A stretch of DNA of 64,000 nucleotides from Bauldia litoralis (lineage in GTDB: Bacteria; Pseudomonadota; Alphaproteobacteria; Rhizobiales; Kaistiaceae), in assembly GCF_900104485.1 (NCBI RefSeq), contig NZ_FMXQ01000003.1, positions 62,001-126,000 on the forward strand. The letters are read 5' to 3'. The notes under the pieces are model-generated. The model was given only the letters and a program-made list of their open reading frames with translations. It was not told the origin of the DNA and ran no database searches. This document shows positions 1 through 64,000 of this stretch, piece after piece; within the stretch, counting starts at the first letter, position 1, and every line of letters begins with the position of its first letter. Position numbers and translations under genes: made by a program.

Positions 1-128
1 GGCTGTCGCGGCCATGCAGGGGCCACAGTCCCCGCGATAATCGACAGGGTGCGTCGCTCCGCTGGTTAACCGTTCCTTGACCGCGACCAGCGAACCATGG
101 CGCCCGGATATGATGGAGGGAGCGCCCG

Positions 129-1097
129 ATGCGCAGGACGATGATCGCCGGACTGGCCATGAGCTTCTGCCTGACCGGTCTTGGCGCAACGGCGCAGGAT
201 TCGGCCCCGGCGAAGGAGCTCTTCGGCCGTGTCGCCGGACCGGCGGAGCTTCAGCCCGACGCCATCGGCTTCTACAGCCGGGGCTGCGCTTCCGGCACCG
301 TTGCGCTGCCCAGCGACGGGCCGGCGTGGCAGGTCATGCGCCCCTCGCGCAATCGCTACTGGGGCCTGCCGAACCTCGTCGCCTATATCCAGCGGCTTGC
401 CGTCGACGCGCGCCAGAATGACGGATGGCCGGGTCTCTTGGTTGGCGACCTGTCGCAACCGCGCGGCGGCCCGATGCCCTTCGGCCATTCCAGCCACCAG
501 ATCGGCCTCGATGTCGATATCTGGTTCGATCCGATGCCCGACAGGACGCTCACGCCGCAGGAACGCGAGACGATCCAGGCGACCTCCTACATCAAGAAGG
601 GCACCAACGTGACCCTCGACCGGTCCAAATGGACCGCCGCTCACAGCCGCTTGATCAAGCGCGCCGCCAGCTATCCGGAGGTCGAGCGCATCTTCGTCAA
701 TGCCGGCGTCAAGAAGCAGCTTTGCGATACCGCCGGTTCCGATCGCGCGTGGCTCCAGAAGATACGCCCCTGGTACCTGCATGACGACCACCTGCATGTC
801 CGCCTCTCCTGCCCGCCCGGCATGTCCGGGTGCAAGTCGCAGGAACCGACGGAGAAGGGCGACGGGTGCGGGGCGAATCTCTCCTGGTGGCTGAGTTCGG
901 TGCCATATGCCAGGCCCGGCAAGCCGACCAAGCCGGAGAAGCCGAAGCCGCCGATGACGCTGGCCGGATTGCCCAGCGCCTGCCGGACGGTGCTCGACGC
1001 GCCGGGCCGTGGGTCGGCCGCAGGGGCGGAGGCCGCCGTCGGTGCGGGCGCCGAGGTCAATATCCCGCTGCCGACGGCGCGCCCGGTCCTGAACTGA
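129..1097 (+). CDS. mepA: Penicillin-insensitive murein endopeptidase MepA
   Basis: 322 residues. Zinc peptidase of the M74 (MepA) family that cuts D-Ala-meso-DAP cross-links in periplasmic peptidoglycan. A signal peptide (about residues 1-22, cut after ATA) leads into the domain. The metal site is visible as GHSSHQIGLDVDIW (HxxxxxxxD type) and the later YLHDDHLHVRLSCP with its HxH. The C-terminal 60 residues are Pro/Ala/Lys-rich and look disordered. GGAGGG lies 8 nt before the ATG. It stands alone on the plus strand and is convergent with msrA. Bases 1-128 hold no gene I can support. Family call is secure; the cleavage specificity is from family knowledge. Confidence 0.93.
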   Translation: MRRTMIAGLAMSFCLTGLGATAQDSAPAKELFGRVAGPAELQPDAIGFYSRGCASGTVALPSDGPAWQVMRPSRNRYWGLPNLVAYIQRLAVDARQNDGWPGLLVGDLSQPRGGPMPFGHSSHQIGLDVDIWFDPMPDRTLTPQERETIQATSYIKKGTNVTLDRSKWTAAHSRLIKRAASYPEVERIFVNAGVKKQLCDTAGSDRAWLQKIRPWYLHDDHLHVRLSCPPGMSGCKSQEPTEKGDGCGANLSWWLSSVPYARPGKPTKPEKPKPPMTLAGLPSACRTVLDAPGRGSAAGAEAAVGAGAEVNIPLPTARPVLN

Positions 1098-1157
1098 CCG
1101 TCTACCGCCGATAGCCTGGCGCGCCGCCCGGGAGGCGGCGCACCGACTTCAGTCGCT

Positions 1158-1823
1158 TCAGGCCGCGGAAACAGCGGTCCCGACCGGACAGGCGACACCG
1201 GTGCCGCCAAGGCCGCAATAGCCGTTGGGATTCTTCGCCAGATACTGCTGGTGATAGTCCTCGGCGAAGTAGAAGGGCGGCATGTCGACGATCTCGGTCG
1301 TGATGGCGCCGTAGCCACGCTCGGCGAGTTTCTCGCCATAGCTTGCCTTCGCCGCTTCGGCCTCTTTGCGTTGCGCGGCGTCGGTCACGTAGATCCCGGA
1401 CCGGTACTGGGTGCCGACGTCATTGCCCTGGCGCATCCCCTGCGTCGGGTCATGCGCCTCGAAGAAGACCCGCAGAAGCTCGGCATAGCTCACCGTCTTC
1501 GGATCGAAGACGACGAAGACCACCTCGTTGTGGCCGGTACGGCCGCTGCAGACCTCGTTGTAGGTCGGGTTGGGCGTCTGGCCGCCGGCGTAGCCGACCG
1601 CGGTGACGTAGACCCCCGGCGTCTGCCAGAACACCCGTTCGGCGCCCCAGAAGCAGCCAAGGCCGAATACCGCCGTTTCCAGTCCGGCGGGATAGGGACC
1701 CTTCAGCGCCTGACCGTTGACGAAGTGGGTCTCCGCGGTCGGGATCGGCTCGGCGCGCCCGGCGAGCGCCGTTTCGGCGGTCGGCATTTCGGATTTCCGG
1801 CTGAAGACATCGAGAATACCCAT
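1158..1823 (-). CDS. msrA: Peptide-methionine (S)-S-oxide reductase MsrA
   Basis: 221 residues. Repairs methionine-S-sulfoxide in oxidised proteins using thioredoxin. The catalytic motif GCFWG is at residues 56-60 (nucleophile Cys57), and downstream come the GYAGG, YHQQYL and C-terminal Cys-containing segments of the family. I start at the ATG at 1823 because AAGGAG sits 6 nt upstream; the open frame runs further to 1904 but that part is not MsrA-like. It is the second gene after the small membrane protein at 1861-2190. It also adjoins the ECF sigma/ChrR stress locus, which fits an oxidative-damage role. Confidence 0.95.
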
Positions 1824-1860
1824 GACCATCTCCTTTTCGAGGTGTTCGCCCGGTCCGACG

Positions 1861-2190
1861 TCAGGCCGCGAACGCCGCCCGCATCCGCCGCTTGCGGCCG
1901 ACATAAAGCAGCCAGGCGCCGAACAGGCCGAGCACCAGCCAGGTCGGCAGCATCAGGATCCACTGGATCAGCGGATCCCAAAGCCAGTGCCCGACATAGG
2001 CTTCGACGGTCTGCTGGATGAAGCCCTGCGCCGCCATCAGGCTCGACGGGCTGATCGAAAACCAGGCCGTTCCGAGCGGAGTCACGGTCAGCGTCGAAGC
2101 CGCGATCGTCTTGGTCCCGTCGACGACCAGCGCGACCAGCGCACCGGCGATCAGCCAGAGTCCAATGAAGCGCGCGATGAAGCCGATCAT
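1861..2190 (-). CDS. Small two-helix membrane protein (PetM-like family)
   Basis: 109 residues. Two hydrophobic segments are visible, about residues 4-24 and 76-97, with a soluble loop between them that contains a short amphipathic stretch ([18 protein letters not shown]). The C-terminus is basic ([12 protein letters not shown]). It matches, from memory, a rhizobial family often labelled PetM/cytochrome b6f subunit 7-like; that label is probably only nominal because no b6f complex is present here. It lies upstream of msrA with 37 nt between them, so the two probably form an operon. Real function unknown. Confidence 0.7.
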
Positions 2191-2291
2191 GAGCCACGCC
2201 CGGATAGTGTTGCAGATATGGTCATGGCGTCATTTGCCCGCAACGGCGGCTTCCGTCAACTCGCCGTGGGCGGGCCGTGAAGCGGCCGGTG

Positions 2292-3503
2292 CTAGGCGCG
2301 AAAGCGGAAAAGGCTGACGTCGATCAGGCCGTGTCGGAATCCCGCCTCGCAATAGGACAGGTAATACGCCCAGAGGCGGCGGAAGCGGTCATCGAAGCCC
2401 AGCGGCCTTATATCGTCCCATGCCGCCTCGAACCGACGTCGCCAGTCCGCCAGCGTCAGCGCATAGCTGTCGCCAAAGCCCTGGCGGGTATCCAGGACAA
2501 GCCCGGCGCGGCTGGCTTCGGCTTCGACCCTTGAGATCGTCGGGAGCATGCCGCCGGGAAAGACGTGTCGCTGGATGAAATCCGGGTGGCTGCGATACTG
2601 CTCGAACCGGTCTTCGGAGATGGTGATGACCTGCAGCACCGCGGTGCCGCCCGGCTTCAGCAACTGCCGGAGCCTGCCGAAATAGACCGGCCAATAGCGC
2701 TCGCCAACCGCCTCGAGCATCTCGATCGAGGCAATCCGGTCGAAGCGACCGTCGATGTCCCGGTAATCCTCAAGGCGAAGGTCCGCATGGTTGCCTTCGG
2801 GATGCCCGGCAAGACGATCGCGGGCATAGGCAAGCTGCTCCTTCGACAGGGTGACGCCGACGAATGCCGAGCTCTGTCCGACCAGCCGTTCCGCCAAAGC
2901 GCCCCAGCCGCAGCCGATCTCCAGGATCGATTCGGAACCGGAAAGATCGAGCAGGTCGACGATGCGATCGAGCTTCGCGCCCTGGGCCGCCTCAAGCGTC
3001 GATCCGCCCTCATAGAGGGCCGACGAGTAATTCATCCGGCCGTCGAGCCACTTTTCGTAGAACGCGTTGCCGAGATCGTAGTGGGCCGCGATGTTTCTCC
3101 GGCTGCCACGGCGCGTGTTCGACCGCCTCACGTGCTGGAGGCGATGGCGGAGCGTGGTCAGCCGCGTGGTGCGGGCGCTCGCACCGAATGCGTTTTCGTT
3201 CTCGACAAAGAAATCAAGGAGACCCGGCAGGTCGCCGGTTGTCCATTCGCCGCCGAGATAGCCGTCGGCAAAACCGCGCTCGCCATTCAGAAGGATGCGC
3301 CACAACCCGCGCCAGCGTTGGAAGCTCATGGCGACGGTCCGGCCGGGCGCGGCGCCAACCCGCTCGATCAGCGCGCCATTCGGCAGCGTCAGCCGCAGAC
3401 ATCCGCTTCGCGGTACTGGTATTGCCTTGCCGAGAAGGCGCAGGAGCCCGGGTGTCAGTGACTCGCCCGTGGCGACGTCGGCGGATGTGGTGCGAAGGGT
3501 CAT
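2292..3503 (-). CDS. Cyclopropane-fatty-acyl-phospholipid synthase family protein
   Basis: 403 residues, the full CFA-synthase length. It has an N-terminal lipid-binding domain (about 1-110, with GFADGYLGGEWTTGDL) and a SAM-dependent methyltransferase domain whose glycine-rich motif ILEIGCGWGALAERL is clear. NYSSALYEGG is the usual active-site segment and SIEMLEAVGE follows. These enzymes transfer a methyl or methylene carbon to the double bond of membrane phospholipid acyl chains. It is the third gene of the minus-strand operon FAD oxidoreductase-DUF1365-cfa (4 nt gap) and should be driven by the TGATCC promoter at 5680-5709. In Rhodobacter similar genes belong to the singlet-oxygen regulon and some take part in furan fatty-acid synthesis rather than cyclopropane formation. 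Confidence 0.9.
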   Translation of the reverse strand: MTLRTTSADVATGESLTPGLLRLLGKAIPVPRSGCLRLTLPNGALIERVGAAPGRTVAMSFQRWRGLWRILLNGERGFADGYLGGEWTTGDLPGLLDFFVENENAFGASARTTRLTTLRHRLQHVRRSNTRRGSRRNIAAHYDLGNAFYEKWLDGRMNYSSALYEGGSTLEAAQGAKLDRIVDLLDLSGSESILEIGCGWGALAERLVGQSSAFVGVTLSKEQLAYARDRLAGHPEGNHADLRLEDYRDIDGRFDRIASIEMLEAVGERYWPVYFGRLRQLLKPGGTAVLQVITISEDRFEQYRSHPDFIQRHVFPGGMLPTISRVEAEASRAGLVLDTRQGFGDSYALTLADWRRRFEAAWDDIRPLGFDDRFRRLWAYYLSYCEAGFRHGLIDVSLFRFRA

Positions 3504-3507
3504 GAGA

Positions 3508-4284
3508 CTATTCTGCGGGAGTGAGGGTGGAGGACGGCTTGCGTCGCGATGGGTTGGGATAGACCCGGAACCCCTTGAGGATCATGCGCAGGGCATGCCA
3601 GTGGATCGCCACGATCACCTTGAGCGTGAGCAGTGGGTGGACCGCGAGTTGCCATAACAGCGCACGGTCGGTCAGGTCGACCCGATCGCCCGCCAGCGAC
3701 GCGACGATCAGGGGGCCGTCGCGATCCTCTCCCCGAATCGCGACCGAAACCCGTTCTTCGGGCGGCGCGACGCGAAAGGCGTAGCGCATGTCCATGCCGA
3801 GGAACGGCGAAACGTGGAACACCTTTTCGGCCTGCTGGTGCACGACCGCTTCGTCACCGGCGGCGACCGCTTTCACGTAGGTGTGGCGTTCCCCAAAGGT
3901 GTTGTGGACGTCATAGAGGATCGCGGCGAGCGTGCCGTCGCGCCGATGGCAGAACCAGACGCTGAGCGGATTGAAGCCATAACCGAAGACGCGCGGCATG
4001 CAGAACAGCATCAGCCGACCTCCGTCGAAGGCGATGCCGGCTTCGGCGAGCTTTGCGGTGATCTCGGCGCGTAGCGGGCGACCACTGCCGTCGCCATGGT
4101 CGCGATCGTGGAAACTGACGAGGTTGAACCGATTGCTGGAAAAGAGCCGGAGGCGAGCCGCCAGGCCCTCGATCTCATCGAGGTCGAGCAGCATCCAGAA
4201 GACGCGATAGCGCAAGCGATGCGGGCGCGGTCGCAGCCGGCGATGAATGACCGAACCGACGTAGAGGGCCGAACGCGCGATCAT
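3508..4284 (-). CDS. DUF1365 domain-containing protein
   Basis: 258 residues. The family hallmark PRVFGYGFNPLSVWFCHRRDG and the start SALYVGSVIHRRLRP...FRYRVFW-type region are both present. Function is not established; the gene is almost always found between an FAD/NAD oxidoreductase and a CFA-synthase-like gene, as here, so a role in modifying unsaturated fatty acids is inferred. The chosen ATG overlaps the stop of the upstream oxidoreductase (ATGA), which indicates translational coupling. The frame is open upstream to 4356 but that part lies inside the preceding gene. Confidence 0.88.
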   Translation of the reverse strand: MIARSALYVGSVIHRRLRPRPHRLRYRVFWMLLDLDEIEGLAARLRLFSSNRFNLVSFHDRDHGDGSGRPLRAEITAKLAEAGIAFDGGRLMLFCMPRVFGYGFNPLSVWFCHRRDGTLAAILYDVHNTFGERHTYVKAVAAGDEAVVHQQAEKVFHVSPFLGMDMRYAFRVAPPEERVSVAIRGEDRDGPLIVASLAGDRVDLTDRALLWQLAVHPLLTLKVIVAIHWHALRMILKGFRVYPNPSRRKPSSTLTPAE

Positions 4285-5618
4285 GCCGCGACCCGTTGCG
4301 TCTCGCGTGCCGCGTGGTCGACCTTGATCCGGCCGGACTCGTTGGCCACCCGCCACGGACGGCGAGCGCCACCGAGCGCCTCGGCCACGGCAAGGCCCGC
4401 CTGCAGGCCATCCTCGTGGAAGCCGGCGCCGAAATAGGCACCGCAGAACCAGGTGTTGCGGTCGCCCTGCAGGGACCAGAGCCGATCCTGAGCCGCGATC
4501 GCCGATGCGTCCATTACCGGGTGCTCATAGGTCTCGGTCCGCCAGGCCGAACGCGGCGCTTCGTCGGGGTTGAGGGTGACGAAATACGGCTCCGGTCCGG
4601 GAATCCCCTGCAGTGCGTTCATCCAATAGGTGACTGTCGGCAGCCCTTCAGGCCCGCCGCCCAGATGGTTCCAGCTCGCCCAGGCGGCCCGACGCTTCGG
4701 CATCAGCGTCGGATCGGAGTGGAGGACGGCGGTGTTCTCGCTGTAGCGGAAGGCGCCGAGGACACGTCGTTCCGCCGGCGTCGGCTCTGCCAGCATGGCG
4801 AGCGCCTGGTCGGCATGGGCGGCGATCACCACGTCGTCGAAAGTTTGCGTCGCGCCGGTACAGTCCCGGATACGGACGCTGTCTTCGCCGCGATGGATGG
4901 CGACCACGCCGGCCCCAAGCCGCACCCGGTCGGCATAGCTGGCCGTCAGTTTCTTGACATAGGTCCGGCTGCCGCCCGCGACCGTGCGCCATTGCGGGCG
5001 GTCGCGAAAGCTCAGGAGCCCGTGGTTGTCGAAAAAGCGGACGAAGGCCGCGGCCGGGAAGGCTGCGATCGCTTCGCTCGGCGTCGACCAGATGGCGCCC
5101 GCCATCGGATAGAGATGGTCGCGACGGAAAGCGGTCCCATATCCCTCGTTGTCGAGGTAGGCGCCGAGGGAAATGCCGGACGCGGCGAGCGCTGGAAGAT
5201 CGTTCGGCGCGTTCCGGTAGAAGCGGACAAGGTCGTGCAGCATCGCCCAGAAGCGCGGGCGGGCGAGGTTTCGCTTCTGGGCAAGCAGACCGGCGGCGTT
5301 GTTCCCGGCATATTCGAATCCACCGCGGTCGAGAGACACAGCGAATGACATCTCGGATGCCCGGGTCGGCACGCCAAGGAACGCGAACAGCGCTGTCAGG
5401 TTGGGATAGGTGCGCTCGTTGTAGACGATGAAGCCGGTATCGACCGGCACGTCGCCATTGGCGCTCGGCACGATCGCCGTATTAGAATGCCCGCCGAGCC
5501 GACGGTCGCGCTCATAGACCGTGACGTCGTGGCGTTGGGAAAGGAGCCAGGCTGCGGCCATGCCCGAAATACCGGTGCCGACGACCGCGATCCTCTTCCG
5601 GATGGATGTATCGAGCAT
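4281..5618 (-). CDS. FAD-dependent oxidoreductase (flavin amine oxidase-like)
   Basis: 445 residues. The N-terminus has a Rossmann dinucleotide motif, IAVVGTGISGMAAAWLLS, then ERDRRLGGHSNT, and VDTGFIVYNERTYPNL, as in predicted NAD/FAD-binding proteins linked to CFA-type lipid enzymes. The C-terminal WFCGAYFGAGFHEDGLQAGL is the typical second flavin contact. It is the first gene of the operon with DUF1365 and cfa, and has a TGATCC-N18-TAACGG promoter about 60 nt upstream. The likely job is oxidation/desaturation of a methylated acyl chain; in Rhodobacter the neighbouring homologue is needed for furan fatty acids, but I cannot assign the exact step from sequence alone. Confidence 0.9.
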   Translation of the reverse strand: MLDTSIRKRIAVVGTGISGMAAAWLLSQRHDVTVYERDRRLGGHSNTAIVPSANGDVPVDTGFIVYNERTYPNLTALFAFLGVPTRASEMSFAVSLDRGGFEYAGNNAAGLLAQKRNLARPRFWAMLHDLVRFYRNAPNDLPALAASGISLGAYLDNEGYGTAFRRDHLYPMAGAIWSTPSEAIAAFPAAAFVRFFDNHGLLSFRDRPQWRTVAGGSRTYVKKLTASYADRVRLGAGVVAIHRGEDSVRIRDCTGATQTFDDVVIAAHADQALAMLAEPTPAERRVLGAFRYSENTAVLHSDPTLMPKRRAAWASWNHLGGGPEGLPTVTYWMNALQGIPGPEPYFVTLNPDEAPRSAWRTETYEHPVMDASAIAAQDRLWSLQGDRNTWFCGAYFGAGFHEDGLQAGLAVAEALGGARRPWRVANESGRIKVDHAARETQRVAA

Positions 5619-5679
5619 GCTTGCGGTCCTGGCTTGGCGGCCGGCAGAAAACCCTGCGCGCCGGATGTCTCGTTTCCAA

Positions 5680-5709
5680 CCGTTACGGCTCGGGCATGGA
5701 TTTGGATCA
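5680..5709 (-). promoter_or_regulatory. ECF sigma (RpoE/ChrR-type) promoter of the FAD-DUF1365-cfa operon
   Basis: On the minus strand the -35 box TGATCC (5704-5709) is followed by an 18-nt spacer and TAACGG (5680-5685). TGATCC is the known -35 element of RpoE promoters under ChrR control in Rhodobacter. The match in sequence and spacing to two other promoters in this locus is seen directly; sigma dependence is inferred. Confidence 0.75.
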
Positions 5710-5717
5710 CCGGTGAG

Positions 5718-5747
5718 TGATCCAGATGCCGGCCCGCTGCGTATCCG
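5718..5747 (+). promoter_or_regulatory. ECF sigma autoregulatory promoter of the sigma-chrR operon
   Basis: TGATCC at 5718-5723, an 18-nt spacer, then TATCCG at 5742-5747. Transcription would begin near 5753, giving a leader of about 100 nt before the sigma ATG at 5852. The -35 box lies only 8 bp from the -35 box of the divergent operon, so the two promoters are back to back. Confidence 0.72.
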
Positions 5748-5851
5748 GACTCATGCAGCTCGCAATCGCAGACGAATGGTCGGGAAACTGGAGGACGGAG
5801 CCGGGATGGCGTCATCGCACGCCCGTGCGCACCACCCCCGGCAGGACGGCC

Positions 5852-6421
5852 ATGGGTAAGAGACCCCCGAAACCGGGGCCGAACCCTTCCGACCTGATCG
5901 TGGCCATCGCCCGACACGAGGACAAGGCCGCCTTCGCCGCGCTGTTCGAGCTCTATGCCGGGCGGATCAAGGCATGGCTGATGAGCACCGGGACAAGCGG
6001 CGAACGTGCCGAGGACCTCGCCCAGGAGACCATGCTGACGATCTGGCGGAAGGCGGCGTCCTACGATCCCGCCCGCGCCAACGCTTCCGCCTGGATCTTC
6101 GCGATCGCCCGTAATGCCCGCATCGACCGCTTCCGGCGCGACCGGCGGGCCGAACAACTGCCGGACATCTACGAGCTGATCGAGCCCGGAGAGCCGGACA
6201 AACCGGACGACATGCTCGACGCGGCCGAGCGCGAGCAGCGTGTCCGCCTGGCCATCACAGACCTGTCCGAGGACCAGCTCAGCGTCGTCCGGCTGTCCTT
6301 CTTCGAAGGCCGGCCGCACGGCGAGATCGCCGACCTGCTCGACCTGCCGCTCGGTACCGTCAAGTCGCGGCTCCGCCTCGCCATGAAACGCCTTCGCACC
6401 CTTCTCGGTGACCTGTCATGA
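5852..6421 (+). CDS. rpoE: ECF RNA polymerase sigma factor, RpoE/ChrR pair
   Basis: 189 residues. Region 2 covers roughly residues 15-100 (ALFELYAGRIKAWL, DLAQETMLTIWRKA, WIFAIARNARIDRFRRDRR) and region 4 covers roughly 130-185 (LSFFEGRPHGEIADLLDLPLGTVKSRLR helix-turn-helix). The partner gene is unmistakably chrR-like, which places this factor in the singlet-oxygen-responsive ECF group. The frame is open from 5717, but that start lies inside the promoter, so I use the ATG at 5852. It overlaps chrR by ATGA. Confidence 0.93.
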   Translation: MGKRPPKPGPNPSDLIVAIARHEDKAAFAALFELYAGRIKAWLMSTGTSGERAEDLAQETMLTIWRKAASYDPARANASAWIFAIARNARIDRFRRDRRAEQLPDIYELIEPGEPDKPDDMLDAAEREQRVRLAITDLSEDQLSVVRLSFFEGRPHGEIADLLDLPLGTVKSRLRLAMKRLRTLLGDLS

Positions 6422-7062
6422 CCATTGCCCATCACCCGACCCTTGAGACCCTCGCCGCCTTCGCCGCCGGAACCCTCGACGATGCGCGCGCCCTCGTGGT
6501 CGCCACGCATGTCTCGCTCTGCTCCCATTGTCGTGGCGACGTTCGCGCTTTCGAGCATGTCGGCGGTGTGCTGCTCGATCGCACCCCTCCTGCGGCCATG
6601 CGCGACGACGCGCTGGAACGGGCGCTGGCGGCCATCGGAACGGTCGCGCCGCCGGTGCACGACCGCGCGCCGTCGCTGACCATCGGCGACAAATCGCTGC
6701 CGGCGCCGCTGGCCGGACATCCGCTTGGGCCCTGGCGGTGGATCGGCCGCGGCGTCCAGTGGCGCTCGGTCGGCGTGTCGCCTGTCGACGACACGCGCGT
6801 CCTCATGCTGAAGGCGGCGCCCGGAACCCGATTGCCGCACCATCGGCATAACGGCATCGAATGGACCTGCGTGCTGGAAGGCGCCTTCCGCCACGATCTC
6901 GGGCGGTATGGCCCCGGCGACTTCGATGAGGCGGACGAATCCGTCGAGCACAAGCCGGTGATCGAAGACGGCGACACATGTGTCTGTCTTGTCGCCCTGC
7001 AGGGCGGCATCGCGCTGCAAAGCTGGCTCGGCCGCCTGATCCAGCCCCTCGTGCGCATCTGA
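6418..7062 (+). CDS. chrR: ChrR-family zinc anti-sigma factor
   Basis: 214 residues in two domains. The N-terminal anti-sigma zinc domain has His6, His31, Cys35 and Cys38 (HVSLCSHC), the same four positions known as zinc ligands in Rhodobacter ChrR. The C-terminal cupin domain (about 100-195) carries the second metal site: His142, His144, Glu148 and His178. In the known system ChrR holds RpoE inactive until singlet oxygen or organic hydroperoxide causes its turnover, which needs the cupin domain. It is translationally coupled to the sigma gene by a 4-nt overlap. Confidence 0.95.
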   Translation: MTIAHHPTLETLAAFAAGTLDDARALVVATHVSLCSHCRGDVRAFEHVGGVLLDRTPPAAMRDDALERALAAIGTVAPPVHDRAPSLTIGDKSLPAPLAGHPLGPWRWIGRGVQWRSVGVSPVDDTRVLMLKAAPGTRLPHHRHNGIEWTCVLEGAFRHDLGRYGPGDFDEADESVEHKPVIEDGDTCVCLVALQGGIALQSWLGRLIQPLVRI

Positions 7063-7070
7063 GCGTGGAC

Positions 7071-7922
7071 ATGAGCTTGTCGGCAGCCACCCTGTCTCAC
7101 GCTCGGGACCCGGTCTCGCGGGCGCGCGGAAAAGCGATCGGGCGATCGATTCCCTATGCCAGCGGAGCGCGACGGTCGCTTGATGTCCACGCGCCGGCTA
7201 ATAGCCGCAATGCGCCGGTTGTCCTCTTCTTCTACGGTGGCAGTTGGCAGCACGGCGCCAGGGAGACCTACCGCTTCGTCGCGTCCGCCCTTGCTGCAAA
7301 GGGCTTTGTGGCGATCGTCGCCGACTACCGGGTCTATCCGGAGGTCGGCTATCCCGGCTTCCTTGAAGACGCGGCACTGGCGACCCGTTGGACGCGGGAT
7401 CATGCCGCCGAGTTTGGTGGCGACCCCCGCCGTTTGTTCGTCATGGGCCACTCGGCCGGCGCCTATATCGCCGCCATGCTGGCGCTCGACGCTCGCTGGC
7501 TGGCCTCGGTCGACCTCCACCCCAACGAGACATTTGCCGGGCTGATCGGCATCGCCGGCCCGTATGACTTCCTGCCGCTTCGCGACAAGACCCTGGAGAC
7601 TATCTTCGGCGGCGCCAATCGGCCCGAAACGCAGCCGATCGTGCATGTCTCGGCAGGTGCCCCACCGACTTTCCTCGCAACGGGAACCCGCGACCGCATC
7701 GTCGATCCGGCCAACAGCGACCGCCTCGCACCGCGTCTCGAAGCGGTCGGGAGCCCTGCGACGGTTCGGCGCTATCGCGGTCACGGCCACATGACGATCA
7801 TCGGCGCCCTCGCCTTTCCTCTGCGACTGTTCATGCCGCTGGTCGGCGACATCGCCGATTTCATTGAGGGTCGGGCCGCCGGCTCGCAATTGCGGATCGC
7901 GCCAGCGGAGACCGCGCCGTGA
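7071..7922 (+). CDS. Alpha/beta hydrolase (HSL/kynurenine-formamidase-like)
   Basis: 283 residues, no signal peptide. The oxyanion-hole motif FFYGGSW and nucleophile elbow GHSAG are clear; an Asp (GTRDRIVDP) and a His (RGHGHMTII) near the C-terminus complete a plausible triad. It resembles small cytosolic carboxylesterases. It begins 8 nt after chrR and overlaps the next gene, so it belongs to the sigma operon. A lipase/esterase role in acyl-chain turnover is a guess from context. I reject the longer reading from 6978 because it lies within chrR. Confidence 0.85.
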   Translation: MSLSAATLSHARDPVSRARGKAIGRSIPYASGARRSLDVHAPANSRNAPVVLFFYGGSWQHGARETYRFVASALAAKGFVAIVADYRVYPEVGYPGFLEDAALATRWTRDHAAEFGGDPRRLFVMGHSAGAYIAAMLALDARWLASVDLHPNETFAGLIGIAGPYDFLPLRDKTLETIFGGANRPETQPIVHVSAGAPPTFLATGTRDRIVDPANSDRLAPRLEAVGSPATVRRYRGHGHMTIIGALAFPLRLFMPLVGDIADFIEGRAAGSQLRIAPAETAP

Positions 7923-8746
7923 CCACACCGCAATTCTTCAGCGCCCTTGTCCTCGTTGCCGCCGGCCTGTCGCTGGCGATGGCGGGCTCATGGCTCATCT
8001 GGCGCCGCACCGGCAATTCCGGCTGGGTCGACACGATCTGGTCCTTCGCCGTCGGCGGGGTCGGCATCGCCGGCGCCCTCGCCCCCTTCGTGCTCTACGG
8101 CGAACCGTCTCTCCGCCAGGGGCTGGTGATCGTGCTGGTCGCCGCCTGGGCCCTGCGCCTCGGGTTGCACATCGCCTCACGCTCGGCCGGCGTCGCTGAC
8201 GATCCACGCTATGCGCAACTGGCCCGGGAATGGGGCACCGATGCGCCACGACAGATGTTCTGGCTGGTCCAGAAACAGGCGCTGGTCAGCATCCCGCTCG
8301 CCCTTTCGATTGTGCTCGCCGCATGGAACCCCGTCGGCCTGCGCCTGCAGGATGCACTGGGCGCCGCGGTCCTCGTCATCGGCATCGCCGGCGAGGCGAT
8401 TGCCGACGCTCAGCTTCGCCGTTTTCGCCGCAACACCGAAGACACCAGCCGCGTCTGCGATACTGGCCTGTGGCGGTGGTCGCGCCACCCGAATTACTTC
8501 TTCGAGTGGTTTGGCTGGCTGGCCTATCCGTTGCTGGCGATCGATCTCGGCGGCGCCTATCCGTGGGGCTGGCTGGCGCTCGCCGGACCGGCCTGCATGT
8601 ACTGGCTTCTCGTCCACATCTCGGGCATCCCGCCGCTTGAAGCTCACATGCTGGCGCGGCGCGGCGATGCCTTCCGCGCCTACCAGGCGCGCACCAGCGC
8701 CTTCTTTCCCCTGCCGCCGCGCACCAAGTCAGGAGTTGTCGCATGA
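7919..8746 (+). CDS. DUF1295 membrane protein (steroid 5-alpha-reductase-like)
   Basis: 275 residues with about six hydrophobic segments. The C-terminal region carries the conserved signature of the isoprenylcysteine methyltransferase / steroid reductase fold: DTGLWRWSRHPNYFFEWFGW followed by GIPPLEAHMLARRGDAFRAYQ. Members are membrane-bound enzymes of unknown substrate and are regular companions of CFA-like genes in ChrR-type operons. It starts at GTG, overlapping the stop of the hydrolase (GTGA), and overlaps the next gene by ATGA, so the operon is tightly coupled. Confidence 0.9.
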   Translation: MTTPQFFSALVLVAAGLSLAMAGSWLIWRRTGNSGWVDTIWSFAVGGVGIAGALAPFVLYGEPSLRQGLVIVLVAAWALRLGLHIASRSAGVADDPRYAQLAREWGTDAPRQMFWLVQKQALVSIPLALSIVLAAWNPVGLRLQDALGAAVLVIGIAGEAIADAQLRRFRRNTEDTSRVCDTGLWRWSRHPNYFFEWFGWLAYPLLAIDLGGAYPWGWLALAGPACMYWLLVHISGIPPLEAHMLARRGDAFRAYQARTSAFFPLPPRTKSGVVA

Positions 8747-9771
8747 GCCTCGTCGAAGCCGTCACCTATGCCGGTGAACGATTCCCCTGGCCGGACCCGA
8801 TGACCCGAACGGCGATCGCCCGTCTGGTCTCCAGGACCGGTGAACGGTTGTCCACGACGAGCCCTGACGCCGATCGGCGCTTTGCCGAGGACATGGGCAG
8901 CTACCCGATCGCCCTCCACACCGATGCAGCCAACGCGCAGCATTACGAGATCCCGGCGGCCTTCTTCGACCTGGCGCTGGGGCCGCAGCGGAAATATTCG
9001 TGCTGTCTCTATGACGACGGAGCAACGACACTGGCCGAGGCGGAAGAGGCGGCGCTGGCGGCAACCGCCGACCATGCCGACCTGCACGACGGGCAGCGCA
9101 TTCTCGAACTCGGTTGCGGCTGGGGTTCGCTCAGCTTGTGGATGGCGCGACGCTACCCGAACGCCCGGATCACCGCCGTTTCCAACTCCGCGTCGCAGCG
9201 CGCCCATATCACCTGCATCGCCAACGCGGAGGGCCTCCGCAACCTCGACGTGGTGACCGCCGACATGAACGTGTTCACGCCGGCAGAGCCGTTCGACCGC
9301 ATTGTCTCGGTCGAAATGTTCGAGCACATGGCCAACTGGCGACCGCTGCTCGAGCGCCTGCGCGATGGACTGGTCTCCGACGGGCGCCTCTTCATCCACG
9401 TCTTCACCCACCGAAACGGATCCTACAGGTTCCGCACCGAAGATCGCGACGACTGGATCGCCAGGCACTTTTTCACCGGCGGCATCATGCCGAGCCAACG
9501 ACTGATCCGGGAATTTGCCGACTGCTTCACGGTGACCGACGAATGGCGCTGGTCGGGCGAAAACTACCGCCGCACCGCCGACGACTGGCTCGCCAATTAC
9601 GACCGGAACATCGAGGCCATTCGCCCCATCCTCAGGGGAACCTACGGCCGCGAGGCGCGCCTCTGGGAACGCCGCTGGCGGCTTTTCTTCCTGGCAACCA
9701 GCGGCCTGTTCGGACATAGCGACGGGACCGAGTGGGGTGTCAGCCACTACCGGCTGAAGCCGGCACGATAG
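8743..9771 (+). CDS. SAM-dependent methyltransferase, cyclopropane-synthase-like (short form)
   Basis: 342 residues, about 60 shorter than the CFA homologue at 2292-3503. It lacks the N-terminal lipid-binding domain and starts close to the methyltransferase core. The motifs RKYSCCLYDDGATTLAEAEE, ILELGCGWGSLSLWMA, SVEMFEHMANW and HVFTHRNGSYRF place it in the branch that also includes plant coclaurine N-methyltransferase-like proteins. The operon ends here; a 14-bp GC palindrome (9771-9784) follows. With the other CFA-like enzyme this gives two different acyl methylases in one regulon. Confidence 0.9.
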   Translation: MSLVEAVTYAGERFPWPDPMTRTAIARLVSRTGERLSTTSPDADRRFAEDMGSYPIALHTDAANAQHYEIPAAFFDLALGPQRKYSCCLYDDGATTLAEAEEAALAATADHADLHDGQRILELGCGWGSLSLWMARRYPNARITAVSNSASQRAHITCIANAEGLRNLDVVTADMNVFTPAEPFDRIVSVEMFEHMANWRPLLERLRDGLVSDGRLFIHVFTHRNGSYRFRTEDRDDWIARHFFTGGIMPSQRLIREFADCFTVTDEWRWSGENYRRTADDWLANYDRNIEAIRPILRGTYGREARLWERRWRLFFLATSGLFGHSDGTEWGVSHYRLKPAR

Positions 9772-9793
9772 CCCCCGCGGGGGCGTCGACGCT

Positions 9794-10213
9794 TCAGGAA
9801 GCGCCGGCGAGCCAGCCGGAGACGGCGCGGGTCGCCAGGAAGGCAAGCACCGCGGTGACCGCCGAGGCGGCTGCGCCATAGACGATGTCGACGACCGTGA
9901 TTTGCACCGACCAGACGCGCAGCGTGGCGAAATTGGTCAGGTCGTAGGTGGCGTAGGCCAACGCGCCGAACAGAAGGCCATAGCCCACCGCCGGGAAAAA
10001 GCTATCCGCCCGCAACGCCGGCATGACGGCGAAGACGGCGATCCCGACCGGATAAGCCAGATAGAAAATGATGGCCGGCATCAGGCGGACCTTGTCGGCC
10101 AGCAGATCGCCAAGCGTCGCCCGGTAGAGCGCGGCGCCCATCGTGCTCAGCCAGACGGCATCGAGCGCTGCGAAGGCGAGAAGGGATACGCCATAGGCGA
10201 CGACATAGATCAT
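9794..10213 (-). CDS. DUF2177 family membrane protein
   Basis: 139 residues, four predicted transmembrane helices, with the family features LDAVWLSTMGAALYR and GLLFGALAYATYDLTNFATLR. Function unknown, but homologues sit with CFA/RpoE-ChrR genes in other alphaproteobacteria. I start at the ATG at 10213, where AAAGAG lies upstream; the open frame beyond it to 10408 is not protein-like and contains the promoter. Its own TGATCC-N18-TATCGA promoter makes it a third unit of the same regulon. Confidence 0.88.
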   Translation of the reverse strand: MIYVVAYGVSLLAFAALDAVWLSTMGAALYRATLGDLLADKVRLMPAIIFYLAYPVGIAVFAVMPALRADSFFPAVGYGLLFGALAYATYDLTNFATLRVWSVQITVVDIVYGAAASAVTAVLAFLATRAVSGWLAGAS

Positions 10214-10250
10214 GGGCTTGCTCTTTCGGGCTGACATCGAGGTGGTGCTC

Positions 10251-10280
10251 TCGATACGCACCGCAATGGCGTCCGGATCA
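10251..10280 (-). promoter_or_regulatory. ECF sigma promoter of the DUF2177 gene
   Basis: Minus strand: -35 TGATCC at 10275-10280, 18-nt spacer, -10 TATCGA at 10251-10256, about 38 nt before the ATG. It is the third copy of the same -35 box and spacing within 5 kb, each placed correctly for a gene of the cluster. Confidence 0.72.
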
Positions 10281-10443
10281 CCCGCGCCCCGTCCCGGCGC
10301 CCCCTCCACCGCAGGGCACCAATTCCCGGTGGCCGAAATGCCGGATTGATAACCGCGCGCCGTCCGCCATAATTGTGTCAACACTCCCGGGGCACTCTTG
10401 CGAGGCACTCTGGAGCAACAAGAACTGGGTGGGAGGGTCTGTC

Positions 10444-11319
10444 ATGTGGAAGACACGCGCGTCGCTGGTCGCCGTCATGCTGTTGTCGGCGCCGGTACTC
10501 GGCCCGTCGGCGATGGCCGCCGACGAGGATATCGGCATCGTCCGGGAAAAGGCCGGAAGCCTGCCCCATGACGAGGCGCTGAAGCTTCTTGGCGAAACGC
10601 TCGGCGGCAGCATCGAGGCAACCCAGTCCGATCCCAGCATCCCCGACATCCTTTCGGCGCTGGAGACGAATATCGAGGCAACCCGGCAGATTCGCGAGAT
10701 GGTGGACGGCGCCGAGACGGTGACCGAAGAGCAGATCGCCGACGTTGCCAGCCGGATCTCGACGATCGCCAAGTCGTTCGAATCGATCGCCAGGCTCGCG
10801 CCCGACGTCTTCGAGCGGCGCTATGCCGAACTCTCCGACATCGACGCCATCGGCCAGGAGATCGGCTTTCGCATCGCCGACGCCAACAGCCGGCTGGCCG
10901 CGCTCCGCCAGGGCAACGAGGAGATCGACGGCTATGTCCGCGCCGAAACCCTGTCGCATGGGGAGATCGAGAAACTTCGCCTGACCCGCCAGGCCAACGA
11001 CGCCGAAATCCACAGCCTCGAAGCGGCCGTCGCGGCCTGGGGCTATTTCTCGGAGCGCCATACCGACGTGATGACCCGGCTCGGCGACCAGTCCGAGAAT
11101 CTCGATATCTTCTTCCATGCACTGCGCGAAAACGCCCGCGTCTATGCCGCCGCCGCCAGCACCCTCAACATGGCGAGTTCCCTGAAGACGGCGCTCTCGG
11201 ACCTCGGCAGCGTCGAGAATCTCGACTCGCTCCGCTCGGAGATGGTTCGGTCATGGACCGACCTGATGAAGATCGTCGACGAGGTCAACGACGGGCTGCG
11301 CCTGCAGCCCGGCATGTAG
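10444..11319 (+). CDS. Exported coiled-coil protein, unknown function
   Basis: 291 residues. A clean signal peptide (MWKTRASLVAVMLL to AMAA) is followed by an almost entirely helical, Glu/Ala/Leu-rich protein with heptad-like stretches at about 60-130 and 160-215 and no Cys. I recognise no enzyme motif. GGGAGGG lies 6 nt before the ATG; an earlier in-frame start at 10375 would spoil the signal peptide. The next gene follows after 3 nt, so the two are probably made together and may form an envelope complex. Confidence 0.75.
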   Translation: MWKTRASLVAVMLLSAPVLGPSAMAADEDIGIVREKAGSLPHDEALKLLGETLGGSIEATQSDPSIPDILSALETNIEATRQIREMVDGAETVTEEQIADVASRISTIAKSFESIARLAPDVFERRYAELSDIDAIGQEIGFRIADANSRLAALRQGNEEIDGYVRAETLSHGEIEKLRLTRQANDAEIHSLEAAVAAWGYFSERHTDVMTRLGDQSENLDIFFHALRENARVYAAAASTLNMASSLKTALSDLGSVENLDSLRSEMVRSWTDLMKIVDEVNDGLRLQPGM

Positions 11320-11322
11320 GCC

Positions 11323-11613
11323 ATGCGCCGCATCGCCCTTGTCGCCATCGTCGCGGTCGGACTTGCCGGGGTGCTGTGGCTTGCCGAGGACGGCGGTCTG
11401 CAGCACCGGCTCGCCGATCTCGGCAGCGAGGTGATGCAGAAGGTCCGGGGCGCACCGCCGCCAAGCTGGGGCGACGTCGCCGACCGGGTCGGTGAATTCG
11501 CCGAGGAAGAACGCGGCCTCAAGACCACCGTCGGCAGCCTCGGGGGTGGATTGCCCGAGGACGGCGACCAGGTCGAGACACCGGCGGCCCAGCCGCTGGC
11601 CACGCCCGAGTGA
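11323..11613 (+). CDS. Small membrane-anchored protein, unknown function
   Basis: 96 residues. One N-terminal hydrophobic helix (MRRIALVAIVAVGLAGVLWL) acts as anchor or signal. The rest is short, hydrophilic and acidic, with a Pro-rich tail. It starts 3 nt after the stop of the exported coiled-coil protein, which suggests co-translation and a shared role in the periplasm. No family recognised. Confidence 0.65.
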   Translation: MRRIALVAIVAVGLAGVLWLAEDGGLQHRLADLGSEVMQKVRGAPPPSWGDVADRVGEFAEEERGLKTTVGSLGGGLPEDGDQVETPAAQPLATPE

Positions 11614-11680
11614 ACCATCGGCTGCATTGGTGCCCGCCCCGTGAGGCGGCTTCGCCTTGGGCAACCGGCTCGCGCGATCC

Positions 11681-12175
11681 ATGACCGCGATCATCCGCCC
11701 GGCCGGCGATGGCGACCTGCCGGCGATCCTGGCCATCTACAACGATGCGGTCCGCGACACGACGGCGGTGTGGAACGACTCGCCCGTCGATCTCGACAAT
11801 CGCCGGGCGTGGCTTGAGGGACGCCACCGACAGGACTATCCGGTGCTGGTCGCCGTCGATGCCGATCGGGTTGTCGGCTATGGGTCGTTCGGGGACTTTC
11901 GCGCCTTCGACGGCTATCGCTTCACGGTCGAGCATTCGATCTATGTCGCGGAGGCCGCGCGGCGGCGGGGGATTGCCTCGGCGCTGCTTGTCGCCCTCGT
12001 CGAGCGGGCAACCGCGCTTGGCAAGCATGTCATGGTCGCCGGGATCGCCGCGGACAACGCGCCGTCGATCGCGCTCCACCTCCGCCACGGTTTCACCGAG
12101 ACCGGCCGGATGCCGGAGGTCGGCTACAAGTTCGGCCGCTGGCTTGATCTCGTCTTCATGCAGAAGCGGCTTTAG
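11681..12175 (+). CDS. GNAT N-acetyltransferase (phosphinothricin acetyltransferase-like)
   Basis: 164 residues. The fold motifs are visible: IYNDAVRDTTAVWNDSP near the N-terminus and the acetyl-CoA loop RRRGIASALL around residue 101. HSIYV precedes the loop, and NAPSIALHLRHGF with the GRWLDLVFMQ ending is typical of the Bar/Pat group. Members acetylate small amines such as phosphinothricin or methionine sulfoximine. It converges with olsB and the two coding ends overlap by 4 nt. No clear ribosome binding site was seen. Confidence 0.88.
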   Translation: MTAIIRPAGDGDLPAILAIYNDAVRDTTAVWNDSPVDLDNRRAWLEGRHRQDYPVLVAVDADRVVGYGSFGDFRAFDGYRFTVEHSIYVAEAARRRGIASALLVALVERATALGKHVMVAGIAADNAPSIALHLRHGFTETGRMPEVGYKFGRWLDLVFMQKRL

Positions 12176-13044
12176 GCCGCGTAGCGGCTGGCGTCCGGGC
12201 CGTAATAGTTGATGTAGCGGGTGTTGATCCGCTCGAGCGGCAGCACGATGAAGACGTCGGTGGTGCCGAACTGCCAGTCGACGACCGCTTCCTCGCAGAT
12301 ATAGGCGCCGAGCCGCAGGTAGCCCTTGATCAGCGGCGGCAGCTCGCGCAACACCTTGATGCCGTTGACCGGCTCGGCGGACATCGCATCGAGCGGCACC
12401 CCGCGCCCCGGGAGCGCCTTGACGCGCCACTCCTCCGGCGTCGGCGCATAGCTGCGCAGGAAGCCGAGCAGCGGCGCCAGCCGGCGCGGGTCGGTTCCCT
12501 CAAGCGACGCACACCCGATCATCACGTCGATGTCGTTGCGCCGGACATAGCTCCAGATGCCGTGCCAGAGCAGTTCGACCGTCCGCTTCGTCCGGTAGGG
12601 CTTGAGAACGCAGGAGCGCCCGAGTTCGAGGAAGGATCGCCCGGCATGGCGGTCGATCAGCGGCGCGACCTGGAACTCGCCCGAGGAATAGAAGCCCTTC
12701 CGCCGTTCGGCGATCTCCTGCCGCAGCAGCCGGTACGTCCCGACGATCTCCGGTCCCTCCGGGGCATCGTGGTCGAGGACCAGAAGATGGTCGCAGATCT
12801 TGTCATAGGGATCGGCATCGCGGCCAAAGAAGGCGGCGCGCGCATTGGCAACGGCCGACATCTCCTCGTAAAAGACGCGATAGCGGAGTCGTTGCGCCTG
12901 CTTGACCTCTTCGGACGAACGGGCGAGCCGCACCTCGAGGCTGCCGATACGTCCCAGCGAAGCGGCCGATTGGTCGAAACGCCGCCATGCCATCCGCATC
13001 ATGCCGCCGGTCAGGCGCTGTGGCATCAGGGGCACGTATACCAT
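12172..13044 (-). CDS. olsB: L-ornithine N(alpha)-acyltransferase OlsB
   Basis: 290 residues, normal family length. OlsB transfers a 3-hydroxyacyl chain from acyl carrier protein to ornithine, giving lyso-ornithine lipid, a phosphorus-free membrane lipid. The hemolysin-like GNAT signature is present: RYRVFYEEM, DHLLVLD, GTYRLLRQE, ELGRSCVLKPYR, IGCASLEGTDP and PLIKGYLRLGA. GGGAG lies upstream of the ATG at 13044. No olsA neighbour is visible, so the second acylation gene must lie elsewhere. The 216 bp between this start and the kinase gene should hold its promoter; a long AT-richer stretch there (13110-13150) is a candidate. Confidence 0.88.
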   Translation of the reverse strand: MVYVPLMPQRLTGGMMRMAWRRFDQSAASLGRIGSLEVRLARSSEEVKQAQRLRYRVFYEEMSAVANARAAFFGRDADPYDKICDHLLVLDHDAPEGPEIVGTYRLLRQEIAERRKGFYSSGEFQVAPLIDRHAGRSFLELGRSCVLKPYRTKRTVELLWHGIWSYVRRNDIDVMIGCASLEGTDPRRLAPLLGFLRSYAPTPEEWRVKALPGRGVPLDAMSAEPVNGIKVLRELPPLIKGYLRLGAYICEEAVVDWQFGTTDVFIVLPLERINTRYINYYGPDASRYAA

Positions 13045-13260
13045 GTCGTCTCCCTGCGGGATGGTTCCCACCGCCCCCGGACCGTCGTCTGTCGGGGGTA
13101 ACCTCGGCAAGAACGATTCTGGTGATATTAACCTGTCTGATGGCCGTTGTCTCGATAGGCCGAATCACGGCCCACTCCCCCGCTGCTGGACAAAAACCAC
13201 AGATTTTGGACGCTTTGGTGACAACCCGCCCGGTTGTCTCGTTGGCGCGCGGCAACCCCG

Positions 13261-15564
13261 TCAGTCGGCTAAAAGCCGCCGCAGGGTATCGGGCGACACC
13301 GGCTTCTCAAGAATCGTATCGATCCCGGCGGCGCGCGCCGCTTCCTGGGTCTCCGGCACGACGTCCGCGGTCAGCGCGACAAGCCTGGATCGCGGCCCCC
13401 CGGATTCCGCTTCCCAAGCGCGGATCGCCCGAGCCGCCGCCAACCCGTCGAGCCCCGGCATGTGCAGGTCCATGAGGATCAGCGGGAACGGCGTCGCGCG
13501 ATCGCGCACGGCGGCCACGGCGGCTTCGCCGTCGCGCACCATTGTCACCGTATGCCCGATGCCCTCGACCACCGCGCGAGCGAGCAGCGCACTGATCTCG
13601 TTGTCCTCGGCGAGCAACACGTCGAGGCCGGTCGACGCCCGGCCCGGCGTTTCCGGCTGGCGAACGCGCACGTCCTCGGGATCCATGTGGAAGGCACCGG
13701 GCGAGACAGCCAGTTCGCCGACGATGCGAACCAGCGACGACCGGCGGATCGGGCGGACGAGGTAGGCGTCAAAACCGGTCTCGCGCAGGCCGTCAATCTC
13801 GTCGCGCCCGCCGGGCTCGATCAGGATGGCCGCGCCGATCTCCTGACCGGCCGCTTCCTGCAGGCGCGCCAGCGCGACGGCTGCGTCGCCGGCCAGCCGC
13901 CGGTCGAGAAGGATCGCGTCATAGGGCAGTCCCGCCGCGACCGCCGCGCCGACCAGTGCCGCCGCGGCGTTGAGCGTCGTGACCTCCCGCGCCTCGCATC
14001 CCGCCCGTTCCAGGCCGCGCACGAGCGCCGGCGCTTCCTCGCCCTGAGGCATCACAACCAGCACGCGCCGACCGTCGAGGCTCGTCTCCTCGCCCGGGGC
14101 CGGCGCCTCCACCGGCAGCTCCAGCGCGAAGCGGAAGACAGAGCCGCCGCCACTACGCGGCGCAACCGTGACGTCGCTCCCCATCCGCCGGACGATCCGC
14201 CGGCTGATCGCGAGCCCAAGGCCGGCACCGCCATGGCGCCGGTTCGGCCCGGCATCCGCCTGTTCGAACTCGCTGAACAGCCGCTCGGCGTCGGCGGGAT
14301 CGATACCCGGCCCGGTGTCGGTGACGGTGAAGACCACCGTGGCCGTCTCGTCGCCGGCGGCCTCAACCCCCGCAGCCAGACAGACGCCGCCCCGCTCGGT
14401 GAACTTCACCCCGTTGCCGACGAGGTTGACCAGCACCTGGCGCAGCCGGGTTGCGTCAACCGAGACCAGCGACGGCACGTCGGGATCGATGTCGGCGACG
14501 ATGTCGATGCCACGGGCATGGGCGCGCGCCGCCAGCAGTTCGACGATCGCCTGCAGCAGGCCGGCCAGGTTCGTGACTTCCGGCCGCAGGTCGAAGCGCT
14601 CCGCCTCGATCCGCGAAAAGTCGAGCATGTCGTCGATCAGCCCGAGCAAGGCCTCACCTGAGGATTGCACGCCCTGGGCATAGGTTTCCTGGACCGGCGT
14701 CAGTCGCGTTTCGAGCAGCAGTTCATTCAGGCCGAGAATGCCGTTCAGCGGCGTCCGGAACTCATGGCTGACCGTGGCGAGGAAGCGCGATTTCGCCTTG
14801 CTCGCCGCCTCCGCCTTCTCGCGCGATTCGACCAGGGCGAGTTCGACCTCCTTGCGGGCGGTGATGTCGCGAGCAACCGAATGCATCGGCCCGAGGATGC
14901 CGTCGTCGCCGCGAATCCGGATGTCGACCCAGGCGAACCAGCGCGGCCCGGACTGCGTCATCAGCTTGACGTCGCGCGCCGCGAGATCGCCCGGGGCCCC
15001 GCGGTCCGCGTCATGCGCCTCTTCGATCGGCACGACGGTCAGCGGCTTGCCGAGGACATCCGTCTCGCGCAGGCCGAAGATCGTCAGGAAGGCGGGATTG
15101 ACGAAGGTGACCCGACCCTCGGCGTCGCGATGGGCGACGAGGTCGCCCTGCGCATCGATCAGGCCACGGTAACGCTCTTCGTTCTCACGTAGCTCCCAGG
15201 CGGTGTCGGCGATGCGCTCCAACGTCGTCGCCAGCTCGCGTTTCTCGCGCTTCAGGGCATCAAGCCGTGCCCGATAGCGGATCGCGTCGATACGCGACGC
15301 GCCCCACAGGGACAGGCCGGCCAGGATGACGGTGATCGGGACAGCCACCGGGACCGTCGTCGGTTCGACATAGGCGATGGCGAGCGCGAAGAGCGCAACA
15401 AGACCGGCAAGCGTCGCAAGAAACCCGGCCGCGACCCGCTTCCCCCGCGTCCGATCCGTCGGCTCGCCAGAACCGGGCGCGGACAAGCCCTCGCGGCTCG
15501 CGTCGCCTCGGACATCGGGCGCCGGGTCGACCGGATAGGGGTTGCTCTCGGCGGGCAGGGACAT
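13261..15564 (-). CDS. Hybrid sensor histidine kinase with two receiver domains
   Basis: 767 residues. Order: two transmembrane helices (about 44-66 and 71-90), a coiled linker, PAS domain (about 130-240), dimerisation domain with phospho-acceptor His267 (VSHEFRTPLNG), ATPase domain (NGVKFTERGG, DTGPGID, GAGLGLAIS), then receivers at about 498-620 and 648-767. The second receiver is intact (EDN, Asp699 in LMDLHMPG, EKPVS). The first keeps Asp554 but has VMPQ where the acidic pair should be and Arg where the conserved Lys should be, so it looks degenerate. No DNA-binding partner is adjacent and the signal is unknown. Confidence 0.92.
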   Translation of the reverse strand: MSLPAESNPYPVDPAPDVRGDASREGLSAPGSGEPTDRTRGKRVAAGFLATLAGLVALFALAIAYVEPTTVPVAVPITVILAGLSLWGASRIDAIRYRARLDALKREKRELATTLERIADTAWELRENEERYRGLIDAQGDLVAHRDAEGRVTFVNPAFLTIFGLRETDVLGKPLTVVPIEEAHDADRGAPGDLAARDVKLMTQSGPRWFAWVDIRIRGDDGILGPMHSVARDITARKEVELALVESREKAEAASKAKSRFLATVSHEFRTPLNGILGLNELLLETRLTPVQETYAQGVQSSGEALLGLIDDMLDFSRIEAERFDLRPEVTNLAGLLQAIVELLAARAHARGIDIVADIDPDVPSLVSVDATRLRQVLVNLVGNGVKFTERGGVCLAAGVEAAGDETATVVFTVTDTGPGIDPADAERLFSEFEQADAGPNRRHGGAGLGLAISRRIVRRMGSDVTVAPRSGGGSVFRFALELPVEAPAPGEETSLDGRRVLVVMPQGEEAPALVRGLERAGCEAREVTTLNAAAALVGAAVAAGLPYDAILLDRRLAGDAAVALARLQEAAGQEIGAAILIEPGGRDEIDGLRETGFDAYLVRPIRRSSLVRIVGELAVSPGAFHMDPEDVRVRQPETPGRASTGLDVLLAEDNEISALLARAVVEGIGHTVTMVRDGEAAVAAVRDRATPFPLILMDLHMPGLDGLAAARAIRAWEAESGGPRSRLVALTADVVPETQEAARAAGIDTILEKPVSPDTLRRLLAD

Positions 15565-15726
15565 GGCGCGTCAACTCTCCGTCACGCCGGAGCCGGAGAC
15601 CGGACAAACGGGCGATGGACGGAGATTGGCAGGTCATGCTTTCCAAATGCTTGATTGGCCGGTTTCCTGGGCAGAACCACACGAAAACGGGTTGTACCGA
15701 CCGACTGAATGCGATGAGATTGGCCC

Positions 15727-16401
15727 ATGCGCACCATGATCTTGATGGTTATCGCCATCGCAACAGCCCTCGTCTCGGCGAGAGCCGAGGACCGGCCGGC
15801 GGATTTCGTCAACATCGTCGACGTGATCCCGGACGTCATCGTCGAGGCCCGCTACGCCGGCTATTTCAACTTCGTCGGCCGGCCCATCGACGGTTATGAA
15901 GCACCGGCCTGCCTGCTGACCCGGCTAGCGGCCGAGGCTCTGGCCCGCGTACAGGCCGCGCTGAAGCCTTACGGCTTCGGGCTCAAGGTCTTCGACTGCT
16001 ACAGACCGGAACGGGCCGTTGCCGCCTTCGTCCGCTGGGCCGAAGACGTCGACGACATCCGGATGAAGCCGGAATTCTATCCCGAACTCGACAAGGACGC
16101 GTTGTTCGACAAGGGCTATATCGCCGCGAAATCCGGTCATTCCCGAGGATCGACCGTCGATCTGACCGTGGTAACGCTGCCGGCCGGGGTCGAAGTCTAT
16201 ATGGGCACCGGCTACGATTTCTTTTCAGAGCGCTCCTGGCCCGACGATCCGCAACAGCCATCGGAGGCCCGTGGCAATCGCCTGATGCTGACAAGCCTCA
16301 TGCAACTGCACGGCTTCAAGCCCTATCCCTACGAGTGGTGGCATTTCACGCTTGCCGACGAGCCTCATCCCGACACCTATTTCGATTTTCCGGTGAAATG
16401 A
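15727..16401 (+). CDS. D-alanyl-D-alanine dipeptidase (VanX/DdpX, M15D)
   Basis: 224 residues. The signal peptide ends near AEDRP, so the enzyme is periplasmic. The zinc site is SGHSRGSTVDLT (HxxxxxxD) with the downstream EWWHF Glu/His, and the CYRP Arg motif is present. Members hydrolyse the D-Ala-D-Ala dipeptide for peptidoglycan recycling or nutrition. There is no vanHA neighbour, so this is not a vancomycin cassette. It converges with the RTX sugar-dehydrogenase gene, 10 bp apart. Confidence 0.9.
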   Translation: MRTMILMVIAIATALVSARAEDRPADFVNIVDVIPDVIVEARYAGYFNFVGRPIDGYEAPACLLTRLAAEALARVQAALKPYGFGLKVFDCYRPERAVAAFVRWAEDVDDIRMKPEFYPELDKDALFDKGYIAAKSGHSRGSTVDLTVVTLPAGVEVYMGTGYDFFSERSWPDDPQQPSEARGNRLMLTSLMQLHGFKPYPYEWWHFTLADEPHPDTYFDFPVK

Positions 16402-16411
16402 TCCGGACCGG

Positions 16412-18157
16412 TCAGATGACGATGAAATCGCCTGAGTCGAGATCGAGACCCGCGTCGAGGCGGGCGAAATGGACCTTGCCGCCGGCCTTGCTCCCGTTGG
16501 CGTCATAGAAGAGATCGCCGTCCTTCCGGGCGTAAAGGATTCGGTCGTCCCGGTCCCGGGCCGAGGAGCCGATATGGAATTCCTCCGCCTCAAGGGCCGC
16601 GCCGACCTTCTTGAAGACCGCATGGTCCAGGACGATCTGGTCGGTGCCGGGCGTGAAGTCCCGGACGCGATCGACGTTGTGCCGCGCATTGAGCTTCGCG
16701 TCGAAAACAAAGGCATCGGCGTCGGCGCCACCCTTGAGAATGTCGTTGCCCTTGCCGCCGCTCAGAGTGTCCTGCCCCTGATCAGCCTTTAGGCGGTCGT
16801 CGCCGCGACCGCCGTTCAGGATGTCGTCGCCGAAGCCGCCGCTCAGCTTGTCTTTTCCGGCGTTGCCATACAGACGGTCGTCGCCCGGTCCACCATAGAC
16901 CCGGTCGCTACCGCCGCCGCCCCGCAGGACGTCGCCAACGTCGCCGGCATGTTTCGCCATGTCGAGGCGAAAGATGTCGCCGTTCAGGCTCACCGCGTAG
17001 AGTGTGCCATTGCCGTCGATGCCGAAGGATGAAATCTGCTCCAGCGGTGCGTCGGGACCCGCGATCTGTCCCGTCCTGTCGGTGACGCCGACCGCCACCC
17101 CGTCCACTACCTTCAGCGACCACACGCGACCGCTGCCGAAATCGGCCAGGAAATAGGTTCCCTCGACCGATGGTTCGCCGCCCCGCACGACATGGCCGCC
17201 GGTGATCGACTGGCCGAGATCGTGGCTGTATTCGAAGATCGGCGGAACGGCGCCTGACGGGACCGTTCCGAGCGTCCCCTCAGCCATGTCCCAGCCATAG
17301 TTGCTGCCGCCAAGGTGGCCGGCGGCCTGGAAATCCACTTCCTCGCGCGCCGCCTGTCCGACGTCGGCGATATAGAGGTCGCCATTCGTGTCGAAGCTGA
17401 TCCGCCACGGGTTGCGGAGGCCATAGGCCCATACCTCCGCCGCGCCGCCACCGCCGGCAAAAGGATTGTCCGCGGGTATCGCGTAGTTGCGGCCCGTATC
17501 GGCCGGAAAGGCGTCTCCGTCCACGTCGATGCGCAGGATCTTGCCGAGAAGGACGTCGGTATTCTGGCCGTTGCCGGCGGGGTCATTGCCGCCCCCACCG
17601 TCGCCGACGGCGATATAGAGGTGACCGTCCTTCGGACCGAAGGCGAGGGCACCGCCATTGTGGTTCGCGAAGGTCGGATGAGGGATCGTCAGGATTGTCC
17701 GGGCGGATGCCGGATCGGCGGTGTCGGGGTTCCCGACGGATCGCTGATATTCGCGGATCTCGATATCGCCAGCGGCGTTGGTGAGGTGGACGTAGAGCCT
17801 GCCATTCATCTGATAGTCGGGGTGAAAGGCGAGGCCGAGCAGGCCCTGCTCGCCGGTGGTCGACAGCTGTCCGTTGGGGATATCGAGGAAAAGCGCGGCC
17901 GCGCCGGTCACGGGGTCGAGGATGTGGATCTGACCCTGATTCTTGCCGACAACGAAGAGTTCGTCCGGCCGGCCGGGCGCCCATCCGGCGAAGACGGCGC
18001 CGTCGAACCCGGTGGCGACCCGTTCAGCGGTGATCAGGCCGGTATCCGCGTCTTTCTGGCCCCCCGCATAGCCGAAGATGAGATCGTTGCCACCCTTGCC
18101 GGAAATCCGGTCGGCCCCGCTCGTCCCCTTCAGCTTGTCCCGTCCGCTTGAGGCCAT
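16412..18157 (-). CDS. PQQ-type sugar dehydrogenase fused to RTX calcium-binding repeats
   Basis: 581 residues. The central six-bladed propeller (about 45-400) matches the soluble glucose/aldose dehydrogenase family: GEQGLLGLAFHPDY, HNGGALAFGPDG-type, AVGDGGGGNDP, WAYGLRNPWRISFD and NYGWD. The C-terminal part (about 405-480) is a run of GGxGxDxLxG nonapeptides that bind calcium and signal type I secretion, then a typical acidic RTX end. A single RTX-like turn (GTSGADRISGKGGNDLIFG) also precedes the propeller. There is no ordinary signal peptide, as expected for type I export. AAGGAG lies 10 nt before the ATG at 18157. No secretion genes are adjacent. Confidence 0.9.
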   Translation of the reverse strand: MASSGRDKLKGTSGADRISGKGGNDLIFGYAGGQKDADTGLITAERVATGFDGAVFAGWAPGRPDELFVVGKNQGQIHILDPVTGAAALFLDIPNGQLSTTGEQGLLGLAFHPDYQMNGRLYVHLTNAAGDIEIREYQRSVGNPDTADPASARTILTIPHPTFANHNGGALAFGPKDGHLYIAVGDGGGGNDPAGNGQNTDVLLGKILRIDVDGDAFPADTGRNYAIPADNPFAGGGGAAEVWAYGLRNPWRISFDTNGDLYIADVGQAAREEVDFQAAGHLGGSNYGWDMAEGTLGTVPSGAVPPIFEYSHDLGQSITGGHVVRGGEPSVEGTYFLADFGSGRVWSLKVVDGVAVGVTDRTGQIAGPDAPLEQISSFGIDGNGTLYAVSLNGDIFRLDMAKHAGDVGDVLRGGGGSDRVYGGPGDDRLYGNAGKDKLSGGFGDDILNGGRGDDRLKADQGQDTLSGGKGNDILKGGADADAFVFDAKLNARHNVDRVRDFTPGTDQIVLDHAVFKKVGAALEAEEFHIGSSARDRDDRILYARKDGDLFYDANGSKAGGKVHFARLDAGLDLDSGDFIVI

Positions 18158-18301
18158 CGCGGGGTCGCTCCTTCGACATTCGTCACCCATGGAGCAACCT
18201 GACAGGTCACGACCGGTTCAAATCGGCAACCCGCAAATCCATGATATGCTTTCCGAAACCTGACGGAACGGTAGCGAACCTTCTGCGGTTTGCTGGCCGC
18301 G

Positions 18302-18322
18302 TGCGAGGTGCATAAACTCGCA
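18302..18322. promoter_or_regulatory. Inverted repeat upstream of the GntR gene, possible autoregulatory operator
   Basis: TGCGAG and CTCGCA separated by 9 bp, 23 bp before the GntR start codon. The position fits a repressor-binding site over the promoter or leader. The arms are seen directly; binding is inferred, and 6-bp arms occur by chance fairly often in GC-rich DNA. Confidence 0.3.
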
Positions 18323-18344
18323 TGTCGGGGGCAGCGAAACGGCG

Positions 18345-19073
18345 ATGACCATGACGCAGAAGAAACCGACGCAGACCGAACGGGTGCGCGCCAGCCTCGC
18401 CGACGAGATCGTGCGCGGCAGCCTCGGTCCCGGCGTGCCGCTCGACGAGGCGTCGATCGCCCGGCGATTCCAGGTGTCGCGCACGCCGGTTCGCGAGGCG
18501 ATCCGGCAGCTCGAGGCGATCGGCTTCGCCGAGGCCCGGCCCCATCGCGGCGCGGTGGTGCCTCGCTTCACCCCGGAAAAGCTCAACGAAATGTTCACCG
18601 TCATGGCGGAGATGGAAGCGCTGTGTGCGCGCTACGCCGCCCGCCACATCACCCCGGCCGAACGGCTGGCGCTCGAAGCCCTTCACGAAACCTGCCGCGA
18701 GGCGGCGAAGCGAGGGGATGCGGTGGAATACTACGCCCAGAATATTCTTTTCCACGACGCCATCTACCATGCCGGCCACAACGCCTTCCTGGCCGAGATG
18801 ACGCTGTCAGTGCGCAATCGCGTTGCCCCGTTCCGCAAGCTGCAGTTCGAGCGGACTGGCCGTCTGCCGGAATCGCTCGCCGAGCATGAGCGGATCGTCG
18901 AGGCGATCGTCCGCGGCGACGAGGAAGGCGCCGCCGCCCTGATGCGCGACCACATGCGCCTCGTCCGTGAATCCGTCGGCAGCGTCGCACCGACGCTCGG
19001 CGAAGCGACGGCTGGCCTCTTGCCGGAGGAGATGGAGCGGGTTCAGGCGTCGGCGGTCGCGGCGCCGCGGTAG
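18345..19073 (+). CDS. GntR-family regulator with FCD domain
   Basis: 242 residues. The winged helix is at about 12-75 (LADEIVRGSLGPGVPLDEASIARRF..SRTPVREAIRQLEA). The FCD ligand domain is at about 85-215, with the metal/ligand residues in FHDAIYHAGHN and HERIVEAIVRGDEEGAAALMRDH. It faces the ABC importer operon, whose last gene overlaps its 3' end by 31 bp. The natural target is that operon, and the 12-bp palindrome at 22406-22417 is a candidate site. Confidence 0.93.
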   Translation: MTMTQKKPTQTERVRASLADEIVRGSLGPGVPLDEASIARRFQVSRTPVREAIRQLEAIGFAEARPHRGAVVPRFTPEKLNEMFTVMAEMEALCARYAARHITPAERLALEALHETCREAAKRGDAVEYYAQNILFHDAIYHAGHNAFLAEMTLSVRNRVAPFRKLQFERTGRLPESLAEHERIVEAIVRGDEEGAAALMRDHMRLVRESVGSVAPTLGEATAGLLPEEMERVQASAVAAPR

Positions 19074-19468
19074 CTTCGCCAACCGCCAAACCCGGAGATG
19101 TCCCGGGCGCCGTCGACGGCGACGGCCTCCACCAGAAAGCCCTTTTCCCGGTCCCCGCCGGACAGAACGACCGTGCCGATCGTCAGGGGGGCGGGCACGA
19201 GCGACACGAACGCGCCAAACGCCGCCGCGGCGAGAGACCAGACCTCGACATCGATCGCCCGGCCGTTCTTCTCGCCGACGCGCAAGAGTCCCGGTTTCGG
19301 CGGCTCGGCGTCCGGCAGATCGTAGAGGCGATAGAGCGGCCCGGTCTTGTCGGCGCGGACAAGCTCTGCTCCGAGCGCCAGAAGCTGGTGGTTGAGCGGC
19401 ATCCCGGTCAGGTGAGCGCCGACGACGACGAGCCGGATGGCGTCGGGAATACCGGTGGGGGAGAGCAT
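19043..19468 (-). CDS. Stand-alone allophanate hydrolase C-terminal domain protein
   Basis: 141 residues matching only the C-terminal domain of AtzF/allophanate hydrolase: VVVGAHLTGMPLNHQLLALGA, YRLYDLP, PPKPGLLRVGE, EVWSLAAAAFGAFV, PLTIGTVVL, and ending RDISGFGGWRSY. The amidase domain is absent and no frameshifted remnant is seen upstream, so this is a true single-domain gene. In the full enzyme this domain acts on N-carboxy-type intermediates of urea or cyanuric-acid breakdown. It is the last gene of the ABC importer operon, 69 bp after the binding protein, and overlaps the convergent GntR gene by 31 bp. Confidence 0.85.
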   Translation of the reverse strand: MLSPTGIPDAIRLVVVGAHLTGMPLNHQLLALGAELVRADKTGPLYRLYDLPDAEPPKPGLLRVGEKNGRAIDVEVWSLAAAAFGAFVSLVPAPLTIGTVVLSGGDREKGFLVEAVAVDGARDISGFGGWRSYRGAATADA

Positions 19469-19537
19469 GGGGGAACCTCTGATGCGACAGTCAGGCTGGC
19501 GGGGGCCACCGGCGGCGGCCCCCGATTTCGCGTTGGG

Positions 19538-20605
19538 CTAGAGGCCCTTCACCGCTTCCATGTCGAGCCCCTCCCACGCCTCGATCACCACCTCGTCGGT
19601 CAACAATTCGGAGAGATCGACCGGGCCGGCGAGGGCTTTCTGTTCGCCTTCACCCTCCTGGAGGAATGTCATGTAGACGTCCCATGCCTCCGGGAGGAAG
19701 GTCCCGTGCTGGGTCACGCTGTCCGGCGCGGTATAGTAGGTCTGAACGAGTTCCCAGAACTCCTTCGCGACGGGATTGTCGCCAAGCGAGGCGGCGGCAT
19801 ACTTGGTCTTGAGCAGCGCGAAGGTCTCGTCCGGATTGGCCATGCCCCATGCCCAGCCCTTGAGCGTGGCGCGAACGAACTTGACCAGGAGTTCCGGCTT
19901 CTCGGCAAAGGTCTCCGCCGTGACCGACAGGGCGTCGCCGGGGAAGGCCGCGACCGCCTCGGGGGTGATCGACCGGATCGGAATGCCCTGAGCGGGGATC
20001 AGCAGGATGTCGCGCTTCGCGCCCGAATAGGCCTGGATGCGATCTTCGTTCAGGGAGCGCACCGTCGTCGGATCTCCCTCGCCGGCGATCACCAGCCTGA
20101 CGTCCGCGCCTTCCTTCAGGCCGGAGGAAATGATCGAGGCCCGGGTCATCGGCACCTCGCCCCCGGCGAGATCGGAAACGCCGATCGTCTTCCCCTTCAT
20201 CTCGGCCATCGACATGATCTCGCTGTCGGCCGGCACGACGATATCGAACGTGTCGGGATAGTAGACCTGCATGATCGCCTTCAGCGGGAAGCCGCGCTGG
20301 GTTGCCTGCATCGCCGCCGCCGACGAGAAGACCCCCCATTCGACATTGCCCGACGCAAGCTGGCGGGCCGCGTCCGACGACCCCTTGGAATAGTTCAGGG
20401 TCACGTCGAGGCCTTCCTCGGCATAGAAGCCCTTCTCCTGCGCGATGAAGATCGGGAAGACCTGGGCGGTCGGTCCGCCCTGGGCAGTCACGCCGTCGAA
20501 TTTCACGAGGTCTTCGGCAAGAACCGGCGCTGCGATGCAGGCCAGCATGACCGCTCCGAGAGCGGCCCCGAGCGATGGTTTCCTGTGGCGGGTTTCTATG
20601 AACAT
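19538..20605 (-). CDS. ABC transporter substrate-binding protein (NMT1/THI5-like)
   Basis: 355 residues with a signal peptide (about 1-30, cut after PVLA). The fold signature is clear: FPIFIAQEKGFYAEEGLDVTL, LASGNVEWGVFSSA, and SMAEMKGKTIGVSDLAGGE. This type binds nitrogen- or sulfur-containing organics (pyrimidines, sulfonates, hydantoin-like compounds); the ligand cannot be read from sequence. I choose the ATG at 20605 because GGAG lies 9 nt upstream; an ATG at 20620 is the alternative. The linked allophanate-type domain favours a urea-related ligand. Confidence 0.88.
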   Translation of the reverse strand: MFIETRHRKPSLGAALGAVMLACIAAPVLAEDLVKFDGVTAQGGPTAQVFPIFIAQEKGFYAEEGLDVTLNYSKGSSDAARQLASGNVEWGVFSSAAAMQATQRGFPLKAIMQVYYPDTFDIVVPADSEIMSMAEMKGKTIGVSDLAGGEVPMTRASIISSGLKEGADVRLVIAGEGDPTTVRSLNEDRIQAYSGAKRDILLIPAQGIPIRSITPEAVAAFPGDALSVTAETFAEKPELLVKFVRATLKGWAWGMANPDETFALLKTKYAAASLGDNPVAKEFWELVQTYYTAPDSVTQHGTFLPEAWDVYMTFLQEGEGEQKALAGPVDLSELLTDEVVIEAWEGLDMEAVKGL

Positions 20606-20732
20606 CACATTGGGCTCCATTTTGTTTGGGTGTTCCGTGTGTTCCTTCTCGGCTCGCGCTCAATGTCGAGCCGGAGCGTCCCCCGGGCATTTTCTTTCTC
20701 GGCCGGCATTTGATGAACGGCCGTTGCGCACG

Positions 20733-21587
20733 TCAGACCTGCTTCCAGAAGATGATCTTCGCTTCGGCCCATTCGATGAGCTGGTAGACGATCACGGTGA
20801 ACAGCGAGAGCAGGATGATCAGTGCGAAAACCCCGGCGATATCGAGCTGGAAATTCATCGCGTAGATCAGGTAGCCGATGCCGGCGGAGGCGCCGACGAA
20901 TTCACCGACGATCACGCCGAGCACCGCCAGCGTCCAGCAGAGCTTGACCCCGGTCATCATGATCGGCAGCGCGTTGGGCAGCAGGAGATAGCGGAAGGTT
21001 TGCCAGCGGCCGCAGGTCAGCGAGCGCATGAGCTTCACCGCGTTCGGATCGACCGAGGACAGCCCGGTCAGCGTGTTGAGGAACATCGGGAAGAAGCTCA
21101 TCACCACCGCGATCGCGATCTTGGACGGCTCGTCGAAGCCGAACCAGGTGATGAAGATCGGCGCGAGCACGATCTTGGGCGGCGCCTGAAGGGCGACGAG
21201 GTAGGGATAGATCGTGGCGCGGACGGAATCGAACATCGCCACCGCCACGCCGAAGACGACGCCGCTGGCCAGCCCAAGCCCGAAACCCCACAGGATTTCC
21301 GAAATCGTCACCCAGGCATTGGCGAGGAAATAGTCGGCACTCATCACCCGCCCGGCGGCGAAGAAGGTATCCACCGGCGAGGGGATGATCAGTGCATGGA
21401 CCCACTCGAATGCGGTGGCGGCATACCAGACCGGGAGGACGAAGACACCGAACCCGGCCGCCAGCAGGCGGTTTGTGATACGCTTGCGGAGCGCGCGCGA
21501 TTTTTCCTGCGCCAGGTGCTTCTCGATCGACGTCTGGTGCTGGACTGTTTCGATCGCCGGATGAACGACGCTTGCATCAATCGTCAT
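20733..21587 (-). CDS. ABC transporter permease (SsuC/TauC type)
   Basis: 284 residues, about six transmembrane helices. The EAA loop that contacts the ATPase is visible around LMRSLTCGRWQTFRYLLLPNALP. GAAGGAG precedes the ATG at 21587; the open frame upstream of it lies in the ATPase gene. It is the second gene of the importer operon. The 127 bp before the binding-protein gene probably contain only its leader. Confidence 0.9.
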   Translation of the reverse strand: MTIDASVVHPAIETVQHQTSIEKHLAQEKSRALRKRITNRLLAAGFGVFVLPVWYAATAFEWVHALIIPSPVDTFFAAGRVMSADYFLANAWVTISEILWGFGLGLASGVVFGVAVAMFDSVRATIYPYLVALQAPPKIVLAPIFITWFGFDEPSKIAIAVVMSFFPMFLNTLTGLSSVDPNAVKLMRSLTCGRWQTFRYLLLPNALPIMMTGVKLCWTLAVLGVIVGEFVGASAGIGYLIYAMNFQLDIAGVFALIILLSLFTVIVYQLIEWAEAKIIFWKQV

Positions 21588-21624
21588 CGATTGCTCCTTC
21601 CGCCCCGGGTCGCGCCCCGGCCGT

Positions 21625-22389
21625 TCAATGGTCGATGCCCAGCATCCCGCGAATCTCGAAAACCAGTTCCGAGTAGCGGGGGTCACGCATCATCTGGGCG
21701 GATCGCGGCCGTGGCAGATCGACGTCGATTGTGCCGGCCAGACGTCCCGGGCGTGGCGTCATGACGAAGACGCGATCGGACAGGAACACCGACTCACCGA
21801 TATTGTGGGTGACGAAGACCACCGTCTTGCCGGTCTTCTCCCAGATCCTCAGCAACTCGAGATTCATCGTCTCCCGCGTGAATTCGTCGAGGGCGCCGAA
21901 CGGCTCGTCCATCAGCAGCACCCGCGGTCCGTGGGCGAGCAGGCGGGCAAGCGCCACGCGCTGGCGCATGCCACCGGACAATTCGCTCGGATAACGGTCG
22001 CCGAATCCGTTCAGGCCGACGAGATCGAGCAGCTCTTCGCATTTCTGCGCCTGCTCCTTGGCGTCGAGCCCAAGCACGATCCCTGGCAGCCGGACATTCT
22101 GGCGGACGGTGCGCCACGGAAACAGGACCGACGTCTGGAACATCATGCCGATGTCGGTGCGCGGCCGGTCAAGGTCCTCGCCATCCAGCGCGACGTCGCC
22201 TTCGGAACGCTCCTCGAGTCCGCCGAGGATGCTCAGCAGGGTGGATTTTCCGCATCCGCTCGGACCGACCAGCGAGATGAACTCGCCCTCCTCGATGGCA
22301 AAGGAGACGTCGGCCAGCGCAACGAGCGGGCCTGTCGCCGTGCCGTACACCTTCGTGAGGTGGTTTCCCTCGATCAGTGCGTCGGTCAT
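21625..22389 (-). CDS. ABC transporter ATP-binding protein (SsuB/TauB type)
   Basis: 254 residues. Walker A GPSGCGKST, Q-loop MMFQTSVLFPWRTV, signature LSGGMRQRVALARL and Walker B LLMDEPFGALD are all intact. It energises the permease and binding protein encoded just downstream. As first gene of the operon it follows a 190-bp non-coding stretch that contains a perfect 12-bp palindrome. Confidence 0.94.
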   Translation of the reverse strand: MTDALIEGNHLTKVYGTATGPLVALADVSFAIEEGEFISLVGPSGCGKSTLLSILGGLEERSEGDVALDGEDLDRPRTDIGMMFQTSVLFPWRTVRQNVRLPGIVLGLDAKEQAQKCEELLDLVGLNGFGDRYPSELSGGMRQRVALARLLAHGPRVLLMDEPFGALDEFTRETMNLELLRIWEKTGKTVVFVTHNIGESVFLSDRVFVMTPRPGRLAGTIDVDLPRPRSAQMMRDPRYSELVFEIRGMLGIDH

Positions 22390-22405
22390 CTGGCTGCCCC
22401 ATCAC

Positions 22406-22417
22406 ATTGCATGCAAT
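22406..22417. promoter_or_regulatory. Palindrome ATTGCATGCAAT, probable GntR/FCD operator
   Basis: A perfect 12-bp palindrome located 17 bp upstream of the ATPase start codon. FCD-type GntR proteins commonly bind short palindromes of the form TTGnATnCAA. The GntR gene at 18345 is the obvious candidate regulator of this importer operon. The palindrome is observed; the assignment is inferred. Confidence 0.5.
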
Positions 22418-22580
22418 TTGGTACGCAAAGGGCGTGCCAGTGTGATAGCCGTTGATTCAACAGGGCGTTTTCCAGATGGCTGCCGGAGCGCACGCACGCG
22501 ACGGCGGCACATGCCAATCCGTTGGGCGCGGTTCTTACCGTGCCTATGACATGTTCATCGACAGGGGAACGGGGCCGGAC

Positions 22581-24110
22581 TCAGGCGGCGGCGGCGAGGA
22601 TGTCGCCGATTGCCCGGTAGCTCAGCGCTTCGGCAAGGTGGATGCGGCCGACCGAGTCGCATGCGTCGAGGTCGGCGATGGTGCGGGCGACCTTGAGCAC
22701 CCGGTGATAGCCGCGCGCCGACAGTTGCATCGCTTCCGCCGCGTTCTTGAGGAGGGTCATTGCCGGCGCGTCGAGGGCAACGATCTTTTCGATCACCGCC
22801 GGCGAACATTGGCCGTTGCAGACCGCATCAAGCCCGAGCCCGGCGAAGCGTTCGCGCTGGATGGCGCGGGCCGCTTCGACTCGCGCGGCCACGGCGGCGG
22901 AGGGCTCGGCCGGCGCCGGCAGGATCAGGTCGGTGGCGGTCACGGCCGGCACCTCGATGCGGATGTCGATCCGGTCGAGCAGCGGGCCGGACAGCCGCGC
23001 CTGATAGTCGGCGACGCAACGCGGGCCGCGCCGGCAGGTATGGCCCGGCTCGCCGGCCATGCCGCAGCGGCAGGGATTCATCGCGCCGACCAACTGGAAG
23101 CGGGACGGATAGGTGATGCGGTAGTTGGCCCGGGCGATCATCGTCTCGCCGCTCTCCAGCGGCTGGCGGAGTGAATCGAGCACCTGCGGCGTGAATTCCG
23201 GCATCTCGTCGAGAAAGAGCACGCCGTGATGGGCCAGCGAAGCTTCGCCAGGCTTCGGCCGGATGCCGCCACCGACCATCGCCGCCATCGAGGCGGAGTG
23301 GTGCGGGGCGCGGAACGGCCGGCGCGCGGTCAGCTTGCCGTTTTCCAGCGTGCCGGCGATCGAGGCGATCATCGACACTTCAAGCAGTTCCGCCGGCGAC
23401 AGCGGCGGCAGGATAGACGGCAACCGGCTCGACAGCATCGACTTGCCGGCGCCGGGCGGTCCGACCATCAGCATGTGATGACCGCCGGCCGCCACCACCT
23501 CCAGCGCCCGCTTGGCCGATTCCTGCCCCTTGATGTCGGCGAGGTCGGGCAACGCATCCGGTGGCGCGGCCATCGCCGCCTCCGGGCGGGACAGAACCTG
23601 CGTCCCACGAAAGTGGTTGGCGATGGCGATCAGGCTGCGCGGCGCGAGGATCGCCATGTCGCGGCTCGCCCAGGCCGCTTCCGAGCCGCAGGGCGACGGG
23701 CAGATCAGGCCGCGCCCCATCGCGTTGGCGGCGATCGCCGCCGGCAGTACGCCGGCCACCGCCGAGACGGTGCCATCGAGCGACAATTCGCCGAGCGCGA
23801 CGAAATCGACGAGCTGGTCGCCGGGCAACGCCCCGATCGCGGCCATCAGCGCCAGCGTGATCGGAAGGTCGTAGTGGCTGCCCTCCTTGGGCAGGTCGGC
23901 CGGCGCGAGGTTGATGGTGATGCGCTTCGGCGGCAGCGCCAGTCCGGTGGCATGGAGTGCCGCCCAGATCCGGTCGCGGCTCTCGGCAACCGCCTTGTCC
24001 GGCAGCCCGACGATGGCGAAATACGGCCCGCCCGGCGCGATCTGCACCTGGACGTCGACGGGAACCGCCTCGATCCCCTGAAACGCGACCGTCGTGACGT
24101 GGGAAACCAT
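22581..24110 (-). CDS. YifB/ComM family Mg-chelatase-like AAA ATPase
   Basis: 509 residues, full length. The Lon-like N-terminal domain has GLPDKAVAESRDR and ITINLAPADLPKEGS. The AAA module has Walker A GPPGAGKS (217-224), FRAPHHSAS and HHGVLFLDEMPEF, then a zinc-like CRCGMAGEPGHTCRRGPRC segment. ComM-type helicases promote branch migration during natural transformation in other bacteria. GGAGG lies upstream of the ATG. It stands as a single gene between the importer operon and the cytochrome. Confidence 0.94.
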   Translation of the reverse strand: MVSHVTTVAFQGIEAVPVDVQVQIAPGGPYFAIVGLPDKAVAESRDRIWAALHATGLALPPKRITINLAPADLPKEGSHYDLPITLALMAAIGALPGDQLVDFVALGELSLDGTVSAVAGVLPAAIAANAMGRGLICPSPCGSEAAWASRDMAILAPRSLIAIANHFRGTQVLSRPEAAMAAPPDALPDLADIKGQESAKRALEVVAAGGHHMLMVGPPGAGKSMLSSRLPSILPPLSPAELLEVSMIASIAGTLENGKLTARRPFRAPHHSASMAAMVGGGIRPKPGEASLAHHGVLFLDEMPEFTPQVLDSLRQPLESGETMIARANYRITYPSRFQLVGAMNPCRCGMAGEPGHTCRRGPRCVADYQARLSGPLLDRIDIRIEVPAVTATDLILPAPAEPSAAVAARVEAARAIQRERFAGLGLDAVCNGQCSPAVIEKIVALDAPAMTLLKNAAEAMQLSARGYHRVLKVARTIADLDACDSVGRIHLAEALSYRAIGDILAAAA

Positions 24111-24207
24111 CTGTCGCCCGCCCTCCGTTCACCCGAAGAGTAGCGCAACTCAGGCGCGCCGACAAGAACATTAAGAGAACAGACTGTTCCCGTTGTTCCC
24201 GTTGTTC

Positions 24208-24711
24208 CTATTGCGCCGGCACGACCATCCGCCGGATCAGCCCGTCACGCTGGACGAACTGGTGCCAGAGCGCAGCCGCGACATGGGCGACGATCAGGGC
24301 AATAAAAGCCGGTTGTCCGAGTTCGTGGAGGTCGCCTGTCGGCAGCCCGAAATACCACGCGAGAATGCCGGTCACCGGCATGAAGACGAGCAGGGCGTAG
24401 AACAGGAAGTGCACGACCTGAGCCGCCGTCGCCTGGAGCCGGTTGGTTTCGACCGGTGACGGCGCGCCGACTGCCAGCCGCAGGACGATTCGGATGACAA
24501 CCAGGCCGAGGACTGCGAGGCCGAGCCAGACATGGCTCGATTCCCAGGTCCGGGCCCAGACGGAAAGCTGCGCCGAACCGGGCTGTATCCGCGGCGGATG
24601 ATCGCTGAAGAACAGCTGCCAGGCGACCAGAGCGGCGATCGACCAGTGCAGGACGATCTGGGCCAGCGAATAGGACGCCGGCCGGGGGCGGGTTGGGGCG
24701 GATTGCGCCAT
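24208..24711 (-). CDS. Cytochrome b561 family protein
   Basis: 167 residues, four transmembrane helices. Haem-ligand histidines are visible in helix 1 (IVLHWSIAAL), in helix 2 (SSHVWLG), in VVHFLFYALL and in VAHVAAALWHQFVQRDGLIRRM. Members carry electrons across the inner membrane from the quinone pool to oxidants such as superoxide or to partner enzymes. It is a single gene; no partner enzyme is adjacent. Confidence 0.9.
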   Translation of the reverse strand: MAQSAPTRPRPASYSLAQIVLHWSIAALVAWQLFFSDHPPRIQPGSAQLSVWARTWESSHVWLGLAVLGLVVIRIVLRLAVGAPSPVETNRLQATAAQVVHFLFYALLVFMPVTGILAWYFGLPTGDLHELGQPAFIALIVAHVAAALWHQFVQRDGLIRRMVVPAQ

Positions 24712-24826
24712 GATCTTGTTCCTTGCGACACGTCGCGGCCCCCGTGGCCGCGTCGATGCCGTCCCTTGTAGGCGGGCGCTGTCGCAGGACTTTCTCTGGC
24801 GTGTATCAGTTTGTATCGAGCGGGAT

Positions 24827-25513
24827 TCAGGCGCGGAGATAGCCGAGGATCACCTCCTCGGCATGGGCGCGCCGCGCCGCCATCTCCTTCTTCGAGGCGA
24901 GCGGCACCTTGAAGACCACCGAAAGCGTGTGGACGTTGGAGAAGTAGAAATAGATCAGCCCGGCGACCGAGATGTAGAGGTGGACCGGATCGACGCCCTT
25001 GCGGAAGACCCCCTGGCGCTGGCCCTCCGCCAGCACGGCGCGGAGCTGGGCGACGATCGGCGAATGGAGGCCCGGCATTTCGCCGATCTTTTTTACATAT
25101 TCGGCCCGCAGGATGTTTTCCGTCGACAGCAGACGAATGAACCAGGGATTGTCGCGGAAATGGTCGAAGGTGAAGCCGACCAGTTTCCGCATCGCCTCGA
25201 CGGGGGCCAGTTCGCCGAGATGCAGTTTCTGTTCGCCGAGGCGGATTTCGCGATAGCCCTCCAGCAGCACCGCTTCGTAGAGCGCTTCCTTGTTGCCGAA
25301 ATAGTGGTAGAGCAGCCGCTTGTTGGCCGCCGCCCGCGTCGCGATACGATCGACCCGGGCGCCGTCGAGCCCGTATTCGCAGAATTCCTCCCGCGCCGCG
25401 ATCAGGATGTCGCGCTTGGTCAGTTCGGGATTGCGCGCCCGCTGCGGCGTCTTGCGACGGGCAGGCGTATCGTCCGTCGCCTGCTTCAGGCTTTTCCGCC
25501 GACGCTCGACCAA
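24827..25513 (-). CDS. TetR-family regulator of the tct/DUF993 module
   Basis: About 228 residues. The helix-turn-helix is typical: RDILIAAREEFCEYGLDGARVDRIA followed by LLYHYFGNKEALYEAVLLEGYREIR. No ATG exists between the tctA stop and the DNA-binding domain, so a TTG at 25513 (with a GGGAAG stretch upstream) is the best start; this makes it overlap the 3' end of tctA by 28 nt. Transcribed after tctA, it is probably the last gene of the tctCBA operon. It is the natural candidate to bind the two palindromes at 28672-28759. The start is uncertain, the family is not. Confidence 0.85.
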   Translation of the reverse strand: MVERRRKSLKQATDDTPARRKTPQRARNPELTKRDILIAAREEFCEYGLDGARVDRIATRAAANKRLLYHYFGNKEALYEAVLLEGYREIRLGEQKLHLGELAPVEAMRKLVGFTFDHFRDNPWFIRLLSTENILRAEYVKKIGEMPGLHSPIVAQLRAVLAEGQRQGVFRKGVDPVHLYISVAGLIYFYFSNVHTLSVVFKVPLASKKEMAARRAHAEEVILGYLRA

Positions 25514-27009
25514 ATCCGTCTTCCCATGCCGTGGATACCCCGTCGCACCGGGCCAATGCTCAACAGGACCGTCACGGCGACGAGGATGCAGAATATCAGG
25601 CTGATCGGCCGGGTGAAGAACGGGCTCGGATCGCCATCGGTCAGCGTCAGGCCGCGCCGCAGGCTCTTGTCGAGGAGATCGCCGAGGATGATGCCAAGGA
25701 CGAGCGGCGCCATCGGATAGTCCATCCGCCGCAGCAGGAAGCCGACGATGCCGAAGACCAGCATGACGATCACGTCGAAGAATCGCTGGGTGATGGCGAA
25801 CGGCCCGATGACGCACAGGACGAAGACCACCGGCATCAGTCGCTCGCGCGGAATGCGCAGGACGAAAAGCAGCGGCCGGGTGAGGAACAGGCCGAAGACG
25901 GTGATGCCGATCGTCGCGACCACCAGCATGGCGATGATCTGGTAAACGAAGGCCGGCTGCTCGATCATGATCATCGGGCCGGGGCGGACCCCGTGGATGA
26001 ACAGCGCGGCGATCAGCACCGCGGCCGGCGCCGAGCCGGGAACGCCAAGCGTCAGCGCCGGAATCAGGGCGCCAGGCACGACCGCACTGTTGCCGGTCTC
26101 CGCGGCGGTCAGGCCCTCCACCGAGCCCTTGCCGAACTTGTCGGCCTCCTTGCTCGACCGCTTGGCGGCGGCATAGGAGGCCCAGGCGCCGATATCCTCG
26201 CCAACACCGGGGATGATGCCGACAAAGGTGCCGATGACGCCCGAACGTATCGCCGTGATCTTGTAGCGCCAAAGGTCGACAAACCGCGGCAGCACCCGGT
26301 CGACGGAACCTGGCACCATCTCGGCGCGCTTGCGGAACATGACGGTCAGCACCTCGGCGAAGCCGAAGGCGCCGACCATCGCCGGGATCAGGCCGATGCC
26401 GCCCTGAAGGTCGTGGATGCCGAAGGTGAAGCGGACATGGGCGTGGATGCCCTCCATGCCGACCATCGCAACGAGCAGGCCGAGGATGCCGGCGATATAG
26501 CCCTTGAGCGGCGCGCCCATTGAGGTCAGCTGGCCGGAGATCACCACTCCGAACAGCGCCAGCCAGAAGAATTCGAAGGAGCCGAAATCAAGCGCCAGGT
26601 CGGACAGGAGCGGCGCGCTGACGGCGAGGAAAACGATGCCGATCAGGGTGCCGATGGCCGAGGAACTTGTGGCGATGCCCATGGCGTAGCCGGCCTGGCC
26701 GGACATCGCCAGCGGATGGCCGTCGAGCGCCGTCGCAGCGTTGGCCGGCGTGCCGGGAATGTTGAGCAGGATGGCGCTCCGGCTGCCGCCATAGATCGCC
26801 CCGACATACATGCACAGCAGGATCAGGATCGCCTGCTCCGCCGGCATCTTGTAGGTCAGCGTCGTCAGGAGGGCGACACCCATCGTCGCCGTCAGGCCGG
26901 GCAGCGAACCGACCGCGATGCCGAGCAGCGTCGCCCAGGCCGCGTTGAACAGGGTGTTGAAGGACACCAGCGACCACAGGGCCGCGAAGAAGAGGTCAAG
27001 TCCGGTCAT
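25486..27009 (-). CDS. tctA: Tripartite tricarboxylate transporter large permease TctA
   Basis: 507 residues with about 11-12 hydrophobic helices. The family motifs GSLPGLTATMGVALL, YGGSRSAILLNIPGTPANAAT and GIIPGVGEDIGAWASYAAAKR are present, as is AAETGNSAVVPGALIPALTLGVPGS split over the second re-entrant repeat. It moves a carboxylated substrate with TctB and the periplasmic TctC using an ion gradient. The ATG at 27009 gives the usual length; the TTG at 27018 is an alternative. Confidence 0.94.
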   Translation of the reverse strand: MTGLDLFFAALWSLVSFNTLFNAAWATLLGIAVGSLPGLTATMGVALLTTLTYKMPAEQAILILLCMYVGAIYGGSRSAILLNIPGTPANAATALDGHPLAMSGQAGYAMGIATSSSAIGTLIGIVFLAVSAPLLSDLALDFGSFEFFWLALFGVVISGQLTSMGAPLKGYIAGILGLLVAMVGMEGIHAHVRFTFGIHDLQGGIGLIPAMVGAFGFAEVLTVMFRKRAEMVPGSVDRVLPRFVDLWRYKITAIRSGVIGTFVGIIPGVGEDIGAWASYAAAKRSSKEADKFGKGSVEGLTAAETGNSAVVPGALIPALTLGVPGSAPAAVLIAALFIHGVRPGPMIMIEQPAFVYQIIAMLVVATIGITVFGLFLTRPLLFVLRIPRERLMPVVFVLCVIGPFAITQRFFDVIVMLVFGIVGFLLRRMDYPMAPLVLGIILGDLLDKSLRRGLTLTDGDPSPFFTRPISLIFCILVAVTVLLSIGPVRRGIHGMGRRIWSSVGGKA

Positions 27010-27021
27010 CGGCGCCAATGC

Positions 27022-27525
27022 TCATGGAAGACGGACAAGGAACAACTCGCTGAACACGTAGCTGACGAACAGCCCGATCCCGAGGCCGATACCGATGGCC
27101 CAGGCCAGGCGGACCCAGCGCGACCCGCCTTCGTTCCATTCGAAGACCGCGATGAAGCTGGTAACGAAGAGGAATGTCGCCAGCCAGTAGGGCATGCGGC
27201 CGACGAGGCCGAGCGCGTAGATCAGGCACAACGCCAGCGCACCGAAGAGGCGAAGGGTTGCCGGCGAAAACCAGCTTTCCCTGTCGAAGGCGCCGCTCCA
27301 GCCGGTCGCGCCGCCGCGCCGCACCGCCTGGACGATGAGCAACACGCTGGCCACGCCGAGCGCCAGGCCGAGGAGGCCGGGGGTGAAGCCGGGCGCGCTC
27401 AGTGGATGGATGCGGCGCGCTTCGAGCCGGTCCATGTTCCACGCGCCGGCGACAACCGCCACGGACAGGGCAAAAAGAACCGCGCCGGTCACCAGATCGG
27501 CACGTCCCATGCTGCGATCGTTCAT
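27022..27525 (-). CDS. tctB: Tripartite tricarboxylate transporter small permease TctB
   Basis: 167 residues, four predicted transmembrane helices (about 9-28, 46-66, 88-108 and 138-158), as usual for TctB. It has little sequence conservation, so the call rests on topology and its place between tctA and tctC. Ribosome binding site weak; a second ATG at 27510 is possible. Confidence 0.85.
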   Translation of the reverse strand: MNDRSMGRADLVTGAVLFALSVAVVAGAWNMDRLEARRIHPLSAPGFTPGLLGLALGVASVLLIVQAVRRGGATGWSGAFDRESWFSPATLRLFGALALCLIYALGLVGRMPYWLATFLFVTSFIAVFEWNEGGSRWVRLAWAIGIGLGIGLFVSYVFSELFLVRLP

Positions 27526-27580
27526 TGGCAAACCATGGTGGACCGCGGGCGTGAGGACGCCCGCGGTCGTTTACGGGACC

Positions 27581-28591
27581 TTACTCGGCCATTGCCTCGC
27601 AGGTGATGCCGTACTTGCTCGGATCGACGACCGCCTCGTCACGCGCAACGCGGGCGCAGGCCTCGGTGATGATCACCGGCATGGCCTTTTCCAGCGCGGC
27701 ATCGCCATAGGACGGATCGAAGAAGGCGCCGCGCTCGCTCGCGTATTTCTTGAACGCGTCCGAGGTCGAGACCGTCTCTTCCCAGATCTTGTCGACCGTC
27801 TCGTAGACCTCGTCCGGTGCGCCGACCGGGATGAGGATGCCGAAATAGTCGGCCGAGACGTTCATGTCCGGCAGCCAGTTGGTGATCGGCGGGATCGGGT
27901 CGATGCCTTCGATCACCAGCGGCTTGTCGGAGAGCGCCGCGAGCGGACGCAGCTTGCCGGCCTTGATCAACTCGGCCTGTTCCGAGGCGAGCTGCGTCGT
28001 TGCGCCTGCTTCACCGCCGGCCGCCGCGATCACCGCGGGTGCGCCGCCGTCATAGGCGATCATCCGGCCGTCGCCACCGGCTTCTTCCTTGAGCGCGGCG
28101 AGCGCCATGCCGCCGGAGGAGTTGACGCCGGCGGTCGCGACCGTCGGGATGTCGCCGGACTTCATCGCCTCGAGGAAGCCGCCCATGTCGGTGATCGGCG
28201 AGTCGGCATTGACGCTGACCACCGGGACGTTGGCGACATGGAGGTAGATGCGGTAATCGGCGATCGACGTGTCGCCGATCAGGCCGGTGATGGCGTAGGT
28301 CGCGTTATTGGCGACCGCGTTGGCGGTCCAGGTATAGCCGTCGCGCTCTGCGTCGAGAGCGGCCTGGGTGCCGGTTGCGCCGGACGCGCCGGGCTGGTTG
28401 ACGACGACGACCGGCTGGCCGAGCGCCTCTTCGAGGATCGGGGCAAGGACGCGCGTCACCTGGTCGGTCGAGCCGCCGGCAGACCACGGAACGATGATGT
28501 TGATCGGACGATCCGGCTTCCATTCCGCGACCGCGACGGCCGGAAAGGTCAGTATCGACGCTGCGATAGCAGCGCTGAGAACCTGTTTCAT
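27581..28591 (-). CDS. tctC: Tripartite tricarboxylate transporter substrate-binding protein TctC
   Basis: 336 residues. Signal peptide cut after AVAVA. WKPDRPINIIVPWSAGGSTDQVTRVLAP and VVVVNQPGASGATGTQA are the family's ligand-binding loops. It captures a carboxylate in the periplasm and hands it to TctAB. AGGGAGG precedes the ATG. It is the first gene of the tctCBA-tetR operon, opposite a three-gene catabolic operon, so the transported compound is probably the substrate of those enzymes. Confidence 0.93.
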   Translation of the reverse strand: MKQVLSAAIAASILTFPAVAVAEWKPDRPINIIVPWSAGGSTDQVTRVLAPILEEALGQPVVVVNQPGASGATGTQAALDAERDGYTWTANAVANNATYAITGLIGDTSIADYRIYLHVANVPVVSVNADSPITDMGGFLEAMKSGDIPTVATAGVNSSGGMALAALKEEAGGDGRMIAYDGGAPAVIAAAGGEAGATTQLASEQAELIKAGKLRPLAALSDKPLVIEGIDPIPPITNWLPDMNVSADYFGILIPVGAPDEVYETVDKIWEETVSTSDAFKKYASERGAFFDPSYGDAALEKAMPVIITEACARVARDEAVVDPSKYGITCEAMAE

Positions 28592-28671
28592 TTATTTCCT
28601 CCCTTTGGTCTGACCGGACGTTTGGGAGGCCCGGTCGCCGCAGGCATCCTAGGTAAGGATCATCCCGCTGT

Positions 28672-28691
28672 AAATAACTATCCAGTTATTT
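28672..28691. promoter_or_regulatory. Operator 1 in the tctC/oxidoreductase divergent region
   Basis: AAATAACTATCCAGTTATTT: perfect 8-bp arms around ATCC, 81 bp before the tctC start. Its 18-bp core shares A-TAACTATCC-GTTA-T with operator 2. The size and symmetry fit a TetR dimer site; the TetR encoded at the far end of the operon is the likely binder (inference). Confidence 0.7.
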
Positions 28692-28717
28692 GATCGGCCG
28701 TTTGGCGCGCCCCGAGA

Positions 28718-28746
28718 TTGACTTGGCGGAGCGCCATGACTAGTAA
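28718..28746 (+). promoter_or_regulatory. Candidate promoter of the oxidoreductase-DUF993-isomerase operon
   Basis: TTGACT at 28718-28723, a 17-nt spacer, then TAGTAA at 28741-28746: a good sigma-70 match for this GC-rich genome. The -10 box lies inside operator 2, so a bound repressor would block polymerase directly. Confidence 0.55.
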
Positions 28747-28759
28747 CTATCCTGTTACT
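28742..28759. promoter_or_regulatory. Operator 2 in the tctC/oxidoreductase divergent region
   Basis: AGTAACTATCCTGTTACT: 6-bp perfect arms around TATCCT, differing from operator 1 only at outer positions and one inner base. Its centre is 69 bp from that of operator 1. It overlaps the -10 of the plus-strand promoter and lies 52 bp before the first start codon. Confidence 0.7.
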
Positions 28760-28810
28760 TAGCGCGGCGCGATCCCAAGAATGCCGCGACAATTTGGGGG
28801 GAATCGGAGT

Positions 28811-29962
28811 ATGGCAGTCCGTCGTCTCGGCATCATAATGCACGGTGTCACCGGCAGGATGGGGATGAACCAGCACCTCATCCGGTCGATCCTCGCCATC
28901 CGCGCCGATGGCGGTGTCACGCTGCCCTCCGGCGACCGGATCATGCCCGACCCGATCCTCGTCGGCCGCAACGCCGACAAGCTGGAGCAACTGGCGGCCG
29001 CCCACGGCGTCGAGCGCTGGAGCACCGACCTCGCCGCCGCGCTGGCAAATCCCGACGACGAAATTTTCTTCGACGCCGGCACGACACAGATGCGGCCAAA
29101 GATGCTGGAGCAGGCGATCGCCGCCGGCAAGCATGTCTATTGCGAGAAGCCGATCGCCACGACGCTCGATGAGGCGCTGAAGATCGCCCAGATCGCCGAG
29201 ACGGCCGGTGTCAAGAATGGCGTCGTCATGGACAAGCTCTTCCTGCCGGGACTCCTCAAGATCGCGATGCTGCGCAAGTCCGGCTTCTTCGGCCGCATGC
29301 TGAGGGTGCATTGCGAGTTCGGCTACTGGGTGTTCGAGGGCGACCTCCAGCCGATCCAGCGGCCGTCATGGAACTACCGCCTCGAGGATGGCGGCGGCAT
29401 CATTCTCGACATGCTTTGCCACTGGCGCTACGTGCTGGATAACCTGTTCGGCAATGTCGAGAGCGTCTCATGCCTCGGCGCGACGCAAATCCCGGAGCGG
29501 ATCGACGAGATGGGCCAGCCCTACAAGGCCACCGCCGACGATGCCGCCTTCAGCACCTTCCAGCTCGAGGGCGGCGTCATCGCGACGATCAACTCGTCCT
29601 GGACGACGCGCGTCTATCGTGACGATCTCGTCGTCTTCCAGGTCGATGGAACGCATGGCTCGGCCGTCGCCGGCCTCACCACCTGCAAGGTCCAGCCCCG
29701 GGTCGCGACGCCGCGGCCGGTATGGAATCCGGACGAGAAGCAGACCCGCGACTTCCGCGACGACTGGCAGGAGGTCCCCGACACCGTTCCCTATCCGAAC
29801 GGCTTCCGTGCGCAGTGGGAGATGTTCATCCGCCACGTCGTTGCCGACGAGCCGTGGTCCTACACGCTTCGCGAAGGCGCCAAGGGCCTGCAGCTCGTCG
29901 ATTCCGCGCTCGACAGCTGGCGCGAGCGCCGGTGGATCGACCTCCCGGCATTGCCGGCGTGA
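28811..29962 (+). CDS. Gfo/Idh/MocA family oxidoreductase
   Basis: 383 residues. The N-terminal NAD(P) fold reads LGIIMHGVTGRMGMNQHLIRS, an unusual glycine pattern shared by a specific subgroup, then HVYCEKPIATTLDEALK (catalytic EKP). GGGIILDMLCHWRYVLDNLFG holds the acid/base His region. Members oxidise or reduce a sugar or cyclitol hydroxyl. I start at the ATG at 28811, after CGGAG. It is the first gene of a three-gene operon with a DUF993 protein (5 nt gap) and a TIM-barrel isomerase, all likely acting on whatever TctABC imports. Confidence 0.92.
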   Translation: MAVRRLGIIMHGVTGRMGMNQHLIRSILAIRADGGVTLPSGDRIMPDPILVGRNADKLEQLAAAHGVERWSTDLAAALANPDDEIFFDAGTTQMRPKMLEQAIAAGKHVYCEKPIATTLDEALKIAQIAETAGVKNGVVMDKLFLPGLLKIAMLRKSGFFGRMLRVHCEFGYWVFEGDLQPIQRPSWNYRLEDGGGIILDMLCHWRYVLDNLFGNVESVSCLGATQIPERIDEMGQPYKATADDAAFSTFQLEGGVIATINSSWTTRVYRDDLVVFQVDGTHGSAVAGLTTCKVQPRVATPRPVWNPDEKQTRDFRDDWQEVPDTVPYPNGFRAQWEMFIRHVVADEPWSYTLREGAKGLQLVDSALDSWRERRWIDLPALPA

Positions 29963-29967
29963 CCGCC

Positions 29968-31131
29968 ATGACCGATCTCAGGATTCCGGACGCTGGCAAC
30001 GGCCTGGAGACTTTCCGCTTCGGCGCGGCGAGTCCCTTCCCGACGACCGCCTCGGCGCCCTTCAACCGCGTCGCCTTCGGCGCCGCCCATGTCGTTGCCG
30101 ACCCGCGCGCCGATGTCGATCCGTGGCTCGCGGCCGCCATCGACTGGGACGCCACGATCGCCTATCGCCGCCATCTGTGGGGCCTCGGCATCCACGTCGC
30201 CGAGGCCATGGACACCGCCCAGCGCGGCATGGGCCTCGACTGGCCGAATGCGCTGGACCTGATCCGCCGATCGACGGCCGCGGCCAGGGCCGACGGCCAC
30301 CGCAACCTTGCCGCCGGCGCCGGCACCGATCACCTCGACCCCGCCGAGGCGACTTCGGTCGATCAGGTTATCCGCGCCTATGAGGAGCAGTTCGAGGCCA
30401 TCGAAGCCGCTGGCGCGCCGATCATTCTGATGGCCAGCCGCGCGCTCGCCCGGGTCGCGACCTCGGCCGACGACTATCTCAGGGTCTATGATCGCCTGCT
30501 CTCCCAGGCCCGCGAACCGGTGATCATTCACTGGCTCGGCGACATGTTCGACCCGGCGCTTGCCGGCTACTGGGGCTCCGACGATATCGCCACGGCGATG
30601 GCGACCGCGCTCGACGCGATCCGAGCCCATCCAGACAAGGTCGATGGCATCAAGATCTCCCTGCTCGACGCCGACTGGGAAATCGCCATGCGGCGCAAGC
30701 TGCCGGCCGGCGTGCGGATGTATACCGGCGACGACTTCAATTTCGCCGAACTGATCCTCGGCGACGAGCAGGGCTATTCCGATGCGTTGCTCGGCATCTT
30801 CGATTCGATCGCGCCGGCTGCCTCGGCGGCGCTGGCGCGGCTTGCCGATGGCGACGAGGCCGGATTTCGGCAGATTCTCGAGCCGACGGTCCCGCTGTCC
30901 CGGCTGATCTTCGCCGCGCCCACCCGCTTCTACAAGACCGGCGTCGTCTTCCTTGCCTGGCTGAACGGCTACCAAGACCACTTCACGATGATCGGCGGCC
31001 AGGAGAGCGCCCGCTCGGTCCGTCACCTGACAAACGTCGCCCGGCTCGCCGACACGGCGCGGTTGATCGTCGACCCAGAGCAGGCAACGGTGCGGCTGAA
31101 GGCCTACCTCGCCGTCCACGGCATCGACTAA
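29968..31131 (+). CDS. DUF993 family protein (dihydrodipicolinate-synthase-like aldolase fold)
   Basis: 387 residues. It looks like a TIM barrel of the DapA superfamily. The segment VDGIKIS around Lys229 matches the strand that carries the Schiff-base lysine in DapA-type aldolases, whereas the usual Tyr of that family is not evident (IIHWLGDMFDP occupies that place). No reaction is established for DUF993. Context suggests carbon-carbon cleavage of an oxidised sugar acid after the Gfo/Idh/MocA step. A GTG nine bases upstream is an alternative start. Confidence 0.85.
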   Translation: MTDLRIPDAGNGLETFRFGAASPFPTTASAPFNRVAFGAAHVVADPRADVDPWLAAAIDWDATIAYRRHLWGLGIHVAEAMDTAQRGMGLDWPNALDLIRRSTAAARADGHRNLAAGAGTDHLDPAEATSVDQVIRAYEEQFEAIEAAGAPIILMASRALARVATSADDYLRVYDRLLSQAREPVIIHWLGDMFDPALAGYWGSDDIATAMATALDAIRAHPDKVDGIKISLLDADWEIAMRRKLPAGVRMYTGDDFNFAELILGDEQGYSDALLGIFDSIAPAASAALARLADGDEAGFRQILEPTVPLSRLIFAAPTRFYKTGVVFLAWLNGYQDHFTMIGGQESARSVRHLTNVARLADTARLIVDPEQATVRLKAYLAVHGID

Positions 31132-31134
31132 GCC

Positions 31135-32004
31135 ATGCGCGACCTCTCCGCCGACGCATTCCTTCGCTACCTGTCGCTGAACACCGGCACCGTCCGCGCC
31201 CAGGACGATCTGCTGTCGATCATGGAAGCGGCGCAGCGTCATGGCATCTCGGTGATCTCGCCGTGGCGCGACCAGGTCGCGGCGGTGGGCCTCGATCGTG
31301 TCGTTGCCGCTGTCCGCGACGGTGGCTTCTCCCTCTCGGGCTATTGCCGCGGTGGCCTGTTTCCGGCCGACGCGGCGCATCGCGCCGAGGTCCGCGACGA
31401 CAATCGTCGCGCGGTCGACGAAGCAGCGGCACTCGGCGCGCCGTGCCTGGTGATGGTGGTCGGCGGCCTGCCGCACCTTTCCCGGCCGGGCTCGGCGCCA
31501 TCGACCGATATCGCCTTGTCCCGCACCCAGGTCGCCGATGGCATCGCTGAATTGCTGGACTATGCCAGGGCCGCCGACATGCCGCTGGCGCTGGAGCCGC
31601 TGCATCCGATGATGGCGCCGGAGCGCTCCTGCCTCTGCACGCTCCGCCAGGCGCTCGACCTCTGCGACGCGATCGATCCCGAACGGTCGGGCGGACTGGG
31701 CATCGCGCTCGATGTCTATCATGTGTGGTGGGACTTCGAGGTCATGCCGCAGATCGAGCGGATGGGCGCCGACCGGATGCTGGCCTTCCACGTCTGCGAC
31801 TGGCTGGTGCCGACCACCAGCGTCCTTTCGGGGCGCGGCATGATGGGCGATGGCATCATCGAGATCCGCAAGCTGCGCGGAGCGGTCGAAGCCCTCGGAT
31901 TCGACGGTGCCTGCGAGGTCGAGGTCCTTTCGGACGACTGGTGGGCGCGACCGCTCGACGAAGTGCTTTCGGTGATGGTCGAGCGCTACAGGACGGCCTG
32001 CTGA
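31135..32004 (+). CDS. Sugar phosphate isomerase/epimerase (xylose-isomerase-like TIM barrel)
   Basis: 289 residues. Metal-site segments follow the usual order: LALEPLHPMM (Glu), IALDVYHVWWD (Asp and His), MLAFHVCDW (His), and ACEVEVLSDDWW (Glu). Such enzymes isomerise or epimerise ketoses or keto-acids, often as the middle step of inositol or sugar-acid breakdown. It starts 3 nt after the DUF993 gene and closes the operon; a GC hairpin follows its stop. The true substrate is unknown. Confidence 0.88.
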   Translation: MRDLSADAFLRYLSLNTGTVRAQDDLLSIMEAAQRHGISVISPWRDQVAAVGLDRVVAAVRDGGFSLSGYCRGGLFPADAAHRAEVRDDNRRAVDEAAALGAPCLVMVVGGLPHLSRPGSAPSTDIALSRTQVADGIAELLDYARAADMPLALEPLHPMMAPERSCLCTLRQALDLCDAIDPERSGGLGIALDVYHVWWDFEVMPQIERMGADRMLAFHVCDWLVPTTSVLSGRGMMGDGIIEIRKLRGAVEALGFDGACEVEVLSDDWWARPLDEVLSVMVERYRTAC

Positions 32005-32005
32005 C

Positions 32006-32020
32006 GGGGCGCTTCGCCCC
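32006..32020 (+). terminator. Hairpin after the catabolic operon
   Basis: GGGGCG-CTT-CGCCCC, a 6-bp perfect GC stem with a 3-nt loop placed directly after the stop codon. There is no T-run, so intrinsic termination is only possible, not certain. Confidence 0.4.
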
Positions 32021-32096
32021 CGTTCGGCGCAATCACCCTTGCGACCCGCCTCCCGGACCTCCAAATAGGATCAAACAGAGAGGTCCGAGGGAGACG

Positions 32097-32387
32097 ATGA
32101 TCTATCGCAATATCCAGTTCCAGCCGCGAACGTGGCAGGGGCGCATCGGCATCATCCTCGCCGCCGCCCTTGGAGTTGGGCTGCTCGTCGCCTTCGTGAT
32201 CCTGACCCTCGGCGTCGCCATTCTGCTCCTGCCGGTGATCGCGGTATTTGCCGCGATCGGCTGGTGGCGTTGGCGCAAGATCGAGGCGGCGATGCGCGAA
32301 CAGGCGGCGCAGGGCCAGACCGACGATCGCACCATCGAGATCGATTACCAGGTGATCGGCGACCGCGACGGAACCCGCCGGGATTAG
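32097..32387 (+). CDS. Small membrane protein with two helices, unknown function
   Basis: 96 residues. Two adjoining hydrophobic segments (about 17-38 and 39-58) form a hairpin, followed by a charged cytoplasmic tail ending in acidic residues. GAGGGAG lies just before the ATG. No named family recognised; similar short proteins are common in Hyphomicrobiales. Confidence 0.75.
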   Translation: MIYRNIQFQPRTWQGRIGIILAAALGVGLLVAFVILTLGVAILLLPVIAVFAAIGWWRWRKIEAAMREQAAQGQTDDRTIEIDYQVIGDRDGTRRD

Positions 32388-32445
32388 CCGAAAACCGGGT
32401 CGCGATGCGCCCGGCTCTCGTTGCGATGCGACTGGCGGCCGCGCC

Positions 32446-32817
32446 TCACGCCGGCCTGATGTATTTCCCGTAGACCCAGGCGGCCCGGTACTGGCCGCCG
32501 CCATTCGGGTCGATCCACACCTGGCACCACTGGTAGCGGACGGCCTGGCGCTGTTGCCACTTCGCCAGCCCGGCGATGGCGTCGAGGGTGACGCCGCCGG
32601 TGCATTTGCCGGTCAGCGAGAGCGTCGTGTTGTTGGGATAGGCGACGAGGATCTGTGACTGGCTGCTCGGCCAGGCGCGGATGTTGAGCGTGTCGCCGGG
32701 GGGAACATCGGTCACCGACCAGGCGAAGAAGGCGGAGGCGCCGCCGGGTGTCGCGGCGGCGAAGAGGCCGGCAATCAGCACGAAGGCCGCAAGAAATCCG
32801 ATTCGGAAGGTTTTCAT
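32446..32817 (-). CDS. Secreted SH3-domain protein
   Basis: 123 residues. Signal peptide (about 1-28, ending GGASA), then a bacterial SH3 fold: DTLNIRAWPSSQSQILVAYPNNTTL. Cys residues at the TGKCTGG and YQWCQVW positions could form a disulfide, and the protein ends AAWVYGKYIRPA, as in SH3 type 3 domains. Likely periplasmic, perhaps binding cell-wall peptides. AGGAA precedes the ATG at 32817. Confidence 0.85.
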   Translation of the reverse strand: MKTFRIGFLAAFVLIAGLFAAATPGGASAFFAWSVTDVPPGDTLNIRAWPSSQSQILVAYPNNTTLSLTGKCTGGVTLDAIAGLAKWQQRQAVRYQWCQVWIDPNGGGQYRAAWVYGKYIRPA

Positions 32818-32927
32818 TGTCAGGTTCCTGTCTCTCTCCCGGCGTCGCAACGCCGGGTCCCGGGCGCCAACCCGACGTGGTTATCGCCGGCACCCGCTGA
32901 ACCGCCGCTGAACGAAACGCCGGCTCG

Positions 32928-33746
32928 CTAGAAACCCGGCAGCACCAGCACGGTCGGCTGGCGCGGCAGGGTCGGCCGCGACAGCGTCACCACCGGGGTC
33001 GGACTGGTTTCCACCTCGAAATGCTCGCCAAGCCGCGTCACGAACATCTGCAGCGTGGAGACCCCGAAGAAATGCATGGGAATGATCAGCGGCGCGTTGA
33101 TCTGCTGGAGGACGTGGATCATGTCGTCGACATTCAGCGTGTAGCCGCCATCGACCGGCGCCAGAACCACGTCGATTCGGCCGAGCGCGTTGAGATGGTC
33201 AGGAGTCAGCGTGTGATGCAGATGGCCGAGATGGGCGATGCAGAGCCCCGAGACCTCGAAGACGAAGATCGAGTTCTGGTCCCGCTGAAGCGTACCGGAT
33301 GTCCCGAATCCGCCCCGGATATTGGTCGTGACGTTGCGGATCCAGACGTCGTCGACGGTGATCTCGTGCGCCGCCGGCTGGCCATCCTCGCCCCAGCCGC
33401 GCAGGACGAAACGGATGCCGGGATCGGGCGCCAGCGCGTAGTGCGAGATATGCGCGTAGTTCATTGTCACGATATCCGGCACCAGCGGCGCGAATGTCGT
33501 ATCGCTGTAGTCGGTCACCGCCGTTACCCCGAGCGGGCTTTCGATGAGGAAGCTGGCATGGCCGAGAAAGGTCAGCCGGACTTCACCGTCCTGCAAAGCG
33601 GCGACGTTGAACGCCGCCGGAATCGGTTGCGGGTTGGACGCGATGAAGCGCGGACAACGTTCGGGCTCGACCTGGGCGTTGGCCTGGATCGCCGACCCGG
33701 CGATGACTGCGGATGCGAGAAGGATGCTGCGGGCAAGGGTGACCAA
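32928..33746 (-). CDS. Exported metallo-beta-lactamase-fold protein with altered metal site
   Basis: 272 residues. TTG start at 33746, chosen because AAGGAG lies 8 nt upstream and it yields a clean signal peptide (ending IQANA). TFLGHASFLIESPLGVTAVTD is the UlaG-like opening and LCIAHLGHLHHTL the second His motif, then LAPVDGG and IIPMHFFG. The first HxHxDH motif reads NYAHISHYA, so the Asp-His pair is missing. It may bind one metal or have lost hydrolase activity. It is a single gene. Confidence 0.82.
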   Translation of the reverse strand: MVTLARSILLASAVIAGSAIQANAQVEPERCPRFIASNPQPIPAAFNVAALQDGEVRLTFLGHASFLIESPLGVTAVTDYSDTTFAPLVPDIVTMNYAHISHYALAPDPGIRFVLRGWGEDGQPAAHEITVDDVWIRNVTTNIRGGFGTSGTLQRDQNSIFVFEVSGLCIAHLGHLHHTLTPDHLNALGRIDVVLAPVDGGYTLNVDDMIHVLQQINAPLIIPMHFFGVSTLQMFVTRLGEHFEVETSPTPVVTLSRPTLPRQPTVLVLPGF

Positions 33747-33820
33747 TCGCCGAACTCCTTGAAGAGCCGCGCCACCGCCCGCCACCTCCAAATGTTGCAC
33801 GGCTTGGCCGGCCCGCCAAG

Positions 33821-34372
33821 TCAGTCGGCCGCAGGCTCCCCGACCATGGCGAGAAGCCTGGTCATGGTGTTCCAGTTGCGCGCGGTGCCCGTCACGCCGA
33901 GCCGCTTCTCCACCAGCGCGTTGGTCAGCTTCGACCGGCCGAGGCCGTCGGGGTAGTGGATGTAGAGCACCCGGTCGCCGGCAGCGATCCGCTCCGGCCC
34001 GGCATGATCCGCCGCGAGCCGGTCGAGCGCCTCCGCCGCCGGGTCCCTGTCGACGAACATCGCCACCACCTGCCCGGGTGCGTCGGCCGCTTCCCGGCTG
34101 AAGGGGTTGGCGCCGACCGCCGTCTCCAGTTCACCAGCGGTGCGGACGAAGACGGCGACCGAGAAGCCGAAGGCATCCGCGATCGACGCCTTCAGCCCGC
34201 CAGCGATTGCGGCGGGCTTGCCCGATGCCGTGAAGACGACGTTGCCGCTTTGCAGCAGGGTCCGCACATCGCCGAACCCGGCCTTCTCGCACAGCGCCTT
34301 CAGCGCCGCCATCTTCACCAGGTTGTTGCCGCCGACATTGATGGCGCGCAGCAGGGCAACAAAGGTGGTCAT
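33821..34372 (-). CDS. DUF1697 family protein
   Basis: 183 residues. Opens with the family signature FVALLRAINVGGNNLVKMAALK and TLLQSGNVVF, and ends with the RNWNTMTRLLAM segment. No biochemical role is established for DUF1697. It follows the lyxose isomerase gene by 8 nt on the same strand and may be its operon partner by position only. Confidence 0.92.
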   Translation of the reverse strand: MTTFVALLRAINVGGNNLVKMAALKALCEKAGFGDVRTLLQSGNVVFTASGKPAAIAGGLKASIADAFGFSVAVFVRTAGELETAVGANPFSREAADAPGQVVAMFVDRDPAAEALDRLAADHAGPERIAAGDRVLYIHYPDGLGRSKLTNALVEKRLGVTGTARNWNTMTRLLAMVGEPAAD

Positions 34373-34380
34373 CGCCGCGA

Positions 34381-35070
34381 TTACCCGGCGAGCAGCCGGT
34401 CGTAGTCGGAGACCAGCAGGTGGAGCGGCGCCTCGTCTTCCTCAATCTCGGAGAACCGCCCGATGTTGCCGGCGAAGACGTTGTCGGTGAAGTCGTCGTT
34501 GACCGTCGACACCTCGCCGAGAAGGACATCGCTGTCGTCGGCCCAGAAGCGGTGCCAGACGCCCGGCAGCAGCGTGACGCTCTCGCCCGGCCCGAGCCGC
34601 AGCCGGCCGCCGGCAGGCAGGCGCCGTTCCATGCCGTCGGTCCGCACGACCACATCGGCATCGTTGTCGATATTGCCGTCCGCATCCGACATGTTGAGCT
34701 CGAAGATCGCCCGGCCGCCGCCGCGATTGATGATGTCCTCAGCCTTGATGTTGTGCCGGTGCATCGGAGTCATCTGCCCGGTGCGGCAGATCAGCAGCTT
34801 CTCCGCGTAGAGCATGCCCCGGCCCTTCGCCAGGTCAGCCGCGTCGCCATTGCGCAGGGTGAAGAGGAACAGGCCGAACGCGTCGAAGTCGTTGCCGCCG
34901 AAGTCCGTGATGTCCCACCCCAACCGCGACTGGATGATTCCCGATGCCTCGCCGCGGAATTTGCGAAACTGGTCCGGCGTCCAGTAGGCGAAGGGCGGCA
35001 GCGTAAAGCCGAAGGAGCGGACGAAATCGTCCGCCGACCGCATGATTTCGTTGATTCTGGAACGCTTCAT
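34381..35070 (-). CDS. D-lyxose ketol-isomerase
   Basis: 229 residues, a cupin-fold sugar isomerase interconverting D-lyxose/D-xylulose and D-mannose/D-fructose. The metal site is MHRHNIKAED (His104, His106, Glu111) with His173 in PGVWHRFW, matching known lyxose isomerases in spacing. WGWDITDFG-type N-terminal motif present. It is divergent from a GntR/FCD regulator, which probably controls it. Confidence 0.9.
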   Translation of the reverse strand: MKRSRINEIMRSADDFVRSFGFTLPPFAYWTPDQFRKFRGEASGIIQSRLGWDITDFGGNDFDAFGLFLFTLRNGDAADLAKGRGMLYAEKLLICRTGQMTPMHRHNIKAEDIINRGGGRAIFELNMSDADGNIDNDADVVVRTDGMERRLPAGGRLRLGPGESVTLLPGVWHRFWADDSDVLLGEVSTVNDDFTDNVFAGNIGRFSEIEEDEAPLHLLVSDYDRLLAG

Positions 35071-35252
35071 GGTCTCTCGGATGGGTCTGCGGTGAGAAGG
35101 GCAGCCGGCATCCGGCCGCGTCGATCACGGGAATGTTACCCAGCGGGCCGGCCCCGGCAATCCGTAATTCGCCACCATGGTCAACGGCCGGGCGTCATTG
35201 TCGGGGCAGGGAAGCATGTTAATATTCCACCGTCCCAGCCGGAGCATGGATC

Positions 35253-35951
35253 GTGAACCACGCGGCACAGGTATTGTCTGCCCCCTCGCGTCGCGGCCTG
35301 TCGAAGGCGGCCGCGGTCTACGAGCATCTGCGCACCGAGATCGTCAGGCTGCGGCTCCCCCCCGGCGGTCGCCTCGACAAGGCCGAGATCTGCCGGAGCC
35401 TCGGTGTGTCGCGCCAGCCGCTGGCCGAGGCGATCGCCCGGCTCGCCGAGGAGCGTCTCGTCGATGTCGAGCCGCAGAAGGGCACCTTCGTCGCACGGAT
35501 CCGCATGGCCGATGTCGCCGAGGCGAATTTTCTCCGCCGATCGCTTGAGATCGCCACCGTCCAGGCGATCGCCGAGCGGATGGAGGATGTCATCGTCCAG
35601 CGCCTCGACCGGCTGCTTGCCTATCAGGAAGCGGCGGTGGCGGCCGACGACGTCGAGGAATTCTACGGCCTCGACGTTCGCTTCCACCTCGCCCTGTTCG
35701 ACGTGCTCGCCATGCGCCGGGTGGCGGAAGTGGTCGAGACCTCGCGGGCCCAGCTCGAGCGCGCCCGGCGCCTGCTGATCCCCAAGCCCGGCCGCATCAA
35801 CCGGACGGTCGAGGAGCATCGCGCCATCCACCTCGCGCTCGCGGCGCGCGATCCGCGCGGCGCCGCTGACGCGATGGCCGCGCATCTCGACGTGACGATG
35901 GCCGAGCTGAAGGAATTCTCCACCCGGCGTCCCGATATCTTCGAGATCTGA
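35253..35951 (+). CDS. GntR-family regulator with FCD domain
   Basis: 232 residues. Winged helix at about 18-80 (YEHLRTEIVRLRLPPGGRLDKAEICRSLGVSRQPLAEAI, split over two helices), FCD domain to about 222 with FYGLDVRFHLALFD and EEHRAIHLALAARD. GTG start preceded by GGAG. Placed head to head with lyxose isomerase across 182 bp; no strong palindrome stood out there. Confidence 0.92.
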   Translation: MNHAAQVLSAPSRRGLSKAAAVYEHLRTEIVRLRLPPGGRLDKAEICRSLGVSRQPLAEAIARLAEERLVDVEPQKGTFVARIRMADVAEANFLRRSLEIATVQAIAERMEDVIVQRLDRLLAYQEAAVAADDVEEFYGLDVRFHLALFDVLAMRRVAEVVETSRAQLERARRLLIPKPGRINRTVEEHRAIHLALAARDPRGAADAMAAHLDVTMAELKEFSTRRPDIFEI

Positions 35952-35967
35952 CTGCCGGACCGGTCGC

Positions 35968-36300
35968 TCAGGCGGCGTCGCGCGACGACAGCGCCGGACT
36001 GACCGGTATCTCGCGTCGCCGCTCGACCTCGCGCCGCAGCCGTTCGGCCTCGACATGCTCCTGCCGGGCCTGCCGGCGCCAGTGACCCTGGCGTATCCAC
36101 GCCGCGAAGCCACCGATCAGGACGCCGATCGCCAGGGTGGCGAAAAGCAGCACGAAGAGCGGCACCGAGACCGAGAAGGCCGGCGAGACCGTATTGAACG
36201 GATCGAAGGACAGGGTGACGAAATGGCGGTTGGCCACGGCCAGCACCACGCCGATGATGGCCAGCGGAACCAGGATGAAATAGGTCACGAAACGTCGCAT
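35968..36300 (-). CDS. LapA-domain inner-membrane protein
   Basis: 110 residues. Two transmembrane helices (about 5-23 and 47-69) with the intervening HFVTLSFDPF motif, then a basic, helical cytoplasmic tail. This is the LapA/DUF1049 type often found next to ihfB in alphaproteobacteria, as here. It lies 56 bp after ihfB on the same strand. A role in lipopolysaccharide assembly is known only for the E. coli relative. Confidence 0.88.
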   Translation of the reverse strand: MRRFVTYFILVPLAIIGVVLAVANRHFVTLSFDPFNTVSPAFSVSVPLFVLLFATLAIGVLIGGFAAWIRQGHWRRQARQEHVEAERLRREVERRREIPVSPALSSRDAA

Positions 36301-36355
36301 CGGGTCTCGGTTTCACCTTGCCGGCCAGGGCATCTGCGGATTGCCGGTCGCCGCC

Positions 36356-36634
36356 TCAATCGTTGAGGCGCTCGCGCAGTTCCTTGCCGGTCTTGAAAAA
36401 GGGCACGTATTTCTCGGTCACCTCGACCCGGCTGCCGGTGCGCGGGTTGCGGCCGACCCGCGCCGGCCGGTTCTTCACCGAAAACGCGCCGAAGCCGCGA
36501 AGCTCCACCCGGTCCCCGCGGGCCAGCGCCTCGGTGATCGCATCGAGGATAGCGTTGACGATGTGTTCGACATCGCGCTGATAAAGATGCGGATTCTGTT
36601 CGGATATCCGTTGCACCAATTCGGATTTGATCAT
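36356..36634 (-). CDS. ihfB: Integration host factor subunit beta
   Basis: 92 residues. DNA-bending nucleoid protein that pairs with Ihf[35 protein letters not shown] (the beta arm, with the intercalating Pro) and [14 protein letters not shown] are conserved. The ATG at 36634 overlaps the stop of sppA (ATGA), the standard order in this order of bacteria. Confidence 0.97.
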
Positions 36635-37638
36635 CGCAGCGCCCCCTCGGCGGGCCCGTCGCTCCCGCTGGCTGGACCCTGCCAAACCGACATCAGACCG
36701 TCAAGCTTCAGCCGCTCGGCAACGATCCGGTCGACCAGTCCGCCATGGGTGACGGCGGGACCGAGCCCGAGCTGGCGGGCGATCCACAGCACGGCGAGGT
36801 CAGCCGAAAGGAAGCCCGCATCGTCGTTGGCCGGCTCCCAGTCCTTGACCGGCAGCGACCGCTTGACGCCCTTGGAGACCAGCCAGTCGATCGCGGTCTC
36901 CTCGCCGCCGATCTCGTCGATCAGCCGGGCGTCGAGCGCCTGGCGGCCGGTGTAGATGCGGCCGTCGGCCAGCGTCAGCGCGTCGGCGCGGTCGAGGTCC
37001 CGCCGCTCGGCGACAATATCGACGAACCAGTCATAACTGTCGCGCACGACGCTGTTGATCACCGCCAGGGCTTCCGGCGAGGCCGGTTCGAACATCGACG
37101 GGGCCGCCTTCAGCGGCGAGCTCTTGACCTCCTCGATATCGACGCCGAGCTTGTCGAGCAGGCCGCCGACCTGGGGAATCTGGAAAATCACGCCGATCGA
37201 GCCGGTGATGGTCGTGCGCCGGGCGATGACATGATCGGCGGCTATCGCCGTCATGTAGGCGGCGGAAGCACCAACCGTCTCCATGCTGGCGACAACCGGC
37301 TTTTCCTTCGCCATGCGGCGCAACGCCTCGTAGAGCGCCTCGCCGCCGGCGGTCGACCCGCCGGTCGAATCGATCGAGACGATGACGCCCTTGACCCCCT
37401 TGGCCTCGGTGATCTTGTCGAGCATCTCAAGCTGGTCGCGGTCTTCGGAAATAAAGCCGGAGATGGTGACCCGGGCAATCTGCGGCGGCGTGATCCCGGC
37501 AAAGCCGTTGACGCCGGCAACCACGGCGGCGCCGCCGACGACCAGCAGGGCCAGCGCCAGAAACGCGACGACGCGCCAGACCGAAAGCTTCCTGCGAAGG
37601 CTCCGGCGGTCGACGATCTGATCGGCAGTCAAGCTCAT
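36631..37638 (-). CDS. sppA: Signal peptide peptidase SppA (S49 family, short form)
   Basis: 335 residues. One N-terminal transmembrane helix (about 20-43) and one S49 domain. The nucleophile is Ser125 ([10 protein letters not shown]) and the general base Lys177 (SSPLKAAPS). Other conserved parts are IDSTGGS and TGSIGVIFQ. It degrades leftover signal peptides in the membrane. Coupled to ihfB by a 4-nt overlap. Confidence 0.95.
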
Positions 37639-37758
37639 GCGGCCTCCTCGAACTCTTGCCAGCTTACGCGCCCCGCCGCGTGACGAGGGGCGTAGCCGCT
37701 CTCGGCTCGACAGGCAAGCGGGATGGACGCCGCATCGCAGGCTGGCTAGTCTCGCGCC

Positions 37759-38379
37759 ATGCTGACGCTATGGGGCCGCACCAATTCGATCAATGTCCAG
37801 AAGGTCATCTGGACGCTTGGCGAGCTCGATCTCGACTATACCCGGATTGACGCCGGCATGGCCTTTGGCGTCGTCGACACGCCGGAATACGCCTCCCGCA
37901 ATCCCAACCGGCTGGTCCCGACGCTCGACGACGACGGCTACGTCCTGTGGGAGTCGAATACCATCGTCCGCTACCTCGCTGCCCGCTATGGCGCGGGCCG
38001 GCTTTATCCCGAGGACCTGAAGGCGCGGTTCATTGCCGAACAGTGGATGGACTGGCAGGCCACCAACCTCTACCCGGCGCTGATCCCGGCCTTCCTCGGC
38101 CTGATCCGCCAGGCGCCGCAATTCTCGGACCCGGCGACGATCGAGGCGGCAAGGACGAAGACGGAGGGTTTTCTCGCTGTGCTCGACGCGCATCTCGGCG
38201 CGAATGCCTTTGTCGCCGGGGAGGCCTTCACCATGGCCGACATCCCCGCCGGCGCCAGCGCCTGGCGCTGGGCGGCGATGCCGATCGCCCATGAGCCGCG
38301 CCCCAATATCGCCCGCTGGCTCGAGTCGCTTCGCGGCCGCCCGGGCTTTGCCGGCAACATCGACCTTCCGCTGAGCTGA
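37759..38379 (+). CDS. Glutathione S-transferase family protein
   Basis: 206 residues. The N-terminal thioredoxin-like domain begins LTLWGRTNSINVQKVIW, and has NRLVPTLDDDGYVLWESNTIVRYLA (the glutathione gamma-glutamyl site). The C-terminal helical domain has FTMADIPAGASAWRW. Theta/nu-like by look. Divergent from sppA and converging on the rpsA terminator. Confidence 0.92.
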   Translation: MLTLWGRTNSINVQKVIWTLGELDLDYTRIDAGMAFGVVDTPEYASRNPNRLVPTLDDDGYVLWESNTIVRYLAARYGAGRLYPEDLKARFIAEQWMDWQATNLYPALIPAFLGLIRQAPQFSDPATIEAARTKTEGFLAVLDAHLGANAFVAGEAFTMADIPAGASAWRWAAMPIAHEPRPNIARWLESLRGRPGFAGNIDLPLS

Positions 38380-38396
38380 GCCGTCGTCGTTCGGGC

Positions 38397-38430
38397 AAAG
38401 AAAAAGCCCGCGACAAGCGCGGGCTTCTTC
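38397..38430 (-). terminator. Intrinsic terminator of rpsA (possibly bidirectional)
   Basis: AAGCCCGCG-ACAAG-CGCGGGCTT (38404-38426), a 9-bp stem with a 5-nt loop. On the minus strand it is followed by a T-rich tract (complement of AAAGAAA at 38397-38403), the classic intrinsic form for rpsA; on the plus strand CTTC follows, so the GST gene may use it too. Confidence 0.9.
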
Positions 38431-38461
38431 AATCTTGCATCCGTGGATCGATGGAAGAGCC

Positions 38462-40228
38462 TTAGCTCTTCACCTCGTCCCCGGCGTCGTCCTCGGTCTC
38501 GGCTTCAGCTTCAGCCTTGGCTTCCGGCTCGTCCTCGTCGCCGCGCGCACGCAGCGCCGCCCCGAGGATATCGCCCAGCGAAGCGCCGGAGTCCGACGAG
38601 CCGTATTGCGCGACGGCCTGCTTCTCCTCGGCGATCTCCAGTGCCTTGACCGACACGGTGACCTTGCGGTTCTTCTTGTCGAAGTTGGTCACCCGTGCAT
38701 CGACCTTCTCGCCCTTGGCGAAGCGTTCCGGACGCTGCTCGGAGCGATCCCGCGACAGATCGGAGCGGCGGATGAAGGTGACGAGATCGGTATCGACGAT
38801 CTTGACCTCCAGGCCGGCTTCCTTGACGTCGAGCACTTCGCAGGTAACCACGGCGCCCTTGCGGACATCGCCGGGCGCGTCGACGAAGGGATCGCCGCCA
38901 GCCTGCTTGATGCCGAGCGAGATGCGCTCCTTCTCGACATCGACGTCGAGCACCTGCGCCTGGACCATGTCGCCCCGGTTATAGTCCTCGATCGCCTGCT
39001 CGCCCGGACGGTTCCAGTCGAGGTCGGAGAGGTGGACCATGCCGTCGACATCGCCGTCGAGGCCGATGAACAGACCGAACTCGGTCTTGTTCTTGACTTC
39101 GCCTTCGACCATCGAGCCGACCGCGTGTTCGGCCGCGAAGGACTCCCACGGATTGTCGAGGGTCTGCTTGAGGCCGAGCGAAATGCGCCGCTTGACCGGA
39201 TCGACCTCGAGAATCATCACCTCGACCTCCTGGGAGGTGGAGACGATCTTGCCGGGGTGGACGTTCTTCTTGGTCCAGGACATCTCGGAGACGTGGATCA
39301 GTCCCTCGATGCCCGGCTCCAGTTCGACGAAGGCGCCGTAGTCGGTGATGTTGGTAACGCGGCCAGTGAACCGGACATTGACCGGATACTTGGCCTCGAT
39401 GCCCTCCCACGGATCGGCTTCGAGCTGCTTCATGCCGAGCGAGATGCGGTGCGTCTCGTGGTTGACCCGGATGATCTGCACCTTGACGGTCTGGCCGATG
39501 GCCAGGACCTCGCTCGGGTGGTTGATCCGGCGCCAGGCGATGTCGGTGACGTGCAGCAGGCCGTCGATGCCACCGAGGTCGACGAAGGCGCCGTAGTCGG
39601 TGATGTTCTTGACCACGCCCTCGATGACCTGGCCTTCCTCGAGGCTCTGGACCAGTTCCGAACGCTGCTCGGCGCGGGTCTCTTCAAGAACGGTACGGCG
39701 CGAAACGACGATGTTGCCGCGGCGCTTGTCCATCTTGAGGATCTGGAAGGGCTGCTGCGTGTGCATCAGCGGGGTCACGTCGCGGACCGGGCGGATATCC
39801 ACCTGGCTGCGCGGCAGGAAGGCGACGGCGCCGTCGAGATCGACGGTGAAACCACCCTTGACCTGGTTGAAGATGACGCCCGAAACCTTCTCGTTGTTGT
39901 TGAAGGAGACTTCGAGGCGCACCCAGCTCTCCTCGCGCCGTGCCTTCTCGCGCGACAGGACGGCCTCTCCGAGCGCGTTTTCGATGCGCTCAAGGTAGAC
40001 CTCGACCTCGTCGCCGACCTTGACGCCGGGCTCTTCGCCGCCGACGCTGAATTCCTTCAGCGGGATGCGGCCTTCGGTCTTCAGGCCGACGTCGATGACC
40101 GCGAGGTCCTTCTCGATGGCGACGATCGTCCCTTTGACGACGCCACCTTCCATGTGGTCATCGGCCTTGAAGGATTCCTCAAGGAGGGCGGCAAAATCTT
40201 CTTTGGTGGTCTGAGCAGCTGCGGACAT
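38462..40228 (-). CDS. rpsA: 30S ribosomal protein S1
   Basis: 588 residues. Six S1 RNA-binding repeats from about residue 28 to 535, e.g. GGVVKGTIVAIEKDLAVIDVG, ITDYGAFVDLGGIDGLLHVTD and ITDYGAFVELEPGIEGLIHVSE-type segments. An acidic Ala/Glu tail follows. It unfolds and holds mRNA at the small ribosomal subunit. It lies downstream of cmk with a 216-bp gap (40229-40444), which I read as leader/promoter space and in which I see no gene. Confidence 0.98.
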   Translation of the reverse strand: MSAAAQTTKEDFAALLEESFKADDHMEGGVVKGTIVAIEKDLAVIDVGLKTEGRIPLKEFSVGGEEPGVKVGDEVEVYLERIENALGEAVLSREKARREESWVRLEVSFNNNEKVSGVIFNQVKGGFTVDLDGAVAFLPRSQVDIRPVRDVTPLMHTQQPFQILKMDKRRGNIVVSRRTVLEETRAEQRSELVQSLEEGQVIEGVVKNITDYGAFVDLGGIDGLLHVTDIAWRRINHPSEVLAIGQTVKVQIIRVNHETHRISLGMKQLEADPWEGIEAKYPVNVRFTGRVTNITDYGAFVELEPGIEGLIHVSEMSWTKKNVHPGKIVSTSQEVEVMILEVDPVKRRISLGLKQTLDNPWESFAAEHAVGSMVEGEVKNKTEFGLFIGLDGDVDGMVHLSDLDWNRPGEQAIEDYNRGDMVQAQVLDVDVEKERISLGIKQAGGDPFVDAPGDVRKGAVVTCEVLDVKEAGLEVKIVDTDLVTFIRRSDLSRDRSEQRPERFAKGEKVDARVTNFDKKNRKVTVSVKALEIAEEKQAVAQYGSSDSGASLGDILGAALRARGDEDEPEAKAEAEAETEDDAGDEVKS

Positions 40229-40444
40229 TGATACTCCGGGTTCGACGGCAGCGCGCGCCGTCGGTTGGTGTTGTCAGGTCCGGGACTTCTTCCCTCTGTG
40301 GCGTTGCATCGCTTGATCACCAGGCGAAGCCGCGGCGCTCCAGGTCGAAGTCTCGGCAGTCAAAAGGCTTTTCCGCCCAAAAGCGGCATCGGGAAGGACC
40401 ATTTCGATAACGCAAAAAGCGGGCAATGCCTGCTGGCATTCCCG

Positions 40445-42572
<2,128 letters not shown>

Positions 42573-42621
42573 TCACTCGCACTATGGGAGGCCCCTTCAA
42601 CGCTTCCGACGAGGGATCGAC

Positions 42622-43050
42622 GTGGCGAAAGCAGAACTCGGCACGAAACGCGTTTGCCCGAATTGCGGCAACAAATATTACGACCTGAATCGCGACCCGA
42701 TCACCTGCCCGAAATGCGGCACGGTTTTCGAGATCGCGGTGGTAAAGTCGCGGCCGTCGCCGGCCCGCGCCAAGCCGGTCGAGAAAGAGGAAGACGAGAT
42801 CGAGGAGGTCGAGGAAAAGGCCGAAGTCGTCTCGCTCGAAGCCGCCGACGAGGAAGCCGCCAAGACCGGCGCCGTTGTCGCCGATGGTGATGACGACGAT
42901 GACGATGATGTCGACGTCGTCGTTGACGACGACAGCGACGATGACGACATCGAATCGGACGACGACGACACCTTCCTCGAGGACGACGAAGAGGACGATG
43001 ACAACGTTGCCGACATCATTGGCGACGTCGATGATGAAGAAGAACGATAA
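42622..43050 (+). CDS. FYDLN-acid zinc-ribbon protein (TIGR02300 family)
   Basis: 142 residues. A four-Cys zinc ribbon (CPNCGNKYYDLNRDPITCPKCG) is followed by about 90 residues that become almost wholly Asp/Glu. This family is restricted to alphaproteobacteria and lies opposite aroA there, as here. Function unknown. GTG start with GAGGGA upstream. Confidence 0.93.
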   Translation: MAKAELGTKRVCPNCGNKYYDLNRDPITCPKCGTVFEIAVVKSRPSPARAKPVEKEEDEIEEVEEKAEVVSLEAADEEAAKTGAVVADGDDDDDDDVDVVVDDDSDDDDIESDDDDTFLEDDEEDDDNVADIIGDVDDEEER

Positions 43051-43056
43051 GCGCCC

Positions 43057-43085
43057 TTGATTCGGTCGAGGGCGGGACTTAAGAG
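43057..43085 (+). promoter_or_regulatory. Promoter of tRNA-Ala
   Basis: TTGATT at 43057-43062, 17-nt spacer, TAAGAG at 43080-43085, then a GC-rich stretch before the tRNA, as in growth-rate-regulated stable RNA promoters. Position 43 bp before the mature 5' end. Confidence 0.5.
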
Positions 43086-43127
43086 ACTGATGTTCCGCGG
43101 CCGGGCGACGTGTCCGGCCAGCGGCGA

Positions 43128-43203
<76 letters not shown>

Positions 43204-43376
43204 CCCCTCCGCGATTGACCGTTCTCAGCCTCGTCTTCGGGCCAGCCTTTTCCGGTTCCGAGGACACGGGTTTCCGCCCCGTGGGTTCGGCCGATGGCGC
43301 ATGGATGATCGCCCGCGCTCGATGACTGTCGTCTGGATGGATGCAGGCCCGGCCAGGCCTTGGAGAGCGACCGCCC

Positions 43377-43817
43377 TCAGGCCGCCGCCGATTTCCCTTT
43401 CAACCGCCCGAGCCACTTGTTGACGTAGTAGCCGAGGTCGCGCTTCTTCTCGAGCCGCGCCCTGAGGGCCGTGGCCTTTTGCTTCAGCCGCTTGGTCGTC
43501 GTCGTCAAGGTCGCGTGCGAGCGCTTCAGCGCCTTCAGCTTCTCGGACCGGGCGCGGAGGACGTCGGCGCGCGCGGCGAGTTCCTTCTTCTGCGCGGCAA
43601 CTGTCTTCGCCTGGTCGGCGAGCGCCCGCATCTGCCGTTCGATGATCGCATCCCGGCCCTCGATCTCCGCATTCTTGGCCCGGATGACCCGGTCGAGGGT
43701 GTCGTCCGCGGCCAGACTGGCTATCCGCCCGCCGTAATCGTCGAACAGTCGGTCGAGGCGACGAAATGCCTCGTCCTGTAGCGGCTGGCGATCGATGGTG
43801 TTTTCCTGCGGCGTCAT
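43377..43817 (-). CDS. Coiled-coil protein coupled to the glycosyltransferase
   Basis: 146 residues, predicted nearly all helix with a long basic coiled coil (about 45-125, rich in Lys/Arg/Ala) and the end DLGYYVNKWLGRLKG. No signal peptide or membrane segment. Its ATG is one base after the TGA of the glycosyltransferase (TGAGATG), so translation is coupled and the pair probably works together. No family recognised. The 173 bp between it and the tRNA show only a short GC inverted repeat. Confidence 0.75.
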   Translation of the reverse strand: MTPQENTIDRQPLQDEAFRRLDRLFDDYGGRIASLAADDTLDRVIRAKNAEIEGRDAIIERQMRALADQAKTVAAQKKELAARADVLRARSEKLKALKRSHATLTTTTKRLKQKATALRARLEKKRDLGYYVNKWLGRLKGKSAAA

Positions 43818-43818
43818 C

Positions 43819-45036
43819 TCATGCGCTTTCGCGGAGTGCGAGTGAGTCCAACAACGGTGGCCGCTCTGACGCGAGCGCCACCAGAGCCGGTGGCGGCGCC
43901 GTCGGCGCGCCTTCCAGCAGTCGGTCGAGGTCGAGGCCTTCCGCATTGGCGAGCAGATCGAGCGCCGACCTGATCCCGAACAGGACCGCGACGAACAAAT
44001 CGTCGACGACCTCGCCTTCGACGCGACCCCTGTGGAGCAGCGAACGACTGAGCAGGCGCCGGAAGGAAACGGCGGGAAAATCCTCCCCCGCCCACCGGTA
44101 CTCGAAAACCGTCCGTGCCCGGCTGTCGGTCAGGAGTCTCTGATAGGTCCCGGTCAGTCCCGCGCGGGCGTCATGCCGTCCGTCGGTCCGATGGAACAGG
44201 TAGGTCGCGTTGGTCGTGTAGTTCTTTCGCCCGGAGGCCAGGGCGCGGACGCTGAAATCCACGTCCTCCATCCCGTAGGGATTGTAGAGGTCGCAGAGGT
44301 AGCCGATCTCGTCGATCAGGCCAGACCGGAAGACCTGGCAGGCGCCGGCTACATTGGCGACGGCGATCGCATTCTCCGCCCCCGCAAGCGCCTCGCGGCT
44401 TTCCCTGTGGTTTCGCAGCCCGGGACGATAGAGGCCCGCATCCGGATCAATCGAGCGGACGATCAGGTCGACGAAGCTCTGCTGAGACAGATACGCCTTC
44501 CGCCAGTCCGGGTCGGTCCCGATATGGTCGATGTCGTCTTCTTCCAGCGACCCGGCCAGAATTGCCCGGATAGTGTCCGTATCGACGTCGTAGAAACCGG
44601 TGGCGGTCGTCTCGAGCGGGCATGACCGACCGAGGTCCGCGGCCTCAAGCCGGTCCTTCATCCGCGGATAGCTCAGGGCGACCGGTCCTGCGATACCCGC
44701 GTCGGGTGAGCGGCGCATGAAGCCCGACATCCTGTCGAGATAATCGTTCGGCACGAGGGTGTCGCTGTCGATCAGGAAGATCAGGTCGGACGCGCGGCAT
44801 TCCGGCTGGCGAAGGAGGAAATTGCGCCCGCCGGCAACACCGAGATTCTCGCCATTTTCAAAATACCGGACCGACGCTAGGCCCGAATACTTGTCGGCGA
44901 AGGATTTCTTGCCTGCGCCATTATGGAGGAGCAGTAGCGAATCCCCGGTGGCAAGTTGCGAACGCATCGCGGCGATGGCGAGTGCCGCGACTGGTTCTTC
45001 CTCCGTAAGAAATATGATCAGGATTGATCTTTTCAC
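43819..45036 (-). CDS. Family 2-type glycosyltransferase
   Basis: 405 residues. GT-A fold: SILIIFLTEEEPVAAL, ENGENLGVAGGRNFLL, LIFLIDSDTLVP (DxD) and YGMEDVDFSVRALASGRK (catalytic ED region). The C-terminal 110 residues are less typical. It probably adds a sugar to a surface polysaccharide or protein, acting in the cytosol. Its partner is the coupled coiled-coil protein, not other sugar genes. Confidence 0.85.
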   Translation of the reverse strand: MKRSILIIFLTEEEPVAALAIAAMRSQLATGDSLLLLHNGAGKKSFADKYSGLASVRYFENGENLGVAGGRNFLLRQPECRASDLIFLIDSDTLVPNDYLDRMSGFMRRSPDAGIAGPVALSYPRMKDRLEAADLGRSCPLETTATGFYDVDTDTIRAILAGSLEEDDIDHIGTDPDWRKAYLSQQSFVDLIVRSIDPDAGLYRPGLRNHRESREALAGAENAIAVANVAGACQVFRSGLIDEIGYLCDLYNPYGMEDVDFSVRALASGRKNYTTNATYLFHRTDGRHDARAGLTGTYQRLLTDSRARTVFEYRWAGEDFPAVSFRRLLSRSLLHRGRVEGEVVDDLFVAVLFGIRSALDLLANAEGLDLDRLLEGAPTAPPPALVALASERPPLLDSLALRESA

Positions 45037-45136
45037 GAAGGTGCCCTGGGCTGGATTCGGCCGGTCGTCCTGATCGCATGCCGCGACGACATCGAATCAT
45101 GCAATCGAAGCGGCTCGATTGAACTGAATCATTGTT

Positions 45137-45171
45137 ATGTTGTCGCCGCAACATGGTTAACGATACGTTAA
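45137..45171. promoter_or_regulatory. Two adjacent inverted repeats in an AT-rich divergent region
   Basis: ATGTTG-TCGCCG-CAACAT at 45137-45154 and TTAACG-ATA-CGTTAA at 45157-45171, only 2 bp apart, between the glycosyltransferase and a secreted-protein gene. The stretch is clearly AT-richer than its surroundings. Possible regulator sites; which gene they serve is unknown. Confidence 0.4.
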
Positions 45172-45270
45172 TGCTGGCCGGCGCGGGATCGGATCGCCTC
45201 GGCCCCGCTGGCGTCCACCAGGGTTTGCATGCACACTGGTTTCGCCAGCGACGCCCGGATCCCTCTTCCC

Positions 45271-45873
45271 ATGCGATATTCTGCTCGAAACCACCGTGTC
45301 GCGGGACTGGCCCTGGCGGCCATCGTCGCCGCTCCGTGGCTGGTTGGCGTGGCGCAGGCAGCGGCCTGTCCGGCCGAACGGGCGGTCTATGCTATGAAGA
45401 CCGCAGAGGGCGATTTCGCTGCGGCTTTCGTCCCGGCGCGATCCTATGCCAGCGTCGCGTCGGACCTCTATTTCCGGCTGACGACGACACAGCGCGACTA
45501 CTGGTTTCGCTTCGCCGTATCCAACGGCTACAGCGGCATCACGCTGATCCCGGTCGCCGATCCCTACGCCGCATCGGCGAAAATGGACGGGCCTGAAGAG
45601 CTCCTGGAAGACGAGCCGGACGACTATGTCCACGACATCCTGCGGACGCTGCGCTTCTATCCGCTCGACGCCGATCTCAACATGCTGGCCGATCCCCCCA
45701 ATCGCGGCGATCCGGCGCCAGCCTTTGTCATGGTGCCGGAGGTCGGGCTGACGCTGTGGTACGAGCCCTCGGCGATTACGCAGGACCTCGCCGCCACCCG
45801 CGATCCGATGCCGCGTGGTGTCTTCCGGCGGACCGCCTGCCTCGACGCTCCGCCGCCGGAGGCATTTCCCTGA
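45271..45873 (+). CDS. Secreted protein, unknown function
   Basis: 200 residues. The signal peptide ends near VAQAAA. The rest is a compact soluble domain with two Cys (ACPAE near the mature N-terminus and RRTACLDAP at the end) that may form a disulfide. No known family. The ATG at 45271 gives a normal signal peptide; the upstream in-frame ATG at 45229 has a somewhat better ribosome site (AGGG) but a very long n-region. Confidence 0.65.
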   Translation: MRYSARNHRVAGLALAAIVAAPWLVGVAQAAACPAERAVYAMKTAEGDFAAAFVPARSYASVASDLYFRLTTTQRDYWFRFAVSNGYSGITLIPVADPYAASAKMDGPEELLEDEPDDYVHDILRTLRFYPLDADLNMLADPPNRGDPAPAFVMVPEVGLTLWYEPSAITQDLAATRDPMPRGVFRRTACLDAPPPEAFP

Positions 45874-46014
45874 TGAGGGTCGTCAAACGCCTGCGGTGGC
45901 AGCCGCCGACCTTGTGACGGTCCCGATTGCCGCCCCTGTCGTGAATGCGTACCGTGGCGGCAGCCGAAGCAGGCGGCCTGATGCAACGCCTGCAGGGCAC
46001 GAGGAGGATCGGAA

Positions 46015-46788
46015 ATGAATCGACTTATGTCCGGCAGTATCGCCGCGCTCGGCTGTCTGCTCCTGGCAGGCGCGCCGGTGGCGGCGCAGGAGATGCCCGG
46101 CGAGGAAGAGGCCGACGTTCCGGTCCAGGCCGCGGCGGTCGAGGCGGTGGATGCGATGGCCGCGCATCTGCGCACCCTGACCGGGTTCAGGGTCGTTGCC
46201 ACGACCACGTCCGACGACCTTCTCGACAATGGCCAGCTTGTCCAGATCGCCGGCGTGACGACGATCGCCGCCCGCCTGCCCGACCGCCTTCGGGTGACGG
46301 TCGACAACGACAAGCAGGAGCGCATCTACATCTACGACGGAGCGACCGTTACCCAATACGCGCCGACGCTCGACTATTACTCAGTCTTCGACGCTCCGGA
46401 CACGATCGCGGCGACGATCGTCGCCGCGCAGCAGGACTACGGCGTCGAGCTGCCCCTCGCCGACCTCTTCTTCTGGGCGGCGCCCGATACACCGCCGGTC
46501 GAACTCGAACTGGCCTATTTCGTCGGCGAGACCCTCATCCAGGGCAATGTCTGCCGCCACTACGCCTATCGGGTGAAGACGGCCGACGTCCAGCTCTGGA
46601 TCCGCAAGGATGGCGACCCTCTGCCGTGCCGGATGGTCATCGTCAACACGACCGAGGATGCCCGTCCCCAGTATGGCGCGACATTCGTCTGGGATGTCGA
46701 CCCGGTTCTCGGCGAAGGCCTGTTCGGCTTTGCACCGCCGCCGGGCGTCGAGGAAATTCCCCAGCAGCACGTTGTCACCGACCAATGA
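46015..46788 (+). CDS. DUF2092 periplasmic protein
   Basis: 257 residues. Signal peptide cut after PVAAQ. The body has the DUF2092 features: a helix then repeated antiparallel strands as in LolA-like folds (FRVVATTTSDDLLDNGQLVQ, RLPDRLRVTVDND, YIYDGATVTQYAP). LolA-like proteins bind lipid or outer-membrane cargo. GGAGG upstream of the ATG. It is followed 11 nt later by a glycine-rich secreted protein, so the two form an operon. Confidence 0.85.
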   Translation: MNRLMSGSIAALGCLLLAGAPVAAQEMPGEEEADVPVQAAAVEAVDAMAAHLRTLTGFRVVATTTSDDLLDNGQLVQIAGVTTIAARLPDRLRVTVDNDKQERIYIYDGATVTQYAPTLDYYSVFDAPDTIAATIVAAQQDYGVELPLADLFFWAAPDTPPVELELAYFVGETLIQGNVCRHYAYRVKTADVQLWIRKDGDPLPCRMVIVNTTEDARPQYGATFVWDVDPVLGEGLFGFAPPPGVEEIPQQHVVTDQ

Positions 46789-46799
46789 GGAGCGAGACG

Positions 46800-47261
46800 A
46801 TGACCGCACGCAAGCGACTCTGGGTCGGCGCGACCCTGTCCTGTGTCCTCGCCGCCGCGATGTTCGTCGCCACGCCTGACTTCACCAACGCCCGCGGGGG
46901 CGGTGGTGGCGGTGGTGGAGGTGGTGGAGGCGGCGGCCACGGCGGCGGAGGCGGTGGTGGCGGTGGCGGTGGCGGAGGAGGCCACGGCGGCGGCGGCGGT
47001 GGTGGCCATTTCTCCGGGGGCGGTTTCTCCGGCGGTGGTTTTCACGGTTCGGACGGGAAGGGCGGCAGCTACTCGCCGCCGAATTTCGGCAACCACAACG
47101 CCCAGCATCACCAGCAATACGACTCCTGGAATGCGCGGAACAATCACTTCGGCAACTGGAGCGGATCGGATCAGTGCAGCGGTCCCGAGCCGGCCGGGGG
47201 CTATCCCGAGGGGATCTGCGGCCCGCATTTCGAGGGCTCGAAGGTCGTGAACCGCAAATGA
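46800..47261 (+). CDS. Secreted glycine/histidine-rich protein
   Basis: 153 residues. Signal sequence (about 1-32), then about 60 residues that are almost pure Gly with regularly placed His (repeats of GGGHGGG), and a folded-looking Asn/His/Cys-containing tail. GAGGAG lies 7 nt before the ATG. Glycine-rich partners of DUF2092 proteins are common in alphaproteobacteria; the role is unknown. A His/Gly stretch could bind metal. Confidence 0.8.
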   Translation: MTARKRLWVGATLSCVLAAAMFVATPDFTNARGGGGGGGGGGGGGGHGGGGGGGGGGGGGGHGGGGGGGHFSGGGFSGGGFHGSDGKGGSYSPPNFGNHNAQHHQQYDSWNARNNHFGNWSGSDQCSGPEPAGGYPEGICGPHFEGSKVVNRK

Positions 47262-47405
47262 GACAAGGGCGGTTCTGCCTGGGCCCATGCCCCTGCGGCG
47301 CACGGGCAGAGTGACGGGCACTGACCGGTTGTCCCGTCCTCCCGGCGCCATGATGGCGCATGGCTGCGGCGTCGCGTTGCGCCGTCCTCGATGCGAGATG
47401 GCGTC

Positions 47406-49652
47406 ATGACCCTTGTCGAGCGGCTGACTGCGCGGGACCCGGATCTCCTCAACCTGCGCAAGGCGACCCGGGCGGTGATCGTCTGCGTGCCGCTGTTCGC
47501 CATCCTCGACCAGGGATTCCACCTCGGTACGCTGGCGACCTATTCCTTCTTCGCAAGCTTCGTCGGTCTGGTCTTCGCCGATTTCGGCGGCAAGCCGTGG
47601 CCGCGTATCGCTGCCTATGTGGCGATGATCGTCATCGGCGATCTCGTCATCATCCTCGGTTCCGTCCTGTCCGGCACCGTTCTCGGCGCCGCCGTGGCGA
47701 TGTTCCTCGTCATGTTCGCCGTGACCTTCGCCACCGTCTTCGGCGGCTATGCCCCGGCCTTCATCGCCCCGGTCGCCCTCGCCTATTCACTGACCGTGCT
47801 CGAACCGCTCAGCGCCGCGCCGATCGAGCTGCGGGTCCTGGGCTGGTCAATTGGCGGTGCGGCAGCGCTGATCGCCGCCCTCCTGCTCTGGCCGGTCGAC
47901 CGCCGGCTTGCCCTTCGCCAGACCCTTGCCGCGGTCTGCGACGGACTTGGCGAGGCATTGGAGTCGATCGGCGATCGCGACGCGGCCGAAGCGGCCTTCA
48001 AGCGCGTGGCGGACCTGCTCGCCGTGGCGCGGGCCAAGGCCAGCGCGCCGTTCCGGCCGTGCAGCCCGCTGTCGCGCGATATCGGGCTCCTGCACCTGGC
48101 CGAGCATCTCGAACAGGCGAACGATATCGCCCGCCAACTCATCGAGACCGGACCTCCCTCGCCCGACGATGCGGCGCTCGTCGCCACCTGCGCCGCCGCT
48201 TTCCGCGAGGCCGGCGCAGCCCTTCAGGGCACCGTCGACCCGATGGCCGCCCGCGAGGCAATCGCCCTGCTCCAGGCCGCGCTGCAGTCGGATCGGCAGG
48301 AAACAAGCCTGTCGGCGATCGATGCCGCCGGCGGGTCCGACGATGACGGGGCGTCGCGCGCCCTGGCCGTGATGCGGCGGTCGACGCCGGTCTTCGCCCT
48401 GTCGCATGTCGCCATGTGGGTCGACGCGGCAGCGGCCGTGTCGCTGGGTGTGCGCGACGAGATCGCCGTCCCGAACGCGGCCGTCGATCCGGAAAAGGTT
48501 TCCGACCGGCCGGTCGATCTCCTCGGACGAACCTGGCGCATCATTGCCCGCGGCTTTGCGCGGGATGGCGTCATCTTCCGCAACAGCATCCGGGCCGGCG
48601 CGGCAATGACCCTCGCCGTGGTCCTCGCCAAGCTCCTCCCCGTGGAGCACGGCTTCTGGATCACCCTCGGTGCGCTGCTCGTCCTTCGTTCGAGCGCGGC
48701 GGCAACCTCGGCCACCGCGCTTCAGGCGGTGGGCGGGACGCTGGCCGGGTTCATCGTCGCTACGGCCCTTTTGACCTTCCTGCACGAGTCGGCGACCGCC
48801 TTGTGGATCATCCTGCCGCTGACAATCTTCCTCGCCGGCTATACGCCCGGCGCGGTCGGCTTCCTCGTCGGCCAGGCGTCGTTCACCACCGCGCTGGTCG
48901 TGCTGTTCACGCTGATCGCCCCGGCCGGCATCTCGACCGCGGTCGAACGTCTGGAGACGGTCTCGCTCGGCGCGGTGAGCGCCGCAGTGATCGGCCTGAT
49001 GCTGTGGCCGCGGGGCGCCCGCGCCGCGCTCGCCGCCGCGCTTGGTCGCGTGTATCGCGCCGCAGCGTCGGGGCTGCGGGCGGTTGTCACCGGCTCGGCC
49101 GAGCATTGCCGGCAACGCGTCGCCGAAATGCAGACGGTCCGCCGTCAGGCCGATGAGACTTTCGGCGTCGCGCTGACCGAGCGGGGCCTGCATCTCGAGC
49201 CGCAGGTCTGGATCGCGTTGTTCCAGCCGCCGAACCTCGCCCATTCCATGGTGTCCGGCCTGCTGCCCACTCCGGCGCCATCGCACGGCGAGGCCTATGC
49301 CGCCGCCCTGTCCGCGACCATCGCCTACCGCGACCGGGTCGCCGACGCCTTGCAACAGGTCGCCGACACGCTCGAACCCGCGGGCGCGCCATCCCCGGCC
49401 GAACCGGCGGCTCCGCCAGCGCCCGACCCGACGCCAATCCTGATGGCGGCTTTCGACGCCGCCCGCCCTGATGGACCCGACGCCGTCGGCGCCGTCCGGG
49501 AACTCGTCGACTGGAACTGGTGGTTGACCTACATGGAAAAGGAGATCGCGGCGACGCAGGCCGAGGTCAAACTGGTCGCCACCGTCAGCAAGCCGCAAGC
49601 CTGGCTGAGATGGTCGTTGCCGGGGAGACCCGCGTCGCCGAGACGCGGATAG
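47406..49652 (+). CDS. FUSC-family membrane transporter (aromatic acid efflux-like)
   Basis: 748 residues. Two membrane halves of about six helices each (about 25-165 and 395-545), each followed by a cytosolic helical domain, as in AaeB/YccS. The FUSC motif region FWITLGALLVLRSSAAATSATALQAVGGTLAG, split over its two helices, is the second-half hallmark. Usually exports aromatic carboxylates with an AaeA-like partner; none is adjacent. An ATG at 47391 is an alternative start. Confidence 0.87.
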   Translation: MTLVERLTARDPDLLNLRKATRAVIVCVPLFAILDQGFHLGTLATYSFFASFVGLVFADFGGKPWPRIAAYVAMIVIGDLVIILGSVLSGTVLGAAVAMFLVMFAVTFATVFGGYAPAFIAPVALAYSLTVLEPLSAAPIELRVLGWSIGGAAALIAALLLWPVDRRLALRQTLAAVCDGLGEALESIGDRDAAEAAFKRVADLLAVARAKASAPFRPCSPLSRDIGLLHLAEHLEQANDIARQLIETGPPSPDDAALVATCAAAFREAGAALQGTVDPMAAREAIALLQAALQSDRQETSLSAIDAAGGSDDDGASRALAVMRRSTPVFALSHVAMWVDAAAAVSLGVRDEIAVPNAAVDPEKVSDRPVDLLGRTWRIIARGFARDGVIFRNSIRAGAAMTLAVVLAKLLPVEHGFWITLGALLVLRSSAAATSATALQAVGGTLAGFIVATALLTFLHESATALWIILPLTIFLAGYTPGAVGFLVGQASFTTALVVLFTLIAPAGISTAVERLETVSLGAVSAAVIGLMLWPRGARAALAAALGRVYRAAASGLRAVVTGSAEHCRQRVAEMQTVRRQADETFGVALTERGLHLEPQVWIALFQPPNLAHSMVSGLLPTPAPSHGEAYAAALSATIAYRDRVADALQQVADTLEPAGAPSPAEPAAPPAPDPTPILMAAFDAARPDGPDAVGAVRELVDWNWWLTYMEKEIAATQAEVKLVATVSKPQAWLRWSLPGRPASPRRG

Positions 49653-49770
49653 CCGCGGACTGCCGTACACATCGCGACAAAGACAGCGCCCGGTGAAACT
49701 TCCGCCGGCTCGCGCCCGTAGACTTCAATGCAAGGCCCGCCCCGTGGCGCGGCCGAACAGGGAGTGACTA

Positions 49771-50607
49771 ATGTCGGACGGGTCGATCACCGCACAGCGC
49801 CGCCCGCGACGCCTCGTCTACCGGCATGCCCTCGTCACCCGCATCACGCACTGGGTGAACGTCCTCTGTATCGTCGTCCTGCTGTTGAGCGGCATGCAGA
49901 TCTTCAACGCGCACCCGGCCCTCTATATCGGCAGCGCCTCCGATTTCGACAATCCGGTCCTGAGCATCACCGCCGCCACCAACGCCGAGGGCGAACGGGT
50001 CGGCCTGACCCGGATTCTCGGCGCCACCTTCACCACCACCGGGGTTCTCGGCCTGTCGACGGCCGGCAGCAGCGTCGAGGCGAGGGCTTTCCCGTCCTGG
50101 CTCACGGTGCCGACCTATCGCGACCTCGCCACCGGACGTCGATGGCACTTCTTCTTCGCCTGGATCTTCGTCATCAACGGCCTGGTCTACCTGGTCGCCA
50201 GCCTGATCAATCGCCACATCACCCGCGACCTCATTCCGACCGGCCGCCAGTTGCGCGGCATCGGACGCTCGATCCTCGACCACGCCCGGTTCCGCTTCCA
50301 TCACGAGCGGGACTACAACGTCCTGCAGAAGCTGACCTATCTGGCGATCATCTTCCTCGTCCTGCCCGGCGTCATCCTCACGGGCATGACCATGTCGCCC
50401 GCCCTCGACGCCGCTTTCCCGTGGCTCCTCGATCTATTCGGCGGCCGCCAGACGGCGCGCACGATCCATTTCGTCTGCGCCACCGCGATCGTCCTCTTCA
50501 TCCTGGTCCACCTGCTGATGGTGCTGGTGTCGGGCGCCTGGAACAACACGCGCTCGATCGTCACCGGGCGGTATGCCGTTGACGCGAAGGAGCCTTCCGA
50601 TGATTGA
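49771..50607 (+). CDS. Membrane cytochrome b subunit (b/b6-type)
   Basis: 278 residues. Four main transmembrane helices with haem-ligand His in TRITHWVNVLC, in RRWHFFFAWIF and in RTIHFVCATAIVLFILVHLLM. GGGAG upstream. It overlaps the next gene, a molybdopterin oxidoreductase, by 8 nt; together they resemble the membrane cytochrome/molybdoenzyme pairs (MsrQ-MsrP-like, or SorAB-like) that connect quinones to a periplasmic reductase. Confidence 0.9.
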   Translation: MSDGSITAQRRPRRLVYRHALVTRITHWVNVLCIVVLLLSGMQIFNAHPALYIGSASDFDNPVLSITAATNAEGERVGLTRILGATFTTTGVLGLSTAGSSVEARAFPSWLTVPTYRDLATGRRWHFFFAWIFVINGLVYLVASLINRHITRDLIPTGRQLRGIGRSILDHARFRFHHERDYNVLQKLTYLAIIFLVLPGVILTGMTMSPALDAAFPWLLDLFGGRQTARTIHFVCATAIVLFILVHLLMVLVSGAWNNTRSIVTGRYAVDAKEPSDD

Positions 50608-51382
50608 TTTCAAACGCCCCAGCCGTCGCGCCTTCCTGTTCGGCGCCGCAAGCAGCCTCGGCGCGCTGGCGCTTGCCGGCTGCGACGGCCTCTCCCAGTC
50701 GGATCGTTTCCGCAAGGTCCTCTACACCGGCGAGGACATGAACCGCCTCGTCCAGCGGGCGCTGCTGTCGCCCGCGACGATGGCGCGCGAGTTTGCCGAG
50801 GCGGACATCTCGGCCAACTTCAAGGCGAATGGCTCGACCAATCCCGAGGACCCGGCCTACCGCGCGCTGGCCGAGAACGGCTTTGCCGACTGGCGGCTGA
50901 AGGTCGGCGGACTGGTCGAGACACCGCGCGATTATGCGCTGGCCGATCTTCGCGCCATGCCGTCGCGCACCCAGATTACCCGCCACGACTGCGTAGAGGG
51001 GTGGAGCTGCATCGGCAAGTGGACTGGCGTCCAGCTTGCCGCCGTCATTCAGCAGGTCGGCTTGAAGCCCAGCGCCCGCTACATCGTGCTGACCTGCGCC
51101 GACGAGCTGGAAAAGACCCTCGACGGCACCGGCCGCTACTACGAGTCGATCGACCTTGAAGACGCCTTCCACCCGCAGACGATCCTCGCCTACGACATGA
51201 ATGGCGAGACGCTGTCGATCCCGCATGGCGCGCCGCTGCGCCTGCGGGTCGAACGACAGCTCGGCTACAAGATGCCGAAATACGTTATGCGGATCGATGC
51301 GGTCGAGAGCTTTGCCGATCTCGGCCGTGGCCGGGGCGGCTTCTGGGAAGACCGCGGCTATGACTGGTACGCTGGCATCTAG
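50600..51382 (+). CDS. Tat-exported molybdopterin-dependent oxidoreductase (sulfite-oxidase fold)
   Basis: 260 residues. The N-terminus has a twin-arginine motif, SRRAFLFGAASS, and a lipobox-like LALAGC, so export is by Tat and it may be a lipoprotein. The molybdenum-ligating Cys is Cys131 in RHDCVEGWSCIGKWTGV. HGAPLRLRVERQLGYKMPKYV is the conserved cofactor/core end. The substrate is unknown. GAAGGAG precedes the ATG. Confidence 0.9.
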   Translation: MIDFKRPSRRAFLFGAASSLGALALAGCDGLSQSDRFRKVLYTGEDMNRLVQRALLSPATMAREFAEADISANFKANGSTNPEDPAYRALAENGFADWRLKVGGLVETPRDYALADLRAMPSRTQITRHDCVEGWSCIGKWTGVQLAAVIQQVGLKPSARYIVLTCADELEKTLDGTGRYYESIDLEDAFHPQTILAYDMNGETLSIPHGAPLRLRVERQLGYKMPKYVMRIDAVESFADLGRGRGGFWEDRGYDWYAGI

Positions 51383-51394
51383 AAAAGGCCGCCG

Positions 51395-51583
51395 TCAGGC
51401 GACGACCTCGCCGCCACCCTTCGGACCGGCGATCAGCCAGACGATGAAGCCGACGACCGGGAAGATGACAATGCCCAGGGTCCAGAGAAGCTTTGCCGTC
51501 GTATCGGCGCCGCTGGTGAGCGTCTTGTAGATCGCGTAGATGTCGAGGATCACGACGATCAGTCCGACTATCCCATATTCCAT
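51395..51583 (-). CDS. Small PLDc_N-type membrane protein
   Basis: 62 residues, two transmembrane helices separated by a short loop (ILDIYAIYKTLTSGADTTAKLLWTLGIVIFPVVGF, written here across both helices), the phospholipase-D-nuclease N-terminal fold found as a stand-alone protein. Function unknown. GGAGAG precedes the ATG. Convergent with the molybdoenzyme gene. Confidence 0.85.
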   Translation of the reverse strand: MEYGIVGLIVVILDIYAIYKTLTSGADTTAKLLWTLGIVIFPVVGFIVWLIAGPKGGGEVVA

Positions 51584-51773
51584 GGTGTCTCTCCTGTTGC
51601 CTGAGTCGACACTGTGAACGAGCGAGGTTTCGATTTGGTTCCCGAATCCTGTTTCGCGGTTTACACCGCCGGGCGCCGCCGTCATGCTTGCAACACCCTG
51701 CAAAACCGGATAGCGCGGCGGTCCGGGCGGCGCGATCCGATCCGCGGAATATAGAAACTGGGAGGCGACTGAC

Positions 51774-52793
51774 GTGGCAAAGAGTGCAACGAACAAGGGT
51801 CCTGTCCGCTGGGGCGTGATCTCCACCGCCAATATCGGCGTTGCGAAGGTCCTGCCCGGGATGATGAAGAGCAAGGATATCGAGATCCGCGCCATCGCCT
51901 CGCGGACATTGCCGACCGCCCGGCGCTGGGCGAAGAAGCTCGGCATCCCGGTCGCCTACGGATCCTACGAGGACATGCTGAACGATCCGGAGATCGAGGC
52001 GGTCTACAACCCGCTGCCCAACCATCTCCACGTACCGCTGACGCTGGAGGCCGCGGCCCGTGGCAAGCACGTGCTGTGCGAGAAGCCGATCGCCATGTCG
52101 GCCGACGAGGCGAAGCTGCTCAGCGCCGCCGGCCGCAAGGTCCATATCGCCGAAGCCTTCATGGTCCGCAATCATCCCCAGTGGATCAAGGCGCGCGACC
52201 TGGCGCAAAGCGGCAAGCTCGGCAACCTGCGGGCAATCCAGGCGCTGTTCAGCTACTACAATGTCGATCCGAAGAACGTCCGCAACATGGCCGATATCGG
52301 CGGCGGCGCGATCTACGACATCGGTTGCTATCCGGTCGTCGTCTCCCGCTTCGTCTTCGGCGCCGAGCCCGTGCGCTGCATGGCGGTGATCGATCGCGAC
52401 CCGAAGTTCAAGACCGATCGTCTGGCAAGCGCCGTCATCGATTTCGGCAAGGGCCGCCACCTCACCTTCACCGTCTCGACCCAGGCGACGCCATATCAGC
52501 GCGTCCATATCCTCGGCGACAAGGGCCGGGTCGAGGTCGAGATTCCCTTTAATGCGCCGCAGGGCGCGGCCCTGAAGATCTTTCTCGACAACGGCAAGGA
52601 GCTCGGCGATGCCTCGGCCAAGGCGATCAAGCTGCCGAAGGCCGACCAGTACCAGCTCCAGGGCGAGTATTTCTCGCGGGTCGTGCGCGGCAAGGAGAAG
52701 CTTGCATTCGGCGTCCCCGATGCGATCAAGCAGGCCCGCGTCCTCGACGCCATCTTCCGGTCGGCCAAGTCCGGCCACTGGGAGAAGCCGTAA
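51774..52793 (+). CDS. Gfo/Idh/MocA family oxidoreductase
   Basis: 339 residues, cytosolic. Rossmann start WGVISTANIGVAKVLPGMM, catalytic CEKPIAMSADEAKLL, EAFMVRNHPQW and GGGAIYDIGCYPVV motifs, as in the glucose-fructose oxidoreductase / dihydrodiol dehydrogenase branch. GTG start after GGGAGG. It is a different subgroup from the one at 28811 and has no obvious pathway partner here. Confidence 0.92.
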   Translation: MAKSATNKGPVRWGVISTANIGVAKVLPGMMKSKDIEIRAIASRTLPTARRWAKKLGIPVAYGSYEDMLNDPEIEAVYNPLPNHLHVPLTLEAAARGKHVLCEKPIAMSADEAKLLSAAGRKVHIAEAFMVRNHPQWIKARDLAQSGKLGNLRAIQALFSYYNVDPKNVRNMADIGGGAIYDIGCYPVVVSRFVFGAEPVRCMAVIDRDPKFKTDRLASAVIDFGKGRHLTFTVSTQATPYQRVHILGDKGRVEVEIPFNAPQGAALKIFLDNGKELGDASAKAIKLPKADQYQLQGEYFSRVVRGKEKLAFGVPDAIKQARVLDAIFRSAKSGHWEKP

Positions 52794-52903
52794 GCTGCCG
52801 GCCTTCAGCCCATCCCGTCGCCGCGCGGCGATAATGCATCGCGTCGTTGCCGTCGCCGGCCTGGAGCCGGCGGCGGACAACACGCGGCGGGAATAGGCGA
52901 TCG

Positions 52904-54208
52904 ATGGAAGCCTTCGGCAACCGGATCGAGGCGCTCTGGCAAAAGACGCTGATCTATCTCGGCAGCCCGGAATTCTACGCCGAGATTGCCATCGTCATTG
53001 CCGCCGTCGGGCTGGCCTGGCTGATCGCCCGTCTGCTCGCCAATCGCGTCGCGATCTTCCGCGCCGCGCCGCGCCCCGGCGCGGTCTACGAGCTTCGCGT
53101 CGCCATTCACCGCGCCCGCGGCCTCCTGCTCCCGGTGCTGGCGCCGATCCTGCTCAGTCTCGCCGTCCCGGTCAGCGAGGACATGGTCGGCCAGTCATGG
53201 CTGGTGCGGTTGGCCCATGGCGCATCTCTGATCGTCCTGATCTTCAACGTCGCCAGCCACTTCGTCAAAAACGACACCATCGCGCAACTGCTGAAATGGG
53301 TCGGCATCCCGCTGGCGCTGCTCTACAGCGCCGGCCTGCTCGACGACCTGATCGCCTACCTCAACAGCATCTCGGTCGAGGTCGGCAACATCCAGGTCTC
53401 GCTCTACGCGGTGATCCGTACACTGGTCTTCGCCGTCGTCCTGTTCTGGGCCGGTCGCGCCTCCAACGCCACCGGCAAGCGGGTGATCCGCACCCAGAAG
53501 ATGCTCGATGTCGGCACCCGCGAGGTCATTGCCAAGCTGTTCGAGATCTCGATCTACGTCCTGATCTTCCTGCTCCTGATCAACGTCATGGGCATCAACC
53601 TGACGGCGCTGGCGGTGTTCGGCGGCGCGCTCGGCGTCGGCCTCGGCTTCGGCCTGCAGCAGATCGCATCGAACTTCATCTCCGGCATCATCATCCTGCT
53701 CGATCGCAGCATCACGATCGGCGACTACATCGAGCTGGAGGATGGCCGCACCGGCATCCTGCGCGAATTGACCTTGCGCTCCGCCACGCTGGAGACCTTC
53801 GACGGCAAGGACATCATGGTGCCGAACGAGCAGTTCATCACCACCGCCTTCGTCAACTGGACCCACAACAACACCAAGCAGCGCTATCCGCTCCATTTCC
53901 AGGTCGCCTACGACACCGACCTCGAGGCAATGTTCGAGATCGTCCGCGAGGTGGTGGACAGCCATCCCAAGGTGCTGTCCGGCGACGACCTGCCGATCGC
54001 CGAGCGCGCCGACGCCGAAATCGAGAGCTTCGGCGATTCCGGCATCAACATTCTTGTCGAGTTCTGGATGGAGGGTATCGACGACGGCGACAATCGCGTC
54101 GGTGGCGACCTGCTCCTGATGATCTGGACCGCACTCAAGGCGCATGGCATCGAGATCCCGTTCCCGCAACGCGAGGTCAAGCTCGTCGGCGATGCGAAGA
54201 AACCCTGA
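52904..54208 (+). CDS. MscS-type small-conductance mechanosensitive channel
   Basis: 434 residues, five transmembrane helices or so before the pore helix. The MscS core is clear: FGGALGVGLGFGLQQIASNF, LLDRSITIGDYIEL, GRTGILRELTLRSATLETFDGKDIMVPNE (read over two strands). The beta domain and C-terminal cage follow. It releases solutes on osmotic downshift. AGGCG upstream of the ATG at 52904. Confidence 0.94.
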   Translation: MEAFGNRIEALWQKTLIYLGSPEFYAEIAIVIAAVGLAWLIARLLANRVAIFRAAPRPGAVYELRVAIHRARGLLLPVLAPILLSLAVPVSEDMVGQSWLVRLAHGASLIVLIFNVASHFVKNDTIAQLLKWVGIPLALLYSAGLLDDLIAYLNSISVEVGNIQVSLYAVIRTLVFAVVLFWAGRASNATGKRVIRTQKMLDVGTREVIAKLFEISIYVLIFLLLINVMGINLTALAVFGGALGVGLGFGLQQIASNFISGIIILLDRSITIGDYIELEDGRTGILRELTLRSATLETFDGKDIMVPNEQFITTAFVNWTHNNTKQRYPLHFQVAYDTDLEAMFEIVREVVDSHPKVLSGDDLPIAERADAEIESFGDSGINILVEFWMEGIDDGDNRVGGDLLLMIWTALKAHGIEIPFPQREVKLVGDAKKP

Positions 54209-54231
54209 TCGTCGCTTGGAGTCGCGCTGGT

Positions 54232-55338
54232 CTATCCGGTCAGGCCGCTGAGCGGCGCTTCGACGACGCAGGTAACGCCGTCGGGCGCATAGGTGATCGT
54301 CGCCTCGCCTTCGAGTTCCATGGCGATGCCGCGTTCGATCAGCCGCGATCCGAAGCCGCGTCGCTTCGGCGGCGTGACGGGCGGCCCACCGGTTTCAATC
54401 CAGCGCAGGACGAATGTCGCTTCGCCATCGTCCGGTCGCCGGATTTCCCATTCGACCGAGACGCGCCCGTCGGGAGTCGACAAGGCGCCGTACTTTGCGG
54501 CGTTGGTCGACAATTCGTGCAGGGCCATCGCCATGGCGGTCACCGCGGTCGGCAGCAGCCGCACCCGGGGACCGTTGGTAGCGAAACGATCCAGCCCCTG
54601 ATGCTCAAGCGCGTTGGCCACCACCTTCGACAGCGGCGCGCCGGCGCCCGGTTCGCCGGTGAGGATGTCCTGCACCCGAGACAGCGCCATCAGCCGCGCG
54701 GTAAAGGCGGTTCGCGCCTCCTCGATGCCGATGTCGCCCTGAAGCGTCTGGCTGGCGATGGCCTGCACGGTCGCCAGCGTGTTCTTGACCCGGTGGCTGA
54801 GTTCGCGGGCCAGCAATTCCCGCCGCTGGTCGGCGAGAATCCGCTCGGTTACGTCGTTGCAGACCACCAGCACGCCGCCAACATGGCCGTCCTCGTCGTC
54901 GATCGGGCTGAACCCATAGGTCCACCAGACATCCTCGCGACTGCCGTGGCGGGTGACCGGCACGAGTTGGTCCTCGTGCCAGGTCGCGCCCTTGCCGGCC
55001 ATCACGTATTCGATCTGCGGGCCGATGATGTCCCAGATTTCCTCCCAGCAGTCGCGTCCCGGCTGGCCGAGCGCACTCGGATGGCGCTCCGGCCCCATCG
55101 TCTCTCGGTAGGCGTCGTTGTAGAACTGGATGAGATCCGGTCCCCACCAGATGAACATCGGATGGCGGGTATTGAGCAAAACCCGCAGCGTGGTGCGCAG
55201 GCTTTGCGGCCATTCTTCCGGAGGTCCGAGCGGCGTCGACTCCCAGTCATGGGCCCGGGTCAGCGCACCCATCTCGCCGCCATCGGCGAGGAATGCCCGT
55301 TCCGACGGCCGGCCTGCCCCTGATGCCTCGTCGCTCAT
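54232..55338 (-). CDS. HWE-family histidine kinase with PAS domain
   Basis: 368 residues, no membrane helix. PAS domain about 45-165, then the phospho-acceptor His182 in RELSHRVKNTLATVQAIAS. The ATPase region has HELSTNAAKYGALS (the HWE His/Asn box) and RWIETGGPP (the W-E of the name). Such kinases often sense light or general stress and act on PhyR-type regulators. No response regulator is adjacent. Converges with the mscS gene. Confidence 0.94.
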   Translation of the reverse strand: MSDEASGAGRPSERAFLADGGEMGALTRAHDWESTPLGPPEEWPQSLRTTLRVLLNTRHPMFIWWGPDLIQFYNDAYRETMGPERHPSALGQPGRDCWEEIWDIIGPQIEYVMAGKGATWHEDQLVPVTRHGSREDVWWTYGFSPIDDEDGHVGGVLVVCNDVTERILADQRRELLARELSHRVKNTLATVQAIASQTLQGDIGIEEARTAFTARLMALSRVQDILTGEPGAGAPLSKVVANALEHQGLDRFATNGPRVRLLPTAVTAMAMALHELSTNAAKYGALSTPDGRVSVEWEIRRPDDGEATFVLRWIETGGPPVTPPKRRGFGSRLIERGIAMELEGEATITYAPDGVTCVVEAPLSGLTG

Positions 55339-55435
55339 TCCTGCCTCGCGAAGAGTGTTCCTCTCGCAGTTGCCGAATGACTATAGGGACGTGGTGGTGC
55401 TTCAAACAAGGAGAAGCTCCGGTTGCATGGTCTGC

Positions 55436-55969
55436 TCAGGACGCGCCGCACCCCGATAGTTCAAGGTCGATGGCGAATCGGCTCTGGCGGTCGTAGGTCA
55501 GGCCGGAGACGTCGACATAGAGCGTCCCCTTTTCGAAGAAGACCCGCTTCTCGGTCACCGGAAAATCGGAATAGTCGCGATCGACGCGCGCCGACCAGAA
55601 CAGGTTGCAGTCGCCGCCGAAGTCGAGCACGTAGCCATTGAACTTCGCGGTGGCCAGTTCGCCGGGCACCGCCGTCTCGTAGCTGAATTCGATCCGCGAC
55701 GGGCCGATGTCGACGCGGATCGGCACCACGTCGATGTCGTTCTGCACGCCTTCGGTCTTCAGCCCGAACTCGGTACCGTCGCCGACCTGCGTGGCGTAGC
55801 TCCGCCCTTCGAAGAGCGGAGCGTCGGGATCGTCATAGGTCAGGACCCGCAAAGTCACCGTCCGCCCCATCAACGTCGCGTCGGCAGCGAGCGCCAGCGG
55901 CGCGCCAAGGAGCGCGACCGCCATCAGTCCGGCGCCGCAGAGCCGGAGCAACCCGTTGAGGTGCGGCAT
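55436..55969 (-). CDS. Exported protein, unknown function
   Basis: 177 residues. Signal peptide (about 1-29, cut after ALA), then an all-beta-looking domain with three Cys. It lies one base after the hdeD stop on the same strand, so the two are translationally coupled. No family recognised. Confidence 0.7.
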   Translation of the reverse strand: MPHLNGLLRLCGAGLMAVALLGAPLALAADATLMGRTVTLRVLTYDDPDAPLFEGRSYATQVGDGTEFGLKTEGVQNDIDVVPIRVDIGPSRIEFSYETAVPGELATAKFNGYVLDFGGDCNLFWSARVDRDYSDFPVTEKRVFFEKGTLYVDVSGLTYDRQSRFAIDLELSGCGAS

Positions 55970-55970
55970 C

Positions 55971-56630
55971 TCAGGCGTCCGGGCTTGCGCCGGCCGACGG
56001 CGCTGCCGGCGGCGGGGGAGGCGCCGCGACAGGCGCTTTCGGCGCATGCGGCGGCTTGCCCTGCTGGCGCACCTGCCAGGCGAGGTAGCCGAGCGCGGCC
56101 CCCTCGGCGATGAGCTGGATGCCGAGCAACACGCCGAGCAGCCAGACGGCCGCGCCGTCCATGTTGGCGAGCAGGAAGACCGAAATCAGGATGCCGACAA
56201 CGCCCGAGCCCAGCACCCAGCCCCAGTTCGGGAAGGGCCGGATGGTCAGCGCGAAGATGATCTTCGACATCCCCTCGACCATGAAGAAGACGATCAGCAG
56301 GAAGGTCAGCGTCAGCAACCCGTCGCTCGGGTTCGACAGGAAAAGGATGCCGACGATGATCGACAGGACCACCGAGACGAGTTGCAGCCAGAAATGCGGG
56401 ACCGATCGGGCGCCGATGATCGAGATGCCCTGGACCACGCCGCTGATGATGAGCACCCAGCCGAGCAGCGCCACCACAGCCACCGACGAGATCACCGGAT
56501 AGAGCAGCGCCAGCACGCCGCCGAGGATCATCAGCCCGCCCTGGATCAGGTACCACAGCGAATGCCGCCGGACGGTGTCGCGCATCGCCTGGCGCATGAC
56601 CTCGGCTGCGGCTTCCAGCGATATCGACAT
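55971..56630 (-). CDS. HdeD-family membrane protein (DUF308)
   Basis: 219 residues. Six transmembrane helices as three hairpins of the DUF308 repeat (GGLMILGGVLALLYP, GWVLIISGVVQG and SKIIFALTIR regions). The C-terminal 35 residues are Pro/Ala-rich. HdeD protects E. coli against acid, but the mechanism is unknown. AGAGGAG precedes the ATG at 56630; a TTG at 56639 is less likely. Confidence 0.9.
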   Translation of the reverse strand: MSISLEAAAEVMRQAMRDTVRRHSLWYLIQGGLMILGGVLALLYPVISSVAVVALLGWVLIISGVVQGISIIGARSVPHFWLQLVSVVLSIIVGILFLSNPSDGLLTLTFLLIVFFMVEGMSKIIFALTIRPFPNWGWVLGSGVVGILISVFLLANMDGAAVWLLGVLLGIQLIAEGAALGYLAWQVRQQGKPPHAPKAPVAAPPPPPAAPSAGASPDA

Positions 56631-56806
56631 TGACTTCAACTCCTCTTCCGGCGGGCGTCGCCCGACCCTGCGCTTCGCGGAAACCTGCCACGTTCCCGCC
56701 GATTGCGGAAGGCAGGTTCACCCATCGGCGCCACCCGCGACGCCTGTTCCCGAGCCACAATGCACGATATTGAATAACGCAAGCTGAACCCCGGGACACG
56801 CGCGCC

Positions 56807-57954
56807 ATGCCCGCCTTCGACGTCATCGTGATCGGCACCGGCGGCATCGGCAGCGCCGCCGCCTTCCACCTCGCCCGGCGCGGCGCCCGGGTCCTCGGCC
56901 TCGATCGCTTTCCCGGCGGCCACGCCCGGGGCAGTTCCCATGGCGAGACCCGCATCATCCGCAAGGCCTATTTCGAGCATGCCGACTACGTGCCGCTGCT
57001 CAAGCGGGCCTACGACCTGTGGGCCGAGGCCGAGGCGGAGACCGCCGAGACCCTCTTCCGCCGCGTCGGCCTGTTCGAGGCCGGGCCGCCGGAAGCCGGA
57101 TGATCCGCGGTATCCGCGAAGCCGCCGCGCTGCACGGACTGCCGCTGGAGGACATCGCGCCGGCCGATCTCGGCGCACGCTTTCCCTTCAGGCTTGGGGA
57201 CGACATTGTCGGCGTCTTCGAGCAGGACGCCGGCTTTCTCCATGTCGAGCGCTCCGTGCTTGCCCACCTCAGGATGGCCGAAAACGCAGGCGCGACGCTG
57301 GTCACCGGCGATCCCGTCACCGGCTGGCGAGCGGAGGGCGACGGCGTCGTCGTGGATACCGAATCCACCCGCTACACCGCCGGCAAGCTGGTCATCACCG
57401 CCGGCGCCTGGGCGGCGGGCCTCCTCGCCGACCTCGCCATCCCGCTGACCGTGCGGCGCAAGCACCTCCACTGGTATGCCTGCGGCGATCCCCGCTACGA
57501 CGCCGACACCGGCTGCCCCTGCTTCTTCTACGAGACGGCCGCAGGTTTCTTCTACGGTTTCCCCGAAATCGACGGCACCGGCGTCAAGGTCGCCGAGCAT
57601 TCGCGCGGCGTCGATCATGTCGACCCGCTGACCGACGACCGCTCGCCCGACCCCGACGACAGGGCCCGCGTCGCCGGCTTCATCCACGACCACCTGCCGG
57701 GCGTCACCGACGCACCGGTCCGCCACGACGTCTGCTACTACACCATGACCCCGGACGAGCAGTTCATCGTCGACCGCCATCCGCACCACCCGAATATCGC
57801 CTTCGCCGCCGGCCTGTCCGGCCATGGCTACAAGTTCGCGCCGGTGCTCGGCGAAGTGCTCGCCGACCTCGCCCTCGACGGCGTGACCCGCCAGCCGATC
57901 GGCTTCCTGGCCGTCGACCGGCCCGGCCTTGGCCCTTCGCGGCCGGGCGGCTAG
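56807..57954 (+). pseudogene. FAD amine oxidase (sarcosine/N-methyltryptophan oxidase-like) split by a frameshift
   Basis: The N-terminal 98 residues (56807-57103) include VIVIGTGGIGSAAAFHLARRG and GSSHGETRIIRKAYF and end at a TGA. The remaining 284 residues continue in another frame from an ATG at 57100 that overlaps that TGA (ATGA): MIRGIREAAALHGLPLE, then CYYTMTPDEQFIVDR (likely the covalent-flavin Cys region) and GLSGHGYKFAPVLGEVLADL. Together they make one normal-length enzyme. A lost base near 57095 is the simple explanation. A sequencing error, or two polypeptides made by coupled reinitiation, are alternatives. Confidence 0.85.
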
Positions 57955-57997
57955 GGTCCGGCAGCGCCGACCCGGCGATGATGCGATTGGAGACGCA

Positions 57998-59122
57998 ATG
58001 CCCACCTATGCCGATCTCGACGTCTATGCCGACCTCGTCGACGCTGCCCGCGCTTCCGGCCCGCTGTTTCCCGAAGCCTTCGTCACGCCCACCACCGTGC
58101 GCGAGGCCCTGCACTTCACCGGCGGCAGCGACGAACCGCAGGATGTCGCCACCGTCTCGCGCTGGTCGAAAGACGGCGTCGACGGGGAGGAGATCTCCTG
58201 GTCTGTCGGCTACGGCCCCCAGACCCGGGCGTTCTTCCTCAAGCCCGCCGGCGCCACCGGCCGGCTGCCGGGCATCGTCGCCCTTTGCGACCACGGTCAC
58301 TACAAATTCTATGGCAAGGAGAAGATCGCCGACGGTCCCGACGGCCCGGTCGCCCCGGTCGGCCCGTTCCGCGACGGCTACTACAGCGGCCGCGCCTTCG
58401 CCAACGACTATGCCCGCGCCGGCTACGCCGTGCTGGTCCACGACACCTTCCTGTTCGGCAGCCGCAAGTTCCCGCTCGAGGCGATGCCGGAGCTCGACCG
58501 GCGGCTCGCCGACACCGTCGGCGCCACCCTCGGCCACGGCGCCATCGATCCGGAGGTCCTGCGCTATCATGGCGCCGCCTACCTGCACGAACACATCGTG
58601 GCCAAATATTGCGACCTGCTCGGCACCAGCCTCGCGGCGATCACCGCCCATGAGGATCGCCTCGCGCTGGAGTACCTTGCCTCGCGCGACGACGTCGATG
58701 CGGACCGGCTGGCGTCCATCGGCTTTTCCGGCGGCGGCCTGCGCTCGGCCCTGCTCGGCGCCACGTCCGACCGGCTAGGCGCGCGGGTGGTCGCCGGCAT
58801 GATCTCGACCTACGAGCCGCTGCTGTCGCGCCACGTCATCCCGCATACCTGGATGCTGTTTCCCGCCGGGTGGAGCCGCCATGGCGACTATCCCGACATC
58901 GCCGCCTGCCCGGCTCCCCGGCCTTTGCTGATCCAGTCGGCGCTTGGCGACCAGATGTTCACCGAGGCCGGGATACGCGCCGCGGATGCGCGGATACGGC
59001 TCTATTACGACCGGGCCGATGCCGCCGGGGCCTATCGCGCCCGCTTCTACGATGGCCCGCACCGCTTCGACCAGGAAATGCAGGACGACGCCCTCGCCTG
59101 GCTCGGCGAGACCCTCGGTTAA
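57998..59122 (+). CDS. Alpha/beta hydrolase (dienelactone hydrolase / acetyl-xylan-esterase-like)
   Basis: 374 residues. Nucleophile elbow GFSGGG, a long insertion between the oxyanion strand (GIVALCDHGHYKFYG) and the elbow, and a final GPHRFDQEMQ His. Resembles secreted-type esterases but has no signal peptide. GGAG upstream. It starts 43 bp after the amine oxidase remnant on the same strand and may have been its operon partner. Substrate unknown. Confidence 0.87.
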   Translation: MPTYADLDVYADLVDAARASGPLFPEAFVTPTTVREALHFTGGSDEPQDVATVSRWSKDGVDGEEISWSVGYGPQTRAFFLKPAGATGRLPGIVALCDHGHYKFYGKEKIADGPDGPVAPVGPFRDGYYSGRAFANDYARAGYAVLVHDTFLFGSRKFPLEAMPELDRRLADTVGATLGHGAIDPEVLRYHGAAYLHEHIVAKYCDLLGTSLAAITAHEDRLALEYLASRDDVDADRLASIGFSGGGLRSALLGATSDRLGARVVAGMISTYEPLLSRHVIPHTWMLFPAGWSRHGDYPDIAACPAPRPLLIQSALGDQMFTEAGIRAADARIRLYYDRADAAGAYRARFYDGPHRFDQEMQDDALAWLGETLG

Positions 59123-59137
59123 CTGGCGGCAGGCCCG

Positions 59138-59761
59138 CTATCCCGCCTTCCGCGCGACGATGAATACCGCCTTGCCGCGGCCCGGCTGCCAGTCGTGCTC
59201 GATGGCGAAGCCGGCGCCGGTGATGCTGGCCCGCAATTCGTCCGGCGTGAAGACCGCGACCCGCGGCATCAGCCCGAGCAGCCGGCCGATCGGCCCGATA
59301 TACTTGAGGAGCTTCATCGTCTCGCCGAGGCAGGTGGTGCTGGAGACGAACACGCCGCCGGGCTTCAGCAGCCGGTGGACCTTGGCGATCGCCGCGTCCC
59401 TGTCCGCCAGCAGGTGCAGGATGCTCAGCCCAAGCACCGCGTCGTAGCTCGCATCCGGCGCGCGGAACGTCTCGATCCCGGCCTGCTGGAAGGTGATGTT
59501 GGCGATCCCGGCCGCTTCCGTCTTGCGGCGGGCAATGGCCAGCATGGCGGCGGAAATGTCGATCGCCTGGATATGCTTCACATGCGGCGCATGGACGATG
59601 GCCGTCGAGCCCGTGCCGCAACCGAATTCCAGCACCTCCATATCGGGGTGCAGGTAGTCGCGGGTCAGCGCCAGCTTCTTCTGGTAGGACGCCTCGTCGG
59701 CCACCGGCCGCCGCGCATACCTGCCGGCAATCCTGTCCCAGAACCGGCTTTCGCTACTCAT
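59138..59761 (-). CDS. Class I SAM-dependent methyltransferase
   Basis: 207 residues. VLEFGCGTGSTAIVHAPHV (motif I), IQAIDISAAMLAIARRK, and HRLLKPGGVFVSSTT are the family marks; the TFQQAGIETFRAPDASYDAVLGL segment is motif II. Start at the ATG at 59761, six bases after GGTGGAG. Converges with the hydrolase gene. Small-molecule or lipid methylation is likely but the substrate cannot be told. Confidence 0.9.
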   Translation of the reverse strand: MSSESRFWDRIAGRYARRPVADEASYQKKLALTRDYLHPDMEVLEFGCGTGSTAIVHAPHVKHIQAIDISAAMLAIARRKTEAAGIANITFQQAGIETFRAPDASYDAVLGLSILHLLADRDAAIAKVHRLLKPGGVFVSSTTCLGETMKLLKYIGPIGRLLGLMPRVAVFTPDELRASITGAGFAIEHDWQPGRGKAVFIVARKAG

Positions 59762-59896
59762 CGTCGTCTCCACCCTCGACCGAGGGTGTCACATGCGATC
59801 GCGAAGCCCGCCTGTCAATTCCGCGAGGCGAGGCGCGAAACCAGTGGGGCCCGTTCGGGGGCGGGACAATCGTCGCGACCCGACCAGCCAAGCCGC

Positions 59897-60376
59897 CTAT
59901 TGCCCGGCCGACAACGGGTTCAGCGGCACCGTCGAGATCGAGATCTTCGCCGAACCGTCCTGGACCTGCCGCGAATGCGCCAGGTAGATCAGCGTGTTGC
60001 GCTTCTGGTCATAGACCCGGGTGATGACGAGCTTCTTCCAGATCAGCGAGCGGCGGTTGGTGTAGATCTCCTCGCCGCCCTCGTCGCGCTCGATCTCGCC
60101 GAGCGTGATCGGCGCGGTCTGGCGGCAGTCGATGGCGGAATTCGAGGGATCCTCGAACCAGTTGCCCTTCTGCAGCCGGTCGATCAGCCCGCGCTCGAAA
60201 TAGGCGATGTGGCAGGTCACGCCCGTCACCTTCGGGTCGTCGACCGCCTCGATGATCAGGTCGTTGCCGAGCCAGTCGACACCGACCTCACCGACCTCCT
60301 CGGCCGACGTGGCGGGGGTGAAGGCGACGATTGCCAGGATGGCGAGGATGGTTCGTAGCATGGCCTGGATAGTCAT
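59897..60376 (-). CDS. creA: CreA family protein
   Basis: 159 residues. Signal peptide (about 1-25), then VGVDWLGNDLIIEAVDDPKVTGVTCHIAY, the CreA signature, and the ending SISTVPLNPL. Widespread conserved periplasmic protein of unknown function. GAAGGAG precedes the ATG at 60376; the open frame upstream is not homologous. Confidence 0.93.
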   Translation of the reverse strand: MTIQAMLRTILAILAIVAFTPATSAEEVGEVGVDWLGNDLIIEAVDDPKVTGVTCHIAYFERGLIDRLQKGNWFEDPSNSAIDCRQTAPITLGEIERDEGGEEIYTNRRSLIWKKLVITRVYDQKRNTLIYLAHSRQVQDGSAKISISTVPLNPLSAGQ

Positions 60377-60528
60377 CGTCGCTCCTTCGGGCGGGCCGAG
60401 CCCGGGGGGCCAGGCGAGCGGACGCGATCCGCGAAACGGCACGCCGCCATCGGTTAACCCGCACGGCACCGTTTGGTTCCCCGGTCCCGACCCATCGGCA
60501 GGAATGCGCCGTTAACCCGGAATTCATC

Positions 60529-61563
60529 ATGTTTGGCGATCGTGTCGGCCGGTGGGCTGCCACATGGGATCGGACCGTGCGCGAGGAGGATCTTGCCAGC
60601 CTGAACCGGATCGGACCGGTCGATGCGAGGCTTCTGCTCGAGCACCTGCTGGCGCGGCCACCGGATCCTTCGACCGGGTCATCGCAAGCGGAGCCCGGCA
60701 TCGCGCCGCATGGCACGCTCTATGTGCAGCGCGCCGTCGACGTCTACCTCCTGTCCATCACCCGCGACGAGATCGACGATGGCCCCGACGGCTGGGTCAG
60801 CCAGGACTCGATTGCCGAGTTCGCCATCGACGACGCCGGGCCTCCCGGCGCCGAGGCGCCACCCGGCATTCCCGTGGTCAGGCCGCCTTCCCTCGACGAC
60901 ATGCCCGAACCGGCCCCGCGCAGGAACGGCCGCTACGGTGTGGTCGTCGCGACGATCGTCTCCGTCATGGTGGCGACGGTCGGCTGGCATTTCGCCACCG
61001 GGCCCGACGTCTGCCGCGTTCCCCCGGCCGGCGTCGATGAAGCGGGCCGGCTGGCCGCCGACGTCGTCGCCCGGCGGATCGTCACCGCCGAGTCGGGCGG
61101 CGACGCCAACGCCACCAACGCGCGGTCGAGCGCGACGGGCAGCGGGCAGTTCCTCGACGGCACCTGGCTCGACATGATCCGCGCCTACCGGCCCGACCTC
61201 GCCGGGGGCAGCGACACGCAGATCCTCGACCTGAGGCGCAATCCGGACCTGTCGCGCGAAATGGTCGCGCGGTTCGCCGAGCAGAATGCCGCCATGCTGG
61301 TGCGGCGCTGCCTGCCGGTGACGCCGGGCACGTTGTACCTGTCGCATTTCGCCGGCGGGGGCGGCGCGGCGGCGGTGCTGCAGGCGCCGGAAACCGCCGA
61401 CGCCGCCGGTACCATGGCGGCGGCGGATTCGACCGGCCGGACGACGCGCGACATGATCGTCACGGCGAACCCGTTCCTCGAAGCCTTCACGGTCGCCGAC
61501 CTCAAGCGCTGGGCCGACCGCAAGATGCGGGTCGCCGCAGGCGACCGCGTCTCGCGCATGTGA
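60529..61563 (+). CDS. Membrane-anchored lytic transglycosylase-like protein
   Basis: 344 residues. A cytosolic N-terminal domain of about 130 residues (FAIDDAGPPGAEAPPG-type linker), one transmembrane helix (about 140-158, VVVATIVSVMVATVGWHFA), then a lysozyme-like domain. IVTAESGGDANATNARSSATGSGQF supplies the catalytic Glu and the SxxTGxGQF of SLT domains, and LYLSHFAGGGGAAAVLQA follows. This suggests a peptidoglycan enzyme tied to a cytosolic sensor or scaffold. No clear ribosome site seen before the ATG. Confidence 0.82.
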   Translation: MFGDRVGRWAATWDRTVREEDLASLNRIGPVDARLLLEHLLARPPDPSTGSSQAEPGIAPHGTLYVQRAVDVYLLSITRDEIDDGPDGWVSQDSIAEFAIDDAGPPGAEAPPGIPVVRPPSLDDMPEPAPRRNGRYGVVVATIVSVMVATVGWHFATGPDVCRVPPAGVDEAGRLAADVVARRIVTAESGGDANATNARSSATGSGQFLDGTWLDMIRAYRPDLAGGSDTQILDLRRNPDLSREMVARFAEQNAAMLVRRCLPVTPGTLYLSHFAGGGGAAAVLQAPETADAAGTMAAADSTGRTTRDMIVTANPFLEAFTVADLKRWADRKMRVAAGDRVSRM

Positions 61564-61610
61564 GACATCACCCGGCCCCCGGCGCACCGACGCGCAGGCC
61601 GCCCCATCGC

Positions 61611-61892
61611 TCATCCCCGCGCAAGCGGGGATCCAGGCTTCTTACCGTGACGCGACCCGTCATTCCCGACTTGCTCCCGCCAAGGCGAAGCGCCCCCTCC
61701 ACCACCCTTCGGGCGGTCCCCCTCCCCCGCTACGCAGGGGAGGATCGCGATCCGCCGGCCCTGCTTGCCCCAATCCGGCGGTTCGACCCTGAGTGCCGAC
61801 GTCGCCACCGCGATCCCGCCCCGCTTGCGGGGAGAGCCTGTCCCCGACTTGATCGGGGAGGGGACCATCGCGAAGCGATGGTGGGAGGGGCG
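61611..61892. repeat. Composite inverted-repeat block, copy 1
   Basis: Fills most of the 340-bp gap between the transglycosylase gene and the next gene. Element A is a CCCCGC-GCAA-GCGGGG hairpin (61615-61630). Element B (61690-61745) has CCCCCTCCACC and GGTCCCCCTCCCCC. Element C (61805-61892) is roughly B inverted, with ACCATCGCGAAGCGATGGT, and carries an extra 25 bp compared with copy 2. B and C could pair into a long stem. I see no gene in the gap. Confidence 0.8.
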
Positions 61893-61902
61893 ATCCGCCG
61901 AC

Positions 61903-62364
61903 CTACTGGCCCCGGTCGATCGCACACACGCGGATCAGCGCGCCTTCGTTGTTCTGGCTCCTGAACCAGACCTCGGCCACGCCGGCGGTATGCGGATAAT
62001 AGGTGATCTCGTCCGGTGGCGGGCTGCCGGTCGGCAGCACGGACGTGCGCAGCACCGCGCCCGTCGCGTCCTTCTCGGTGACCTCGACCGGGCCGACGCT
62101 CCCGGTCCGGAACGTCACCTCGAGACCGGTGACGTCCGCCGTCTGCTCGACGACGATCGCGAAGCCGTTGAGCGTCAGGACCGAGGGCGTACCGACACTC
62201 GGGCTGACCGTCTTGCCGCCTGGCGGTTCGGTGCGCAGCGTCAGGTCGCCGATCGCCGTCGGCAGCAGCGTATCCACCGGCAGCGCCGGACATTCGGCCG
62301 CGGCGCTGCCCGCGAACGCAATGACCGTGACGGTCACAAAACCTGCCATGACGGTGCCGCGCAT
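61903..62364 (-). CDS. Exported protein, unknown function
   Basis: 153 residues. Signal peptide (about 1-23, cut after AAA), then an all-beta domain with the family-less pattern EVTFRTGSVGPVEVTEKD and a C-terminal Cys (IRVCAIDRGQ). GGGAGG precedes the ATG at 62364. It lies between the two composite repeat blocks together with the DUF2938 gene. Confidence 0.7.
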   Translation of the reverse strand: MRGTVMAGFVTVTVIAFAGSAAAECPALPVDTLLPTAIGDLTLRTEPPGGKTVSPSVGTPSVLTLNGFAIVVEQTADVTGLEVTFRTGSVGPVEVTEKDATGAVLRTSVLPTGSPPPDEITYYPHTAGVAEVWFRSQNNEGALIRVCAIDRGQ

Positions 62365-62419
62365 CTTGTCCTCCCAGGGGTTGCCGGTCGGGGGGCCTCT
62401 CATCGTCCCCGTCGTCAGG

Positions 62420-62920
62420 CTATGCCATCGCCCACGCCACCACAACCGCCGAGACATACAGACCGATCCCGAAGACCGCATGGGTTGCGAGGCTGCGCAG
62501 GCGGGCGGCGGTCGGATTCGGCGTCTTCGACGAAGCGATGCCGGCGCCCATGCCCGGCTGCATGACGAGGAAAGGCGCCGCGACGGTCGCCACCCCGACG
62601 ATCAGCGCCGGCGCGAGCGTCGGATGCCGCGCCCAGTCGAGGCCCATGATGGCCAGGAGCAGCGCCGCGAAGAGAACACCGATGAGGTAATGCGCCCCCC
62701 AGCCGATCGCCGCCTCGCTCCGCACGGGCGGCGCGCGCCGGATGCTGTCATGGACAAAACGGCCGCTGGGCATGTGGCCGATCCACCGGCCAACCAGCGC
62801 GAAGTCCGGCGCCGGCACCCCAAAACCCCGCTTCAGGACCACCGCCCAGACATCCATGACGATGGTAGCCCCCGCCCCGATCAGGACCGCGCGGACAAGG
62901 AATTCAACAGTGTCGGACAC
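62420..62920 (-). CDS. DUF2938 family membrane protein
   Basis: 166 residues, four transmembrane helices. Family marks are GAGATIVMDVWAVVLKRGFG near the N-terminus, GRWIGHMPSGRFVHDSI and AIGWGAHYLIGVLFA. GTG start after AAAGG. Function unknown. Downstream, the exported protein gene follows on the same strand. Confidence 0.9.
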   Translation of the reverse strand: MSDTVEFLVRAVLIGAGATIVMDVWAVVLKRGFGVPAPDFALVGRWIGHMPSGRFVHDSIRRAPPVRSEAAIGWGAHYLIGVLFAALLLAIMGLDWARHPTLAPALIVGVATVAAPFLVMQPGMGAGIASSKTPNPTAARLRSLATHAVFGIGLYVSAVVVAWAMA

Positions 62921-62990
62921 GACAACCTTTCCCTATCACCGCAACAGCCCGGTCACGTCAGGCCGGGCCACCCCATTCCTCCCCAACCGC

Positions 62991-63225
62991 TCGTCCCCGC
63001 GCAAGCGGGGACCCAGACTTTCTGCTGCCGCGCCGCGTAAAAAAACAGCGCGCCCCCTCCACCATGCTTCGCATGGTCCCCCTCCCCCGTGAACGGGGGA
63101 GGATCAATCCGCCAGCCCCGCTACCCCAACTCAGCCGATGCAATCCTGCGCAGACGCGCCACCGCGTTCCCGCCCCGTGAAACGGGGAGGGGGGACCATC
63201 GTGGAACGCGATGGTGGGAGGGGCG
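62991..63225. repeat. Composite inverted-repeat block, copy 2
   Basis: Same layout as copy 1: hairpin A (62995-63010), element B (63050-63115, CCCCCTCCACCATGCTTCGC onward), a spacer, and inverted element C (63160-63225). It occupies most of the 362-bp gap before the small Cys-rich protein. Same order, same strand and same spacing as copy 1, so the two are copies of one element. Confidence 0.8.
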
Positions 63226-63282
63226 CTCGTTCGCAAGGGCGATCACGCGCAACTGATTTCCCGACCGTTCAAGTTTATGGCG

Positions 63283-63519
63283 CTATTCGCTGTGGCAGGT
63301 CGGACAGCAGTAGTAGCAGCCATCAAGCCTAGAACTTAAGCTCGGGTACTTTCTGCGCGCTTCGGCCATCGCTTCCCCGCAATTCGAAAAATATCCGACG
63401 TCAAGCCTGTTGCTTGAGAGCGGCAGCCGATTGCATGCGCCGGGTGTTTCGTCGTGCAGCTCATTGTTCGCGCCACTGGCGGAGTCCTGCTGGTTCTGGT
63501 TCAGGATGTATTTGGCCAT
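63283..63519 (-). CDS. Small Cys-rich protein, KYI...GCYYC family
   Basis: 78 residues with six Cys: Cys29, Cys47 and a C-terminal GCYYCCPTCH cluster (Cys68, 71, 72, 75). The N-terminus MAKYILNQNQQ and the Leu-rich middle recall, from memory, a family of 70-80-residue orphan proteins found in many phyla. No function is known. AGGAG lies 7 nt before the ATG. The surrounding DNA is AT-richer than the rest of the window, and a TATAAT on the same strand (63598-63603) is about 80 bp upstream, so this small patch may be acquired. Confidence 0.7.
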   Translation of the reverse strand: MAKYILNQNQQDSASGANNELHDETPGACNRLPLSSNRLDVGYFSNCGEAMAEARRKYPSLSSRLDGCYYCCPTCHSE

Positions 63520-63662
63520 TGAGTATCTCCTGACTCTAGTCGATCAACCTCACTGAAAGAATCAGGACATCCTATCCGTCAAAAGGAAATAAATGCAATT
63601 ATAAGTTGCGCAAAGGATGAGGCGCCGCGGGCACGAGCCGTTGCCCGAGCCGCCGGCGCGCC

Positions 63663-64000
63663 TCAGGCAGACCCAGGCCGCTTCCCGTTCTCGTCAAGGA
63701 TCACGCCGCCATCCTCCTTGTAGACCGGCCCGCTCGGCCAGCGGTCGAGGAGGTCGAGCACCATCTCCGAAGGGCGACAGAGGCGAACGCCCTTTGGCGC
63801 GCAGACGATCGGCCGGTTGACCAGCACCGGATGCTCGAGCATCGCTGCCAGCAGCGCCTCGTCGTCGACGCCCTCGTCGAGCAGGCCGAGATCGGCGGCC
63901 GGCGACCGGGTGGTGCGGAGCGCGGTTCGCGGCGTCAGGTCGGCGGCGGCGAAGAGGCCGATAAGTTGCGGCCGCGTCCACCCGGTCTTGCAGTATTCGA
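63663..64000 (-). CDS. arsC: Arsenate reductase (glutaredoxin type), 5' end beyond the window
   Basis: The last 112 residues are visible. EYCKTGWTRPQLIGLF and HPVLVNRPIVCAPKGVRLCRPSEMVLDLL are the ArsC C-terminal motifs, including the three substrate-binding arginines' region. Reduces arsenate to arsenite with glutaredoxin. The catalytic Cys lies in the missing part. No other ars genes are visible. Confidence 0.92.
   Translation of the reverse strand, partial: EYCKTGWTRPQLIGLFAAADLTPRTALRTTRSPAADLGLLDEGVDDEALLAAMLEHPVLVNRPIVCAPKGVRLCRPSEMVLDLLDRWPSGPVYKEDGGVILDENGKRPGSA

What the first reader, a model, noticed from the sequence alone, without database searches (positions are those of the whole stretch)
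2292..10280. Self-contained RpoE-ChrR photo-oxidative stress regulon with three matching promoters
Sigma factor, ChrR with His6/His31/Cys35/Cys38, and all three transcription units carry TGATCC with exactly 18 bp to a TA-starting -10 (TAACGG, TATCCG, TATCGA). Eight adjacent genes are thus placed under one ECF factor. TGATCC as RpoE -35 and ChrR's role are known from Rhodobacter; extension to this organism is inferred.
Basis: partly seen in the sequence, partly recalled or inferred. Interest (0 to 1): 0.72.

Follow-up and report, generated by a model that had tools for sequence, protein, structure and literature searches.

The report
ECF11–ChrR furan-fatty-acid stress locus
This stretch holds a known type of bacterial alarm switch (a sigma factor held back by the zinc protein ChrR) beside what looks like the complete set of genes for making protective furan fats, all under matching promoters; it is real and well supported, but it also seems to reach a heat-shock sigma factor elsewhere in the genome, so it is not self-contained.

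Summary
All three transcription units start with GTGATCC-N16-CGTA, the ECF11 consensus found by ChIP-seq in Pseudomonas syringae. The 5.09-Mb genome has exactly three perfect copies, all in this locus at the right places, and relatives keep them at the same genes. Nine genes are covered, not eight. Three match the furan-fatty-acid operon in the order known from Rhodopseudomonas palustris: ufaD, ufaO (DUF1365), ufaM. The sigma operon continues into an alpha/beta hydrolase, DUF1295 and a second methylase, probably FufM, which makes dimethyl-furan fatty acids. DUF2177 has its own promoter.

"Self-contained" is not supported: a one-mismatch motif copy lies 70 bp upstream of the genome's second rpoH, as in the RpoE-RpoHII cascade of Rhodobacter. 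A same-genus relative with chrR has a perfect copy there; one without chrR has none. The host shows no photosynthetic reaction centre.

Beyond the textbook: the ufaD and sigE promoters lie back to back, with -35 boxes 8 bp apart; and DUF1365, DUF1295, DUF2177 and both methylase types recur among published singlet-oxygen-induced Chlamydomonas genes, suggesting an ancient shared module. New member of a known kind; expression and lipid products are inferred, not shown.

The parts
2292..3503 (-). ufaM candidate: SAM-dependent fatty-acyl methylase (CMAS family, 403 aa)
   Evidence: Pfam CMAS 257 bits; third gene of a ufaD-ufaO-ufaM operon, the order of RPA2571-2569 in R. palustris; same order in most relatives
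3508..4284 (-). ufaO candidate: DUF1365 (UfaO-type oxygenase family)
   Evidence: Pfam DUF1365 273 bits; only DUF1365 gene in the genome; start codon overlaps ufaD stop; DUF1365 = UfaO per PMC7380195
4281..5618 (-). ufaD candidate: FAD/NAD-binding amine-oxidase-fold desaturase
   Evidence: Pfam Amino_oxidase/NAD_binding_8; position and class match UfaD
5684..5710 (-). ECF11 promoter of ufaDOM: GTGATCC-N16-CGTA
   Evidence: conserved at the ufaD start in relatives
5704..5723 (.). Back-to-back -35 boxes of the two divergent promoters (GGATCA-CCGGTGAG-TGATCC), 8 bp apart
   Evidence: gaps of 4-7 bp in four close relatives, 42-63 bp in seven others
5717..5743 (+). ECF11 promoter of the sigE-chrR operon: GTGATCC-N16-CGTA
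   Evidence: conserved upstream of sigE in nearly all relatives examined
5852..6421 (+). sigE: ECF11 sigma factor (189 aa)
   Evidence: best PDB match R. sphaeroides RpoE 2q1z_A, 132 bits; sigma-70 regions 2 and 4
6418..7062 (+). chrR: zinc-binding anti-sigma factor with cupin-like sensor domain
   Evidence: TIGR02451 200 bits, cut-off 124.5; R. sphaeroides ChrR 2z2s_B 130 bits; all eight zinc ligands conserved; only copy over the cut-off in the genome
7071..7922 (+). alpha/beta hydrolase (BD-FAE/Abhydrolase_3), third gene of the sigE-chrR operon
   Evidence: present in this operon position in close relatives
7919..8746 (+). DUF1295 membrane protein (steroid-5-alpha-reductase-like)
   Evidence: Pfam DUF1295 198 bits, weaker Steroid_dh match; overlapping start/stop codons
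8743..9771 (+). fufM candidate: short CMAS-family methylase (342 aa)
   Evidence: closest solved structure is plant coclaurine N-methyltransferase (213 bits) against 90 bits for a CFA synthase; 29% to the local UfaM
9771..9784 (.). G+C palindrome GCCCCCGCGGGGGC between the convergent fufM and DUF2177 genes; possible shared transcript end
   Evidence: sequence; no T run, so only suggestive
9794..10213 (-). DUF2177 small membrane protein
   Evidence: Pfam 134 bits; co-occurs with chrR in 27 of 36 chrR+ against 2 of 25 chrR- genomes
10255..10281 (-). ECF11 promoter of DUF2177: GTGATCC-N16-CGTA
   Evidence: conserved before DUF2177 in L001, L028, L030, L036, L039 and, at a different place in the locus, L002-L004

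Best explanation
The locus is an ECF11 sigma factor-ChrR switch with its conserved lipid-protection regulon in a probably non-phototrophic Hyphomicrobiales-like bacterium. Without stress, ChrR (zinc anti-sigma domain plus zinc cupin sensor domain) holds SigE inactive. Singlet oxygen or derived lipid peroxides cause ChrR to be degraded; free SigE-RNA polymerase starts at GTGATCC-N16-CGTA promoters, amplifies its own operon and turns on UfaM, UfaD and UfaO, which convert cis-vaccenoyl chains in phospholipids to a monomethyl furan fatty acid; FufM then adds the second methyl. DUF1295, DUF2177 and the hydrolase act on the same membrane-lipid problem by unknown steps. SigE also starts the second rpoH, which would carry the response to many further genes. 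Shown: gene identities at family level, zinc ligands, promoter motifs, their genome-wide rarity and conservation. Inferred from relatives: ChrR release by singlet oxygen, transcription from the sites, the lipid products, the RpoH cascade.
For: Family and structure matches for SigE and ChrR; eight zinc ligands conserved. Motif identical to the P. syringae ECF11 ChIP-seq consensus TGATCC-N16-CGTA. Three perfect genome copies, all here. Footprint at sigE, ufaD and DUF2177 in relatives although spacers and gene order differ; background of >=9/10 matches is 4 in 903,000 positions, 10/10 none. ufaDOM order equals the gene set proven to make 9M5-FuFA in R. palustris. Overlapping genes in both operons. 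rpoH2 site.
Against: No expression, start-site or lipid data exist for this organism. The FufM assignment is indirect: the RPA0924 sequence was not in hand. UfaM, UfaD and UfaO identity to the R. sphaeroides enzymes was not measured directly; they are assigned by family and operon order. Some ECF11 systems are reported for superoxide, peroxide or metals, so singlet oxygen is the likeliest, not the proven, signal.
Confidence: 0.87

Rival explanations
1. One reading: a self-contained regulon, in which SigE drives only the genes of this locus.
For: The only three perfect motif copies in the genome are here; nearly all looser matches elsewhere lie inside candidate reading frames.
Against: GTGATCC-N16-CGTT lies 70 bp upstream of the second rpoH; chance of a one-mismatch copy in a given 300-bp sense window is about 0.0014. 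Same-genus G002 (chrR+) has a 10/10 copy there, same-genus G003 (chrR-) none; 8 of 21 chrR+ against 0 of 9 chrR- genomes carry one (one-sided Fisher 0.035, two-sided 0.067, not corrected for kinship).
Confidence: 0.15
2. The ChrR switch here answers mainly to another stress (organic peroxide, superoxide, cadmium or UV) and not to singlet oxygen.
For: The best NCBIfam equivalog-type hit is a cadmium/peroxide/UV-responsive ChrR model, although below its cut-off (235 of 300 bits); the S. maltophilia homologue concerns superoxide (title and abstract); no reaction-centre gene in this genome.
Against: The furan-fatty-acid genes, tied to the singlet-oxygen response in R. sphaeroides, are the main targets; the non-phototroph P. 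syringae also responds to singlet oxygen through this system. These signals are not exclusive.
Confidence: 0.25
3. The palindrome between ufaD and sigE is an operator for a dimeric regulator, not two promoters.
For: GGATCAC-N6-GTGATCC is a good inverted repeat.
Against: The gap between half sites varies from 4 to 8 bp in close relatives and 42-63 bp in others, which a dimer would not tolerate; each half is followed at 16 bp by CGTA; the same half stands alone before DUF2177.
Confidence: 0.04
4. The second methylase (8743-9771) is not FufM but another CMAS/coclaurine-type methylase acting on a different lipid or on an amine.
For: Its closest solved structures are plant N-methyltransferases; FufM sequence itself not compared.
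Against: FufM is 38% identical to Arabidopsis AT4G33110/LIME1, and FufM differs strongly from UfaM (26% identity), as here (29%); it sits in the sigma operon beside a complete UfaM/D/O set.
Confidence: 0.25

Closest known systems
R. sphaeroides RpoE (RSP_1092)-ChrR (RSP_1093) ECF11 system and its core regulon
   Same: Sigma/anti-sigma pair, zinc ligands, promoter class, ufaD-ufaO (RSP1091-1090) and ufaM (RSP2144) as targets, second rpoH as apparent target
   Different: Here ufaM lies with ufaD-ufaO; RSP1087-1089 and a linked photolyase are absent; hydrolase, DUF1295 and FufM candidate are in the sigma operon and DUF2177 has its own promoter
R. palustris furan-fatty-acid genes RPA2571-2569 (ufaD, ufaO, ufaM) and fufM RPA0924
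   Same: Same order ufaD-ufaO-ufaM, plus a fufM-like gene
   Different: In R. palustris fufM bears a distant locus number; here the candidate is in the sigE-chrR operon
P. syringae PSPTO_1043/1042 (ECF11-ChrR)
   Same: Identical promoter consensus TGATCC-N16-CGTA; non-phototroph
   Different: Its targets are scattered and include phrB, katG and others; no rpoH cascade discussed in the passages read
Chlamydomonas SAK1-dependent singlet-oxygen genes
   Same: CFA1, CFA2 (also annotated coclaurine N-methyltransferase), DUF1365, DUF2177, DUF1295 and MSRA3 are induced together
   Different: Eukaryotic nuclear genes with an unrelated regulator; orthology not tested

Membership tests
ECF11 sigma factor-ChrR pair | Sigma factor most like R. 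sphaeroides RpoE | tested here: met
   2q1z_A best of all solved structures, 132 bits against 72 for the next
ECF11 sigma factor-ChrR pair | ChrR in the same operon with zinc anti-sigma motif His6/His31/Cys35/Cys38 | tested here: met
   chrR start overlaps sigE stop
ECF11 sigma factor-ChrR pair | Cupin-like domain with second zinc site (His, His, Glu, His) | tested here: met
   His142, His144, Glu148, His178 align to 141/143/147/177
ECF11 sigma factor-ChrR pair | Target promoters TGATCC-N16-CGTA, including its own | tested here: met
ECF11 sigma factor-ChrR pair | ChrR degraded and sigma released by singlet oxygen | not testable with these tools
   needs cells
Furan-fatty-acid pathway (UfaM/UfaD/UfaO) | All three enzyme families present in one operon in the known order | tested here: met
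Furan-fatty-acid pathway (UfaM/UfaD/UfaO) | Product 9M5-FuFA in phospholipids | not testable with these tools
   needs GC-MS
FufM (dimethyl-furan methylase) | Closer to RPA0924 than to CFA synthase or UfaM | tested here: inconclusive
   RPA0924 sequence not available; indirect link through plant homologues
RpoE-RpoHII cascade | ECF11 promoter before a second rpoH | tested here: met
   9/10 match at -70; dependence on SigE not tested
ECF11 core regulon as defined in R. sphaeroides (rpoE, chrR, RSP1087, 1088, 1090, 1091, phrB, cfaS) | All eight members present at the locus or with the motif | tested here: not met
   No short-chain dehydrogenase (RSP1087) or lipoprotein (RSP1088) gene among the nine at the locus; a photolyase exists at C16:365281 but no TGATCC site lies in the 3.6 kb around it. 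The locus is a subset plus other members, not the full core set.

The most novel reading that the evidence does not exclude
UfaM, UfaD, UfaO, FufM, DUF1295 and DUF2177 form one ancient singlet-oxygen membrane module, shared by ECF11 proteobacteria and green algae under unrelated regulators. DUF1295, a relative of steroid 5-alpha-reductases, would reduce the reactive ene-diones left when furan fatty acids trap singlet oxygen, and DUF2177 would assist in the membrane. This would give functions to two uncharacterised families and explain why they travel with ChrR.
Probability: 0.25. Interest if true: 0.65.

Novelty: new member of a known kind. Interest (0 to 1): 0.42.

Why it matters
It shows an ECF11-ChrR switch controlling what looks like a whole dimethyl-furan-fatty-acid pathway from one 8-kb locus in a probably non-phototrophic bacterium, with a simple test by GC-MS. 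It ties DUF1295 and DUF2177 to singlet-oxygen defence by operon, promoter, co-occurrence and published algal expression data, so their function becomes directly testable. The back-to-back promoters raise a clean question: do two polymerases with the same sigma factor exclude each other there?

Tried and rejected
1) Other genome-wide matches of the loose motif as further targets: all but one of the 19 lie inside candidate reading frames; the exception (C15:297041) has no clear gene of its own. 2) One-mismatch hits before other genes (DnaJ-like C7:393807, cobalamin adenosyltransferase-like C7:461398, PAS protein C7:708353, LysR-type C13:51889, aminotransferase C14:71952, ABC transporter C17:377509; names are my reading of the translations): sites break the CGTA or TGATCC core or sit at unconvincing distance; not tested in relatives, so left open. 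3) Photolyase as a target, as in Rhodobacter: gene present, no motif. 4) Regulator-operator reading of the palindrome: rejected. 5) Sigma-70-type promoters: the one match found in the region is before 10375, none at the three units. 7) The 2008 core-regulon paper is not in the library; its content is taken from later papers. 8) No structure prediction was run; it would not separate FufM from its sister families.

Full report
What is there. The window lies at G000:C17:62001-126000 of a 5.09-Mb genome. The nearest named relatives of its ChrR are in a Bradyrhizobiaceae MAG (63%), Chelatococcus and Pseudochelatococcus (44-47%), so the host is probably a member of the Hyphomicrobiales; its name was not established. 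Between 2292 and 10281 there are nine genes in three units. Minus strand: ufaD (4281-5618), ufaO/DUF1365 (3508-4284), ufaM (2292-3503). Plus strand: sigE (5852-6421), chrR (6418-7062), alpha/beta hydrolase (7071-7922), DUF1295 (7919-8746), second CMAS methylase (8743-9771). Minus strand again: DUF2177 (9794-10213). Families are; the codon overlaps that suggest tight operons are.

The promoters. All three units are preceded by GTGATCC-N16-CGTA. The loose form has 22 genome hits; all but one of the 19 outside the locus fall inside candidate reading frames. The full form has exactly three perfect hits in the genome, all here; about 1.5 would be expected by chance anywhere in the genome, judged from 48 one-mismatch hits over 33 possible single changes. 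The motif equals the consensus found by ChIP-seq for the P. syringae ECF11 factor (PMC5507510). In 26 related loci the motif recurs upstream of sigE in nearly all, upstream of ufaD in many, and upstream of DUF2177 in eight, including L002-L004 where DUF2177 sits elsewhere and points the other way. On reversed control sequence, matches of 9/10 or better occur 4 times in 903,000 positions and 10/10 never.

The switch. SigE is closest to R. sphaeroides RpoE among all solved structures. ChrR scores 200 bits against TIGR02451 (cut-off 124.5), aligns over its length to the solved ChrR, and keeps both zinc sites. It is the only gene over that cut-off in the genome. No photosynthetic reaction-centre gene (PF00124) was found in the genome, so singlet oxygen would come from elsewhere than bacterial photosynthesis.

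The pathway. In R. sphaeroides and R. palustris UfaM methylates vaccenoyl chains, UfaD (FAD/NAD-binding) desaturates, UfaO (DUF1365) inserts oxygen from O2 to close the furan, and in R. palustris FufM adds a second methyl (PMC7380195). RPA2571-2569 have the order ufaD-ufaO-ufaM, as here. The only DUF1365 gene of the genome is this one. The second methylase is closest to plant coclaurine N-methyltransferases (213 bits) and far from CFA synthases (90 bits); FufM is 38% identical to the Arabidopsis protein AT4G33110 (PMC10940516) and 26% to UfaM, and the local pair is 29%. This fits FufM but was not tested against RPA0924 itself. The genome has two other full-length CMAS genes (C15:100882, C7:536557), which can serve ordinary cyclopropane synthesis.

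Not self-contained. Three rpoH-like genes were found. The second (C7:406109-406969) has GTGATCC-N16-CGTT 70 bp upstream. In R. sphaeroides rpoHII transcription depends absolutely on RpoE, and most singlet-oxygen genes follow from it (PMC6852236). In relatives, a 9/10 or 10/10 site within 150 bp of this gene occurs in 8 of 21 chrR-positive and 0 of 9 chrR-negative genomes (one-sided Fisher 0.035, two-sided 0.067, kinship not corrected). The matched pair in the same genus is telling: G002 with chrR has 10/10, G003 without chrR has none. The site is absent in G007 and in the related genus g9, so the link is not universal.

Back-to-back promoters. The -35 boxes of ufaD and sigE are 8 bp apart here and 4-7 bp apart in L001, L028, L029 and L030, but 42-63 bp apart in seven other relatives. 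In the distant G030 a similar pair (6 bp gap, each 9/10) stands between ufaD and DUF2177. Two holoenzymes could hardly sit there at once, so the sigma operon and the furan operon may compete for each SigE-polymerase. This is inference from geometry.

DUF1295 and DUF2177. DUF2177 occurs in 27 of 36 genomes with chrR and 2 of 25 without (Fisher 2e-7); strong DUF1295 matches in 17 of 36 against 1 of 25 (2e-4). Kinship inflates these values. Away from chrR, the motif is found before DUF1295 in G043 (10/10) and before DUF2177 in G037 and G030 (9/10), not in G012, G018, G034, G055 or G060, and not in the three chrR-negative genomes looked at. Neither family is in the R. sphaeroides core list as quoted in PMC5507510. 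In Chlamydomonas the SAK1-dependent singlet-oxygen genes include CFA1, CFA2 (elsewhere in the same paper called coclaurine N-methyltransferase), DUF1365, DUF2177, DUF1295, MSRA3 and a fasciclin-like protein (PMC4067076). Only that paper in the library mentions both DUFs, and the passages read draw no link between the DUF families and furan fatty acids. A relative of this locus (L029) has the motif before a fasciclin-domain gene and before a MAPEG gene. The parallel suggests an old shared module; orthology of the algal genes was not tested. The proposed DUF1295 role (reducing ene-diones from oxidised furans) rests on its Steroid_dh resemblance and on general knowledge of furan-singlet oxygen chemistry, and is a guess to be tested.

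Verdict. A true, well-supported ECF11-ChrR locus. Ordinary in kind, with a fuller furan-fatty-acid gene set, a probable rpoH branch, an unusual promoter geometry and two uncharacterised families worth testing.

Noticed in passing
1158-1904 (-) and 1861-2190 (-): A methionine sulfoxide reductase A gene follows a small ORF about 100 bp downstream of ufaM on the same strand, with no terminator-like site found between; read-through from the furan operon is possible. An MsrA gene is also singlet-oxygen-induced in Chlamydomonas. Not syntenic in the relatives examined.
   Followed up: partly
L029 (G004), reverse-complement coordinates 3178-3714 (-) and 12329-12769 (+): Two further perfect ECF11 motifs in a same-genus relative stand before a fasciclin-domain protein and a MAPEG-family membrane protein: likely extended regulon members.
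   Followed up: partly
L148 (G030:C2:54500-56600), about 1190-1250: Back-to-back ECF11-like promoters between ufaD and DUF2177 in a 1.4-Mb genome of another family of the order; the divergent ufaD-DUF2177 pair in chrR-negative G054 lacks such sites.
   Followed up: partly
10375-11319 (+): Divergent neighbour of DUF2177: 314-aa ORF with no confident family match (one sub-cut-off Pfam hit), and a sigma-70-like promoter at 10346-10373.
   Followed up: no
G001 and G003 (same genus as the window): Two of four same-genus genomes lack chrR and DUF2177 and have only weak or divergent DUF1295 matches; gain or loss of the whole module within one genus.
   Followed up: no

Follow-up and report, generated by a model that had tools for sequence, protein, structure and literature searches.

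The locus analysed here raises the question of what a small cysteine-rich protein does and how its gene came to lie where it does. The window, i.e. the entire 64-kb stretch of DNA under analysis, contains an open reading frame on the minus strand (63283-63519) that starts with ATG and encodes a protein of 78 residues. Six of these are cysteines (29, 47, 68, 71, 72 and 75), and residues 68-76 read C-x2-CC-x2-CH, which confirms the small six-Cys protein with this C-terminus described in an earlier note. The span assigned to it there (63283-63603) has to be shortened, since the gene covers 63283-63519 and 84 bases of upstream sequence had been included; the strand had not been stated. With 56.1% GC and a GC3 of 70.9%, compared to 85-91% GC3 in four neighbours, the gene differs in base use from its surroundings, as had been claimed. 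Together with its upstream region it lies inside a low-GC patch (63240-63610, a composition scan without reference to strand) of 51.8% GC versus 66.6% for the whole window, ranking second of 6363 overlapping windows of equal size. The presumed AT-rich island is thus among the lowest-GC patches, but is AT-rich in a relative sense only. That the gene is more than a chance open reading frame is confirmed by its match to the HMM of phrog_4298 (PHROGs v4; E 3.9e-21, residues 1-77 on profile positions 1-69 of 70) and by the conservation of its ligand residues across phyla. The protein carries a net charge of -2 (pI 5.6) and is probably a cytoplasmic, free-standing, single-domain protein. A tRNA gene was also found in the window (43128-43200, plus strand).

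A Shine-Dalgarno (SD) sequence, AGGAG, is located 12 to 8 bases 5' of the ATG (63527-63531, minus strand), in accordance with the strong ribosome site noted earlier. The possible TATAAT promoter was borne out in part: the sequence exists on the minus strand at 63603-63598, as read from the letters, but a sigma-70 scan of 63100-63900 called no promoter. Terminators were not called in this region either. A possible anti-SD arm, TCCTGATTCT (63558-63567, minus strand), pairs with AGAGTCAGGA at 63528-63537. This pairing reached p 0.02 against shuffles as one of 99 leaders tested, and whole-leader folding gave a z of just -0.39.

All 54 members of our alignment A3 match phrog_4298 as well. For the window protein no Pfam match was found up to E 10, and the single match in NCBIfam (CysI, E 0.14) is due to chance. 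The best Pfam matches among the 54 members, Hepcidin in one member (E 0.001) and YABBY in five (E 0.003), were likewise taken as chance. Searching the sequences of the PDB yielded nothing for the window protein and only a glycoprotein for the family profiles (E 0.13-0.15). No publication was found under the family name or the member accessions in a search whose scope mostly excluded subscription journals. Together with the matches across phyla, these results agree with the view that the family is widespread and has no assigned function.

The distribution of the gene is patchy. It is absent from all four genus mates and all 23 family mates searched, and 33 order mates contain one weak match with an internal stop. 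In the own class, 5 of 289 genomes have the gene by HMM, one of them with a stop, and in the own phylum, inferred to be Pseudomonadota, 7 of 398. Searches centred on other lineages gave 21 of 296 genomes around Bacteroides, 3 of 198 around Endomicrobium and 15 of 398 around Clostridiaceae; all these counts include the genome on which the search was centred, and partial matches are among the weakest rows. Overall, the gene occurs in about 1.5-7% of the genomes sampled across four phyla. A plasmid collection contained 15 records, two of them larger than 1.6 Mb, with Gordonia (Actinomycetota) among the carriers, and a phage collection 16 records, some of which are duplicates and one of which is a filamentous Vibrio phage. 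Relatives are furthermore encoded in 149 stretches of viral contigs, 80 of which were kept. A plasmid of Vibrio casei bears a broken copy (L047, 5001-5240), in which a change of reading frame seems to have removed the C-x2-C from the C-terminus.

In a tree of 64 rows, 19 changes of phylum are required, compared to a minimum of 4, and the starred branches by themselves imply no fewer than 2 to 5 changes per phylum. This tree was calculated without L160, proteins outside 60-90 residues, L047, L156, L248, L249, L251 and rows lacking an assigned phylum. The window copy is placed beside Bacillota members with weak support (91/65). Because the gene is absent from genus and family mates, is present in four phyla, on plasmids and in phages, and because the tree mixes the phyla, horizontal acquisition of the window gene and spread of the family across phyla are well supported. 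The homologue search and phylogeny suggested earlier as a check of transfer therefore speak for it.

The repeats beside the gene, which had been read as a sign of transfer, do not serve this purpose. Upstream on the same strand (63663 onwards, past the window end) follows a gene that we take to be the arsenate reductase gene arsC, and beyond it, outside the window, presumably that of elongation factor P (EF-P). Downstream of the six-Cys gene lie repeats and a gene that we read as DUF2938. EF-P is present in four genus mates. A tblastn search (E 1e-3) of the 3.5-4.5 kb downstream of EF-P in these genomes detected none of arsC, DUF2938, a transglycosylase-like gene and the six-Cys gene. For arsC, no copy was found in three of the four mates, and in the fourth it is located on another contig. 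Hence, the arsC-like gene may have come in at the same site as the six-Cys gene. The repeats are interspersed palindromic units (CTCGTCCCCGCGCAAGCGGGGA and longer ones) at 61610-61631, 62990-63011 and neighbouring positions of the window, and they are scattered over the genome and the genus mates. A 5-kb query has 79 matches in the own genome, itself included. As they are spread through genome and genus and lie beside EF-P even in genus mate G003, which lacks the six-Cys gene, the repeats are no evidence of transfer.

To find the residues under constraint, 112 rows were aligned, representing 111 genes (L233 and L252f are the same gene, counted twice); L160, proteins outside 60-90 residues and the broken L047, which has no C68 and C71, were left out. 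His22 is present in 112 of 112 rows, and Cys29, Cys68 and Cys71 in 111 each. Glu20 (109 of 112) and Ala50 (112 of 112) are similarly conserved. Lower counts were obtained for Cys47 (96), His76 (95), Cys75 (94) and, in particular, Cys72 (just 70 of 112). The window protein has an H-x6-C spacing, compared to H-x3-C in most rows of alignment A1. Judged by this conservation, it is probable that H22, C29, C68 and C71 form a metal site and that the metal is zinc. The earlier proposal that the C-terminal cluster could bind metal or form disulfides is thus retained as far as metal is concerned, but the predicted site includes H22 and C29 besides C68 and C71, and C72 is optional. A c-type cytochrome, considered on account of the C-x2-C-H haem motif, was rejected because of the counts for C72 and H76 and since no signal peptide was recognized by eye. 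Metallothioneins are defined by a very high cysteine content, and with Cys at just 6 of 78 positions this assignment was dismissed, too.

Cys47 and Cys75 appear to be coupled. Both are lost in 14 rows and one alone in 6 (Fisher p 1.4e-12, a value that ignores descent). Three of the 14 double losses are alignment gaps at C75 (L053, L154 and L156), two rows (L233 and L252f) are one gene, and well-supported branches contain just 2 independent pairs.

AF2 models of the window protein (pLDDT 87) and of a canonical member of 68 residues (L006, 6001-6204; pLDDT 97) show three strands followed by a helix and a further, short strand. The predicted ligands come where strand 2 ends, in the loop that follows, and in the C-x2-C behind the last strand. 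On balance, the models favour a small β-β-β-α fold resembling the zinc domain of Ada. This likeness was proposed from the order of the ligands, ahead of any structural match. Among 449 PDB chains compared to the canonical member, N-Ada (1u8b) ranked first, with a Z score of 3.7 and an rmsd of 2.3 Å for 51 residues (model residues 1-65 on chain residues 25-76). This Z score is below 8 and, by the rule of the tool, tied with an MbtH-like chain of Z 2.9 that covers model residues 1-53. In total, nine MbtH-like chains scored 2.2-2.9 (rmsd 3.3-3.7), covering residues 1-54 at most; to our knowledge, MbtH-like proteins do not have this ligand pattern. As a Z score of 3.7 is low, the match may be just a common arrangement. 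The end points of the alignment and a length difference of 13 residues fit a placement of C58/C61 on C69/C72 and of H19/C23 on C38/C42 of Ada (first numbers: canonical member), as deduced without coordinates and assuming no gap at C58/C61. Five of the 13 residues precede the first ligand and eight separate the two pairs, a distribution that coincidence of all four ligands would produce. Foldseek returned no Ada chain among the best 50 of 187 rows for the model of the canonical member. An initial structural comparison that used the window protein yielded neither Ada nor any PDB row with E <2; the best viral row had E 0.26 (probability 0.16), and MbtH-like chains scored Z 2.4-2.5 among 54 compared.

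At the sequence level, PF02805 is matched by none of the 54 members even at E values up to 5, and it has no match at E 0.001 in the own genome and four genus mates. Comparing the family by hhalign resulted in probabilities of 1.9% for Ada and 9.6%, over 14 columns, for the C-terminal zinc tail of an SNase-type nuclease; the positive control, Ada versus this tail, gave 92%. The local profile score against SNase-tail H-x3-C/C-x2-C domains was 17.6 compared to 9.0 +/- 1.9 for column shuffles, none of 150 being as high. The Ada score was equalled by 4 of 150. Forced global alignments left the ligands out of register (2 and 22 columns). Zinc tails of the H-x3-C/C-x2-C type are encoded by viral contigs L259-L279, the one in L259 on an SNase-type nuclease, and two zinc tails scanned were below the Pfam cut-off for Ada. 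HNH endonucleases appeared in 6 of 50 viral fold rows and in one comparison of a member with an HNH PHROG (E 0.0023). These enzymes need a catalytic His at the helix position where the family has its invariant Ala50, and the assignment was rejected.

According to PMC10814553, the zinc ligands of Ada are C38, C42, C69 and C72, and Cys38 is methyl acceptor as well as ligand. The position deduced to be equivalent to Cys38 is His in 112 of 112 rows. Since His replaces the methyl-acceptor Cys, the family would not be an Ada-type repair enzyme and methyl transfer is not expected.

The surroundings suggest that the gene is autonomous. Among 73 loci with distinct proteins (crude open-reading-frame calling) there was no preferred orientation (+/+ 23, -/- 22, +/- 15, -/+ 13), and an upstream reading frame within 40 bases was found in just 4. 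In annotated phages and one prophage-like plasmid the gene is often opposite to both neighbours; in an E. coli prophage it is codirectional with both. One group of leaders, termed enterobacterial-type from E. coli DNA matches and downstream-only matches to Klebsiella phages, has a GTGA-N6-TCA palindrome 99-103 bases 5' of the ATG in 15 of 17 copies, at a shuffle rate of 0.9% and counted on the same sequences in which it had been spotted. Of 96 other leaders 3 have it, and two of these belong to copies of the same group. Going by the consensus, the palindrome presumably resembles a site for CRP or FNR, and it would lie about 61 bases 5' of the transcript start that we assume. In the leader hairpin of this group every cell with letters pairs in the 17 sequences. 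The scores of the outer helix sum to 110, a value reached by none of 500 shuffles (82 +/- 6), with p >0.3 for single leaders in 7 of 17. The inner hairpin, with 2 compensatory cells and 7 of 500 shuffles as high, is modest. A terminator hairpin with a T-run was recognized by eye in 18 of 18 copies. With palindrome, leader hairpin and terminator, the enterobacterial-type copies look like self-contained units. At the leader, the six sources searched against Rfam had no match of gathering level. In one viral contig of this group (L096, 4497-4687) the sRNA STnc100 (RF02076) is located about 2.3 kb upstream of the gene; PMC13192938 gives a prophage origin for it.

A leader sequestering the SD sequence throughout the family was rejected, as, of 60 leaders in which the SD is clear, just 8 reached p <= 0.05, and 5 p <= 0.01; most enterobacterial-type leaders were under the SD cut-off and outside these 60. 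The Enterococcus leader L010 can form a 15-base anti-SD helix that none of 200 shuffles equalled. The corresponding p for L077, from a viral contig, was 0.08, and L083 scored best with a different helix (p 0.14). In L010 and L077, a stretch complementary to the ribosome site was seen by eye between the upstream TATAAT and the likely transcript start. In these two, the anti-SD stretch may silence only read-through from neighbouring promoters and thereby insulate expression. Read-through transcripts of IS10 and IS50 are silenced in a like manner.

Taking these results together, we tentatively propose a mobile one-gene zinc protein with an Ada-like fold that acts as a nucleic-acid-binding module devoid of methyl transfer, a reading to which we give somewhat less than an even chance. 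The protein would be a free-standing single domain with His in place of the reactive Cys of Ada, and its gene a one-gene cargo unit spreading on phages, plasmids and chromosomes, with the window copy as one acquisition. Zinc would fold a module that binds nucleic acid or nucleoprotein, and this binding would benefit the carrying element or the host. Nucleic-acid binding is proposed because of the company of the fold, namely Ada and nuclease tails. Fusions to hydrolases count against it, and so does the near-neutral charge: with a median pI of 7.6 for 79 proteins, the family is not basic.

Defence against phages or counter-defence fits the carriers of the gene, although we consider it clearly less probable. 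Here, an accessory protein would block competing phages or host defences, whatever its zinc domain binds. The gene is a single-gene cargo on phages and plasmids, and in three Streptococcus phages it is one of the genes of the lysogeny region, along with repressor and integrase and in one case also a superinfection immunity protein. Six of 14 plasmid-collection loci have restriction-modification or toxin-antitoxin genes within 5 kb (an uncontrolled raw count; one locus is unannotated), among which RelE/ParE toxins occur in four of the 14. The recurring RelE/ParE genes, however, have their own antitoxin or regulator genes next to them, and plasmids commonly carry pairs of this kind. Apart from RelE/ParE, no partner recurred in the loci read, and PADLOC-DB returned no family up to E 10 for the window protein.

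An adaptor or tag that docks onto a conserved cellular protein is slightly less probable again. Its basis is found in Elusimicrobiota, where the domain ends large proteins and would direct hydrolases as a C-terminal module. Three of these have unrelated fronts: an 825-residue PPT/PGAP1-like hydrolase (L012, 599-3076), a 1121-residue C10 protease with leucine-rich repeats (LRR_5; L252, 5114-8479) and a 537-residue protein without an assigned front domain (L253, 1606-3219). The fourth is a PI-PLC-X protein with the domain at its contig-cut end (L254, 3-1628). All fusion domains lack C47 and C75 wherever the domain end is present, and no obvious signal peptide was seen by eye at the starts of the fusion proteins. 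The domain can thus serve as a portable C-terminal module. Because it ends large, unrelated hydrolase-like proteins, a protein-binding role is a possible one, to which the near-neutral charge would also be suited. The fusions fit a protein- or surface-binding module equally. Against the adaptor, they were found in one phylum only among the genomes searched, and free-standing members dominate.

A metal or thiol-redox protein, the idea of the earlier note, in which the Cys cluster buffers metal or senses oxidation, is rather improbable. Six Cys are present, and C47 and C75 tend to vanish together, as a disulfide or another pair of ligands would. On the other hand, six Cys are few for a protein of 78 residues, C72 can be missing and the four invariant ligands agree with a structural site; no metal-handling partner recurred in the loci read, arsC being a neighbour of the window copy only. 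It is very unlikely that the window copy is a decaying, functionless remnant: its sequence diverges from the family (Leu instead of Val at position 21, Ala where Gly17 is usual, insertions in loops) and neither promoter nor terminator was called for it, but it has an intact frame, a good ribosome site, all four metal ligands and a well-predicted model.

Returning to the mobile zinc protein with an Ada-like fold, its most elaborate version is unlikely as a whole, though less so than a metal or redox function. It comprises one-gene units that move across phyla and employ a stripped-down, repair-less Ada-type zinc domain as nucleic-acid-binding regulator or counter-defence factor, some of them with insulated expression. 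A small protein under strong ligand constraint on phages, plasmids and chromosomes of five phyla likely has a widely shared partner. The proposed fold and the named four-residue site make an anonymous phage family testable. If the Ada-like fold is true, this fold is not confined to alkylation repair but is used by a mobile, free-standing protein as well.

The family of the window protein itself, phrog_4298, was built from phage proteins, and PHROGs assigns it no function. Of the known systems, the N-terminal zinc domain of Ada (PF02805; PDB 1u8b and 1adn) shares with it the order of the ligands and nearly their spacing, X-x3-C ... C-x2-C. In contrast to Ada, phrog_4298 has His at the methyl acceptor Cys38, has no sequence match at the Pfam level and is free-standing, without attached helix-turn-helix or methyltransferase. 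The C-terminal tail of SNase-type nucleases on viral contigs has the same H, C, C, C ligand set, with H-x3-C locally in register. However, it has about 45 residues, is attached to a nuclease in the one locus read, has a shorter region between the ligand pairs and reaches the low hhalign probability given above. Phage morons are accessory genes with their own promoter and terminator, and the enterobacterial-type members resemble them in their conserved upstream palindrome, leader hairpin and terminator; unlike morons, the family also occurs outside phages, and the scan called neither promoter nor terminator for the window copy.
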